From a bacterium (lineage in GTDB: Bacteria; Patescibacteriota; CPR2; UBA1875; JAJYID01), in contig JAJYLR010000001.1 in assembly GCA_021787535.1 (NCBI GenBank), positions 447,687-492,320 on the forward strand: a stretch of 44,634 nucleotides of DNA, given 5' to 3'. A program made the position numbers and the translations under genes. Positions 1 to 44,634 of the stretch are shown piece by piece. Under the pieces are notes generated by a model that saw nothing but the letters and a program-made list of their open reading frames with translations, was not told the origin of the DNA and made no database searches. Position 1 is the stretch's first letter, and each line of letters starts with the position of its first letter.

Positions 1-290
1 AAAAGGCAGAGAAATTTGCTAAATACGGCATCAATATTATTGGGGTAGAATTGGCTCTGGAAGAGGATCATAATAAAACAGAAGATAAGGCCGGGTTTGT
101 TAAAGCTCTTATTAAAATTCCCGGTAAAGACATTGCCGTGAAAGGAGAAGGCAAAAACCTATATGCCGCAATAGATAAAATGGAAGAAAGAGCATCAAGA
201 GAACTTCGCGAACTAAAAAACAAGAACCTTCCTAAAAGCAAATTGGCAAGAAGCAAGGAAATTGTGAGACAGCTCTTCAGACGCGGATAA
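1..290 (+). CDS. hpf: Ribosome hibernation promoting factor, HPF/RaiA family (5' end cut off)
   Basis: Binds the 30S subunit and keeps idle ribosomes inactive. The reading frame is open from base 3, so the gene begins upstream of the window; the TTG at 51 is an internal codon, not the start. The visible 95 residues include the second half of the HPF fold: a strand, then VKGEGKNLYAAIDKMEER, which matches the strand-helix end of RaiA/HPF proteins, then a basic tail ending RRG. There is no long C-terminal dimerisation domain, so this is the short form. It lies about 85 bases upstream of secA, the same order as hpf-secA in Bacillus-type genomes. Family assignment is by recognition of the sequence pattern. 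Confidence 0.85.
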   Translation, partial: KAEKFAKYGINIIGVELALEEDHNKTEDKAGFVKALIKIPGKDIAVKGEGKNLYAAIDKMEERASRELRELKNKNLPKSKLARSKEIVRQLFRRG

Positions 291-300
291 TCCTGTTTAT

Positions 301-364
301 CATTCCGGACTCGATCTGGAATCCATATAAATAAATTCCGAATCCTGAATCGAGTTCAGGATGG
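301..364. repeat. REP-like imperfect palindrome between hpf and secA
   Basis: Two short palindromic arms (ATTCCGGACTCGATCTGGAAT and TCCTGAATCGAGTTCAGGA types) separated by an AT-rich linker. The same family recurs near 25539, 26114, 26186, 32719, 36501, 38667, 41540 and 43625. The right arm runs into the first possible secA start codon (361). Confidence 0.75.
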
Positions 365-375
365 CAAAAGATTAC

Positions 376-3060
376 ATGCTAAAAAATATATTTGGAAATC
401 CAAACAATAAAGAAGTAAAAAAGATTCAACCTATAGTCGATGAAGTTAATGCACTCGAAGATAAGGTTAAAAGTCTTAGTGATGCTAAAATTAAAAAGAA
501 AATCCAGGAAATCAAAGAGAAAGTCCAAAAAGAAATTGGGGAAAGTATCAAGAAAGATGAAGAGAAGAAAAATAAATCAGAAAAAATCAAAAAAATCCTG
601 GAACCATTTGTTCCTGAGGTATTTGCACTTGTAAGAGAGGTGTCGAAACGGCATCTGAAAATGCGCCACTTTGACGTTCAGATCACCGGCGGGTATGTCC
701 TGCATCAAGGCAAAATTGCCGAAATGAAAACCGGTGAAGGTAAAACGCTTGTCGCGACGCTTGCGGCCAGCTTAAATGCCCTGACCGGCCTCAGCGTCCA
801 TGTCGTCACTGTGAACGATTATCTGTCAAAAAGGGACGCTGGATGGATGGGAACGGTATATAACGCTCTCGGTTTAAGTGTCGGAGTAATAATTCATGAA
901 GAAGCTTTTGTTTATGACGAGAAGTTTGAAGATGACAATGCTCTTGATGAGAAAACCAAACATATGCGTCCCGTCACCAGACGCGAAGCATACGAAGCTG
1001 ATATTACATACGGTACAAACAATGAATTTGGATTCGACTACCTTCGTGACAATATGGTGCAGTCCTTGGAACAAATGGTTCAGCGCGAACTCAACTTTGC
1101 TATAGTTGATGAAGTTGACTCTATTTTAATTGATGAAGCCAGAACTCCGCTGATTATTTCTGCTCAAGCAGAAGAGTCGACAAGCAAATATTACCAATTC
1201 GCAGATCTTGCCGGCCGGTTAAAACGAGACAAAGATTATGTTATCGATGAGAAACAAAAAGCCGTGAGCTTGACTGATGAAGGAATAGCTGAGATGGAGC
1301 GAATGCTCGGAATGGATAATGTCTATGAAGAAGGCGGCATAGAAACAGTCCACCATATCGAACAATCTCTGAAAGCGGAAGCGTTATTTAAGCGTGATAA
1401 GGATTATGTAGTTAAAGACGGTGAAGTCGTGATAGTCGATGAGTTTACCGGCCGCCTCATGCTTGGCAGACGCTACTCGGAAGGGCTGCACCAGGCGATA
1501 GAAGCAAAAGAAGGTGTGGAGATTAAACGCGAATCCTTAACGCTTGCCACAATATCATTTCAAAACTATTTCCGGCTCTACACCAAACTTTCAGGTATGA
1601 CCGGTACAGCAGAAACAGAAGCGGAAGAGTTTCATAAAATATACGAGCTTGACGTCGTTGTGATCCCTACAAACAAACCAAACATCAGAGAAGACTTAAA
1701 CGATGTTATTTACAAGACAGAACTTGGAAAATTTAAAGCGATTGTTGAAGATGTAGCCAAGCGGCATGAAAAAGGCCAACCGGTTTTGATTGGTACAGTT
1801 TCAATTGAGAAAAATGAACTCTTAGGTGAAATGCTCAAAAGAAAGGGTATTAAGCATAACCTCTTAAATGCCAAATTTCACGAAAAAGAAGCTATGATCA
1901 TATCCGGTGCCGGAGAAAAAGGCGCGGTCACAGTCGCGACAAATATGGCTGGACGTGGTACTGATATAGTTCTTGATAAAGGCGTTATAGAACTTGGAGG
2001 ACTCCATGTTATCGGAAGTGAGCGCCATGAAGCAAGGCGTATCGACAATCAGCTTCGAGGCCGTTGCGGACGCCAGGGCGATCCCGGATCTACGCAGTTC
2101 TACGTATCTCTTGAGGATGATCTTATGAGAATTTTCGGCTCAGACAGGATCGGTGGAGTTATGGAAAAGCTCGGTTTACCGGAAGACCAGCCCATCCAGC
2201 ATAAAATGATTTCCAAATCTCTGGAAAGCGCTCAGCGCAAAGTAGAAGGACATAACTTTGACATACGAAAACACTTAGTCGAATACGACGATGTAATGAA
2301 TAAACAGCGCGAATATGTCTACGGGAAAAGACGAATGATCCTAGAAAACAGCGATTTAAAAACAGAAATCCTGGAGCATTTCAACGAAGCTAGCGAATAT
2401 TTGGTCAATGAAAATATCAATGCCCAGACAGAGGAGTTTAATGCGGATGATTTTATAAAAACTTTTGAAGCTATCGTCCCGACAGATAATACTTTTAAGA
2501 AAAAGATTCAAAAAGAAGATCCGGATAAAATAGTTGATCAAGCTATTTCCCATATCAAAAAACAATATGATGCTAGAGAAAAAGAGTTTACACCTGAAAT
2601 AATGAGAAATATCGAACGATCGGTATACCTTCACATTATTGATACGCTATGGATTGACCATCTAGACGCTATAGATCACTTGAGGGAGGGGATAGGGCTT
2701 CGAGCTTACGGCCAGATGGAGCCCCTGGTCGAATACAAGAAAGAATCTTACAGAATGTTTCAGCAATTTTTGGCAGGCATAAGAAGTGAAATAGTAAATA
2801 TGATATTCAAAGTGCATCTCCAGAATCCGGAAGCAGAAGAAAAGACTCGGCTCGAAAAACTGTCTGAAAACTCTGTAGAACAGGGGGCTGAGAACCAAGC
2901 AAATTCGAAAAACCAATCTCAAAACGCAAATATTATGCGCCGAGAAGCAGCCGGACAAGTCGAAAAAAATCAGACCGTTCAAAAGAATAATAAAGTCGGA
3001 CGAAACGATCCATGTCCATGCGGGTCAGGCAAAAAATACAAAAAGTGCTGCGGAAAGTAG
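376..3060 (+). CDS. secA: Preprotein translocase ATPase SecA
   Basis: Motor ATPase that drives unfolded secretory proteins through SecYEG; works at the inner face of the membrane. In the frame opening at 361 (899 residues) the Walker A region MKTGEGKT is at residues 122-129, the [11 protein letters not shown] Walker B at about 250-260, and [10 protein letters not shown] marks the second helicase domain. The C-terminus carries the zinc-binding SEC-C motif ([13 protein letters not shown]), which contacts SecB or ribosomes in other bacteria. ATG 376 is preferred because the protein then starts [10 protein letters not shown], as in homologues, while ATG 361 lies inside a REP-like palindrome; the ribosome-binding site is poor for both. 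Near-certain function; only the start is open. Confidence 0.97.
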
Positions 3061-3137
3061 TTCGACAATATAAAGTTTTTATGGTATCATAATGCCTTGA
3101 GTTTTTAAAAACGTGTTCCTTCAACAAGGGAGGAAGT

Positions 3138-3329
3138 ATGTGGATACTTAATCTGATATTTCTGACCCTACTTTTTGTCTTATCTTATGTTCTCTGTTTG
3201 CCAGTTTCGGTCGTTCGAGCACTGAAAAAATGGAAAAAGGGAGCAACTGCACCAGTCGTGTTTTACACAACCTTTGAAATTCCGGGTAAGATTACTCTAT
3301 CCATTCTCAAAGTTATCGTAAAAAGCTAG
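3138..3329 (+). CDS. Small membrane protein, cassette A first ORF (63 aa)
   Basis: Not recognised. Strong ribosome-binding site (GGGAGGAAG) directly before the ATG. Residues 1-26 are a hydrophobic membrane segment, followed by a basic stretch (KKWKKG) and a second weakly hydrophobic C-terminal part. First of three consecutive tiny ORFs with similar ribosome-binding sites, closed by a double hairpin terminator. A possible promoter lies at 3061-3090 (TTCGAC, 18 bases, TATCAT). The positive-inside pattern suggests the N-terminus faces outward. No function can be assigned. Confidence 0.6.
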   Translation: MWILNLIFLTLLFVLSYVLCLPVSVVRALKKWKKGATAPVVFYTTFEIPGKITLSILKVIVKS

Positions 3330-3342
3330 GAAGGAGAGATAA

Positions 3343-3480
3343 ATGAAAAAACTCATACTGGCCGCTACGGGTATAGCAGCAATCATATGGGTATTTCGAG
3401 ATAACATCTCGATATTCTTACAAAGTTGCGATGAACACATGTGCAAGGTTCTCGGTGTTCACTACACAGGAAAAATCTAA
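3343..3480 (+). CDS. Small membrane protein, cassette A second ORF (45 aa)
   Basis: Not recognised. AAGGAGAG sits just upstream of the ATG, a near-ideal ribosome-binding site. The protein opens MKKLILAATGIAAIIW, one membrane helix, then a polar tail with two cysteines (residues 29 and 34). Its helix end, IIWVFRDNI, resembles LLGWICRDEI of the next ORF, so the two may be diverged copies. It begins 13 bases after the previous stop. Confidence 0.6.
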   Translation: MKKLILAATGIAAIIWVFRDNISIFLQSCDEHMCKVLGVHYTGKI

Positions 3481-3504
3481 GTAATATCCAGGGAGGTGAA
3501 TATT

Positions 3505-3663
3505 TTGCACAAGTTCAAGATTTTCAGCTGGATGTCCATCTTAATCCTTCTTGGCTGGATTTGCCGGGATGAGATTCGCGAACATCTAGAAACACGCCGC
3601 AACCATCAAAGATACTCTGATGACTGGGGTAGAATGGAAGGTGCTATGCTGCACTGCCGATAA
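3505..3663 (+). CDS. Small membrane protein, cassette A third ORF (52 aa, TTG start)
   Basis: Not recognised. Start chosen at TTG 3505 because GGGAGGTGA lies at the right distance and the frame is open to the stop. A helix at about residues 7-19 (SWMSILILLGWIC) is followed by a charged tail (RDEIREHLETRRNHQR) and a cysteine near the end. A terminator follows within 60 bases. Resembles the preceding ORF around the helix end. Confidence 0.55.
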   Translation: MHKFKIFSWMSILILLGWICRDEIREHLETRRNHQRYSDDWGRMEGAMLHCR

Positions 3664-3681
3664 AAAGCAACACAAGAGGCG

Positions 3682-3744
3682 GGAACTCCCAAATTTTTGG
3701 GAGTTCCAATCGCGGCTCGAAGAAGATCTTCGAGTCTTTTTTTG
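3682..3744 (+). terminator. Double hairpin terminator after cassette A
   Basis: First hairpin 3682-3707 (GGAACTCCC / GGGAGTTCC), second 3716-3734 (CTCGAAGA / TCTTCGAG) followed by a T tract. The second is a standard intrinsic terminator. Confidence 0.85.
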
Positions 3745-3817
3745 TATAAACAACCATTTAAGAAAAAACGATTCTGCATTAGTATTTCACCTAGCAACTT
3801 ATTAACTAACCAACTAT

Positions 3818-4261
3818 ATGGAGCTTACAAGTCCCGCATTTGAAAACGATGAAACAATACCTGCAAGATATACTTGCGACGGCGAAAATATCAGCCCGCC
3901 TTTTGAGATTGTCGATATTCCCGATCATACCAAATCATTTGCTATGACTATGATCGACCCTGACGCGCCAAACGGCACCTTTATTCACTGGACACTCTGG
4001 AATATTTCACCAATTACCACCTTTATTGAGGAGGACGCTGCGCCGCCGGAAGCGATTCAAGGAAAAAATAGTGCCGGCCAATCAAAATATATGGGTCCCT
4101 GCCCGCCACAAGGTGCAGAACATCGTTACGTTTTCACTCTCTATGCCTTAGACACGGCAATACATCTGGCCGAGGATGCTGCTATAGAAAAACTTGAAGC
4201 ATATATTGAAAACCACAATCTGGCAGAAGCTGAACTTATAGGAAGATATGGGAGAACATAA
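3818..4261 (+). CDS. YbhB/YbcL family PEBP-like protein
   Basis: Member of the phosphatidylethanolamine-binding (Raf kinase inhibitor-like) family. The 147 residues cover the usual length of the bacterial form. The ligand-pocket signatures are present: DPDAP at 47-51 with a nearby His (HWTLWNI), and GPCPPQGAEHRY at 93-104. No signal peptide, so probably cytoplasmic. The cellular role of bacterial members is not settled; small-ligand binding or inhibition of an enzyme is inferred from the fold. The next gene starts directly after its stop codon, so the two are probably co-transcribed. Confidence 0.9.
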   Translation: MELTSPAFENDETIPARYTCDGENISPPFEIVDIPDHTKSFAMTMIDPDAPNGTFIHWTLWNISPITTFIEEDAAPPEAIQGKNSAGQSKYMGPCPPQGAEHRYVFTLYALDTAIHLAEDAAIEKLEAYIENHNLAEAELIGRYGRT

Positions 4262-4654
4262 ATGAAAAGTCTGATTATCCAAACAAAACAGAAAAAAGAA
4301 GTGGCAGACATAACCGCCGTTATTGATGAAGCGATAGAACTTGAAAATAGCGAAAATGCCTATCTTTGCCACATCTTTATAACCCACACTACAGCTTGTC
4401 TCGCCACTTGTGATCTCGATCCTGGCACAGATCTCGACATGCTCGATGCTTTTGATAAAATAATTCCTAAGTTAAACTATCGCCATCCGCATGACCCGAG
4501 CCATGTTCCCAATCATATTTTATCCTCAATAATCGGTGCATCTGTGACAATTCCGGTTGTCAAAGATAAGCTTTTTCTCGGCCGCTGGCAAAGAGTGGTT
4601 CTCGTCGAACTCGACGGCCCGAAAGACAGAGAAGTGATAATTAATCTGATTTAA
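4262..4654 (+). CDS. yjbQ: YjbQ/UPF0047 family protein
   Basis: The 130 residues show the family signature throughout: HTTA at 42-45, HPHDPSHVPNHILSSIIG at about 75-92 with conserved histidines that form a metal site in solved structures, and the closing GRWQRVVLVELDGP. YjbQ of E. coli has weak thiamin phosphate synthase activity, but the true role is unclear. It directly abuts the PEBP-like gene. Identification is by family motif; the function is known only in outline. Confidence 0.92.
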   Translation: MKSLIIQTKQKKEVADITAVIDEAIELENSENAYLCHIFITHTTACLATCDLDPGTDLDMLDAFDKIIPKLNYRHPHDPSHVPNHILSSIIGASVTIPVVKDKLFLGRWQRVVLVELDGPKDREVIINLI

Positions 4655-4665
4655 GCACGATAAGA

Positions 4666-4694
4666 TTGACAAAATCTTCATTTTCATTTATAAT
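4666..4694 (+). promoter_or_regulatory. Promoter of cassette B
   Basis: TTGACA (4666-4671), 17-base spacer, TATAAT (4689-4694): perfect matches to both hexamers, starting 12 bases after the yjbQ stop. Confidence 0.8.
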
Positions 4695-4731
4695 CTCTAA
4701 GTCCTGAAATTTTTTCAACCAGGGGAGGTTG

Positions 4732-4896
4732 ATGCACATGCTTCGGAAATCAATATTTATCATTGGCATAATATGTTTACTGCTAGCTTTGAAATTAGTC
4801 AGCAGACATATTAACAGGAGGAAAACAAGCAATCCTAGAATTCATTTTGCCGGATTTTTCGATCCGGGCTGGGGCTATATTAAAAAGGAGAGTTGA
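4732..4896 (+). CDS. Small membrane protein, cassette B first ORF (54 aa)
   Basis: Not recognised. AGGGGAGG precedes the ATG by a few bases. One hydrophobic helix (about residues 6-24) is followed by a basic stretch (SRHINRRK) and a polar, aromatic tail. Its stop codon overlaps the next start (TGATG). Both genes of the cassette begin with the same stretch GTTGATGCACATG or AGTTGATGCACATG, so their translation starts look duplicated. Confidence 0.65.
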   Translation: MHMLRKSIFIIGIICLLLALKLVSRHINRRKTSNPRIHFAGFFDPGWGYIKKES

Positions 4897-5363
4897 TGCA
4901 CATGAACCACAAAAGCGTTCTGGGAGTATTACTGGGAGTTTCATTGGTTATCATCGGAATTTTGGAAGTTTTTGCCAGGGCTCCGGAGGCAAGAAATGCG
5001 GTCGGGTATCTTTTCATGATACTTTTATGTATCATCGGAATCGTGATCATGGGAGTTGTGATATTCCGGGATAAAGAAGTATACGAACGGTTTTTCCTGG
5101 GCGGCATCGGAGTAATGACTCTGGTTATCCCGATATTACTCACAATATTACTTCTTCCGTGGAAAAACGCAGATGTAGGAATATTGGCGCTCATTATCGC
5201 TATCTTTCTTGCAGGGCTTTTCATGCTCCTGCAAGGAATAGCTCTGAGCAGACCGGTAAAACTAACATTAGATGATTTCAATGATCCTTATTGTCCAGTC
5301 TGCGACAACATATTTCCTTTCGCAAACAAGGATGATAATTGTCCAAATGGCTGTTTGCCATAA
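4896..5363 (+). CDS. Four-helix membrane protein with C-terminal zinc-ribbon-like tail (155 aa)
   Basis: Not recognised. The start at 4896 is chosen because AAGGAG lies 5-6 bases upstream and it overlaps the stop of the previous ORF. About four hydrophobic segments lie in the first 120 residues. The tail has CPVC followed by about 12 residues and then CPNGC, a pattern that could bind one zinc ion. Translationally coupled to the 54-residue membrane protein, and closed by a terminator. The combination of a membrane bundle and a small cysteine knuckle suggests a regulatory or assembly role, which is only inference. Confidence 0.75.
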   Translation: MHMNHKSVLGVLLGVSLVIIGILEVFARAPEARNAVGYLFMILLCIIGIVIMGVVIFRDKEVYERFFLGGIGVMTLVIPILLTILLLPWKNADVGILALIIAIFLAGLFMLLQGIALSRPVKLTLDDFNDPYCPVCDNIFPFANKDDNCPNGCLP

Positions 5364-5380
5364 ACCACTATTCAAGGACA

Positions 5381-5409
5381 AAAGGGACGGCCCCGCGCTG
5401 TCCCTTTTT
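5381..5409 (+). terminator. Intrinsic terminator of cassette B
   Basis: AAAGGGAC and GTCCCTTT arms around a GC-rich loop, ending in a T run. Confidence 0.85.
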
Positions 5410-5487
5410 CATTTTCATGTTTTTGAACATATTAAAACTGTTTTGATTTTCATATATTAGTATTGTTGTTAAATTAAGGGGGTCAAG

Positions 5488-5853
5488 ATGCCAAAGGTTA
5501 TACATTTTGAATTCGGAGCAGGCGATCCGAAAAGAGCTATAAAGTTCTATGAAGACGTTTTTCAATGGAAAGCCACAAAATACCCGGGTAATGTGGATTA
5601 CTGGCTAATCAAAGCCGGGGATGACAAAGAGATGGGCATAAACGGTGCGATTACTCCAAAACAGAAGGGTTGGAATATCTCAAATAGCATAGCCGTTCAT
5701 TCAGTCGACGAATTTATTGAGCGAATAGAAATGCATGGCGGGGAAGTGACGACAGAAAAAATGGCTATTCCCAAAATGGGCTATATGGCATATTTCAAAG
5801 ACACAGAAGGAAACACATTGAGTATTTTTGAAACTGACCCGAACGCCAAATAA
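5488..5853 (+). CDS. VOC superfamily (glyoxalase/bleomycin-resistance-like) protein
   Basis: A single 121-residue protein with the two beta-alpha-beta modules of the vicinal oxygen chelate fold: the N-terminal IHFEFGAGDPKRAIKFYEDV and the C-terminal MAYFKDTEGNTLSIFE, each carrying a typical metal-ligand position (His/Glu). Members include glyoxalases, dioxygenases and resistance proteins; the substrate cannot be told from sequence. A strong ribosome-binding site (AAGGGGGT) precedes the ATG. It stands alone between a terminator and the promoter of the next gene. Confidence 0.85.
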   Translation: MPKVIHFEFGAGDPKRAIKFYEDVFQWKATKYPGNVDYWLIKAGDDKEMGINGAITPKQKGWNISNSIAVHSVDEFIERIEMHGGEVTTEKMAIPKMGYMAYFKDTEGNTLSIFETDPNAK

Positions 5854-5862
5854 CTTAAATTT

Positions 5863-5891
5863 TTGTATTAAACGAGTGATGGGTTTATAAT
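5863..5891 (+). promoter_or_regulatory. Promoter of the 114-aa unknown gene
   Basis: TTGTAT (5863-5868), 17 bases, TATAAT (5886-5891). The ATG follows at 5923 after an AGGAGG site. Confidence 0.75.
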
Positions 5892-5922
5892 TGCGTTTTC
5901 AAAGTACCTTAGGAGGTAGAAG

Positions 5923-6267
5923 ATGCTTTCTCTTGCGCATCCGGCAGTCCATATTTCGAGCTTTGTAAAAGACAGAAATGTTGCTGAAATTTTTACCATA
6001 AAAGAGTTTAGCGAAACCTTGACCGGCAAAAAATTCTGGACATTGGATATCCTACATGGCTTTATCAAAGACAAAAATTTCTTGAAATCAGCCAATCGGG
6101 ATCGCAAAATACTCATTGATCTCCTTCATATTGAAGAAGTTCAAGAGATATCATTCCGGCGCAATATTCTTTCAGTGCGTGTTTCGAGTAGTGAAAAATG
6201 GAATGAGGTTTTGCCACAAATTGACGAAATTATGAAAGAATATCAGATCAAACTGAGATACCGATAG
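5923..6267 (+). CDS. Unrecognised 114-aa cytoplasmic protein
   Basis: Not recognised. It has its own promoter, a strong TAGGAGG ribosome-binding site and its own terminator, so it is a single-gene transcript and very likely real. No membrane segment or cysteine motif. The N-terminal half is mixed, with the pattern FTIKEFSETLTGKKFWTLDI; the C-terminal half looks like beta-alpha (ISFRRNILSVRVSSSEKWNEVLPQ) and may be a small binding fold. The stop codon lies inside the first arm of its terminator. Confidence 0.75.
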   Translation: MLSLAHPAVHISSFVKDRNVAEIFTIKEFSETLTGKKFWTLDILHGFIKDKNFLKSANRDRKILIDLLHIEEVQEISFRRNILSVRVSSSEKWNEVLPQIDEIMKEYQIKLRYR

Positions 6268-6318
6268 GCGCGCTTTTTACAGGCGCGCCTATCGCCTGGC
6301 CCTAGACGGGCTTTTTTT
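6262..6318 (+). terminator. Terminator after the 114-aa gene
   Basis: GATAGGCGCG / CGCGCCTATC hairpin, followed by a second small hairpin (GCCC..GGGC) and a run of seven T. The first arm overlaps the stop codon. Confidence 0.85.
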
Positions 6319-6409
6319 ATGCTTATTTTTATGTTACAATATTTCTGCCGGAGGTGAGATTTCCTCTGGTATTTTGATAAATGCAACGCGAACAAAAGGA
6401 CGTGAAAGC

Positions 6410-7015
6410 ATGAACCTTTATAACATTATAATATTCATTCTGGGAGCATATCTTCTGGGTTCAATCCATTTCGGGCTGATAGTCGGAAAGACTAAAGGGA
6501 TCGACATCCGAAAAGACGGAAGCGGTAACGTCGGAACAACAAATGTCTTCCGACTGCTCGGCAAAGGATGGGGGACAGTCGTTTTCATTTGCGACACGCT
6601 GAAGGGTTGGATACCGGTTTTTCTGGCGCTTCACTTGACCGGATCTGTAACTTTAGCAGTTCTGACAGCCGGTGCTGTTATCCTCGGACATACTTTTTCC
6701 GTTTTCCTGAAGTTCAAGGGTGGGAAAGGAGTGGCAACTGGACTGGGAACTATCATCTCGCTTATGCCTCTCCTGGCAGCAATCGTATTTATCGAGTTCT
6801 TTGTCATATTCTACCTCGGCAGAATAGTTTCTCTAGCTTCTCTATCAGCTATAGGAACACTGTTAGTTTTGGTTTTTGCGACTAAACAACCTCTAGCACT
6901 CGAAATATTTGTATCACTCAGCACACTGCTCATCTTTTATGCACACAGATCAAACATTGTCCGTCTATTTAAAGGCACTGAAAACAAATTCGGAAAAGCA
7001 AGGAGAACAACATGA
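6410..7015 (+). CDS. plsY: Glycerol-3-phosphate acyltransferase PlsY
   Basis: Integral membrane enzyme that transfers an acyl group from acyl phosphate to glycerol-3-phosphate, the first step of phospholipid synthesis. All family motifs are present in 201 residues: GSxxxGxxxGK near the N-terminus, GSGNVGTTNVFR at 37-48, GHTFSVFLKFKGGKGVATG from 93, and HRSNIVRL near the end. About five membrane helices. The ATG at 6410 is chosen for its AAAAGGA site; an upstream in-frame TTG at 6374 lacks one. Its stop overlaps the next start (ATGA), so three genes form an operon. A CCGGAGG / CCTCTGG hairpin lies in the leader at about 6348-6369. Confidence 0.96.
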   Translation: MNLYNIIIFILGAYLLGSIHFGLIVGKTKGIDIRKDGSGNVGTTNVFRLLGKGWGTVVFICDTLKGWIPVFLALHLTGSVTLAVLTAGAVILGHTFSVFLKFKGGKGVATGLGTIISLMPLLAAIVFIEFFVIFYLGRIVSLASLSAIGTLLVLVFATKQPLALEIFVSLSTLLIFYAHRSNIVRLFKGTENKFGKARRTT

Positions 7016-7341
7016 GAGAAGCAATGAAAGAAATGGCGCAACAACTTTCTGATCTTAGAAATATCGCGTATATAAAAGGCAGCGATCAAAGCTCAGATGA
7101 TTGCGAGTACTGCATGGCCGCCGCCGCCGTAACAATGGTTATCGAGCATGAGCTTGATGAGATGTATCTAGAAGACAAGGTAGATCATTCGCGTCTTAGA
7201 ATACTTGTCGAAGCCCTAGGCGCAATAACCGAACCTATTTCTGACCCTGAAATCAAGGAACTGACTGAGAAAATCACCAGTTCTCGGTATAAGATAGCAA
7301 CTCGATACCAACCTTTACCTGCCCATCAGGAGCCATCATGA
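7012..7341 (+). CDS. Unrecognised 109-aa helical protein in the plsY operon
   Basis: Not recognised. It overlaps plsY by four bases (ATGA) and is overlapped in the same way by the next gene, so translation of all three is coupled. The protein looks mostly helical and acidic, with a CEYC pair at about residues 31-34 next to an alanine run. No membrane segment. The position suggests a role linked to membrane lipid synthesis, but nothing in the sequence proves that. Confidence 0.75.
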   Translation: MREAMKEMAQQLSDLRNIAYIKGSDQSSDDCEYCMAAAAVTMVIEHELDEMYLEDKVDHSRLRILVEALGAITEPISDPEIKELTEKITSSRYKIATRYQPLPAHQEPS

Positions 7342-7751
7342 TCAATGCTATTTCTCACATAGCAGATATACTGATGATTCAAAGAAGCGCAACAGAGTTC
7401 ATGAATGACCGGATAGTTTATTTGGTCACTCAGGAAGCACCTATAGCGAATTTCTATTTCCTGGATAGCTTGATAGTCTTTGAACGAAAAGGCAAGTGGC
7501 AAAAAGGGGAAATAGAAATTCTAGAAAAGGCCTTGCATAAAATAGGCATTGATGAGCCGATGAAAGTACATCAAACGGCTCTTCCTATTGATCCACAGAC
7601 CGGACAAGATCTTCTGCTAAAAAGAAATGAGCTGTCAACAAAACTCAAAAAATGGTTTGAATGGATCATCCCTCTTTCGGTTTCTGTTTCAATCTTAATA
7701 TTTGTTGAGGGCTTCATCATCTATGATACATTAACCGGAATGAATAAATAA
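7338..7751 (+). CDS. Unrecognised tail-anchored protein in the plsY operon (137 aa)
   Basis: Not recognised. Soluble N-terminal part of about 108 residues, then one hydrophobic helix (IIPLSVSVSILIFVEGFIIY) close to the C-terminus, so it is probably a tail-anchored membrane protein facing the cytoplasm. The start overlaps the preceding stop (ATGA). A double terminator follows. Third gene of the plsY operon. Confidence 0.75.
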   Translation: MINAISHIADILMIQRSATEFMNDRIVYLVTQEAPIANFYFLDSLIVFERKGKWQKGEIEILEKALHKIGIDEPMKVHQTALPIDPQTGQDLLLKRNELSTKLKKWFEWIIPLSVSVSILIFVEGFIIYDTLTGMNK

Positions 7752-7754
7752 AGA

Positions 7755-7807
7755 AGGGCCGAACACCGACGATTCGGCCCTCTAAGACCACATATTTGGT
7801 CTTTTTA
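7755..7807. terminator. Double, two-way terminator between convergent genes
   Basis: AGGGCCGAA / TTCGGCCCT and AGACCA / TGGTCT hairpins followed by T runs; the second also ends the minus-strand gene at 7805. Confidence 0.85.
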
Positions 7808-8011
7808 TTTTTTATTAATATACTTCCAGAGAGCAATAATTGCCATAATGAGCACAACAATAACTAGGATATAAACTATCCATATAAAGACAAAAGCGAA
7901 GCCGGAGTTTCCGCCCGTCATATTCTGTACGTTATCATAGTTCATCATCGGCATACCGTATAAACCGTCTCCATGAGCGAGTATTGCACTGCCTAATGCT
8001 AAATAATTCAT
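7805..8011 (-). CDS. Small Met-rich membrane protein next to the copper module (68 aa)
   Basis: Not recognised as a named family. Start at the ATG whose complement is 8009-8011, because a GGAG site lies 7 bases upstream; a longer in-frame start at 8074 lacks one. After a short N-terminus comes a segment with one His and four Met (HGDGLYGMPMMNYD...M, residues 13-31), then one long membrane helix (about 38-63) and a lysine end. Met/His-rich stretches outside the membrane are common in copper-handling proteins, and the divergent neighbours are copper and thiol genes, so copper binding is a reasonable inference. Its start faces the promoter of the DsbA-like gene. Confidence 0.7.
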   Translation of the reverse strand: MNYLALGSAILAHGDGLYGMPMMNYDNVQNMTGGNSGFAFVFIWIVYILVIVVLIMAIIALWKYINKK

Positions 8012-8079
8012 TTTAAATCTCCATTTTGATGCAACAACGTTAACATACATTCCAAAAGAAGCAAACCTTAACAAAAATC

Positions 8080-8108
8080 TTGACCTTTTGCCGAATACAA
8101 ATTAGCAT
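8080..8108 (+). promoter_or_regulatory. Promoter of the DsbA-like gene
   Basis: TTGACC (8080-8085), 17-base spacer, TAGCAT (8103-8108). The -10 box and the spacer string GAATACAAA are shared with the promoter at 9001. Confidence 0.75.
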
Positions 8109-8140
8109 TTAATTTAATCAATAATGGAAGGCGCAAAATA

Positions 8141-8908
8141 ATGGCAGAAGAAAAAAATCAAAAGAATGCATCTGCAAAGAAAAAATCTTCACAGCAAGGA
8201 TTCCTCTATGGCGTAATTATTGCGCTTTTAATCATGATGGGTATTCTTTTATTTATAGTTTTAAATGACCGAAACGCAGGCGTAAAGAGCAACTCAGACC
8301 AGGGTACTCAAGGCACGGACACCGCGCAGCAGGCACCCAGTCAAAGTGCAGATATTTCCAAGGTGGATACAAAGGGTGAACCATTTATCGGCAATCAGGA
8401 TGCGCCGGTAACTATGGCCTACTGGTTTGATTACCAGTGCCCGTACTGCAAAAAGTTTGAAACTGATACTTTACCGGAACTGAAGAAGAAATATATAGAT
8501 ACCGGAAAACTTAAGGTGGTTTTCAAAGATTTTCAATTTCTAGGACCAGACTCTCAAACTGCAGGAGCTGCCGCCGAAGCTGTCTGGGAACTTTACCCGA
8601 GCAAATTCTTTGATTGGCAGACCGCAATTTTCAATGCCCAGGGTACGGAGAATAGCGGTTATGATTCTAAAGATAATATTATCAAACTCACAAAAACTAT
8701 ATCAGGAATTGATGCCGATAAAGTATCAAATTTAATGGATCAGAAGAAATCAGATATTCAAACAGAGCTTGATGGAGATAAAACAGAAGGAGAAGGTATG
8801 GGAGTTGAGTCTACTCCGGCGTTCATCATAGGAAAACAGCTGATTAATGGCGCCGAATCGGCCAGTACGTTTGAAAAAGCAATCGACAGCGAACTCAACA
8901 AAAAATAA
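8141..8908 (+). CDS. Membrane-anchored DsbA-like thiol-disulfide oxidoreductase
   Basis: A thioredoxin-fold protein that makes or breaks disulfide bonds outside the membrane. Residues 21-41 form a membrane anchor after a lysine-rich start, followed by a flexible Q/S/T linker. The catalytic CPYC is at 100-103 within YWFDYQCPYCKKFE, and the cis-proline is P226 (ESTPAFIIG), both typical of the DsbA/BdbD group. The inserted helical domain lies between them. A GGAAGG site precedes the ATG at 8141. Neighbours (DUF1573-like, CcdA-like, CopA) point to redox and copper stress at the cell surface. Confidence 0.93.
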   Translation: MAEEKNQKNASAKKKSSQQGFLYGVIIALLIMMGILLFIVLNDRNAGVKSNSDQGTQGTDTAQQAPSQSADISKVDTKGEPFIGNQDAPVTMAYWFDYQCPYCKKFETDTLPELKKKYIDTGKLKVVFKDFQFLGPDSQTAGAAAEAVWELYPSKFFDWQTAIFNAQGTENSGYDSKDNIIKLTKTISGIDADKVSNLMDQKKSDIQTELDGDKTEGEGMGVESTPAFIIGKQLINGAESASTFEKAIDSELNKK

Positions 8909-8930
8909 AGATTGGCCAAATATTAAGCGA

Positions 8931-8966
8931 ACAACCCTTAAGTGAATCATCCGAGGGTTGTTTTGT
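8931..8966 (+). terminator. Terminator after the DsbA-like gene
   Basis: ACAACCCT (8931-8938) and AGGGTTGT (8954-8961) followed by a T-rich tail. Confidence 0.8.
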
Positions 8967-9000
8967 TTTGGTATTGAAATAATATTTTAAAATAAAATTC

Positions 9001-9029
9001 TTGACACGCTTTTGAATACAAAATAGCAT
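9001..9029 (+). promoter_or_regulatory. Promoter of the DUF1573-ccdA transcript
   Basis: TTGACA (9001-9006), 17 bases, TAGCAT (9024-9029). The spacer shares GAATACAAA with the promoter at 8080. A palindromic operator candidate follows immediately. Confidence 0.8.
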
Positions 9030-9033
9030 TAAA

Positions 9034-9053
9034 ATATTCAAAAAACTGAATAT
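9034..9053. promoter_or_regulatory. Operator candidate, ATATTC-N8-GAATAT, upstream of the DUF1573-like gene
   Basis: Perfect inverted repeat ATATTCA / TGAATAT, lying where transcription would start from the promoter at 9001. The same ATATTC-N8-GAATAT layout occurs before the ArsR-YHS gene at 10256-10275. AT-rich palindromes of this kind are typical ArsR/SmtB binding sites. Confidence 0.6.
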
Positions 9054-9073
9054 AAGCTTAACTATTTTAATCA

Positions 9074-9562
9074 ATGCCAAAAAAATATATCATCTTAGGT
9101 TTTGTGGTACTCCTCGTGATTATTGTGATTTCTGTTTTTGCAGCGTCAAACAGTACGGTAAAAACTGTTTCGCCGGATGACCCAAACAGACCTATAGCAA
9201 AGGTGGAAGAAACTAGCTTCGATCTTGGCAAAATGAATGAAAAAGACACCAAAGACCATGAGTTCAAAATCACAAATACCGGCAAAAGTAATCTTGTTCT
9301 AAGCGAGATGTCCACCTCCTGCATGTGCACATACGGCTACATCATAAAAAGCGATGGCACCAAAAGCCCGCAGTTTTCTATGCATGGCGGCTTTGATAAT
9401 AAGACAGAAGTGGCACCGGGTGATTCTGTGATGGCACAGGTGATATACCAGCCATCGCTTATGCCCGTCGAAGGACCCGTTGAAAGGTATGCATCCATCG
9501 GCACCAATGATCCGAATATGCCCAAGGTAGAACTGGAAGTAAAAGCGGATGTTGCAAAGTAA
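9074..9562 (+). CDS. DUF1573-like membrane-anchored protein
   Basis: An N-terminal helix (residues 5-23) anchors an extracytoplasmic beta-sandwich. The core ETSFDLGKMNEKD...HEFKITNTGKSNLVLSEM matches DUF1573, where a strand pair is followed by a short Cys motif; here it is SCMC (residues 82-85). A later MHGG and other methionines add possible soft-metal ligands. The biochemical role of DUF1573 is not known. The stop overlaps the next start (TAATG), so it is coupled to the CcdA-like gene, which suggests the SCMC pair may be a redox or metal client of that protein. Confidence 0.85.
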   Translation: MPKKYIILGFVVLLVIIVISVFAASNSTVKTVSPDDPNRPIAKVEETSFDLGKMNEKDTKDHEFKITNTGKSNLVLSEMSTSCMCTYGYIIKSDGTKSPQFSMHGGFDNKTEVAPGDSVMAQVIYQPSLMPVEGPVERYASIGTNDPNMPKVELEVKADVAK

Positions 9563-10233
9563 TGAATCCCATTGCTCTTTTTGTGGCCGGTCTAACTGAC
9601 TCTTATAACCCCTGTAGTATCGGAGTACTTTTAGTGTCATTAACTTTTTTAGTGGGTCTTGGCAAAAGAAAACTTATTAGCATCTTCGGACTCAGTTATT
9701 TATCTTTAATATTTCTAACTTATTTCTTGATCGGGCTTGGAGTGCTGCGAGCCTTTCACATCTTCGGCATCCACGGATTTTTTGCTTATGCGGCGGGAAT
9801 AGTCTTAATAGTCGTGGCGATCATCCATGTGCTTCCAATGTACTTAAAGCGGATGCCGATCTTTGCGTGGTTTAACCGCTGCCACATCCCGGCCCGGCTT
9901 GATCAGCACCTTGATAAAGGGGTTTTTATCGCCGGCGCAATTCTCGGCTTTCTGATGGGACTCTGCACCGTCCCTTGCGCGGGAGGAATCTATATGGGGG
10001 CAATAGCGCTAGTTTCTGCTAGCATGACTTTCTGGCAGGGAGTAGCCGGAATTTTTATCTTCAATGTCGGTTTTATCCTTCCCCTTGCTATAATATTCGT
10101 ACTGGCATCCAGGAAAACAATGCTTGAAAAAATGAAAAAAATCAATGTGCGCATTACGGCCTACAGCCCTTACATTATTTCAGTTATAATGATTCTGATG
10201 GGACTGGCACTTATTTATACAGCGAAGATGTAA
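9562..10233 (+). CDS. ccdA: CcdA/DsbD-like membrane thiol transporter
   Basis: Polytopic membrane protein that passes electrons from cytoplasmic thioredoxin to thiol proteins outside. The 223 residues show about six helices and the two functional cysteines of the family: NPC at residues 16-18 in the first helix and VPC at 137-139 in the fourth. C107 and C135 are additional. Coupled to the upstream DUF1573-like gene by a TAATG overlap. With the DsbA-like protein and TrxB it could form a full electron path. It could also supply a copper chaperone. The symbol is given by family, not by proven cytochrome c function; no cytochrome genes are seen here. Confidence 0.88.
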   Translation: MNPIALFVAGLTDSYNPCSIGVLLVSLTFLVGLGKRKLISIFGLSYLSLIFLTYFLIGLGVLRAFHIFGIHGFFAYAAGIVLIVVAIIHVLPMYLKRMPIFAWFNRCHIPARLDQHLDKGVFIAGAILGFLMGLCTVPCAGGIYMGAIALVSASMTFWQGVAGIFIFNVGFILPLAIIFVLASRKTMLEKMKKINVRITAYSPYIISVIMILMGLALIYTAKM

Positions 10234-10253
10234 TTTATAGGTTTTTTAGATTC

Positions 10254-10277
10254 ATATATTCTAAACATTGAATATAT
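10254..10277. promoter_or_regulatory. Operator candidate, ATATATTC-N8-GAATATAT, upstream of the ArsR-YHS gene
   Basis: Perfect 8-base inverted repeat (10254-10261 and 10270-10277) with an 8-base spacer. It shares ATATTC-N8-GAATAT with 9034-9053, and its right half overlaps the -35 box of the gene's own promoter, as expected for self-repression. Confidence 0.65.
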
Positions 10278-10296
10278 TTTTATGTGGGTGTAATAT
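10268..10296 (+). promoter_or_regulatory. Promoter of the ArsR-YHS gene (leaderless)
   Basis: TTGAAT (10268-10273), 17 bases, TAATAT (10291-10296). The ATG at 10303 is only 6 bases further, so transcription should start at or next to the start codon. Confidence 0.6.
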
Positions 10297-10302
10297 ATTT
10301 TT

Positions 10303-10800
10303 ATGACGCTTACAATTTTCGATCTGCATTCAGATATTTTCAAAATCTTGGCCAATCCTAAGAGGTTGGAAATAATCCATTTAATTCGAGATTGTGAACT
10401 TACAGTCAGCGAACTTGAGGAGATGCTGGATATGCGCCAAGCAAATATTTCTCAGCATCTTATGGTGCTTAGGGAAAATAATCTGGTAAAATCCAGAAGA
10501 GAAGGAACACATATTTATTATTCTTTGGCCGACCCTAAAATACTTGAAGCAAGCGATCTCATCCGCGAAGTCCTGCAGAACAAGTTCAAAGGGGCAAAGC
10601 ACATCACCGGACTCATCGATAACGATATGCATATGGAAGATTATCTTAAAGAACATAAAGATCCGGTGTGCGGCATGATGGTCAGCGCCAAAACAGCCGC
10701 CGATCATACAAAATATAAAGGTAAAGATTATTTCTTCTGTGCTAGGGGCTGTAAGGAAAAGTTTTTGAGAGAAAATGTAAATCAAGAGGAGATAAAATAA
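10303..10800 (+). CDS. ArsR-family regulator fused to a C-terminal YHS domain
   Basis: DNA-binding repressor, probably metal-responsive. Residues 8-85 are a winged helix typical of ArsR/SmtB (LANPKRLEIIHLI..., then the recognition helix MRQANISQHLMVLRENNLV and the wing REGTHIYYSL). Residues 119-157 form a YHS domain: DPVCGMMV and, after the YKGKDYFFC strand, CARGC (C146, C150), the metal-binding cysteine set found in copper ATPases and related proteins. Only one Cys (C31) lies in the helix where classical ArsR sensors bind metal, so the YHS domain may be the sensor. It precedes copA and has a palindrome over its own promoter. Copper or another soft metal as ligand is inference. Confidence 0.9.
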   Translation: MTLTIFDLHSDIFKILANPKRLEIIHLIRDCELTVSELEEMLDMRQANISQHLMVLRENNLVKSRREGTHIYYSLADPKILEASDLIREVLQNKFKGAKHITGLIDNDMHMEDYLKEHKDPVCGMMVSAKTAADHTKYKGKDYFFCARGCKEKFLRENVNQEEIK

Positions 10801-10887
10801 ATGGATAAAATAGTTGTGTTAATTTTAGGCATAACAGCAATTATCTTTATTTTATGGTTTTTCTTAGGGAGAAAATCCATAAAATGA
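10801..10887 (+). CDS. 28-aa single-helix membrane peptide before copA
   Basis: Starts directly after the regulator's stop codon (TAAATG), with AAGAGGAGA upstream. Almost the whole peptide is one membrane helix (KIVVLILGITAIIFILWFFLG) ending in RKSIK. It looks like the N-terminal anchor of a small secreted copper protein without the rest, but no such domain follows in any frame that I could see. It could be a helper peptide of the P-type ATPase. Small size keeps confidence moderate. Confidence 0.6.
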   Translation: MDKIVVLILGITAIIFILWFFLGRKSIK

Positions 10888-10895
10888 CTACTTAA

Positions 10896-10980
10896 AAATT
10901 CCTAATGTTCAAATTTGAAAATTAACTAATTACTGCATTCATTGGAAATTGGGACTTGAAAATTGAAAATTTATATTTAA
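10896..10980. repeat. AT-rich degenerate repeat tract (TTGAAAATT type)
   Basis: Short variants of AATTTGAAAATT and GGAAATTGGGACTTGAAAATT in a row. Similar tracts lie at 19592-19681, 25437-25535 and 34600-34662. It contains the palindrome TTCAAATTTGAA (10908-10919). Confidence 0.5.
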
Positions 10981-10989
10981 CTAAAGAAG

Positions 10990-13257
10990 ATGAACAAAGA
11001 CAACGAAAAAGAATCTAAGAAAATAAAAACTACCCTGAAAGTCAAAGGTATGCACTGCGCCGGATGCGCTATGAATATCGAGCGAAGCTTAAATAAGCTG
11101 CCAGGCACAAAAGCTGTCGTTAACTTCGCCAGTGAAAAGGTTGTGGTCGAACATCCTGAAACAGTTGCCAGAACTGACATTATCCAGTCTATCCGCGACA
11201 CCGGCTACGACGTTTATGACGATGACGATGAGTCAGGATCTTCTGCTCCGATACTTGCAACGGGTACTTCTCCGGAAGAGGAAGGAAAGAAAAAAGAAGT
11301 TAGGGAACTGAGGATAAAAGTAATAACCGGAGCTACTCTTTCTGTTATTATTCTAATGTTAGGAAACCTGCATTTCATACCTGCTCTCAAGGATATTTTC
11401 GGCAATTTTATAAATGTAATTCTTCTATTCCTCGTTCTTCCTGTTCAGTTTTGGGTAGGTAGGAATTTTATCACCGGATTTATAAACGGGCTGAAGCACA
11501 GAAATGCCAATATGGATTCCCTTGTGGCTATCGGCACGTTGACCGCTTTTTTCTTTAGCACAGCCGTAACTTTCCTTGAACTTGCCGGGTTTAAGATCCA
11601 AAGTATCGGCACCTATTTTGACGTCTCGGCCATGGTTATAACTCTTGTCCTTCTAGGAAAATACTTTGAAGCACGGGCAAAGGGTCGTGCCAATACTTCC
11701 ATCAAAAAACTGGCAGGCCTCGGAGCCAAAACTGCTAAAGTAATCCGAAATGGGAAAGAAATAGATATTCCCATCGAAACAGTAAAAGTCGGTGATGAAA
11801 TAATAGTCCGACCGGGCGAGAAGGTGCCGGTAGACGGCACAATTGTTTCCGGCCAATCCTCTATAGACGAGTCTATGGTCACGGGAGAGTCAATTCCGGC
11901 TGACAAATCCAAAGGCGATAAAGTTTACGGCGCAACTATCAACAGATCCGGGTCATTCAATTTTAAAGCGGAAAAAGTAGGCAAGGACACATTGCTTGCC
12001 CAAATCATAAAACTGGTCGAAGAAGCTCAAGGATCTAAAGCTCCGGTTCAAAAGCTAGCCGATGTCATATCAAGTTACTTCGTGCCGATCGTTATTTCTA
12101 TAAGCATCGCAGCGTTTGTTGTCTGGTATATCTTTGCCGGCCTCACCATAGCCCTTCTTGCTATGGTGGCCATAGTCGTCATTGCCTGCCCCTGCGCTCT
12201 CGGTTTGGCAACTCCGACAGCTATAATGGTAGGTACAGGCAGGGGCGCTGAAAACGGTATTTTAATAAAGGACGCAGAAAGTTTGGAAAAGTTTCAAAAG
12301 ATAAATGCCATTTTGCTTGACAAAACGGGTACTATTACAAAGGGGGAACCGGAAGTTGTAGATGTGTACAACATATCAAATTTATCCGAAAATGATTTTA
12401 TTAAATTTTCAGCGGCAACTGAAAAAAGAAGCGAACATCCTTTGGGCCAAGCCGTGGTTAAAGAAGCTGAGAAACGAAAAGTTGTACTGGATGAACCTAA
12501 AAACTTTCAATCTATATCAGGCCAGGGCGTAAAGGCGGAGATCGGGGATAAAATAGTAGTGAAAGGTAGTGAGAAACTCATGAAAAAAGAAAAGATTCAA
12601 TTGCCTGAAAATCTAATAAAAAAAGCGGAAGTTTTTGCCAAAGAAGGGAAAACCCCGGTGTTTACAGCTATAGACGGTAAGGCCGCCGGAGTGATAGCCA
12701 TTGCAGATACGATAAAAAATGACTCAAAAGAGGCAATTCAGCGCTTTGAAAACACTGCTATAGATGTCTATATGGTGACCGGCGACAATAGATATACCGC
12801 CGAAGCGATCGCCAAAAAAGCAGGCATTCCCGGCAAAAATGTCTTTGCCGAAGTGGCGCCGAAAGATAAAGAGAAAAAAGTGAAAGAGCTGCAGGAAAAG
12901 GGACTGTCTGTCGCCATGGCGGGTGACGGCATAAACGACGCCCCTGCGCTTGCCGCGGCTGACATCGGAGTGGCAATGGGCACGGGCACGGATATAGCCA
13001 TGGAAGCTGGACAAGTGACGATTATGAACGGTAGTTTAGACACTACATATAGCGCTTTGGAGCTATCGAAAGACACTATGAAGATCATTAAAGAAAATCT
13101 TTTCTGGGCATTTGCCTATAATGTGATTTTGATACCGGTAGCCGCAGGCATTCTTTATCCCTTTACCGGATTTATCTTAAACCCCATCATCGCCGGGGCA
13201 GCCATGGCATTTAGTTCTGTGACGGTGGTTACGAATTCACTACGGCTCAGAAGATAG
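10990..13257 (+). CDS. copA: Copper-translocating P-type ATPase CopA
   Basis: Exports Cu(I) from the cytoplasm with ATP. Residues 14-75 are one heavy-metal-associated domain with GMHCAGC (C23, C26). Membrane helices follow, with the transport motif CPC at 400-402 ([13 protein letters not shown]), the phosphorylation loop DKTGT beginning at D444, SEHPLG of the nucleotide domain, and the hinge [10 protein letters not shown] at about 645. The final helix has [15 protein letters not shown], which marks the Cu(I) subgroup 1B-1. 755 residues is normal length. Last gene of the regulator-peptide-pump group, so probably induced by the ArsR-YHS protein's ligand. The ATG at 10990 follows AAAGAAG. Confidence 0.97.
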
Positions 13258-13348
13258 AGATTATAATTCAATGACTGGCTTTCAATCCAATCTGAAGTGT
13301 TTTTGATATATTAAGAATACAAAAATTTTATATAACTGAAAGTCTAGC

Positions 13349-13377
13349 TGGACATTTGTAAATTTTTATGATATAAT
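13349..13377 (+). promoter_or_regulatory. Promoter of cassette C
   Basis: TGGACA (13349-13354), 17 bases, TATAAT (13372-13377), with an extended TG element before the -10 box. Confidence 0.8.
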
Positions 13378-13420
13378 GTTAGCTAAGTAAGTTTTTCCAT
13401 TCAACTACGGAGGTACCTTT

Positions 13421-13600
13421 ATGTGTATTCCTTTTTTACCGGATGACGCACCTGTCTTCCGGCTCGTCCGAGAAAAGTCCCAGAATGGCAAAAGAGTACC
13501 TAAGGTGAGATTGCGGGATCGCTGCAGAATACGCAGCAAGGCACAGCTATCATCGCATCCCCATGTAGCGGTAAACTGCTATTGGGGGAAATATGTTTAA
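13421..13600 (+). CDS. Basic Cys-containing small protein, cassette C first ORF (59 aa)
   Basis: Not recognised. A perfect CGGAGG site precedes the ATG. Unlike the other tiny proteins it has no membrane helix; it is strongly basic in the middle (KVRLRDRCRIRSK) with three cysteines. Its stop overlaps the start region of the next ORF (start at 13593). It could be a small nucleic-acid or membrane-surface binder, or a peptide precursor. Reality is supported by the promoter, the ribosome-binding site and the shared terminator. Confidence 0.6.
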   Translation: MCIPFLPDDAPVFRLVREKSQNGKRVPKVRLRDRCRIRSKAQLSSHPHVAVNCYWGKYV

Positions 13601-13709
13601 CGGTTTATCGAACAACATTTTCGGGTTCGCTGAGATGATTGCATCTATGACCATCATCGCGACGGTTGGGAAATGGATGGCCAAGAAGTTCTTTGCACAT
13701 ATCCTTTGA
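13593..13709 (+). CDS. 38-aa amphipathic membrane peptide, cassette C second ORF
   Basis: Not recognised. It overlaps the preceding ORF by 8 bases, with GGGGGAA before the ATG. The sequence is a single amphipathic to hydrophobic helix with a cationic end (MIASMTIIATVGKWMAKKFF), similar in style to leaderless bacteriocins, small toxins or holin-like peptides. Such resemblance is physical only; no family match can be claimed. Confidence 0.55.
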   Translation: MFNGLSNNIFGFAEMIASMTIIATVGKWMAKKFFAHIL

Positions 13710-13754
13710 AACCATTCCAAATGCAAAGGATTTCAAACAGTGGAGGGGAAAAGA

Positions 13755-13847
13755 ATGAAAAGAAAACTCACCATCATAGCCGGTGTCTTTGTTGCACTGG
13801 CAGCACTGGTAAAACTCTATAACTGGATTGATGAGACTAGCTGTTGA
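13755..13847 (+). CDS. 30-aa membrane peptide, cassette C third ORF
   Basis: Not recognised. Preceded by GGAGGGGAAAAG. Basic start (MKRK), one helix (LTIIAGVFVALAALVKLY), and an acidic end closing in a cysteine. A strong terminator starts about 20 bases downstream. Third and last ORF of the cassette. Confidence 0.55.
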   Translation: MKRKLTIIAGVFVALAALVKLYNWIDETSC

Positions 13848-13867
13848 CTAATCCGAATTAGTGTTTT

Positions 13868-13898
13868 CGGGGCTCTCTGCGGGGAGCCCTATTTTTTG
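13868..13898 (+). terminator. Intrinsic terminator of cassette C
   Basis: GGGCTC / GAGCCC stem followed by six T. Confidence 0.85.
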
Positions 13899-14013
13899 TG
13901 CAAAATACTTGTGTTCAATGTAAAATCAGTTTATTATTTGTGATAACTCACAATTAAAGAAAAGTGTTTTTGTTTTAGAATAAGGGCGAAATGGCCCAAG
14001 CAGGGAAAATCAC

Positions 14014-14051
14014 TTGACAGACAAAAGTGTTTATGATATATTCATATATCA
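14014..14051 (+). promoter_or_regulatory. Promoter with an 18-base palindrome over the -10 box
   Basis: TTGACA (14014-14019), 17 bases, TATATT (14037-14042). The palindrome TGATATATTCATATATCA (14034-14051) covers the -10 box, an ideal place for a repressor. It shares ATTCATATAT with the ArsR operator region at 10250. Confidence 0.7.
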
Positions 14052-14246
14052 ACCATAAACGTTGATGAACGTTGATTGCATTGGAGGGTCAGGAGAGACC
14101 TTCCTTTGTATTTTAAAATAAAAAAAGGCAGGACATTGGGCTTAAACTATTGAGCTCAAGATCATGCTTTTTGCAGGCACTTTAAAAATAGCTGTCTTTC
14201 TCTGGGGAAAGGCAGAAAAAATATATAGTACCGCAAGGGGGTTAAG
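14049..14246 (+). promoter_or_regulatory. Long structured 5' leader
   Basis: About 200 bases between the promoter and the first ORF. Visible structure: a repeated CGTTGAT, a hairpin GGAGGGTC / GACCTTCC (14082-14103) followed by T-rich sequence, and a 9-base stem CTGTCTTTC / GAAAGGCAG (14192-14215). No known riboswitch class was recognised. It may be an attenuator or a protein-binding leader. Confidence 0.45.
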
Positions 14247-14348
14247 GTGAGACACTGGAATACACTAAAGAAAAGTCCAGAGTTTTGGTATTGGTTTGCC
14301 TTGGCAAGTTTAGCTATCGCTATGATATACCTGGCAGCCAAACTCTAA
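14247..14348 (+). CDS. 33-aa membrane peptide, GTG start
   Basis: Not recognised. Start at GTG 14247 because GGGGGTTAAG lies just upstream and no ATG precedes the helix. Short basic N-terminus with several aromatics (EFWYWF), then one helix (ALASLAIAMIYLAA) and KL. Followed after 31 bases by the secreted protein gene, so both are probably made from one message. Confidence 0.5.
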   Translation: MRHWNTLKKSPEFWYWFALASLAIAMIYLAAKL

Positions 14349-14379
14349 ATTCAAAAACACAGAAAAAGAGGTGAGACCC

Positions 14380-15243
14380 ATGACAGTAACAAGGAAAACC
14401 TTGTTAAAGGCGGTTCTTGGAGTCATCGTGCTTGCCGCCTTGACAGTGACGATTGGAGTATTGACACACAGGCAAGATGCTTATGCAGCAACCACTGGCA
14501 AGGGCGGACAAAGCGGACCGGTTGCTGGTTGTACTTTGCCTAGTAACAAGGGTGAGGCAAGAGCATACGCCAAGTGTGTCAAGGCACATGACGATAGCCA
14601 GCGCCTAGACTTTGATCATAAGCTCAACGGAGATCAAAGCTTTGTGGGAGATATCAAGCTTGAGCAAGAGGTCAGAGAACTGGTGGAGAAATGTCAGGTT
14701 TGCGTGGTGGAATTGCCTCCGGCAAATCCTGCACCAATCCTCACTGAACTTCAAATCCCCAATATCCAAGGGGATGACAGCGCTCCACTGTCTGATGCCG
14801 ATCGTGCAGCTATAGATAATATGGAAGAGATACACAATACCAACCAGGAGAACGCTTGGGCATATCTTATGTACTTCGAGCAGCGTATAGATTACTATAC
14901 GCACCCGAGGATAGAATGCCCTCCGGTTGTCGGAGCACCGCCAGTAGTATGCACAACATGTGTCACACCGCCGGTGATTACTCCATCTCCCGGTCCTGGT
15001 CCTGGCCCTGGTCCTGGTCCAAGTCCTTGTCCGCAAAAAATTTGCGGCGGGGCGCAACAGGGTAACCAGAGCGCACCGAAAAACGGATCACCCATACCTA
15101 ATCCCCCGGCATTACCGCCGGGTTCGGGCGGAGCCAGTAAAGGTACGCCTTCGACCGGCACAGCGCCAGGCGACTCATCGCAATCCGGCTCACCTACCGG
15201 TCCTGGTGCACCCGGAGTTGTTCATGATCCAAACAAAACCTAG
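14380..15243 (+). CDS. Secreted Pro/Gly-rich protein (287 aa)
   Basis: Not recognised as a family. ATG 14380 is used, because AGAGGTGA sits 6-7 bases upstream; the in-frame GTG 14371 lies within that site. Residues 1-36 are a signal peptide ending AYA. The mature part has a helical acidic region with several cysteines (residues 50-185) and then a low-complexity tail: a PGPGPGPG run and Ser/Gly/Pro-rich segments to the end. Such tails typically span or sit in the cell wall. No membrane anchor or sorting signal at the C-terminus, so it may be released or wall-bound. Its own regulated promoter and long leader are unusual. Confidence 0.8.
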   Translation: MTVTRKTLLKAVLGVIVLAALTVTIGVLTHRQDAYAATTGKGGQSGPVAGCTLPSNKGEARAYAKCVKAHDDSQRLDFDHKLNGDQSFVGDIKLEQEVRELVEKCQVCVVELPPANPAPILTELQIPNIQGDDSAPLSDADRAAIDNMEEIHNTNQENAWAYLMYFEQRIDYYTHPRIECPPVVGAPPVVCTTCVTPPVITPSPGPGPGPGPGPSPCPQKICGGAQQGNQSAPKNGSPIPNPPALPPGSGGASKGTPSTGTAPGDSSQSGSPTGPGAPGVVHDPNKT

Positions 15244-15321
15244 ATTCAGATCCCAGAAGCTGAATCTAAATCCCCCGCAGGGACCTGAGCGAGTACACCT
15301 CGTTCAGGTCCCCTCGCGGGG
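15242..15321 (+). terminator. Two strong hairpins, terminator-like
   Basis: AGATTCAG / CTGAATCT (15242-15267), then a long stem with CCCCGC...GGGACCTGA and TCAGGTCCC...GCGGGG (15272-15321). No long T tract follows, so it may instead protect the 3' end. Confidence 0.55.
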
Positions 15322-15389
15322 ACAATCAAGCTACTATTTCATATTAATCAATAATTAATAATAACAAGAGAGAAAGGCAGTAAAAAAAA

Positions 15390-16562
15390 ATGAAAAAAAT
15401 TAAGCTAAAAAAGAAAATCATGGGAATACTCTCAGTTCTCATACTGGCAGCGGGTTTGACAGTACCATTTATTGCAAACCCAAAACCGGCGCAGGCCTGG
15501 GATTGTAAAAACAGAAATGTAATAACATGCGGTGTGAACAGCCGCGCTGAGCTAGTAAATGATATCAGAAGCGATGCCAACTTAAACCATATCTTTGACG
15601 GTATCGGAATCTACGCAGATGATGTAGCTAGCCAAGATGCCGTACCCGGTGTCGTAAAAAAAGACGGCAGTGTCTGGGTAGGCAGCACTCAAGTCGCTTC
15701 CAATACAGTGATGGGACAAAGAGGAACTGAAGGAATTGAAGGGATTAACACTTATTGGTCAGGACTCAACTGGGCTTTCACAACTCACATGTTCAGCCCG
15801 ACTATTGATCAGCAAGGAGCTTTCGTTTATATGCGAAACGGCCAATTCCTCTATGCTATCATTCTTTCTTGCGGAAACCCTGTGTTAACACAACTTAGCC
15901 CATTTCCTCCGTCAATCTCTCTAAATAAAAACGTTCGAGATCTCACAACGGATCCTAATAGCAGCTTCGCTAAAAGCGTCACTGCTAAATCCGGCGACAC
16001 CATCGAGTTTAGATTGGAAATCAAAGACATCAGCCAGGTAACTGATGAACAAGTTATCGCCTGGGATACTTTGCCGTCACACATGACACTCATCCCCGGA
16101 AGCGCACATGCTCGAGCAATGGTTTGGACAGGAAGCGAATGGCAAGAGCAGGATATTAAAATTTCTGACAGTGAAATAGCATCAGGGAAAAATCTTGGAG
16201 ATCTTCGCCCCGAACAAAACAGCTTTGTTTACTTGGAAGCCAAGGTTAATGATGATTTGCCGTCCGGCTGCAGCAATCTAGTCAATACCGGATTTACCAA
16301 GTCCAGTCAGATCCCAACTATATCATCTACAGCAAGTGTTAATGTTTGTGTTACACCGACTCCTCCTCCAACACCTACGCCCACACCAACACCAACACCC
16401 ACTCCTACACCTACACCAACACCTACGGCACCGACATCTCTGCCTGTATCAGGACCGGTTGATGCAGCCGGCGGAGTAATGGGTACCGGTCTTCTCGGCT
16501 ATGCAGGTTATCTCTGGCGCAGAAGTAGAAAAGGGCTTCTAAAGTCACTGAAAAACAAATAA
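15390..16562 (+). CDS. Cell-surface protein with PT-repeat stalk and possible LPVSG sorting signal
   Basis: 390 residues. Basic start and signal peptide ending AQA (about residue 36). Residues 40-180 form an unrecognised domain. Residues 181-320 look like a DUF11-type beta-sandwich (SGDTIEFRLEIKD, later VYLEAKVNDDL) of the kind repeated in surface proteins. A Pro-Thr stalk follows (322-347), then LPVSG at 351-355, a hydrophobic helix and a basic end (RRSRK). That order is the layout of a sortase signal, and a sortase is encoded at 27718. The stalk is encoded by a repeated CCAACA/CCTACA tract that can slip. The match to LPXTG is imperfect (Ser for Thr), so covalent anchoring is likely but not certain. 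Confidence 0.82.
   Translation: MKKIKLKKKIMGILSVLILAAGLTVPFIANPKPAQAWDCKNRNVITCGVNSRAELVNDIRSDANLNHIFDGIGIYADDVASQDAVPGVVKKDGSVWVGSTQVASNTVMGQRGTEGIEGINTYWSGLNWAFTTHMFSPTIDQQGAFVYMRNGQFLYAIILSCGNPVLTQLSPFPPSISLNKNVRDLTTDPNSSFAKSVTAKSGDTIEFRLEIKDISQVTDEQVIAWDTLPSHMTLIPGSAHARAMVWTGSEWQEQDIKISDSEIASGKNLGDLRPEQNSFVYLEAKVNDDLPSGCSNLVNTGFTKSSQIPTISSTASVNVCVTPTPPPTPTPTPTPTPTPTPTPTPTAPTSLPVSGPVDAAGGVMGTGLLGYAGYLWRRSRKGLLKSLKNK
16370..16432 (+). repeat. Tandem ACACC(A/T)-type microsatellite encoding Pro-Thr
   Basis: About ten imperfect 6-base units (CCAACA, CCTACA, CCCACA) within the stalk of the surface protein. Slippage would change stalk length in frame. Confidence 0.8.
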
Positions 16563-16580
16563 AGAAACTAAATAACTTTC

Positions 16581-16608
16581 AAAAAGAGCTGGATATCAGC
16601 TCTTTTTG
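16581..16608 (+). terminator. Terminator after the surface protein gene
   Basis: AAAAAGAGCT / AGCTCTTTTT stem, with A and T runs on both sides, so it could act in both directions. Confidence 0.85.
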
Positions 16609-16612
16609 TTAT

Positions 16613-16700
16613 GTCGGAATTGTGGAATCGTTTCACCTGCGGGAATTGTTTTTTCCTTGCATTCCTCATTTCCAGCAACTCCCGCATTTCCAACTCCCTC
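16613..16700. repeat. Degenerate intergenic tract (GGAATTGTT...CATTTCC type)
   Basis: Short imperfect units of GGAATTG and CATTTCCA. Similar material occurs at 17880-17970, 25960-26035 and 44615-44634. No coding potential seen. Confidence 0.45.
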
Positions 16701-16758
16701 AAGCTTGACTAAAGACTTCACTCCTGTCAAAATTCCCTTCGTCAAGGACTCGTTTCCT

Positions 16759-16767
16759 TGATATAAT
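16759..16767 (+). promoter_or_regulatory. Extended -10 of prfB (leaderless)
   Basis: TGATATAAT, with the ATG of prfB 6 bases further. No ribosome-binding site is possible on such a transcript. The -35 region is weak. Confidence 0.6.
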
Positions 16768-16773
16768 GAACCT

Positions 16774-17868
16774 ATGAAAGAAATAGAAGAACCGTTAAAG
16801 CAAATTCTTGAGCGAATTAAGAAAGCCAAACAAACTTTGGCTGTTCCCCAAATGGAAAAAGAAATCAAAGAACTGGAAACCAAGTCAGCTGAAGCTCGCT
16901 TTTGGGATAACAGGGAAGAAGCAACTAGAGTCACCACAAAACTTGCTGATATGAAAAAAGAAGCCGCTATATGGAATGATTTGGAAAAAAAATCTAACGA
17001 TCTTTTGGAAATGGCAAAGATTGTAGACGAGCATGATCATGAAATTATCCGGGAAATCAAAGACGGCGCCGAAAAAATTCTCATAGATCTGAACAAACAG
17101 GAATTTTCAATGCTCTTTAGCGGCCCTTATGATAAAAACAACGCTATTTTGAGCATCTATGCCGGATCAGGCGGAGTTGACGCCCAGGACTGGGCTGAAA
17201 TGCTGCTTCAGATGTATCTAAAGTTTGCCGAGAAACACGAGTTTAAGACCAATATTTTGTCAATTTCCAGCGGTGATGAAGCCGGCATTAAAAGCGTAAC
17301 GGTTGAGGTAGAGGGAAGATGGGCGTACGGCTACTTAAAAAGCGAAGCGGGGGTACACCGGCTGGTGCGGCTTTCGCCCTTTGACGCCGATCATGCCAGA
17401 CACACGTCATTTGCCCTTGTTGACGTCATTCCGGAAATAGAGACAGAGACAGAAGTCATAGATGAAGCTGATCTGAAAATAGAGACATACAAGGCTTCCG
17501 GCCATGGCGGACAAGGAGTAAATACCACTGACAGCGCGGTCAGAATTACTCATGTCCCGACAGGTCTGGTTGTGACATGCCAGAAAGAAAGAAGCCAACT
17601 TCAAAACAAAAACCAAGCAATTAAAGTTCTGTCATCACGGCTGAAACTTCTGGAAGAAAAGAAAGCGAAAAGTGAAATTGCGGAAATCAGAGGTGAGACT
17701 ATTTCAGCGGAGTGGGGAAACCAAATTCGTTCATATGTTCTGCATCCATACAATATGGTAAAAGACCACAGAACAGGCACAGAGACTTCAAACACCAAAT
17801 CAGTATTGGAAGGCAATATCGATGAATTCATTGAAAGTTATTTAAGGGATAGTATTGCGAGATATTAG
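16774..17868 (+). CDS. prfB: Peptide chain release factor 2
   Basis: Ends translation at UGA and UAA stops. The GGQ catalytic motif is at residues 245-247 (SGHGGQGVN), and the stop-reading tripeptide is SPF at 201-203 (RLSPFDADHARHTSFA), which separates RF2 from RF1. 364 residues is normal length. There is no internal UGA near the start, so the autoregulatory +1 frameshift of many prfB genes is absent; the frame is continuous from ATG 16774. The promoter's -10 box is 6 bases upstream, so the message is probably leaderless. It sits before ftsE-ftsX as in Bacillus. Confidence 0.97.
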   Translation: MKEIEEPLKQILERIKKAKQTLAVPQMEKEIKELETKSAEARFWDNREEATRVTTKLADMKKEAAIWNDLEKKSNDLLEMAKIVDEHDHEIIREIKDGAEKILIDLNKQEFSMLFSGPYDKNNAILSIYAGSGGVDAQDWAEMLLQMYLKFAEKHEFKTNILSISSGDEAGIKSVTVEVEGRWAYGYLKSEAGVHRLVRLSPFDADHARHTSFALVDVIPEIETETEVIDEADLKIETYKASGHGGQGVNTTDSAVRITHVPTGLVVTCQKERSQLQNKNQAIKVLSSRLKLLEEKKAKSEIAEIRGETISAEWGNQIRSYVLHPYNMVKDHRTGTETSNTKSVLEGNIDEFIESYLRDSIARY

Positions 17869-17980
17869 AAACTTTGCTAACCTAGGGAATGTTGGAAATA
17901 TCTGAGATGTAGGAGATAATAGGATTATCCGTTCTAACAAGTACAACGACATAACAATTCCCGCAATTTTAACAAAAATC

Positions 17981-18667
17981 ATGATTTATTTAGAAAACAT
18001 CACAAAAATCTACGATAAAAGCAAAAAGAAAGCTCTGGACAATATCAGTGTTCATATAAAACCGAAAGAGTTTGTTATTTTCGTGGGTCTATCCGGCGCC
18101 GGCAAATCAACACTCACCAAACTTATTACCAGAGAAGAGCAGCCGACTAGCGGTAAAATCGTTGTCGGCGGCATTGATTATGCCAAACTCAAAAAAAGAG
18201 ATATACCGTATCTTCGCCGAAAAATTGGCGTAGTTTTTCAGGACTTTAAGCTTTTACCGAAGAAAACGATCTATGAAAATATTGCCTATGCGCTCGAAGT
18301 AGCTGGAATCAGCGGAAAAACTATTCGGCAAAGAGTGCCGCAAATTTTGAAAATGGTTGGTCTGGAAAATAAAAAAGATGACTTTCCGAAAATGCTTTCA
18401 GGCGGAGAAATGCAGCGAGTCGCAATAGCCAGAGCCCTGGTTCATGAGCCAAAGATTCTGATAGCCGATGAGCCAACCGGAAACCTCGATCCGAAAAATG
18501 CCTGGGAAATTATAGATTTGCTTCTCAAAGTAAACGAATATGGCACAACTGTGATTTTAACCACTCATAACAGAGAGATTGTCAATACACTGAAAAAGAG
18601 AGTCATTACTTTAAGAAACGGAAAATTGATAAAAGATCAGGAAGTCGGGAGGTATGCGCTGCAATGA
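17981..18667 (+). CDS. ftsE: Cell division ABC transporter ATPase FtsE
   Basis: ATPase half of FtsEX, which converts ATP hydrolysis into activation of a wall hydrolase at the septum or side wall. 228 residues with Walker A GLSGAGKST (36-44), a Q-loop VFQDF, the signature LSGGE (139-143), Walker B ILIADEP (159-165) and the switch His (TTHN). FtsE-specific features include the short length and LLPKKTIYENIAYAL. Overlaps ftsX by four bases (ATGA). No clear ribosome-binding site before ATG 17981. Confidence 0.97.
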   Translation: MIYLENITKIYDKSKKKALDNISVHIKPKEFVIFVGLSGAGKSTLTKLITREEQPTSGKIVVGGIDYAKLKKRDIPYLRRKIGVVFQDFKLLPKKTIYENIAYALEVAGISGKTIRQRVPQILKMVGLENKKDDFPKMLSGGEMQRVAIARALVHEPKILIADEPTGNLDPKNAWEIIDLLLKVNEYGTTVILTTHNREIVNTLKKRVITLRNGKLIKDQEVGRYALQ

Positions 18668-19590
18668 TGTTCACAACGCTTTATAGATTAATAAAAACGG
18701 GCTTTAAAAACTTCCTTCGAAACGGGTGGCTGTCAATTGCATCAACTATCATTATGACGCTGACGCTTTTCATTATTTCAATTTTCCTGATCGGAAATAT
18801 TGTTTTGAGCCAAGGAATACAAACTATCCAGGATAAGATTGATATCAGCGTTTATCTAAATGATAACGTGCCGGGACAGACAGTTCTAGACATGCAAAAA
18901 GAGCTTTCTGACAATCAAAATGTCAAGATAGTAAGATATGTTTCGAAAGATGAAGCAAAACAGAAGTATGAAGAAAAATTTGCAAGCAACAAACAACTGA
19001 AAGAGTCGCTTGATGATAGCGGCGGCAATCCTTTGCCGGCAAGCTTAGAAATTAAAACCTACGACCCGAATAAGATTAGTTCGCTGCTGCCGATATTCAA
19101 CGAGAATAAATACAAACCCATAGTTAGGAAAGTAAGCTACCAGGAGAATAAAGATACTATTGATCGGCTGGTCAAGTTTACGCAGTTTATTAGAACAGTC
19201 GGCTGGAGCGTGGCCGCGCTCTTAATCATTACATCGCTGATTATTATCTACAACACTATCCGGACAGCCATATACACCCATAAGGATGAGATAGAAATCA
19301 TGAAACTTGTAGGTGCAAATCCCTGGTTTATTAAGGGACCATTTCTGGTTGAAGGCATAATGTATGGTGTTTTTGGCACTGTTGCATCTCTCGCAGCTCT
19401 CTATGTGATGCTTCGGCTCCTAGTCAACTTTTTGAACGGTTATTTTGGCACTGGCAATATTGGAAATGGCGTCTTCGGCTTTTTACTCCAAAATCTCGGT
19501 ACTTTAATAATACTTCTCCTTGCTACCGGTATTATAATCGGCGGTACATCATCTACTGTGGCTATCCGAAAATATCTCAAAAAATCCTAG
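18664..19590 (+). CDS. ftsX: Cell division membrane protein FtsX
   Basis: Membrane partner of FtsE. 308 residues with one N-terminal helix (about 22-46), a large outer loop (50-175) and three C-terminal helices, the known FtsX layout. The outer loop carries the family pattern VYLNDNVPGQTVLDMQKEL... and VSKDEAKQKYEEKF, the region that contacts coiled-coil hydrolases such as PcsB or CwlO. Three such proteins are encoded immediately downstream. It overlaps ftsE by ATGA; a second ATG follows at once (start MM). Confidence 0.96.
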   Translation: MMFTTLYRLIKTGFKNFLRNGWLSIASTIIMTLTLFIISIFLIGNIVLSQGIQTIQDKIDISVYLNDNVPGQTVLDMQKELSDNQNVKIVRYVSKDEAKQKYEEKFASNKQLKESLDDSGGNPLPASLEIKTYDPNKISSLLPIFNENKYKPIVRKVSYQENKDTIDRLVKFTQFIRTVGWSVAALLIITSLIIIYNTIRTAIYTHKDEIEIMKLVGANPWFIKGPFLVEGIMYGVFGTVASLAALYVMLRLLVNFLNGYFGTGNIGNGVFGFLLQNLGTLIILLLATGIIIGGTSSTVAIRKYLKKS

Positions 19591-19591
19591 A

Positions 19592-19681
19592 TTTCAATTC
19601 TCAAATTACAATTTCCATTGAGTGTTTCAATTGATTAATTTTCAAGTTTTGATTGGCTATTGTAAATTGGTGACTAGTCAT
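19592..19681. repeat. AT-rich degenerate repeat tract after ftsX
   Basis: Units such as CAATTTCCATTGAG, TTCAATTGATTAATTTTCAAG, of the same type as 10896-10980. No gene. Confidence 0.45.
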
Positions 19682-19702
19682 TTTCCTTTATCCCCCTCAT
19701 GC

Positions 19703-19731
19703 TTGACTTGGATTCCTTCATTTGAGAGAAT
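19703..19731 (+). promoter_or_regulatory. Promoter of the first coiled-coil hydrolase
   Basis: TTGACT (19703-19708), 17 bases, GAGAAT (19726-19731). It places the transcript start near 19738, after the first in-frame TTG (19722), which rules out that start. Confidence 0.55.
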
Positions 19732-19796
19732 GCGCAAGATTACCTAGAATCAAATTCGCTAAAAAGGTAATTTGTCGTCATAAAAAAGAGGAAATT

Positions 19797-20981
19797 TTGA
19801 GTACCGGTAGAACGAGTACAGACTCGCCTAGCAAAAATTTTATAGCCAAAATGAGAACATTGGCTGCGCGAGGTAAAAATCTAAAAAGATATTCAAGAAG
19901 CAGGAAATATGAAGCGCAAAAAGCTATTGTAGTTTTAGGCCTATTGAGCATTGTCCTATTTTCTGTACCATTTAACACGAAACAAACCGAGGCCGCTTCA
20001 CTCAATGATATTAACAGCCAAATAGACCAAGTATCCAAGCAACTTGACGCTAAAAGGGGAGAGGCGCAGACCATCCAGAATCAGATCGATATAATAAACG
20101 GTCAGACTCAAGAGTTGGAGCTTGAGATGCAAGCCACTCAGATGCAGATCGACCAAACTGTTGCGGCTATAAATGATTTAAACCAGCAGATTGCCGATGC
20201 ACAAAATAAACTTCACAAGCAACAGTTGATTCTAGGAGATTATTTAAGGGTCATATACGAAGAATCGAATGTTTCACCTATAGAACAAATTGCCGGAGCA
20301 AACAGCTTTTCTGACTTTGTCGACCAGAGCGAATATCTCCAGACTATGCAGCAAAAAGTAAAGGATACTCTAGAACAAATCAAAAAGCTTCAGGACGAAC
20401 TAAAGGCAAAAAAAGCTGATCTCGATAAAAAAAAGGCAGGTCTGGACGACTTACAGAAACAGCAGGCCTTAAAGAAACAAAGCTTGGATGCTCAAACCGC
20501 GCTTAAAAACCAACTTCTCGCTCAGGCCAATGCCGACGCAGCCGGCCTGCAAGGAAAGTTAAATGACCTCTATGCCCAAAAAGCAGCCATGTCGGCCTCA
20601 TACGGCGAAGCTGTCATGACCGGCGGTTCCAGCTATCCATACGGCAATCCTCCGCCAAGAAACTTAATAGACACGCCTGATGCTTACGGATATTTAATAG
20701 GTGAATGTACGTCATATGTCGCTTGGAAGAGAGCTTCTATAGGCCGGCCCGTTCCTAGAGCCATGGGTAATGCGCGTGATTGGGCGTCTCATGCAAACGG
20801 CGGACCTCACGCCGGTGCGGTCGCGGTATTTCCATACATCGGCGGCTACGGCCACGTGGCCTATGTTGAGGCAGTTTATGGAAACGGTACAATCTTGATC
20901 TCAGAATACAACTGGGTACCGTACTCATACTCATCCCGCGTCATCAACCCCTACAACTACGGCGCCGTCTTCATCAACTAG
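19797..20981 (+). CDS. PcsB-like secreted wall hydrolase with CHAP domain, copy 1
   Basis: Likely peptidoglycan amidase/endopeptidase activated by FtsEX. Start at TTG 19797 (394 residues) because AAGAGGAAA precedes it; ATG 19851 is a shorter option. A membrane helix or signal at about 42-60 (ends TEA) is followed by a long coiled coil (about 68-280) with the conserved patch LRVIYEESNVSPIEQIAGAN. A Gly/Pro linker leads to a CHAP domain: catalytic Cys at 304 (GECTSYVAWK) and His at 353 (GYGHVAYVEAV), then EYNW. The order ftsX then coiled-coil CHAP protein matches PcsB of streptococci functionally. A perfect 14-base hairpin terminates it. Confidence 0.9.
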   Translation: MSTGRTSTDSPSKNFIAKMRTLAARGKNLKRYSRSRKYEAQKAIVVLGLLSIVLFSVPFNTKQTEAASLNDINSQIDQVSKQLDAKRGEAQTIQNQIDIINGQTQELELEMQATQMQIDQTVAAINDLNQQIADAQNKLHKQQLILGDYLRVIYEESNVSPIEQIAGANSFSDFVDQSEYLQTMQQKVKDTLEQIKKLQDELKAKKADLDKKKAGLDDLQKQQALKKQSLDAQTALKNQLLAQANADAAGLQGKLNDLYAQKAAMSASYGEAVMTGGSSYPYGNPPPRNLIDTPDAYGYLIGECTSYVAWKRASIGRPVPRAMGNARDWASHANGGPHAGAVAVFPYIGGYGHVAYVEAVYGNGTILISEYNWVPYSYSSRVINPYNYGAVFIN

Positions 20982-20986
20982 CTCTG

Positions 20987-21020
20987 CAAGTTCGACCCGC
21001 TTGGCGGGTCGAACTTGTTT
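20987..21020 (+). terminator. Terminator after CHAP copy 1
   Basis: Perfect 14-base stem (20987-21000 with 21004-21017), loop TTG, then a short T run. Confidence 0.85.
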
Positions 21021-21073
21021 AACAGGTCATTCCCAAACTTTCTTAAAAATTTGTAACTTTAACCATAAAAATC

Positions 21074-21101
21074 TTGACACAGCAGTGGTAATTGTTATGA
21101 T
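21074..21101 (+). promoter_or_regulatory. Promoter of the C39-like coiled-coil protein
   Basis: TTGACA (21074-21079), 16 bases, TATGAT (21096-21101); AAGGAGGGGG then precedes ATG 21122. Confidence 0.75.
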
Positions 21102-21121
21102 GTTATAGGTAAGGAGGGGGA

Positions 21122-22408
21122 ATGACTTTCAAAATTAAAAGTCAGACATCAAAAATCAAAATAAAAAACATTCTATTAAGCCAAGTTTATAGAGCTGTTT
21201 GTATTATGGCTCTTTTTATGTTGGTTCTGATACTTATTCCTACTTCCAAAACTCCAAGCTACGCCGCCAGTCAGGCGGATGTGGATAACCTTAACACTCA
21301 AATTGCCGAACTGCAGACTCAACTGGATGTCAAAAAGAAAGAGGCCAACACTTTCGCCGACGAAGTTGCCGTATACGATGGCCAGATTAATTTAGTTCAG
21401 CTGCAAATCAATGCCACCCAAGCCCAGATTGATACCCAAAACGCTCAAATTACAAATATCAACGGACAGATTGCCGACAATGAGGCGAAACTGGCGGTGC
21501 AAAGAGCATCACTGGCTGAACAGCTTCGGGTGATTTACGAGAACTCCAATACCTCAACTCTGGAGCTTATTGCCGAGTCAAACAGCTTATCCGACTTTGT
21601 CGACCAGAGCGAATATCTGCAAACGATCCAGTCAAAAACCATTAGCACGATTAACTCCATAAAAAATCTCAAACAGCAGCTGGCTGACAATAAGAAAAAT
21701 ATCGAGCAGAAAAAAGAGCAGATCGCCTCGCTTCAGCAAACCCAGCTAAACCAGAAGACGGATCTCGACAAACAAAGATATGCCAAACAAATACTCTTAA
21801 ATCAAGCAAATACAGAGAGCGGACAATATCAAAATTCAATTCAAGCCAAAGAAGCCGAAAAAAAGAAAGTGGAAGATGTTTTGAATGCACCACCTCCGCC
21901 TCCACCCTCCGCAACGCCAGTTTATACAACTCCGACAGGCGGGAACCCTTCTCAAGGGAAAACTGTCCCTCAGCTTTATCAAACAGATTCTAGGTGGGAG
22001 TGGACACATATCAATGGCACTAGTTCTCTTGTCCGAGATTACGGCTGCAAACTAACGAGCTTAACAATGATATTCAACTATTACGGGTATATGGTAAATC
22101 CAGGCGATGTGGCAACCAACTCACACTACTTTATTGATGACCTTTTGTATTGGAGTGGCGTTAGAGCGTACAGCGGATTTCCAATTGACTGGCCTGATAA
22201 TAATTATTCAAAAGCTGACCAATGGGCATCTATGGGCAAGCCGTTTATAGTTTCCGGTGATATTTTCCATATTGGATATGACCATTCTGTAGTTATAGTC
22301 GGTAAAACTGCAAGCGGACAATGGGTAATGAACGATCCCATCCAAGGGCCCAATAAGTTATTCCCATTATCTCCGGGGCAAATTACGGATTATGTTTTTG
22401 TAAATTAA
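21122..22408 (+). CDS. PcsB-like coiled-coil protein with a C39-like peptidase domain, copy 2
   Basis: 428 residues: signal/anchor helix (about 25-42), coiled coil (55-255) with the same patch as its neighbours (LRVIYENSNTSTLELIAESNSLSDFVDQSEYLQ, in part), a Pro-rich linker, and then a C39-type papain-like domain instead of CHAP. The domain has VPQLYQTD, the Cys in DYGCKLTSLTMIFNYYG, the His in GYDHSVVIVGK, and NDP. C39-like domains cut peptides or serve as wall or bacteriocin peptidases. Separately transcribed, with an ideal ribosome-binding site. Swapping the catalytic domain on a shared coiled coil is notable. Confidence 0.88.
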   Translation: MTFKIKSQTSKIKIKNILLSQVYRAVCIMALFMLVLILIPTSKTPSYAASQADVDNLNTQIAELQTQLDVKKKEANTFADEVAVYDGQINLVQLQINATQAQIDTQNAQITNINGQIADNEAKLAVQRASLAEQLRVIYENSNTSTLELIAESNSLSDFVDQSEYLQTIQSKTISTINSIKNLKQQLADNKKNIEQKKEQIASLQQTQLNQKTDLDKQRYAKQILLNQANTESGQYQNSIQAKEAEKKKVEDVLNAPPPPPPSATPVYTTPTGGNPSQGKTVPQLYQTDSRWEWTHINGTSSLVRDYGCKLTSLTMIFNYYGYMVNPGDVATNSHYFIDDLLYWSGVRAYSGFPIDWPDNNYSKADQWASMGKPFIVSGDIFHIGYDHSVVIVGKTASGQWVMNDPIQGPNKLFPLSPGQITDYVFVN

Positions 22409-22425
22409 AGCGAAAGTGTTATAAT
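22397..22425 (+). promoter_or_regulatory. Promoter of CHAP copy 2 (leaderless, GTG start)
   Basis: TATAAT at 22420-22425 with a weak -35 near 22397-22403. The GTG start at 22433 is 7 bases further. Confidence 0.5.
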
Positions 22426-22432
22426 ACTTCTC

Positions 22433-23503
22433 GTGGTAAAGAAATTTAAAAAACTGGCCGCAAAATCTTTTGTCAAAGCATCTGTCATAGTTGCGATTTT
22501 TGCTTTGTCACTAGTTTTTCTGCCAGCGACTATGAGGGCAACTACTTGTTCAAGTACAGCAGATTGCGATAATCAAATTAATACGGCAAAAAACCAAGCG
22601 CAAAGTTTGCAAGATGAAATTGCCGGTTTTGATAGTCAAATCCAACAGTTAACAAACAAAATACAATCAACTCAAAACGATATCAATATTACAAATCAAC
22701 AAATACAAGAAACTCAGGATAATATCAAACAGGCAGAAGATGAACTGCAAGTCAAAAGAGAAGCTTTAGGTGAATACCTGAGAGTGATTTATGAGGAGTC
22801 AAATGTTACACCCCTTGAACAGATTGCCAGCGCCAACAGTTTCTCTGACTTTGTAGACACCAGTGAATATTTACAAACCCTGCAAGCCAAAATAAAAGAT
22901 ACTGTCGATAATATTAAAATTTTAGAAGCACAGCTTAAGCAGAAAAAAAGAGATCTCGAAGACAAGAAAGGTAATCTCGATACTATGATGAGCCAGCTTT
23001 CTCTTCAAAATAGCGCGCTCAACAGCCAAAAAGCGGCAAAAGATGCATTGCTGAGCCAAACTAATGACCAAATCAATACATTGGCAGCTCAAAGAGCTGA
23101 ATTAGTAAAGATTTTTAACGAGATGATGGGTGGCGGATCAAGCGGTTATCCATATGGCAACCCGCCATCTCAAGATCAGGTCGATACACCTGATGCGTAT
23201 GGATATTTAAAGGGTGAATGTACATCTTATGCTGCATGGTGGAGAGCAGCTCATGGTAAACCGGTACCTAGAAATCTTGGTAATGCAAAAGATTGGGCAA
23301 GTATTGCCAGTAGTGACGGTCCTAGAGTGGGCGATGTTATGGTATATCCGCATATTGCACCATACGGGCATGTTGCAATTGTAGAAGCAGTAAATAGCGA
23401 TGGAACAGTAGATACTTCAGATTATAACTGGAACTTGGACTGGACTTTTCATACACACTCAAATGTGAATCCTGAAAACTGGGGCGCGGTTTTTATCCAT
23501 TGA
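22433..23503 (+). CDS. PcsB-like secreted wall hydrolase with CHAP domain, copy 3
   Basis: 356 residues from GTG 22433, the only start before the signal helix (residues 15-34). Coiled coil about 40-235 with the shared patch LRVIYEESNVTPLEQIASAN, then SGYPYGNPP and a CHAP domain: GECTSYAAWWRA holds the Cys and YGHVAIVEAV the His. Closest to copy 1 in both domains, yet its codons are visibly richer in A and T, so it may have diverged or been acquired separately. The -10 box lies 7 bases before the start, so the mRNA is probably leaderless. Confidence 0.9.
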   Translation: MVKKFKKLAAKSFVKASVIVAIFALSLVFLPATMRATTCSSTADCDNQINTAKNQAQSLQDEIAGFDSQIQQLTNKIQSTQNDINITNQQIQETQDNIKQAEDELQVKREALGEYLRVIYEESNVTPLEQIASANSFSDFVDTSEYLQTLQAKIKDTVDNIKILEAQLKQKKRDLEDKKGNLDTMMSQLSLQNSALNSQKAAKDALLSQTNDQINTLAAQRAELVKIFNEMMGGGSSGYPYGNPPSQDQVDTPDAYGYLKGECTSYAAWWRAAHGKPVPRNLGNAKDWASIASSDGPRVGDVMVYPHIAPYGHVAIVEAVNSDGTVDTSDYNWNLDWTFHTHSNVNPENWGAVFIH

Positions 23504-23642
23504 TATTTTCTCCAAAACGCTGATTGATTTTTGGAACACGAGAGCATAGAATAGTATTTGTTATGTGTTAATAATGTTTCTGTAGGGAGGTCCAACCTCC
23601 ATGAGAGGTCGGGTCTCTTTAAGAAAATAATTTGAGAAATTT

Positions 23643-24830
23643 ATGAAAAATAGGAAACAAATCATTGGTGCCATTATTATCGCTTTTGTGATTTTCTCAG
23701 GCGGTTATGTGATGGGCTATAACAGGACTCTTCCGACCGGAAATCTTCTGCCGCAGATTACAAATAAATACTCAAGCAAATCGATAGATTTCGGCGAGTT
23801 CTGGAATGTTTGGGATACTATTACCGCTAAATTTGACGGCAATCTTGACATGCAGAAAATGCTTTACGGCTCTATTTCCGGCATGGTTCAGGCGACAGGC
23901 GATCCGTATACTGAGTTTTTCACGCCTGATCAGGCAAAACAGTTTGAAAACGAACTCTCCGGCACATTTTCCGGCATCGGCGCGGAGATTGGCATTAAAA
24001 ATAATAAACTCACTGTCATCGCTCCTATTCCCGATTCGCCGGCAGACAAAGCCGGACTAAAAACGGGCGATCAAATCAATAAAATTGATGGGGAAAACAC
24101 CGCCGGCATGTCACTCGACACAGCTGTTTCAAAGATTCGAGGGAAAGCGGGTACTGAAGTGACACTCGCTATTGAAAGAGACGGAACTGAAAAAGACTAT
24201 AAGATTCAAAGGGCCGAGATCGACGTCAAAAGCGTGAAATACAAAATAGAAAATGGTATTCTCGTCATTACAGCTTCCCGGTTCGACTCAGATACGGCGA
24301 GTTTGATCCAAGAAGCGGAAAATGCCGGCATTGCAAAGAATGTTCACGGGATAATCCTAGATTTGAGAAACAATCCCGGGGGCCTCCTCGATAGCGCCAT
24401 AGATGTGTCAAGCGAATTTATCCAAAAGGGAACTATAGTGATTGAGAAAGATGTGAAACATGGCAAAAGCCAGACATTCTCTGCAAGCGGAAATGGAAAG
24501 ATGACCGATAAGGATAAATACCCTATGGTAGTTCTAGTCAACGGTGGTTCGGCCTCGGCTGCGGAAATAACAGCCGGCGCTCTCCATGATAACGGCCGAG
24601 CCCAGCTCATCGGCGAAAAAACTTTCGGTAAAGGTTCGGTACAGGAAGTTGAAAATCTGCCGGACGGCTCTGAGCTAAAGGTTACAGTTGCCCACTGGTA
24701 CACGCCGAACGATGTGAATATTAATAAAACCGGTATCAATCCTGACATAACAGTGAAGTTGACAGATGCCGACTTTAACGCCGGCAAAGATCCGCAACTG
24801 GATAAAGCTATGGAGCTGCTGGCAAAGTAG
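23643..24830 (+). CDS. ctpA: C-terminal processing serine protease, CtpA/S41 family
   Basis: 395 residues: membrane anchor (8-25), N-terminal helical part with the family pattern GDPYTEFFTP, a PDZ domain (about 105-190, IPDSPADKAGLKTGDQINKIDG) and the S41 catalytic domain. Aligning with E. coli Tsp gives S305 (in GGSASAAE), D316 and K330 (FGKGSVQ), with the correct 25-residue spacing between Ser and Lys. Acts outside the membrane, clipping proteins such as wall hydrolases or regulators. Being next to the three coiled-coil hydrolases suggests it trims them; this is inference. The leader holds two hairpins (GGAGG / CCTCC at 23586-23600, and GAGA / TCTC). Confidence 0.95.
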   Translation: MKNRKQIIGAIIIAFVIFSGGYVMGYNRTLPTGNLLPQITNKYSSKSIDFGEFWNVWDTITAKFDGNLDMQKMLYGSISGMVQATGDPYTEFFTPDQAKQFENELSGTFSGIGAEIGIKNNKLTVIAPIPDSPADKAGLKTGDQINKIDGENTAGMSLDTAVSKIRGKAGTEVTLAIERDGTEKDYKIQRAEIDVKSVKYKIENGILVITASRFDSDTASLIQEAENAGIAKNVHGIILDLRNNPGGLLDSAIDVSSEFIQKGTIVIEKDVKHGKSQTFSASGNGKMTDKDKYPMVVLVNGGSASAAEITAGALHDNGRAQLIGEKTFGKGSVQEVENLPDGSELKVTVAHWYTPNDVNINKTGINPDITVKLTDADFNAGKDPQLDKAMELLAK

Positions 24831-24835
24831 AATGT

Positions 24836-24960
24836 GGAATAATTGAAGAGTAGAATAATCGAATGAGAATAAAGAATATAGGATACAAACTTCTTATTCT
24901 GCATTCAAAATTCCCATTCCATTATTCAATTATTCGACTATTCAAGATTCAATCTAAAAT
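24836..24960. repeat. Imperfect inverted intergenic repeat after ctpA
   Basis: Left arm rich in GGAATAATTGAAGAG-type units, right arm in their complement (CCATTATTCAATTATTCG). It could form a long weak hairpin. No gene. Confidence 0.55.
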
Positions 24961-24984
24961 GAACTAACAGAAAGGAGAAACAAA

Positions 24985-25431
24985 ATGGTTCGCGTGATTT
25001 TTCTGGAAAATATTGAAAATAATAAGGTCGGGGATATAAAAAACGTTCCCGACGGTTATGCTAGAAACTACCTTTTCAAAAAGAACCTGGCCGTGCTCGC
25101 AACAGACAAGGAGGTAACGAAGATAGAAGCCAGGATGTCAAAAATACAAAAAGAAGAGGGGAGAAGAGTAGCCGAAGCGGAAAAACTAGCGGAAAAACTT
25201 GCCGGAAAGAAAATAAAGCTTGAGATGCAAGCAGGCGATGAAGGTAAGCTCTTCGGATCTGTGACAAATAGAGATGTTGCAGAAAAATTGGCAGAAATGG
25301 GATTTGAGATAGACAAAGCAAATATCGAATTCCCCGAATCTATCAAGGAAAAAGGTGAACATATGGCGCATGTGAAGCTAGGACATGGAGTGGGGACAGA
25401 TATTATAGTGGAAGTGGTACAGGCAGTTTAA
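24985..25431 (+). CDS. rplI: 50S ribosomal protein bL9
   Basis: 148 residues, full length. The N-terminal domain has the family signature (VIFLENIENNKVGDIKNVPDGYARNYL), followed by the long linking helix rich in Lys/Glu (residues 45-75) and the C-terminal rRNA-binding domain (GKLFGSVTNRDVAEKL). A GAAAGGAGAAAC site precedes the ATG. Several CPR lineages are reported to lack bL9, so its presence narrows the possible lineage. Confidence 0.97.
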   Translation: MVRVIFLENIENNKVGDIKNVPDGYARNYLFKKNLAVLATDKEVTKIEARMSKIQKEEGRRVAEAEKLAEKLAGKKIKLEMQAGDEGKLFGSVTNRDVAEKLAEMGFEIDKANIEFPESIKEKGEHMAHVKLGHGVGTDIIVEVVQAV

Positions 25432-25436
25432 AAAGA

Positions 25437-25535
25437 ATCTTGAATTTAGAATTTGGTATTTAGAATGAGAATAGAATTAAGAATTACCAATATCCCATAA
25501 ACAATTCTAATTTGGATGGAACTTGGCAATTAAAA
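25437..25535. repeat. AT-rich degenerate repeat tract after rplI
   Basis: Units such as AATCTTGAATTTAGAATTTGG and AATTCTAATTTGGA. Same type as 19592-19681. Confidence 0.45.
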
Positions 25536-25538
25536 GCA

Positions 25539-25585
25539 AAGGGATTTCTCTATTCGCCACTAGCGTGGTGTCAGTCGAAATAACA
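25539..25585. repeat. REP-like element, inverted copy of 26114-26160
   Basis: Runs AGGGATTTCTCTATTCGCCA, then CTAGCGTGGTGTCAGTCGAAA. Its complement matches the element at 26114-26160 at most positions. Confidence 0.75.
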
Positions 25586-25599
25586 CAAGCCCTATTTTA

Positions 25600-25630
25600 A
25601 AATCCGATCATATTTGATCGGATTTTTTAT
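25600..25630. terminator. Two-way terminator between rplI and rpmA
   Basis: AAAATCCGATCA / TGATCGGATTTT stem with T runs in both directions, fitting two convergent genes. Confidence 0.85.
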
Positions 25631-25920
25631 TTCTTAGTTTTTTCAACCGGTTCGATATTTATAATAGTTTTTCTTTTGAGTTTTCCGGTAAACTTCCTAA
25701 GTTCTTGGCTCGTAAATTTCACATGACCGTCAACTTTAGCATACAGTGTATCATCTTTGCCGCGAGCGATATTTTCGCCCGGTTCCCATTTTGTTCCGCG
25801 CTGCCGTACTAATACTTCTCCGGCACGAGCAAACTGGCCGCCAAAAAGCTTCACTCCAAGCCGCTTGCCCGCACTGTCTCTCCCTAGTCTAGTTGAACCC
25901 CCCGCCTTTGTTTTTGACAT
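25627..25920 (-). CDS. rpmA: 50S ribosomal protein bL27
   Basis: 97 residues on the minus strand. The family signature is clear: [22 protein letters not shown] near the N-terminus, then [23 protein letters not shown]. The N-terminus starts MSKTKAGGS, without the extra cleaved peptide seen in Firmicutes. It sits alone: the usual partner rplU is not seen next to it. Convergent with rplI through a shared terminator. Confidence 0.96.
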
Positions 25921-25959
25921 TTGAGTCTTACATTAATTAGTGGTAATTGTCGGATGTGC

Positions 25960-26252
25960 TGGATCACTTCGCTCGTGGAAATTGTTTTTCATTTCTAACA
26001 TTTCCTACATTTTCCACAACTCCAACGTCTCTCATTATCCAAAATATTATATTACCTAATCGGGCAAAGGTCAACATTTTTTAAACCGTGAATTCAAAAA
26101 CCCCGCCCATATTTGTCATTTCGACCGACATCACGTTAGTGACGAGCGGAGAAATCCCTTAAACTGTACTTGAATTTAATTTTTTAAAGGGATCCCTCGA
26201 CTCCGCTACCGCGGAGTTTATCTTGAGCTTGTCGAATGGGCTCGGGATGACA
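25960..26252. repeat. Gene-free stretch with degenerate tract and two REP-like elements
   Basis: 25960-26035 is a GGAAATTG / CATTTCC-type tract. 26114-26160 is a REP-like element (TTTCGACCGACATCACGTTA...) that matches 25539-25585 in reverse. 26186-26252 is another with arms GGGATCCCTCGACTC and GGGCTCGGGATGACAG. No gene is seen between rpmA and 26430. Confidence 0.65.
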
Positions 26253-26337
26253 GAGGAGGTTTTTAGATTCACGGTTTTTAAAAATAAACCCCATAAAAAA
26301 TCAAAATACGCGAATATTTTGATTGTGAATTTTCCTA

Positions 26338-26366
26338 TTGCAATAGACATCAGTTTTCAGGATAAT
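26338..26366 (+). promoter_or_regulatory. Promoter of the DUF4870-like gene
   Basis: TTGCAA (26338-26343), 17 bases, GATAAT (26361-26366). A small CCGAAA / TTTCGG hairpin follows at about 26389-26406 before the ribosome-binding site. Confidence 0.7.
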
Positions 26367-26429
26367 AGCATTAGAGTTAATAAACGCCGAAAACAAAGTT
26401 TCGGTAAAATAAAGAAGGGAGGTGAAAAA

Positions 26430-26795
26430 ATGGCAGAGGCAAAAAAAACAGGATCAGGACTTGAACCAAATGTCGCAGCACTGCTCGCATATCTTTTGGG
26501 AATTATCGGGGGTATCGTATTCATACTTATAGAGAAAGAAAATAAATTCGTAAGATTCGCTGCTATGCAGTCAATCTTCTTAAGTGTCGCAATGTTCATT
26601 ATTTGGTTCGTCTTAATGTTTCTTATTCCGACATTGGCGATTGCCACGGGAGGATTTGCGGCAATACTTGCGCTGCTCATACCGCTCGTTTGGCTCGGCT
26701 TCCTAATCATCTGGATTATGCTTATGGTCAAAGCATATCAGAATCAGGAATGGGAGCTGCCGATCATCGGCAAAATGGCAAAAAAATATGTCTAA
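26430..26795 (+). CDS. DUF4870/Tic20-like small membrane protein (121 aa)
   Basis: Start at ATG 26430 with AAGGGAGGTGA just upstream; a longer open frame from 26223 runs through a REP-like element and is not real. The pattern GLEPNVAALLAYLLGIIGGIVFILIEKENKFVRFAAMQS at the N-terminus and a final AYQNQEWELPIIGKMA matches the DUF4870 group: three to four helices. Function unknown. Single-gene transcript with its own promoter and terminator. Confidence 0.85.
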   Translation: MAEAKKTGSGLEPNVAALLAYLLGIIGGIVFILIEKENKFVRFAAMQSIFLSVAMFIIWFVLMFLIPTLAIATGGFAAILALLIPLVWLGFLIIWIMLMVKAYQNQEWELPIIGKMAKKYV

Positions 26796-26814
26796 TCTTT
26801 GATTAGATTAAGAC

Positions 26815-26858
26815 AAAAACTTAAAAAGACATCTGTGCAGGTGTCTTTTTAAGTTTTT
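26815..26858 (+). terminator. Terminator after the DUF4870-like gene
   Basis: AAAAACTTAAAAAGACA.. with the complementary ..TGTCTTTTTAAGTTTTT, a long stem with a short loop, then T. Confidence 0.85.
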
Positions 26859-26892
26859 GAAATCTCATCCTCATGTTTAATATATAAAGAAG

Positions 26893-26916
26893 GAGCGCCG
26901 CTTTTTAAGCGGCGCC
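26893..26916 (-). terminator. GC-rich hairpin downstream of the 123-aa gene
   Basis: GCGCCGC / GCGGCGC stem around an A/T loop. Lies after the stop of the minus-strand gene; the T tract is poor. Confidence 0.55.
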
Positions 26917-26951
26917 CATTTAAACAAAGTCGAGTAAGCTAGAGGTATAAA

Positions 26952-27323
26952 CTACATGGCAACAAACAGCGGCATACCTCCGACAACAATGTCTTTCAGT
27001 TGTCGAAACCTGCTTGGCAAAAGAGGTTTGACCGACGCCTTGGTTTTAGGGAAAATACCCATTCCGGGAGGAATGATTACCACATCTCCTTTTCGAAGTT
27101 TAACGATCCCTTTGAGGTAATTTCTCCAACATCTGATATCACCAAGCGCACAGTCCACATTTTTCGTAAAGTGAACTAAGATGTCGGTCTTCTCCCCAAA
27201 CTCATCCATAATAGCCCTGAGTTGCTCACTTGTTAAATCAGATGAAGCAACCAAGATCACCCTTTGCCCCCTATACCTTTTTATGCTTGTCTGTTTTTCA
27301 GTTCCTGCCTTATTTTTCTTCAT
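26952..27323 (-). CDS. Unrecognised 123-aa basic protein
   Basis: Not recognised. Minus strand, with a strong GGGAGGA site before the ATG and a -10 box (TATAAT, complement of 27378-27383) upstream. The sequence looks like an alternating alpha/beta fold: RVILVASSDLTSEQLRAIMDEFG, then DILVHFTKN, two cysteines (CALGDIRC), then KGDVVIIPPGMG, which has a nucleotide-binding look but no certain motif. Perfect 12-base complementary sequences lie in its 5' and 3' untranslated parts (27344-27355 and 26925-26936). Confidence 0.75.
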   Translation of the reverse strand: MKKNKAGTEKQTSIKRYRGQRVILVASSDLTSEQLRAIMDEFGEKTDILVHFTKNVDCALGDIRCWRNYLKGIVKLRKGDVVIIPPGMGIFPKTKASVKPLLPSRFRQLKDIVVGGMPLFVAM

Positions 27324-27472
27324 GTTATCCTCCCGACAGGCAATACTCGACTTTGCTTTTTTAACGTACGAGTTTTCATTATAACAGTTATGCCGTCTTT
27401 CGAAAAGTTTTTAATAAAAAAAACAGTCTAAATAAGGCTGCGAAATAAGAATTAAATTTAATTCCGTCAATT

Positions 27473-27559
27473 TGGTGCCCGCGGTCGGGATCGAACCGAC
27501 ACGAAGTTGCCTTCACAGGATTTTGAGTCCTGCGCGTCTACCAGTTCCGCCACGCGGGC
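27473..27559 (-). tRNA. tRNA-Leu (anticodon CAA)
   Basis: Minus strand. Acceptor GCCCGCG / CGCGGGC, discriminator A and encoded CCA. The anticodon stem CAGGA / TCCTG encloses the loop CTCAAAA, giving anticodon CAA. A long variable arm (GAAGGCAACTTC) and the T arm GTCGGTTCGATCCCGAC are present, as expected for a class II leucine tRNA. A -10 box lies just upstream (complement of 27565-27570). Confidence 0.97.
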
Positions 27560-27680
27560 AAATCATTATATATTTCAGAAGATAACCCGATATCATTTTA
27601 AAGTTTCTATGATAAAATTCAGATAGTTGAAATTATACCTTAATTCTAACCATTTATCAACGAAATCATAGTAAAAATTA

Positions 27681-27709
27681 TTGACTTTTCATATTATTTA
27701 TGTTAGAAT
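27681..27709 (+). promoter_or_regulatory. Promoter of the sortase gene (leaderless)
   Basis: TTGACT (27681-27686), 17 bases, TAGAAT (27704-27709). The ATG at 27718 is 8 bases further, with no ribosome-binding site. Confidence 0.75.
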
Positions 27710-27717
27710 AATAAATC

Positions 27718-28911
27718 ATGGTTGAGAATCGCAAGCACAAGCAGAGCAAAAGAACTTACGAGCCAAAGATAACAGAAATAGAAAGGATGGTTTGTGCTTT
27801 TCGTGATGCCCATGGCCATGAAAAAATAATGAGGGTAATAAAACAGATTACGAAAAATATAGATACTCATGAGCCACTGCAAACAAAGCAGGTGAAATCC
27901 CAAAAAAATCAAAAAGAACCGAAGATTGCTGAACTTGAAAAAATTTTTAGATTATTTGAGCGAGACCACGGCCGTGAAAAGCTAATGCATTCCCTGAAAG
28001 AAGCTGCCGGTTCTTCTGAATATAATAAAAAATCTGCACTGCCTGAACATGTTATCTATAACGGAAACGAAACGATTGCCACTGCGACCTCTAAAATAAA
28101 GCGCTTTTTGAATACCTTAAAAACGGTCAAGAATTTAGCGGCCAGATATTTCAAAGGATGTAAAAATGCCATGAAGAAGAGGCGATATCGCTATCCAGTG
28201 GGAATCCTGAGCCTTTTTCTTATCATTTACATTCTTTTTAATATACCAGTAATCTATAGCAGGATAAGTTGGCATAAGCCGGAGGATACGCAAAAACTTA
28301 TTGTGACAACACAGGAGGTAGTCCAGGAAAAAATGGCGGACTCCGCCGCCTTGGCTCCTGGAGAAGCCATCCCAAACCAAAGTACTATCATAATTCCAAA
28401 AATAAGTGTCAGGGCGCCGATTATTTATGCGGATACTACAGATGAAAACAAGGTACATGATGAGCTCCATGATGGGGTTGTACATTATTCCGGCACCGCC
28501 ATGCCGGGTGAGGTGGGCAACTCTTTTATTACCGGCCACAGTTCGAACTACTGGTGGGATACGGGAAAATATAACTATATTTTTGTGAATCTGGATCGGC
28601 TTGAACCTGGCGACAAGGTTATTACTTATTACAATGGGAAAAAGTTTGTCTACACTGTAAGAGATAAAATAGTGGTTGAACCGACGGATATGAGTGTCCT
28701 AGCGTCTGCAGACACTCCTGTCTTAAGTCTTATGACTTGCACGCCTCCGGGAACAAGCTGGAAACGCTTAGTAGTACGTCTTGACCTCACTGATCCTGTC
28801 TACCATAAACCGACAACCGTCACAAAAGAAAAGGTTGTGGAAGTACCGAGACCTAAGGAACAAAAAAAGGGTCTCCTGGGCCAGCTTCTTTCCCTAATAT
28901 TACCTAATTAG
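27718..28911 (+). CDS. Sortase with a duplicated N-terminal cytoplasmic motif
   Basis: 397 residues. The C-terminal 190 residues form a sortase: H274 (ITGHSSNYWW), C341 (LSLMTCTPPG) and R350 (SWKRLVVRL), the catalytic trio that joins surface proteins to the wall. One membrane helix at about 160-182. The N-terminal 150 residues should lie in the cytoplasm and contain two similar 32-residue units, EPKITEIERMVCAFRDAHGHEK... (15-46) and EPKIAELEKIFRLFERDHGREK... (67-98). Such a region is not usual for sortases. The likely substrate is the LPVSG protein at 15390. Its stop overlaps that of the next gene (TTAG). Confidence 0.93.
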   Translation: MVENRKHKQSKRTYEPKITEIERMVCAFRDAHGHEKIMRVIKQITKNIDTHEPLQTKQVKSQKNQKEPKIAELEKIFRLFERDHGREKLMHSLKEAAGSSEYNKKSALPEHVIYNGNETIATATSKIKRFLNTLKTVKNLAARYFKGCKNAMKKRRYRYPVGILSLFLIIYILFNIPVIYSRISWHKPEDTQKLIVTTQEVVQEKMADSAALAPGEAIPNQSTIIIPKISVRAPIIYADTTDENKVHDELHDGVVHYSGTAMPGEVGNSFITGHSSNYWWDTGKYNYIFVNLDRLEPGDKVITYYNGKKFVYTVRDKIVVEPTDMSVLASADTPVLSLMTCTPPGTSWKRLVVRLDLTDPVYHKPTTVTKEKVVEVPRPKEQKKGLLGQLLSLILPN

Positions 28912-30320
28912 AACTTTACCTTATACCTGGATAGTTCGGACTGATTATTGGCGATTTTTGAAAAAAATAAAATATCGCCGTTATCAGAGGAAAAGAAGGG
29001 ACGAATGTTCGCGTCAGCATTACCAAGCGTTACACAATTTGTCTCATCAAAATCCATGACAACAATGTGACTGCCTTGCTCACCTAAAATATGGCGCGAG
29101 TCATACCACATTAGATTATGATATGAACCCTCTGGCATAATATATTCAGTGCTTGATTTTTGAATATCATTATTTTCAAAAACAGTCACCTTACCGTTTC
29201 CAATATATAATAGGCGGCTGCCATCCGGCGACCATGAAAAATCAGAAACGTTTTTGGCAAATGTAATCAGCATATTTTTACCCTCTGTACTCGTAATCAG
29301 ATACAAAGTATTATCAGCTGTTTTGAGAGCAACTTGCTGGCTCTGCGTTTCAATCTTTGCTGCATAAGACGGGCTGGAAGGAATACTGTCTGCCAGAATA
29401 TTTTTCCCGCTTAAGTCGCCATTGGCCTGTAGAAATGATCTTTGTCCGGAATTATCTTTAACATAATAAATTTTGCCGTCATCACCAAAAGCAAAATATA
29501 GAACTTGAGTTTCCATGATCGTCGAAACTGTATTTGTCCGCAAATTAATATTGACCAAAGATCCGCCGGACAAGCCATACAAAAGATCGCTATTTGCCGG
29601 GTCAAAGGCCAGTTGGTCAAATTTGTCAGCGGTAATAGCCGATAAATCCAGCAAACTTTTCGAATCAGTATTTAAAACGAATAATTTATCCTGTCCGCCA
29701 ACTTGGCCTTTAAAAAGCACCAGCCGCTTGTCTTTGGACCAATCAAGCAGCAAAATTCCCGTAATTTTTTTGTCGGGAGTGAGAGCGGCCGTATCAAAGA
29801 TTTTTTTGTTTTCGCCTGTTGAGTCGTTAAAAAGCGAGAAAGTATATGTATCGCCCGCCTGAGTCAGAAAAAACTGAGCTTTGCTATCTTGAGAGGTTAA
29901 ACTGCCGGCAAGATTTCCTTGAATACTTTTACTTTCGACTACCGGATTTTTAGGAAAAAGCAAAACGTAGTTAGCCCATGTAACCATTTCCGGCTGTATT
30001 AAAACATCCTTTTCCCATGAGAAATAGCCGTCTTTTGTGAGCTTCAGATGATATTTTTTCTTCCACAGATGGTCTAGTTTAACCGAAAAGAATCCTGTCG
30101 TTTTACCCGTATCTTTAGCGTTCAGAAAAATCTTGGAGCCCGTAGGTTTTGAACTTATGATCAACATCCCTGTTCTCTGAAATGTAATGCCATCAAGTCC
30201 AAAGCTTATAGCATAACCCTTAGCAGAAAGGATGAAGAAAAAGCTCAATAATACAAAAAAAACTGCCGCCAAAGGATATATTAAAAACCAATAAATTTTT
30301 CGTCTTTCAACCTTAATCAC
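28908..30320 (-). CDS. PEGA-domain and beta-propeller-like membrane-anchored protein (470 aa)
   Basis: Minus strand, GTG start at 30318-30320. A membrane helix (10-32) is followed by a PEGA domain (about 50-120): GMLIISSKPTGSKIFLNAK, then GFFSVKLDHLWKKKYHLKLTKDGY in pieces. The rest shows repeated SPDGSRLLY / DWSKDKRLVLF blocks, as in TolB/WD40-type propellers (about six). It probably binds partners or sugar outside the membrane. Its promoter is TTTACA, 17 bases, TATAAT on the minus strand (30356 to 30328), only 7 bases before the GTG, so the mRNA is leaderless. Convergent overlap with the sortase. Confidence 0.85.
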   Translation of the reverse strand: MIKVERRKIYWFLIYPLAAVFFVLLSFFFILSAKGYAISFGLDGITFQRTGMLIISSKPTGSKIFLNAKDTGKTTGFFSVKLDHLWKKKYHLKLTKDGYFSWEKDVLIQPEMVTWANYVLLFPKNPVVESKSIQGNLAGSLTSQDSKAQFFLTQAGDTYTFSLFNDSTGENKKIFDTAALTPDKKITGILLLDWSKDKRLVLFKGQVGGQDKLFVLNTDSKSLLDLSAITADKFDQLAFDPANSDLLYGLSGGSLVNINLRTNTVSTIMETQVLYFAFGDDGKIYYVKDNSGQRSFLQANGDLSGKNILADSIPSSPSYAAKIETQSQQVALKTADNTLYLITSTEGKNMLITFAKNVSDFSWSPDGSRLLYIGNGKVTVFENNDIQKSSTEYIMPEGSYHNLMWYDSRHILGEQGSHIVVMDFDETNCVTLGNADANIRPFFSSDNGDILFFSKIANNQSELSRYKVKF

Positions 30321-30327
30321 AGAGGCA

Positions 30328-30356
30328 ATTATACATCGAATGAGCTAATTTGTAAA
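30328..30356 (-). promoter_or_regulatory. Leaderless promoter of the PEGA gene
   Basis: On the minus strand: TTTACA (complement of 30351-30356), 17 bases, TATAAT (complement of 30328-30333), 7 bases to GTG. Confidence 0.75.
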
Positions 30357-30448
30357 CGCGGGAAGGCATAAAAACTTTAGAAAATAAATCTACCAGCCGG
30401 AAAACATATGTGCTATAATCAGTCCTGTTTAAATAGGAATTTCACTAA

Positions 30449-31705
30449 ATGTCTAAACTTCAAATAAATGGCCCTGCTAGGTTAAAGGGAGAAGTAAAGA
30501 TTAGCGGCTCTAAAAACGCCGCTCTTCCCATTATTGCCGCAACTCTTTTAACTCGAGGCAAGAATATAATTGAAAATATACCTGACATTACCGATATTCA
30601 TGACCTTTTAAAGATTGTCGAAAAGCTCGGCGGAAAAATTAAATTTCAAAATAACATACTAGAAATCGATAACAGTTTGATTAACGGCCACGATCCTGAC
30701 AAAGACCTGGTGCGAAAAATTCGCGCCTCAGTCTTACTGCTCGGACCGCTCCTTGCCAGAAATAAAAAAGTAAAAATGTCCGCGCCGGGCGGATGTTTTA
30801 TCGGCAACAGGCCGCTTGATGATATTTTTAATCTCTTTGAACAGTTCGGCGCAACAATTCAAGAAAAAGGAGACATTTATGATTTTAATGTTAAAGCATT
30901 AAAAGGGGCTGATATTATTCTCCGGCACATGAGTGTCACGGCAACTGAGAATGCCATTATGGCCGCGGTAATGGCTGAAGGAAAGACGATCATTCGCTTG
31001 GCAGCCTGCGAACCCCATGTCCGGGATTTATGCAGATTTTTAAATAAAATGGGAGCGAAAATTTCCGGCATCGGAACAAATGAACTGAAAATAGAAGGCG
31101 TTAAAGACTTGAAGCCGGTAAGATATAAGATCGTTTCCGATGAGATAGAAGCAGCTACATACATCATAGCCGCTGCAGCGACAGGCAGTGAAATTACAAT
31201 AAAAAATATTGAAACTGCTACAATCGAGTATTCAATATTCTCGAAGTTTAAAGAAGCCGGTGTAATTTTGGAGATAGGTAAAGACTTTATTCATGTCAAA
31301 AGGAGTACTCGCATCGTGCCGGTCAAGAAACTCTGGACCGCTCCTTGTCCGCATTTCCCGAGTGATCTCCAAGCGCCTTTTGCCGTACTTATGACCCAGT
31401 CAGACGGCTCAACCTTGGTTCATGAGACAATGTATGAAGGACGGCTGAACTATATTAAGGAATTAAAGAGAATGGGAGCAAATGCCTCTATACTTGACCC
31501 GCATCGAGCAGTTATAATAGGGCCAACCACTCTTTACGGCAAAAAAATTACCAGCTTAGACTTAAGAGCCGGTGCCACCTTAATCATCGCCGCCTTGGTT
31601 GCAAACGGTCAGAGTGAAATTATCAATGCAGAAATCATCGACAGAGGTTATGAAAATATTGTAGAAAAGTTCCAGAAACTTGGAGCTATCATAAAGAGGA
31701 TGTGA
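30449..31705 (+). CDS. murA: UDP-N-acetylglucosamine 1-carboxyvinyltransferase MurA
   Basis: First committed step of peptidoglycan synthesis: moves enolpyruvate from PEP to UDP-GlcNAc. 418 residues. K22-N23 (SGSKNAALP) and the active-site loop APGGCFIGNRP with the catalytic C116 are intact, so the enzyme would be expected to react with fosfomycin. Later motifs (EDLQAPFA-like SDLQAPFAVLM, MYEGRLNYIKELKRMGA, DLRAGATLIIAAL) are all present. A -10 box TATAAT lies at 30414-30419; ribosome site AGGAA. mreB follows 4 bases after the stop. Confidence 0.97.
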   Translation: MSKLQINGPARLKGEVKISGSKNAALPIIAATLLTRGKNIIENIPDITDIHDLLKIVEKLGGKIKFQNNILEIDNSLINGHDPDKDLVRKIRASVLLLGPLLARNKKVKMSAPGGCFIGNRPLDDIFNLFEQFGATIQEKGDIYDFNVKALKGADIILRHMSVTATENAIMAAVMAEGKTIIRLAACEPHVRDLCRFLNKMGAKISGIGTNELKIEGVKDLKPVRYKIVSDEIEAATYIIAAAATGSEITIKNIETATIEYSIFSKFKEAGVILEIGKDFIHVKRSTRIVPVKKLWTAPCPHFPSDLQAPFAVLMTQSDGSTLVHETMYEGRLNYIKELKRMGANASILDPHRAVIIGPTTLYGKKITSLDLRAGATLIIAALVANGQSEIINAEIIDRGYENIVEKFQKLGAIIKRM

Positions 31706-31709
31706 TTAA

Positions 31710-32711
31710 ATGTTACAAAGCAGAATAGGAATAGATCTAGGGACAGCCAATGTACTCGTTTATGTTCCCAAAAAGGGAATAGTTATAAACGAGCCGTCTG
31801 TCGTGGCGGTAAGCGAGGATAATAAGATTCTTGCAGTAGGAGAAGAGGCCAAGGAAATGGTAGGCCGAACTCCGGAGTCAATCACTGCTTACCGTCCGCT
31901 TCGAGACGGAGTGATTGCCGACTACCGCGTCACCGAGTCTATGATCCGCCATTTTATAAACAAAGTTTCCGGCGGCGTGCGACTTTTCCGCCCTGAGGTG
32001 ATGATAAGCGTTCCGGCCGGCGCTACATCTACAGAAAAAAGGGCGGTAATAGACGCCACCAAACAAGCCGGGGCTAAGGCCGCATATATTATCCCGGAAC
32101 CGATCGCGGCGGCTCTCGGTGCTGAAATACCTATAGATACACCGGCCGGAAATCTCATAGTCGATATCGGCGGGGGAACTACGGAAGTGTCAATATTATC
32201 GCTTGGCGGAATAGTTGCTTCAAGTTCTGTAAGAGTAGGAGGCGACAAACTTGACCAAGCCATTTCTGACTACATTCGAAAAAAATACGGTCTCGCTGTC
32301 GGCGATAAAACGGCCGAGGAAATTAAAATTGCTATTGGCAGCGCCGTACCTCTCAAAAAAGAAAAAGAATACGAAATCAGAGGCCGTGATATGCTTCAAG
32401 GTCTACCAAAAACCATTACCGTTAACTCAACCGAAATTACAGAAGCCCTGCAAGTCCAGCTCGAGAAAATAATATTGTCTATCCGAAGCGTGCTTGAGAA
32501 AACTCCTCCGGAACTGGCGAGCGATGTTCTGGATCGCGGCATGATTATGACCGGCGGCAGCTCTCGGCTTAAAAATCTTGATAAACTTATTTCGAAGGCC
32601 ACCGGCGTAGCTGTAGCTATCGCCGACGAATCTCATCTCTGCGTAGCCAAAGGCACCGGTCTGGCCCTCGAAAACCTGGATGATTACAAAAAAAGCTCTT
32701 TGTGGAAATAA
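31710..32711 (+). CDS. mreB: Actin-like shape protein MreB
   Basis: 333 residues. Actin-type nucleotide pocket: GIDLGTANVLVYV (7-19), EPIAAALGA (130-138), VDIGGGTTEVSIL (151-163) and the C-terminal MTGGSSRLKNLD. MreB filaments guide side-wall growth in rod-shaped cells. It starts 4 bases after murA with GAGG upstream, so they are co-transcribed and tie precursor synthesis to shape. No MreC/MreD/RodA in the window. Confidence 0.96.
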   Translation: MLQSRIGIDLGTANVLVYVPKKGIVINEPSVVAVSEDNKILAVGEEAKEMVGRTPESITAYRPLRDGVIADYRVTESMIRHFINKVSGGVRLFRPEVMISVPAGATSTEKRAVIDATKQAGAKAAYIIPEPIAAALGAEIPIDTPAGNLIVDIGGGTTEVSILSLGGIVASSSVRVGGDKLDQAISDYIRKKYGLAVGDKTAEEIKIAIGSAVPLKKEKEYEIRGRDMLQGLPKTITVNSTEITEALQVQLEKIILSIRSVLEKTPPELASDVLDRGMIMTGGSSRLKNLDKLISKATGVAVAIADESHLCVAKGTGLALENLDDYKKSSLWK

Positions 32712-32718
32712 CACCCTC

Positions 32719-32752
32719 TGTCATTCCCGCCCACCGGGAATCCAGGAATTTA
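32719..32752. repeat. REP-like element after mreB
   Basis: TGTCATTCCCGCCCACCGGG then AATCCAGGAATT: shorter member of the family seen at 36501 and 43625. Confidence 0.65.
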
Positions 32753-32774
32753 GCTGAATAAACGAGTAAAAAAG

Positions 32775-33434
32775 ATGAAATTAATATTAGCTTCTCAAGG
32801 ATTAAATAACCAAACCATAGCAAATTCATTATTTGAACTGGCCGGAAAAAAGCCGGAAGAAATTAAACTTTCATTCGTGCCAACCGCCGCAAATCTTTAT
32901 AATGGCGGGAAAAGCTGGTTTATAAAAGATTTAGCCAATATAGACAAATATGATTTTGCAGAGATCGATATTGTAGATATCTCTGCTTTACCGAAAAAGC
33001 TCTGGAAGCCCAGACTCGAAAAGGCAGATATAATCTTTGTTGAGGGAGGTGATCCATTTTACTTGATGGGATGGATTAAGAAAACAGGTCTAGACAAACT
33101 ACTCCCAGAGCTCTTAAAAACTAGAATTTATGTCGGCAGCAGTTCGGGAGGAATTGTACTGGGCCAAAAAATCCCGGAAAAATGCAGAGAACTATATGAA
33201 AGTGACCCCCAAAATCAGGGCAATATTGATGGCCTTGGTATAGTAAATTTGACTTTCCTATCACATTATTATGAAGAAGGATTTCCACTTACTTTGACTA
33301 ACGAAGTTGCAACAGAATTAGCGAAGGAACTAGGCACCGAAATTTACGCAATTGACGACCAAACTGCAATTGTAATAAACGGAGACCACCTCAAAGTAGT
33401 CACCGAAGGTAAGTGGAAAAAGTTTTCACCTTAA
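32775..33434 (+). CDS. Peptidase E (S51)/class I glutamine amidotransferase-like protein
   Basis: 219 residues with the S51 fold: IIFVEGGDPFYLMGWIKK (86-103) and the nucleophile elbow YVGSSSGGIVLG with Ser123 in the G-x-S position. Later HYYEEGFPLT and AIDDQTAIVINGD match the family. S51 enzymes cut Asp-X dipeptides or cyanophycin; many relatives are uncharacterised. No signal peptide. It lies after mreB and a REP-like element. No clear ribosome-binding site before ATG 32775. Confidence 0.88.
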   Translation: MKLILASQGLNNQTIANSLFELAGKKPEEIKLSFVPTAANLYNGGKSWFIKDLANIDKYDFAEIDIVDISALPKKLWKPRLEKADIIFVEGGDPFYLMGWIKKTGLDKLLPELLKTRIYVGSSSGGIVLGQKIPEKCRELYESDPQNQGNIDGLGIVNLTFLSHYYEEGFPLTLTNEVATELAKELGTEIYAIDDQTAIVINGDHLKVVTEGKWKKFSP

Positions 33435-33459
33435 AACTCTAAACTGAATTTACTGCTAC

Positions 33460-33550
33460 TACACTAATACAGTTTAGCGTAGTGAATTTTCTACATTAAA
33501 TTTAACTAAGCAGAGATTGATCTGGTACACTAAACCAGTTTAGTGTACCG
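33460..33550. repeat. Two related palindromes
   Basis: A perfect 12-base stem, GGTACACTAAAC / GTTTAGTGTACC (33524-33549), and about 50 bases earlier an imperfect relative, CTACACTAATACAGTTTAGCGTAG (33461-33484; split here as CTACACTAA and TTTAGCGTAG arms). Confidence 0.6.
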
Positions 33551-33585
33551 GCCTGCATAAAACTCGATTAAAAAATTGTTAACTG

Positions 33586-33614
33586 TTTACTGTTATCTGT
33601 TATTTTTCTATAAT
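33586..33614 (+). promoter_or_regulatory. Leaderless promoter of the YhaM-like gene
   Basis: TTTACT (33586-33591), 17 bases, TATAAT (33609-33614), 7 bases to ATG 33622. Confidence 0.75.
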
Positions 33615-33621
33615 AAGAATT

Positions 33622-34599
33622 ATGAAAAAACTTTTTGTGGAAGATTTGAAGGCCGGCGACAGTGTTTTCGGCGAACTCTTTGCGGTAAAAAATTATAAAA
33701 AAACCGCCACCAGAAACAACCGACCATATATCGACATCACACTTTCCGACAAAACCGGATCTATCAAAGGCAAAATCTGGTCTGACGACATGCCAAACTG
33801 CGAGAACGTGGAAGAAGCTGATGTGGTAAGCGTGTCAGCCAGCATCGAAGACTTTAACGGCGCGCCGCAGGCCAAGATCACAAATATGAGCAAGGTGGAT
33901 AAATACGATCTCACTGATTTCCAGCCGTCAACCGACAAAGATATAGAGAAAATGTTTGCCGAAATTACGGATGCGGCAAACGGCATCAAAAACCCGCAGC
34001 TGAAAAAGCTGCTTCAGGAATTTTTGAGCGACAAAGATACGGTTGAGAAATTTAAGCGCGGCGCAGGGGGATATACCGTTCACCATGACTATCTGGGCGG
34101 ACTTCTGGACCACACTACTGAGATGCTCAGTTATGTGCCGGCCATTACCAAAACTCATCCGAAAATTAACAGAGACATACTAGTTACCGGAGTTATCCTT
34201 CACGACATCGGCAAAATCCATGAGTATGAAGTCTCGACATCAATTGTTATTACACCAAAACTGAAACTTCTGGGACATATTTTTATGGGCGCCGAGATGG
34301 TCAAAAGATATGGCGAGAAGGCAGGAGTAGATGAAGATCTGCTTGATGAAGTTTTGCATATGATCCTGGCTCATCAAGGGAGAATAGAGTTCGGAAGTCC
34401 CGTACTTCCCAAAACCCCCGAAGCTATGGTACTCTATAGATTGGATGACATGTCGGCCAAACTAAATACTGCTTTTAAGCTTCTGAAATCCAGTGAAGAA
34501 AACGACGATCTTTTTACAAGTTTCCAGCGCAACTTAGAGACAGAACTGTATAGATCGCCTTACAGCGACGATTTAACAAACGAAGATATACCTTTCTGA
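33622..34599 (+). CDS. yhaM: YhaM-like 3'-5' exoribonuclease (OB fold plus HD domain)
   Basis: 325 residues. N-terminal OB-fold (about 12-95: YIDITLSDKTGSIKGKIW), then an HD-type metal phosphohydrolase domain: HH at 154-155, H164 (LLDHTTEM), H194-D195 (VILHDIGKIHEYE) and a late MILAHQG. This order and length match YhaM of Firmicutes, which degrades RNA and single-stranded DNA from the 3' end. Probably leaderless. Single gene followed by an AT-rich tract. Substrate is inferred from the family. Confidence 0.9.
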   Translation: MKKLFVEDLKAGDSVFGELFAVKNYKKTATRNNRPYIDITLSDKTGSIKGKIWSDDMPNCENVEEADVVSVSASIEDFNGAPQAKITNMSKVDKYDLTDFQPSTDKDIEKMFAEITDAANGIKNPQLKKLLQEFLSDKDTVEKFKRGAGGYTVHHDYLGGLLDHTTEMLSYVPAITKTHPKINRDILVTGVILHDIGKIHEYEVSTSIVITPKLKLLGHIFMGAEMVKRYGEKAGVDEDLLDEVLHMILAHQGRIEFGSPVLPKTPEAMVLYRLDDMSAKLNTAFKLLKSSEENDDLFTSFQRNLETELYRSPYSDDLTNEDIPF

Positions 34600-34662
34600 A
34601 AATTTTCAATTTCTAATCTTTAATAAAATTCCAATTTACTAATTTAAGATTCCGAACAAGCC
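34600..34662. repeat. AT-rich degenerate repeat tract
   Basis: Units such as AAAATTTTCAATTTCTAATC and AAAATTCCAATTTACTAAT. Same type as 10896-10980. Confidence 0.4.
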
Positions 34663-34673
34663 AGAAAGGATAA

Positions 34674-35360
34674 ATGGAGGGCAGGTTGTACTGCGATAAA
34701 TGCAAAAAAGAACAGGAAACGATCACTATAGCCGGCAAAACATATTGCGCGAGCTGTTCTACTGTTTTAAATGAAAAAAAAATTCCATCAGAAGATCTGC
34801 CGAAACATAAAACGCCGAAACCTGAGGCAACTGCAAATGGGATTAAGACTGAGTATCCAGAAAACTATCGGCAGAAAATTGACCCAGAACTAAAAAACTA
34901 CGCCAAGACCTTACCGGTTACTCCGGATCAGAAAGATGAGCTTGAAGGAAGCGCGATCTTGCTTGATATTTTAAAAGATAACGCAAAAGAAAAAACCGAT
35001 GAAAAAACCTTAAATCAGGATAAAAATCTAGAAGAAGCAAGTGATGCCGTACTGGATATTTTAAGTTCTCCCGGACAAGAAAGGCCAAAGGAAAAGAGAT
35101 CTTTTACGCCCAAACCGAATGGCATAGCAATGAATGATATCAGACCTAATGATCAATTAAGAAATAAGGAACATTTACAGAAAAAACATAAGGAAATTTT
35201 GAGATCAGCAGAAGACGAGATTAAAGACGAAGCTGAGCAATTTGCCAGGATAGTCTCGAGCCAAAGCGGTTATACTAGAGAATACGATATGATGATTATG
35301 ACTATAGCTATAGCAGCACTTGCCGCGATAGTTATGGCAATTTATTTAACATTTAAGTAA
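34674..35360 (+). CDS. Zinc-ribbon protein with C-terminal membrane anchor (228 aa)
   Basis: Not recognised as a named family. N-terminal zinc ribbon: C7, C10, C25, C28 (LYCDKCKK ... YCASCS). A long charged and probably flexible or helical middle follows, with repeated ILLDILKDN / VLDILSSPG motifs (about residues 96-130). One helix (205-226) closes the protein, so the ribbon should face the cytoplasm. AAAGGA precedes the ATG. It might connect the membrane with a nucleic-acid or protein partner, which is inference. Confidence 0.75.
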   Translation: MEGRLYCDKCKKEQETITIAGKTYCASCSTVLNEKKIPSEDLPKHKTPKPEATANGIKTEYPENYRQKIDPELKNYAKTLPVTPDQKDELEGSAILLDILKDNAKEKTDEKTLNQDKNLEEASDAVLDILSSPGQERPKEKRSFTPKPNGIAMNDIRPNDQLRNKEHLQKKHKEILRSAEDEIKDEAEQFARIVSSQSGYTREYDMMIMTIAIAALAAIVMAIYLTFK

Positions 35361-35458
35361 ATGCGAAAGATGAGGAATTGTATAAAATGTTAGAAATAAT
35401 AAACAATTCCATCAAGTGAGACAATCAAACAACTCTAACGTTTACAACGGAGCTAATA

Positions 35459-35812
35459 ATGACTGATGAAAAGTGGGAAGATTTAAAGGAAAATATCAGA
35501 GAAAAGTTTAAGGTACTGGAAGAAAAAACAGAGCCGGATATTATGACAGATGATATTGGCAATGAAATAAAGGGTGAGAAGGACATCATAATCTTCGAAG
35601 GGCCGGCCGGCAAAATGAAAGTAACTAAAACAAAGCGTCCGGTTATTCTAGATAAAAAATCTCATTATCATAAAACTCAAGCCGGCAAAGCTTTGATCGA
35701 ATATATCGTCTCAGACACAGAGTTTACGAACAAGCTTGAAGTGTTCTCGTGGGATGAACTCGCACAGAAATGGAAAGAAATCGACACTCGAGGCGGCAGT
35801 ATAAGTTTCTAA
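35459..35812 (+). CDS. Unrecognised 117-aa acidic cytoplasmic protein
   Basis: Not recognised. ACGGAG precedes the ATG. The N-terminus is charged and helical (EKWEDLKENIREKFKVLEEKTE); the middle has a strand pair (DIIIFEGPAGKMKVTKTKRPVIL) and then a helix-strand end. It resembles a small conserved CPR-type hypothetical, but that is only an impression. No membrane segment or cysteine. Confidence 0.7.
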   Translation: MTDEKWEDLKENIREKFKVLEEKTEPDIMTDDIGNEIKGEKDIIIFEGPAGKMKVTKTKRPVILDKKSHYHKTQAGKALIEYIVSDTEFTNKLEVFSWDELAQKWKEIDTRGGSISF

Positions 35813-35995
35813 TAAAAATAAATTCAGGAATCTTTGATACTCTACTTGTTTTTGTAATATTTTTGGTTCTAAGATTATGCGAAAATCGTTCGGTTTTGGC
35901 TATCACCTTTTGTAAACAAGCAATATTAGACAAAAAATGTTAAAATAGAAAATAGCGAAATCGAAATTAGTTTAAATAATAAATAAAGGAAAAAT

Positions 35996-36496
35996 ATGAA
36001 AAATCCAAACCAACGCATAGCAATTTTTATAGATGTACAGAACCTATATTATTCAGCCAGAGCTTTGTATGAGAAAAAGGTAAACTTCGGTGAAGTATTA
36101 AAGCTGGGAACAGCCGACCGCCAGCTCATCCGGGCTATCGCCTATACCATCCGAGCTGAGTCACCGGAAGAACAGTCATTTTTCGATGCTCTTGAAAAGC
36201 TAGGATTCGAAGTGAAATCGAAAGACCTGCAAACCTTTGCCGGCGGGCATAAAAAAGGCGACTGGGATGTAGGCATAGCCGTAGACATGCTGAAAATGGC
36301 GCCCAAACTCGACGCTGTTATTCTGTGCTCCGGCGACGGCGACTTCGCAGACCTTCTGCATCACACAAAAGCCGAGGGTTGCCGGGCCGAAGTTATTTCA
36401 TTCGGACGAAGCACTTCACAAAAGTTGATTGATGAAGCAGACGACTTTACAGATCTTGACCAGATAAAACAAAAAGTATTATTAAACAAACGATAA
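35996..36496 (+). CDS. NYN-domain (LabA/DUF88-like) putative ribonuclease
   Basis: 166 residues with the PIN-like NYN fold: first acidic site IFIDVQNLYYSA (D13, N16), a central GDWDVGIAVDML with two Asp, and CSGDGDFADLLHHTKAEGC. These acids form a metal site for RNA cleavage in related proteins such as LabA and MARF1. Ribosome site AAAGGAAA. Single gene between intergenic repeats. RNA processing or decay is likely; substrate unknown. Confidence 0.92.
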   Translation: MKNPNQRIAIFIDVQNLYYSARALYEKKVNFGEVLKLGTADRQLIRAIAYTIRAESPEEQSFFDALEKLGFEVKSKDLQTFAGGHKKGDWDVGIAVDMLKMAPKLDAVILCSGDGDFADLLHHTKAEGCRAEVISFGRSTSQKLIDEADDFTDLDQIKQKVLLNKR

Positions 36497-36500
36497 TATC

Positions 36501-36592
36501 TTCTGTTATCCTGAACTTGACTGAAGGATCTATATAAAAAACTGGATTCCGGATCAACTGATTATAATTTAAAAGAATAGTCCGGAATGACA
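36501..36592. repeat. REP-like element before gltX, with an AT insert
   Basis: First part TGTTATCCTGAACTTGACTG..., second part CTGGATTCCGGATCAACT and AGTCCGGAATGACA, separated by about 20 AT-rich bases that contain TATAAT (36563-36568). That -10-like site may serve gltX. Confidence 0.75.
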
Positions 36593-36596
36593 ATCA

Positions 36597-38057
36597 ATGA
36601 TACACAATACACAATACACAATACACAATACTGTTAAGACACGTTTTGCACCATCACCCACAGGAAAACCGCATGTTGGAAACATACGGACGGCTATTTT
36701 TAATTATCTGCACGCAAAGGCAAAAGGAGGCAAATTTATCCTTCGCATTGAAGACACTGACCGTGAAAGATTTATCCCTGATGCGATTAACTATATTGAG
36801 AAGTCATTAAAATGGCTGGGGCTAGTTTGGGATAATGAAGAAAAAATCCATCAGTCCGAGCGGCTGGATATTTATCAAAAACATGCCGATCAGCTGCTTA
36901 AAGCAGGAAAGGCATACAAATGCTTTTGCTCGAAAGAACGGCTAGCAAAGCTTCGCGAAGAGCAGGCGGCAAAGAAAGTCGCGCCGGGTTACGACGCCTG
37001 CTGCCGAAAACTAACGAAAGAAGATATCGGGAAATTAGAACAAGAGGGTAAAACCTCGGTTATCAGATTTAAGGTACCGGACAATCCAAAAGAAGTGATC
37101 TGGGACGATACTATCCGTGGCAAGGTTTCTATCCGCACCGACATCCAGGAAGATTTTATTATCTTGAAGTCCGATGGATATCCGACATATCACTTCGCAA
37201 ATGTTATCGATGACCATCTCATGGAGATATCTACAGTCATAAGAGGCGAAGAGTGGATACCTTCCACACCAAAGCATATCCTGCTTTATATGTCCTTCGG
37301 TTGGCAGCCGCCGGAGTTTGCCCATATGCCGCTCATTATTGGGAGCGATGGTAAAAAACTCGGCAAAAGGCACGGCGACACGGCTATTATGGATTATCTG
37401 GACAAAGGATATCTTGCCGACTCAATGCTAAACTTTCTAGCGCTCCTCGGCTGGAACGACGGAACAACGCAGGAAATTTTCACCCGCGAAGAACTTGAGA
37501 AAAAGTTCGACTTGGGAAGAGTGGGCAAGGCGCCGTCTGTCTTTGATATTGAAAAATTGAATTGGATAAACGGCGAGAAAATCAGAGCTATGCAAATCGA
37601 CGATTTAGTGAAAGAAGTGGCAAATTTCGATCCCGTCTTTATGAAGAATAAAGATACAAACCTGTTTCAAAGAGCGCTGGCTGTTATGCAAACAAGAATG
37701 GTAACATTAAGAGATTTTACTGAAAATTCCAATTACTTTTTTGCAATACCAAAGTACGACCCCGGACTTTTAGTCTTCAAAAAATCTGACAAGGGTCTGA
37801 CCCTTGCAGGGTTGAAGGGTGTCTTGGAATTTTTGGGACAAACCAAAGAAATAAAGAGTCCCAAAGACGCAGACAAGATTATGAAAGAAGCAGTTGACTC
37901 ACAGAATTTATCAAACGGCGATGTTTTCTGGCCGGTGAGAGCCGCGCTTTCCGGCCAAGAAAAGAGCCCTTCTCCGGGAGAAATCATGTGGGCGCTGGGT
38001 CAGGAAAAATCAAAAGAAAGGTTGGAGACAGCTATTAAAATGCTGAAAAATCCATGA
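36597..38057 (+). CDS. gltX: Glutamyl-tRNA synthetase
   Basis: Charges tRNA-Glu, and probably tRNA-Gln as well, with glutamate. Class I signatures: PSPTGKPHVGN (HIGH equivalent, residues 19-29) and KLGKR (254-258). Cysteines after residue 100 (CFC ... CC) suggest the zinc knuckle of some GluRS. 486 residues. The first 12 residues, MIHNTQYTIHNT, are encoded by a tandem repeat of ATACACA; no ATG, GTG or TTG lies between the repeat and the conserved VKTRFAPSPTG, so the repeat has become the real N-terminus or the start uses a rare codon. The next gene overlaps by ATGA. A tRNA-Gln gene lies 0.7 kb downstream. Confidence 0.95.
   Translation: MIHNTQYTIHNTVKTRFAPSPTGKPHVGNIRTAIFNYLHAKAKGGKFILRIEDTDRERFIPDAINYIEKSLKWLGLVWDNEEKIHQSERLDIYQKHADQLLKAGKAYKCFCSKERLAKLREEQAAKKVAPGYDACCRKLTKEDIGKLEQEGKTSVIRFKVPDNPKEVIWDDTIRGKVSIRTDIQEDFIILKSDGYPTYHFANVIDDHLMEISTVIRGEEWIPSTPKHILLYMSFGWQPPEFAHMPLIIGSDGKKLGKRHGDTAIMDYLDKGYLADSMLNFLALLGWNDGTTQEIFTREELEKKFDLGRVGKAPSVFDIEKLNWINGEKIRAMQIDDLVKEVANFDPVFMKNKDTNLFQRALAVMQTRMVTLRDFTENSNYFFAIPKYDPGLLVFKKSDKGLTLAGLKGVLEFLGQTKEIKSPKDADKIMKEAVDSQNLSNGDVFWPVRAALSGQEKSPSPGEIMWALGQEKSKERLETAIKMLKNP
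36599..36630. repeat. Tandem ATACACA(A) repeat inside the gltX start
   Basis: About four units of ATACACAAT in a row directly after the ATG. Confidence 0.85.
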
Positions 38058-38665
38058 GTGAAGGGAAAAACTCTAATAAAAATATTTATGCAGTTTTCGC
38101 GCACGCCATAACTTATGTCACTTCACCGGCCATAGTTGGCGGGTTTCTTCTCTTTTATACTCTCTATATTTTCAGTCCAAATGAAAGACTTTTTCTAGAG
38201 ACTTTCGGGGCTATTTTTTTCTTTTCGATTATCTTACCGGTACTTTTCACATTCTATTTAATGAGAAAAGAAAAGGTTGGCAACTTTCATATGAAAGAAA
38301 GGGAAGAGAGAACTATGCCTTTTGCTTTCGCCATGATCGCATCGGCCATCTCACTCCTCGCCGTCAAACTCCTGGGAGTAAACCATGAGTTTTTCAGAAT
38401 AGTCATCACTTTCTACCTCATGGGGCTCGGCTATGTCGTCATAAATATCTTGCGATTTAAAATAAGCGGCCACATATTTGTCTCTACTGCTTCACTGCTG
38501 ATTTTGACTTTCTTTGTCGATGTCCGCTTCGTCTTTTTGGCTCCGCTGATTATTCTAATTGGCTGGTCTAGGGGCAAACTAAAAGAACACTCGTTCGGCG
38601 AAGTCGCAGGAAGCCTAGCCTACTCCCTAATCTCCTTCATCATTTTCTCGTTTTTATTTCAGTAG
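38054..38665 (+). CDS. PAP2-like integral membrane protein (203 aa)
   Basis: About six helices. Weak lipid-phosphatase motifs can be aligned: KEREERTMP for the first, KISGH for the second and SRGKLKEHSFGE for the third, which fits SRx5Hx3D except Glu for Asp. It therefore belongs to, or descends from, the PAP2 group that removes phosphate from lipid carriers such as undecaprenyl pyrophosphate. Whether it is active is uncertain because of the Glu and the poor first motif. Start overlaps the gltX stop (ATGA). Confidence 0.65.
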   Translation: MSEGKNSNKNIYAVFAHAITYVTSPAIVGGFLLFYTLYIFSPNERLFLETFGAIFFFSIILPVLFTFYLMRKEKVGNFHMKEREERTMPFAFAMIASAISLLAVKLLGVNHEFFRIVITFYLMGLGYVVINILRFKISGHIFVSTASLLILTFFVDVRFVFLAPLIILIGWSRGKLKEHSFGEVAGSLAYSLISFIIFSFLFQ

Positions 38666-38666
38666 G

Positions 38667-38700
38667 CTGTCATTCCGAGCAAAGCCGAGAAATCCCTTTA
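38667..38700. repeat. REP-like element before tRNA-Gln
   Basis: GCTGTCATTCCGAGCAAAGC then CGAGAAATCCC; the ending matches the elements at 25539 and 26114. Confidence 0.7.
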
Positions 38701-38707
38701 TGAACAA

Positions 38708-38736
38708 TTGAAACCAAGTGCTCTAACTGGTATAAT
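38708..38736 (+). promoter_or_regulatory. Promoter of tRNA-Gln
   Basis: TTGAAA (38708-38713), 17 bases, TATAAT (38731-38736), ending 13 bases before the tRNA. Confidence 0.8.
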
Positions 38737-38749
38737 AAACGAGTTATTT

Positions 38750-38823
38750 TCGGGAGTAGCCAAGTGGTAAGGCAACGGGTTTTGGTCCCGTGATCGCAGG
38801 TTCGAGTCCTGCCTCCCGAACCA
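38750..38823 (+). tRNA. tRNA-Gln (anticodon UUG)
   Basis: Acceptor TCGGGAG / CTCCCGA, discriminator A, encoded CCA. The anticodon stem ACGGG / CCCGT encloses TTTTGGT, giving TTG. D arm (AGCCAAGTGGTAAGGC) and T arm (GCAGGTTCGAGTCCTGC) are normal. Confidence 0.97.
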
Positions 38824-38869
38824 ATACGAGCAAGTTACCTAATGCGCATCATAGAATAGAAGGTATATC

Positions 38870-39376
38870 ATGGAAAATTTTATTAAGTCACTCCATAAGG
38901 CAATTAAGAATTGTAATTGGTATGCCGCATTATTTATAGCTATCTCTTTACCTGATATTTGTGGCAAGATTGAATACCCTCGTAAGGAGTCTAGCGTGAG
39001 ATATGCCGATTGGTTTGATAAATATTTGAAGTCATATAAAGGATTCCTATCAGGGAAAGATTGCTATGCTCTTAGATGTGCCTTATTACATGAAGGAAGC
39101 GCAGATATCACAAATCAAAAAATAAGAGAAGTCTTGGAATACTTTGTGTTTTTGCCAAAAGGACCTCACTGCAATTTAATTAAAAATTGTGTCATTTATG
39201 GTAAAAATCAATCCTTTTTACAACTCAGGGTTGATACTTTCACTTCTGATTTGGCTAATGGTGTTGAATCTTGGCTCCAGGACATTAAAGATAATGAGAT
39301 AATAATAAAAAGATGTGATGAAACAATTAAGATTTATGAATCTGGTTTCACAGTCGGTGGAATACATTTTTGTTGA
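38870..39376 (+). CDS. HEPN-like hypothetical protein (168 aa)
   Basis: No named family can be assigned with certainty. Mostly helical, with ALRCALLHEGSAD at about 67-79 holding R69-x4-H74, the RNase motif spacing of HEPN domains. It lies directly after tRNA-Gln, a common insertion site, and its codons look more A/T-rich than its neighbours. Similar hypotheticals occur singly in many bacteria. It could be an RNase toxin or defence protein without a visible partner, or an old insertion. Only a weak ribosome-binding site (GAAGG) is seen. Confidence 0.65.
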   Translation: MENFIKSLHKAIKNCNWYAALFIAISLPDICGKIEYPRKESSVRYADWFDKYLKSYKGFLSGKDCYALRCALLHEGSADITNQKIREVLEYFVFLPKGPHCNLIKNCVIYGKNQSFLQLRVDTFTSDLANGVESWLQDIKDNEIIIKRCDETIKIYESGFTVGGIHFC

Positions 39377-39424
39377 GTCCTGGGATTCTTGAGCGGAGAG
39401 CTGAACCAAAAAAGGAAGGTAAAA

Positions 39425-39907
39425 ATGAAAAAAGACAAATTAGTTTTCGAAAGTGATAATTTTAATTTAACATCAGTCGAGTATCCTCACGTAACCAGAA
39501 CAGATGGAGGACATTTAAAAATTACTCCCAAAGTCCACTATGCCGATAGGCTTGAGTTATCACCAGAGTTAGCAGTAGAAATGGCTTGGATTACAATGCT
39601 AGCCGGCGAAGCCATGACAACAGCTCTCAAGAATAGAGGTATTGATATAGGTCTCATTAATTATCAGGACAATAAGAACTGGAGTGTCTTTAAACCGGAA
39701 GGCCCTTATTTGCATATTCATTTATATGGGAGAGCGAAAGATGCAAAAATTCATAAATATGGAGATGCATGCCAGTTTCCGCATCGAGAAACCGGTTTTT
39801 ACGATAAGTTTGAACCATTGAACGATGGGGATATAAAAGAAATTCAAAAACAGATTCAAAAACTATTAAAACAAAATAAATATCAAAAAGAGAATTGGCA
39901 TCTTTAA
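39425..39907 (+). CDS. HIT-like protein (160 aa)
   Basis: ATG 39425 is chosen for the AAGGAAGG site; a longer frame from 39389 lacks one. The segment GPYLHIHLYGRAKDA (residues 93-107) resembles the histidine-triad region, with H97 and H99 and a Tyr where the first His would be. Upstream LSPELAVEMAWITMLAGEAM fits the HIT helix. HIT proteins hydrolyse nucleotide-phosphate bonds; assignment is moderate because the triad is incomplete. Its stop overlaps murC (TAATG), so translation is coupled. Confidence 0.65.
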   Translation: MKKDKLVFESDNFNLTSVEYPHVTRTDGGHLKITPKVHYADRLELSPELAVEMAWITMLAGEAMTTALKNRGIDIGLINYQDNKNWSVFKPEGPYLHIHLYGRAKDAKIHKYGDACQFPHRETGFYDKFEPLNDGDIKEIQKQIQKLLKQNKYQKENWHL

Positions 39908-41280
39908 TGACAAAGAAAACACATTACCATTTCATTGGAATAGGGGGGATTGGGATGAGCGCGCTGGCTCAGATACTTTTGGAACGGGGATACAAAGTCA
40001 GCGGTTCGGACTTAGTTGAAAATCCTATTACTAAAAATCTGCAGAAAATCGGCGCTCGAATATTTATAGGCCATAATGAGAGAAATCTTACTAAGGATAC
40101 CAATTTTGTCATTATAAACGCGGCGATCACTGAAAAAAATCCGGAAATAAAAGCCGCAAAAAAACTGGGTATTCCTATTATGACCCGCGGAGAACTGCTG
40201 GGTCGTCTCATGGATGAAAAAGTGGGGATTGCGGTCACCGGCACTCATGGTAAAACTACTACCTCAAGTTTGCTGGCAGAAATATTTGAATATGCGAAGC
40301 TCGACCCGGATATCGCTGTCGGCGGAGAAGTGGGAAATATCGGTGGAAATGCCAAAAGCGGGAAAGGGAAGTATTTCATCGCCGAAGCTTGCGAGTACAA
40401 AAGATTTTTTGCAGATATCAGTCCGCACATCGCTATCATTACAAATATCGAGGAGGATCATCTCGACTATTACAAAGATCTGAATGATATTAAGTCAGCA
40501 TTTTCAGACTTCACAAAAAATATTAAAAAAGACGGCTTCCTTCTGGCATGCTTTGACGATGAAAATACCAGAGAAGTAGCCGAAGATTTTGATGGCAAGG
40601 TGATTTCCTACGGTATCTCTAAAGAAGGATTAAACTATCGAGCTTGCAATATCAAAGTTGAAGACCATCTGCAAAAGTTCAGTGTCTCAAAAAACGGATC
40701 GGATCTGGGCGAGTTTGAGCTTAAAGTACCCGGCATCCACAGTATTTTAAATGCCACGGCAGCCATCGCAGTATCTCTGGAGTGCGGTATCAAACTCGGA
40801 TCAATTAAAGAAAGTGTGGCAAACTTCGACGGTGTGATACGGAGAATGCAAACAAAGGGAGAACTTGATGGAATAACAGTAATCGATGACTATGCCCATC
40901 ATCCGACAGAAATAAATGCGACACTGCAGGCACTCAAAAGCTTTTATCCAAAAAGGAAAGTCTGGTGTGTTTTTCAGCCGCACCAGCACTCCAGGACCAG
41001 AATGCTCTTGGATAGTTTTGTCAGCTCTCTATATCTGGCAGACGAGATTATTATCCCGAAAATCTATCCGGTCCGTGATACGCCGGAAGATATCGCAAGC
41101 ATTTCAGGGGACAACGTAGTGAAACTTCTAAAAAAACAAGGCAAGTCCGCAAAATATATTCCTGACTTTAAAGATACGGTCAAGGAACTCAGAGCCAATA
41201 CTAAAGAAGGTGATATTATTCTCACTATGGGAGCCGGCCCGGTCAACAAAATCGGAGAAATGTATTTGAGTATTGAATAG
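39907..41280 (+). CDS. murC: UDP-N-acetylmuramate--L-alanine ligase MurC
   Basis: Adds L-Ala to UDP-MurNAc, the first amino acid of the wall peptide. 457 residues from ATG 39907. N-terminal Rossmann motif GIGGIGMSALA, ATP loop GTHGKTT (112-118), central HLDYY and DDYAHHPTEI, and the C-terminal QPHQHSRT of Mur ligases. A TTG at 39895 is also possible, but the ATG overlaps the previous stop (TAATG) and is preferred. Together with MurA and MreB it shows a working wall pathway. No murB or murD in the window. Confidence 0.96.
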   Translation: MTKKTHYHFIGIGGIGMSALAQILLERGYKVSGSDLVENPITKNLQKIGARIFIGHNERNLTKDTNFVIINAAITEKNPEIKAAKKLGIPIMTRGELLGRLMDEKVGIAVTGTHGKTTTSSLLAEIFEYAKLDPDIAVGGEVGNIGGNAKSGKGKYFIAEACEYKRFFADISPHIAIITNIEEDHLDYYKDLNDIKSAFSDFTKNIKKDGFLLACFDDENTREVAEDFDGKVISYGISKEGLNYRACNIKVEDHLQKFSVSKNGSDLGEFELKVPGIHSILNATAAIAVSLECGIKLGSIKESVANFDGVIRRMQTKGELDGITVIDDYAHHPTEINATLQALKSFYPKRKVWCVFQPHQHSRTRMLLDSFVSSLYLADEIIIPKIYPVRDTPEDIASISGDNVVKLLKKQGKSAKYIPDFKDTVKELRANTKEGDIILTMGAGPVNKIGEMYLSIE

Positions 41281-41575
41281 TCTATTTTCGACTATCGCGG
41301 TTCGAAAAAAGAGGATGAACCGAATGAATACTTTGAAAAGACCGCTTGTCTTTAGTCCGACTGAAAGGAGTTTGGTTTTTCAAAGATGAATGAGTTGAAA
41401 TCCGACATTTCGAGAAGCCGCCTAGCCGGCAGTTTTTGCCAAACTTTTTGCTGTCAAAAAGTTTGATAAGAAATGACTTTTTCTAAAAAAGTAGATTTCC
41501 AATTCTACAAAAACGGAGAGGTAATCAAAGATAACGAAGGAAAGATTCTGGACAAGCCAGAATGACAATTCTAAC
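41281..41575. other. Gene-poor stretch after murC
   Basis: No convincing gene. A perfect 11-base stem CAAACTTTTTG / CAAAAAGTTTG (41440-41465, loop CTGT) may end murC transcription. A REP-like fragment lies at 41540-41567 (AGATTCTGGACAAGCCAGAA). Two short ORFs of about 20-26 codons have no good start sites. Confidence 0.5.
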
Positions 41576-41686
41576 TTATCCCCACTTTATCCACAATAAA
41601 GATATTGACATAGCTTTTCTTTACCTATAATATTTTTACAACGTTCCTTTTTGAGAGGGACAGGAACGACAGAGGTCTGTGGATAA
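41576..41686. other. Cluster of DnaA-box-like sequences
   Basis: TTATCCCCA (41576-41584, one mismatch), TTATCCACA (41587-41595, perfect) and TGTGGATAA (41678-41686, perfect, opposite strand). Confidence 0.35.
41605..41633 (+). promoter_or_regulatory. Promoter of the structured RNA
   Basis: TTGACA (41605-41610), then TAATAT after 17 bases (41628-41633), or TATAAT after 15. Transcription would begin near 41640. Confidence 0.75.
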
Positions 41687-41777
41687 ATAATTATACATGT
41701 GTATCCCTTCAGACAGCTGAAAAAATTAACTCTCAATCACCCCCAAACAAAAAACGCTCGCAAGAGTGTTTTTTGTA
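41640..41777 (+). ncRNA. Structured RNA candidate with pseudoknot, upstream of an HD gene
   Basis: Promoter and terminator bracket about 135 non-coding bases. Stem 1: CGTTCCT (41642-41648) with AGGAACG (41662-41668). Its loop contains TTGAGAG (41651-41657), exactly complementary to CTCTCAA at 41730-41736, giving a 7-base pseudoknot. Stem 2: GTCTG (41675-41679) with CAGAC (41710-41714), extended by GGATA / TATCC. An 11-base terminator hairpin (41749-41774) with a T run ends it. No known class was recognised. It may be a small RNA, or a riboswitch-like leader whose terminator controls the HD gene. Confidence 0.55.
41749..41777 (+). terminator. Intrinsic terminator of the structured RNA
   Basis: AAAAAACGCTC / GAGTGTTTTTT, loop GCAA, T-rich tail. 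It lies 20 bases before the HD gene. Confidence 0.85.
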
Positions 41778-41782
41778 TTTTA

Positions 41783-41791
41783 TGATATACT
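41783..41791 (+). promoter_or_regulatory. Extended -10 of the HD gene (leaderless)
   Basis: TGATATACT, with ATG 41798 six bases further. The -35 is poor. If used, the HD gene has its own message. Confidence 0.45.
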
Positions 41792-41797
41792 TTTTTC

Positions 41798-42748
41798 ATG
41801 ATAATCAAAGATGAAATCTATGGAGAAGTTGAAGTAAGAGATTCTATCCTTTTAGAACTTATGGATTCAGATTCACTTAAAAGACTAAAGGGAATTTCCC
41901 AATACGGTGTGCCTAACCAATACTACTTTAAGAAAAATTTTAATCGATTCGATCATAGTATAGGAGTAATGCTGCTTTTAAAGATATTGGGCGCTCCTTT
42001 GGAAGAACAAGTCGCAGGACTTTTGCATGATGTAAGTGTCACATCATTCTCACATATTGCAGACTGGGTTCTATCTGAAGGACATTCAGGCAAGGAAGAT
42101 TATCACGATTCAATTCACGACACTTTTGTCAGAAAAACAGATATACCAGATATTCTAAAGAAGCATAAATTTTCAACTGAAAGAATACTTGACGATAAAA
42201 ATTTTCCCCTGCTTGAAAATAATTTGCCTGATATTTGCGCCGATAGAGTTGATTACGCTTTAAGAGAAATTTTTTATACTTATAATCCGGAACTAATCAA
42301 AGAATTTTTGCCTACACTGACTGTCGACAAAAATACAATTGTTTTTTGCAAACTCTCGGCTGCTAGTTTATTTGCTAATAAGTTCCTGGATCTCCAAATC
42401 ACCCACTGGGGGTCGAAAGAAGCTGTGAAGAGATATTTTTTCTTTTCAAATGCACTAAAGAGAGGAATTAAATTAAATATTTTATCGCCTGACGATTTCT
42501 GGAAAAGTGAAAGAGAAATCTTGCATATCATAGAAGCTAGCAAAGACCAACAGATTAAAGAGATCTTAAAAGCTTTATCAAATGATAATATGAAAAAAAT
42601 AGGAGAAAGGGTTTATAAAAAGTTCAGATACATCGATCCTTTCGTTGATACGAGCCAAGGTTTAAAAAGAGTAAGCTCATTGAATAAAAAATTCGCAAGA
42701 AGGCTGGAATATGAAAGGTTATCTAATCTTGAAGGAGTATTAGTATAA
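41798..42748 (+). CDS. HD-domain phosphohydrolase (dNTPase/SAMHD1-like)
   Basis: 316 residues. Early RLKGISQYGVPNQYYF and RFDHSIGVMLL (H53), then LLHDVSVTSFSHIAD (H77-D78) and DICADRVDYALRE, the layout of HD proteins related to dGTP triphosphohydrolases and SAMHD1. Substrate could be a dNTP or another nucleotide. No ribosome-binding site; a -10 box lies 6 bases upstream, directly after the terminator of the structured RNA. The next gene starts at its stop codon. Confidence 0.88.
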   Translation: MIIKDEIYGEVEVRDSILLELMDSDSLKRLKGISQYGVPNQYYFKKNFNRFDHSIGVMLLLKILGAPLEEQVAGLLHDVSVTSFSHIADWVLSEGHSGKEDYHDSIHDTFVRKTDIPDILKKHKFSTERILDDKNFPLLENNLPDICADRVDYALREIFYTYNPELIKEFLPTLTVDKNTIVFCKLSAASLFANKFLDLQITHWGSKEAVKRYFFFSNALKRGIKLNILSPDDFWKSEREILHIIEASKDQQIKEILKALSNDNMKKIGERVYKKFRYIDPFVDTSQGLKRVSSLNKKFARRLEYERLSNLEGVLV

Positions 42749-43576
42749 ATGGAAAAGGCAAAAAACCTCCTACATCAGACATTCATCCCAAGCAACCGAA
42801 ATGATCACCGTCCGCATGCATTTCGGCACTTTATGCTCTCGATATACTCTCTGGCGCTTTTAGCGTCGCAGTTTAGCTTCGGCATGATACAGTTTTCACC
42901 GGTCGCCGCAAATCCGGCACAAATGCAGGAACAAATATTTACAGAAATAAATGTCCAAAGACGGACAAATGGAGAGATAGCTTTAAAGGAAAATGCCTCG
43001 CTTGATCATGCCGCGAAAGCCAAACTAGAAGACATGTTCAGTAAAAACTATTGGGATCATACGTCACCATCCGGGGAAAAGGCCTGGGACTTTATTAACC
43101 AGACCGGCTATTCGTATAAAGCGGCAGGTGAAAACCTGGCAAAGGGCTTTATTGCCACAAATGCAATGGTGGATGCCTGGATGGCCAGTCCATCTCACAA
43201 GAAAAATATTTTAGATAAAGAATTTACTGAAACCGGTATTGCGGTGGGAAATGGATTAATCAACGGCAGAGAGACAACCATAGCCGTCCAGCTCTTCGGC
43301 GCTCCCGCACCGGTCATGGCAGGAAACCAGGCATTGGTTGCCGGAGAAAAAACCGCATCGCCAAGCTTCAGTCTTTCAAATCCGGTTATACCGGGACGAA
43401 TATCATATTTTGCCTTATATCTGGCAATCTTTGCCCTCATTATTTTCGACGGTATAATGATTCGGCTCAATAAATCGCACAAAAACCCCCGCCACATGCT
43501 GGCCTTTAGAACTTCGCTCGGAATCAATGTTCTAGTGCTAGCCGTTCTGTGTCTAAATATTACTCAGGTTTGGTAA
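42749..43576 (+). CDS. CAP (SCP/PR1)-domain membrane protein (275 aa)
   Basis: An N-terminal helix (28-50) leads the CAP domain outside the membrane: NPAQMQEQIFTEINVQRR, YWDHTSPSGEKAWDFI, AAGENLAKGF and MVDAWMASPSHKKNIL, the standard motifs with the conserved His and Glu. Two C-terminal helices follow (about 218-236 and 255-273) with a basic loop between them. CAP proteins of bacteria act on lipids or the wall, but exact roles are rarely known. It starts directly after the HD gene stop (TAAATG), with GAAGGAG 13 bases upstream. Confidence 0.92.
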   Translation: MEKAKNLLHQTFIPSNRNDHRPHAFRHFMLSIYSLALLASQFSFGMIQFSPVAANPAQMQEQIFTEINVQRRTNGEIALKENASLDHAAKAKLEDMFSKNYWDHTSPSGEKAWDFINQTGYSYKAAGENLAKGFIATNAMVDAWMASPSHKKNILDKEFTETGIAVGNGLINGRETTIAVQLFGAPAPVMAGNQALVAGEKTASPSFSLSNPVIPGRISYFALYLAIFALIIFDGIMIRLNKSHKNPRHMLAFRTSLGINVLVLAVLCLNITQVW

Positions 43577-43624
43577 AGTGCGCCTTGCTGCAAAAACAAA
43601 TTTAGAATAAAATAAACTATAGAT

Positions 43625-43689
43625 GTCATTCTGAAGCATGATTTCAGAATCTATAATAACTGGATTCCGGATCAGGTCCGGAGTGACAA
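43625..43689. repeat. REP-like element before trxB
   Basis: TGTCATTCTGAAGCATGATT, then CTGGATTCCGGATCAGGTCC and GGAGTGACA. Closest to 36501-36592, but without the insert. Confidence 0.8.
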
Positions 43690-43720
43690 CTTTATAAATT
43701 ATAATTTTAAAGGGGCAGAT

Positions 43721-44614
43721 ATGTACGATCTTATTATTCTTGGAACCGGACCGGCCGGGCTGTCGGCTGCAGTTTACGCGGCCAGATATAAAATGAACTT
43801 TCTGGTTATCGGAGCTGTTTCCGGCGGGACTGTCACACAAGCCCACCAAATAGAGAATTACCCGGGCATTGAAGGCGTTACCGGCATTGAACTGGGAAGC
43901 AAAATAGAAAAGCACGCCAAAAAACTTGGTGCGGAAATAACAGTCGACAATATTAAAAAAATTGAGAAAAAAGATGGCCATTTTATCCTGCATGGAAATA
44001 AAAAATACGAAGCCAAACGAATCCTGCTGACAATCGGAGCAGAGAGAGCAAAACTGAAAATCAAAGGCGAAGAAGAATTCCTGGGCAAAGGAGTTTCATA
44101 TTGCGCTACTTGCGACGGGCCGTTTTTCAAAGATAAAGTCGTGTGTGTGGTTGGCGGCGGCAACGCGGCTGTCACAAGTGCGCTCTACATGGCAGAACTG
44201 TCTAAAAAAGTTTATTTAATCTATCGCGGCGAAGAACTGAAAGCGGAACCGGCTTGGATAGAACAGCTAAAGTCACAGAAAAACGCTGAAATTATTTACA
44301 ACGCCAATGTCACCGAAATCCAAGGTGATAAAAAGGTCGAAAAGGTACTCCTAGACACCGGCAAAACGGTTGAACTAGACGGGATTTTTATAGAAATCGG
44401 ATCTACGCCGAACAGGGCTCTGGTATCCGGACTAAGTCTTGAAACAGACAAGCTTGGATATATTACAGTCGATGCCGAGATGAAAACTGCCGAGAAAGGC
44501 GTCTGGGCAGCCGGCGACATTGCTCATAATGGTTTCAAACTGCGCCAGGCAATTACTGCTGCGGCAGAAGGCGCGATAGCTGTTTACAGCATTTATTTGG
44601 ATACCAAAAAGTGA
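43721..44614 (+). CDS. trxB: Thioredoxin reductase (TrxB-like)
   Basis: 297 residues. FAD motif GTGPAG (8-13), the redox pair in YCATCDG (C128, C131), NAD(P) motif GGGNAA (145-150) and the C-terminal GVWAAGDIAHNGFKLRQAITAAAEGAIA. It keeps thioredoxin reduced and could feed the CcdA-DsbA path. The usual HRRxxxRA motif that binds the 2' phosphate of NADPH is YRGEELKA here, so NADH or another donor is possible. AAAGGGG precedes the ATG; TATAAT lies at 43700-43705. Confidence 0.94.
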   Translation: MYDLIILGTGPAGLSAAVYAARYKMNFLVIGAVSGGTVTQAHQIENYPGIEGVTGIELGSKIEKHAKKLGAEITVDNIKKIEKKDGHFILHGNKKYEAKRILLTIGAERAKLKIKGEEEFLGKGVSYCATCDGPFFKDKVVCVVGGGNAAVTSALYMAELSKKVYLIYRGEELKAEPAWIEQLKSQKNAEIIYNANVTEIQGDKKVEKVLLDTGKTVELDGIFIEIGSTPNRALVSGLSLETDKLGYITVDAEMKTAEKGVWAAGDIAHNGFKLRQAITAAAEGAIAVYSIYLDTKK

Positions 44615-44634
44615 TGGAATTGTTGGCAATATTG

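Follow-up and report, generated by a model that had tools for sequence, protein, structure and literature searches.

The csRNAs of streptococci and the RsaE-like RNAs are small RNAs that act in trans and carry C-rich single-stranded seeds. To our knowledge, the small RNAs of reduced-genome bacteria such as the present lineage are almost uncharted, and we know of no study of replication control in this lineage. For E. coli, three non-coding clusters of DnaA boxes have been described, namely datA, DARS1 and DARS2 (PMC4585315). The function of datA is modulated by transcription through datA itself (PMC10950094), and the core of DARS1 with its three DnaA boxes spans roughly 50 bp according to the figures given in PMC5742627.

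Here, we focus on the interval between murC and an HD phosphohydrolase gene (41605-41798) in the window, that is, the whole stretch of 44,634 nucleotides that was analysed, which belongs to a 945-kb genome (G000) that looks Patescibacteria-like in its size and gene content. On sequence grounds, this interval holds a real and new, lineage-specific structured RNA gene that is under strong purifying selection and has no entry in Rfam. No such RNA is described in the literature searched, which was covered in part and mostly as titles and abstracts. We lean towards the view that the locus encodes a small regulatory RNA of about 140 nt that stands alone, is specific to this lineage, is under DnaA-linked control and acts via an invariant C-rich single-stranded tail. 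Judged by sequence, the unit has the attributes of a stand-alone small RNA: a promoter and a terminator of its own, independence from its neighbors, and conservation.

The sigma-70-type promoter (TTGACA-17-TAATAT, 41605..41633, forward strand) is composed of the hexamers TTGACA at 41605-41610 and TAATAT at 41628-41633. TTGACA is invariant, the -10 element reads TAATAT, TATTAT or TACAAT in relatives, and the spacing of 17 bp is kept among them. The RNA start is predicted at about 41640, so that the structured RNA gene including its terminator would occupy 41640..41779 on the forward strand, as do all elements of the RNA given below. Stem 1 (41642..41668) pairs 41642-41647 with 41663-41668 and bears UUGAGAGGG in its loop; five of its six pairs do not vary, and the sixth is lost in two species. 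Within this loop, UUGAGAG (41651..41657) is the exact 7-nt complement of CTCTCAA at 41730-41736, its proposed pseudoknot partner. Stem 2 (41670..41719) pairs 41670-41679 with 41710-41719 and, in its upper part, 41681-41685 with 41702-41706. It is followed by the single-stranded 21-nt tail at 41727..41747, which includes the second half of the putative pseudoknot, and by an intrinsic terminator with a 13-bp stem (41747..41776). Promoter, both stems, the 7-base complement (TTGAGAG/CTCTCAA) and the terminator were thus all found where a preliminary description of this DNA had placed them. The putative RNA would start at its own promoter after murC and end at its own terminator. It might act in trans, with the invariant tail CUCUCAAUCACCCCC pairing with other RNAs or binding a protein. 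The loop of stem 1 may cap part of the tail, either as a pseudoknot or in a nearly iso-energetic alternative fold, and the capped tail would stay closed until a partner comes.

The same RNA adjoins murC in six of the seven genomes of the family (G000-G006); in the seventh, G002, contigs end on both sides of the interval, leaving an assembly gap. Between genera, the RNA core is 81-92% identical as compared to 21-39% at the 4-fold synonymous sites of murC, which is about saturation, and not a single base of the tail TAACTCTCAATCACCCCCAAA differs among the six species. Since RNA core and tail are conserved while the 4-fold sites of murC are saturated, strong purifying selection acts on a non-protein element, and we regard the conservation in six species as decisive support for the RNA being real. 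These data also bear on a short coding transcript, either a leader or a small peptide, which we find hardly credible. While short open frames do cross the tail, a 2-nt insertion in G003 right before the tail shifts any frame that enters it. Moreover, every base of the tail is unchanged, even those that would fall on third codon positions, and no conserved start codon with a ribosome site is present. Outside the family, a covariance-model search that took in 380 genomes of the phylum (about 370 other genomes) revealed no additional copy, and the rest of the order and class yielded none at a credible score. Likewise, a synteny search in other families found no homolog of the RNA beside murC or CAP, and viral contigs contained no exact 19-nt match to the tail.

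Stem 1, stem 2 and the 13-bp terminator make up the MFE fold. The folding z of the whole unit is -4.65 and derives mostly from the terminator; without the terminator, z is modest, at -2.2 in the window and -0.9 to -1.9 in relatives. Among the six sequences, 100% of the terminator cells are paired, with two compensated pairs and zero broken cells. The base of stem 2 likewise shows two compensated pairs (U-A/C-G and C-G/A-U), and a third pair is re-formed as A-U in G003 when pairs are read from the fold instead of from the alignment columns. The helix between loop and tail shows zero compensatory changes in the same six sequences. Its 7 bp are kept in five of six species, and two mismatches leave 4 contiguous bp in G003. 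A loop/tail complement of at least 7 bp turns up in about 4% of letter shuffles, and the pseudoknot alone is hence weak evidence. Furthermore, in five of the six species the stem-1 fold and the loop/tail fold lie within about 2 kcal/mol of each other, suggesting that the two may be alternatives rather than parts of a pseudoknot. A 7-bp pseudoknot is thus possible and unproven, because the helix is uncompensated, is broken in G003 and competes with a nearly equal fold. Of the pseudoknot put forward in the preliminary description, the exact complement stands, whereas covariation does not back it and it shrinks to 4 bp in one species. The same description had named an absence of compensatory changes beforehand as evidence against its proposal; such changes are present in the base of stem 2 and in the terminator and absent from the pseudoknot.

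The locus had initially been read as a riboswitch with a terminator switch, or as a small RNA. The latter part is borne out by an independent, conserved unit. The former is not, because the neighbor varies and has a separate promoter. The HD-domain gene (41798-42748, ATG at 41798) represents an insertion that is confined to genus g1 and separates the RNA from the CAP gene. HD follows the RNA in this genus alone and CAP follows it in g2 and g3; in G003, G004, G005 and G006, the RNA lies between murC and the CAP-domain gene with no HD gene in between. The association of leader and gene that would be expected of a riboswitch or attenuator is therefore not kept in relatives. Directly 3' of the terminator, an extended -10 promoter of the downstream gene (TGATATACT, 41783..41791, forward strand; TGnTATAAT/ACT in relatives) occupies one fixed place in G000, G001, G004 and G006. 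G005 has a similar TGCTATATAAT nearby in a different register, and G003 has no extended -10 after the terminator and carries other inserted sequence there. This fixed element indicates that the RNA is transcribed separately from the downstream gene, at least as far as g1 and g2 are concerned. The extended -10 that serves CAP in g2 is apparently also the one used by the HD gene in g1. As only six nt separate the extended -10 from the HD start codon in the window, the sequence suggests that the HD mRNA is leaderless.

Control of the HD phosphohydrolase gene by a riboswitch or terminator attenuator in its leader is consequently very unlikely. The terminator does lie 22 nt ahead of the HD start codon, and the RNA is structured and has alternative folds. 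These folds lie in the 5' part, and neither of them touches the terminator stem. However, the same RNA precedes CAP in the other genera, and in g1 and g2 the extended -10 past the terminator would let the downstream gene be transcribed by itself, apparently without a leader. Inspection by eye also found no convincing antiterminator against the 13-bp terminator stem. The riboswitch of the HD gene was therefore rejected on the grounds of the differing neighbor and the separate promoter, and this reading is refuted on the present evidence. Rather than a switch of the adjoining gene, the RNA is probably a free regulatory molecule.

In line with the initial impression that no known class fits, no family in Rfam 15 matches the RNA at its gathering score, and only chance-level matches appear at E<=10, the best of which is csRNA, scoring 19 bits where its gathering score is 57. 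One may also think of an RNA with a housekeeping role or bound to a protein, such as a 6S-like or SRP-like RNA or that of another ribonucleoprotein, which has diverged past recognition; we consider this unlikely. The single copy per genome and the very strong conservation would suit such an RNA. So would two gaps in the RNA inventory: a search of the seven family genomes detected no SRP RNA, and about 0.93 of G000 together with the window yielded nothing for 6S RNA at its gathering score. In contrast, the RNA has neither the GGAAGG-AGCAG motif of SRP RNA nor a 6S-like long hairpin with a central bubble, and the free C-rich tail suits a pairing RNA better. The lack of an Ffh/FtsY P-loop motif in 882 kb of G000 also speaks against it, because an SRP RNA may then not be needed. 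The model of the bacterial small SRP RNA (RF00169) gave no match at E<=0.1 in the seven genomes, the RNA locus included; with motif and covariance model both absent, identity with SRP RNA was rejected. The Ffh/FtsY-type P-loop motif is missing from 882 kb of G000 (all but about 7%) and likewise from 708 kb of G003, and the SRP pathway may be missing in the lineage. A separate observation concerns the 23S rRNA of G000 (L116:4547-8629, G000:C2), whose match covers 4083 bases compared with 2925 in the model; about 1.2 kb are inserted, probably as an intron.

With regard to possible partners of the tail, the start regions of 325 orthologous pairs were scanned in comparison with shuffled tails. The best conserved duplexes fell within the range of the shuffled tails and nothing was significant among these pairs. 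The gene between lexA and recA came first in G000 (-20.5 kcal/mol) and was rejected, since this candidate target failed in the closest relative, G001, and lies within the null range. Part of the tail, AAUCACCCCC (window 41730-41745), resembles the 3' end of the 16S rRNA of the same genome, GAUCACCUCC. The tail might possibly serve as a decoy for a binder of the 16S tail. Anti-Shine-Dalgarno mimicry by this segment is retained as a lead only, since an invariant C-for-U change in the tail spoils pairing with the common GGAGG. The tail also matches a dispersed repeat of the family, AAAAAATTAACTCGCAA..CAAACAAAA, with weak full-length model scores (E 0.01-0.4), and this kinship was dismissed as a chance similarity multiplied by the repeat copies. 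A dispersed repeat (AAAAAATTAACTCGCAAGCTCAAACAAAATTC plus flanks) occurs in many copies in G002, G003, G004 and G006, for example L022-L031. A stretch of the window between murC and the RNA (41290-41480) looks like a degenerate copy of this repeat on the other strand.

The unexpected and most testable part of the locus is its cluster of DnaA boxes. Sites were scored against TTATCCACA, the E. coli DnaA-box consensus, and a cluster was defined as at least three sites with at most one mismatch each per 250 bp. The DnaA-box-like site A (TTATCCCCA, one mismatch, 41576..41584, forward strand) lies 11 bp before box B, an exact site at 41587..41595 on the forward strand upstream of the promoter. Box C, also exact, is found on the reverse strand at 41678..41686 inside the RNA gene, in the left arm of stem 2. 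Boxes B and C are invariant in the six species, and site A is found 11 bp upstream of B in all six, with one mismatch in five of them and two in G004. Nine exact sites occur in the entire G000 genome, of which 882 kb contain a single cluster, the RNA locus. The 708 kb of G003 contain two clusters, the RNA locus and C4:19869-20049 just upstream of dnaA. When the motif was permuted, a cluster with at least two exact sites arose in 1 of 60 permutations in G000 and 0 of 60 in G003, and never in both. A match to DnaA (PF00308) is missing in G000 and present in G003, probably owing to an assembly gap in G000.

In both G000 and G003, a distance of 22-26 kb separates the RNA locus from the terminus as given by the switch in GC skew. 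Hence it is not an origin of replication, a candidate that was discarded on this basis; dnaA of G003 lies near the skew minimum. Judging from the 9-mer only, we infer that DnaA binds these boxes. It would occupy A and B, which are spaced by one helical turn (about -64 to -45), as well as the box at about +39, and RNA output would track the DnaA level or the replication cycle. The boxes also raise the rather unlikely alternative that the locus is chiefly a DNA element, an off-origin cluster that titrates or converts DnaA in the manner of datA or DARS, with transcription across box C clearing DnaA or being blocked by it and the RNA product mattering little. In its favor, the locus and the site upstream of dnaA are the sole box clusters, a result beyond the permuted-motif controls, and the locus lies at the above distance from the skew switch in both genomes. 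The E. coli elements are a precedent, being non-coding box clusters (PMC4585315) with transcription as a modulator of datA (PMC10950094). Yet the most invariant part of the locus is the 21-nt tail, which contains no DnaA box and lies beyond the cluster, and the terminator and the base of stem 2 co-vary as RNA helices. We retain the stand-alone RNA gene as our reading of the locus. More speculatively, and with a low probability, a dedicated structured RNA in this candidate-phylum bacterium may be driven by, and run across, a DnaA-box cluster near the terminus; the availability of DnaA would then be turned into an RNA signal, or transcription of the RNA would reset DnaA bound at the cluster.

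Another conserved DnaA box is found at a promoter of the same family. An exact box, TGTGGATAA, lies between the -35 and -10 elements of the lexA promoter in all seven family genomes. It is situated upstream of a cluster in the order lexA, a 130-aa gene of unassigned function, recA and recX (L154:7269-9945, G000:C2), in which LexA, RecA and RecX were confirmed by Pfam. The promoter of this lexA-recA operon thus resembles the RNA locus in its conserved exact box, and it differs in having a single box between -35 and -10 where the RNA locus has three around the start.

In comparison with the described small RNAs, the predicted RNA resembles the csRNAs and the RsaE-like RNAs in its own promoter, 5' hairpins, exposed C-rich stretch, intrinsic terminator and intergenic location. 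It has no sequence or covariance-model relation to them. With datA, DARS1 and DARS2, the locus shares a non-coding, off-origin cluster of at least three DnaA boxes in mixed orientation (PMC5742627 and PMC4585315), and datA is also affected by transcription (PMC10950094). The mixture of orientations in DARS, in which box I is opposite to II and III, agrees with the RNA locus, where two boxes stand against one. In contrast, the arrangement is wider than the DARS core, as A and B are 11 bp apart and C follows 82 bp past B, so that the three boxes straddle the promoter and span 111 bp. A further difference from datA and DARS is the structured and conserved transcript predicted at the RNA locus. 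With its cluster of DnaA boxes, the promoter of the RNA links replication control to an RNA regulator in a concrete way that can be put to the test. If the proposed coupling of cluster and RNA holds true, the locus would represent a combined DNA and RNA counterpart of datA and DARS outside the proteobacteria.
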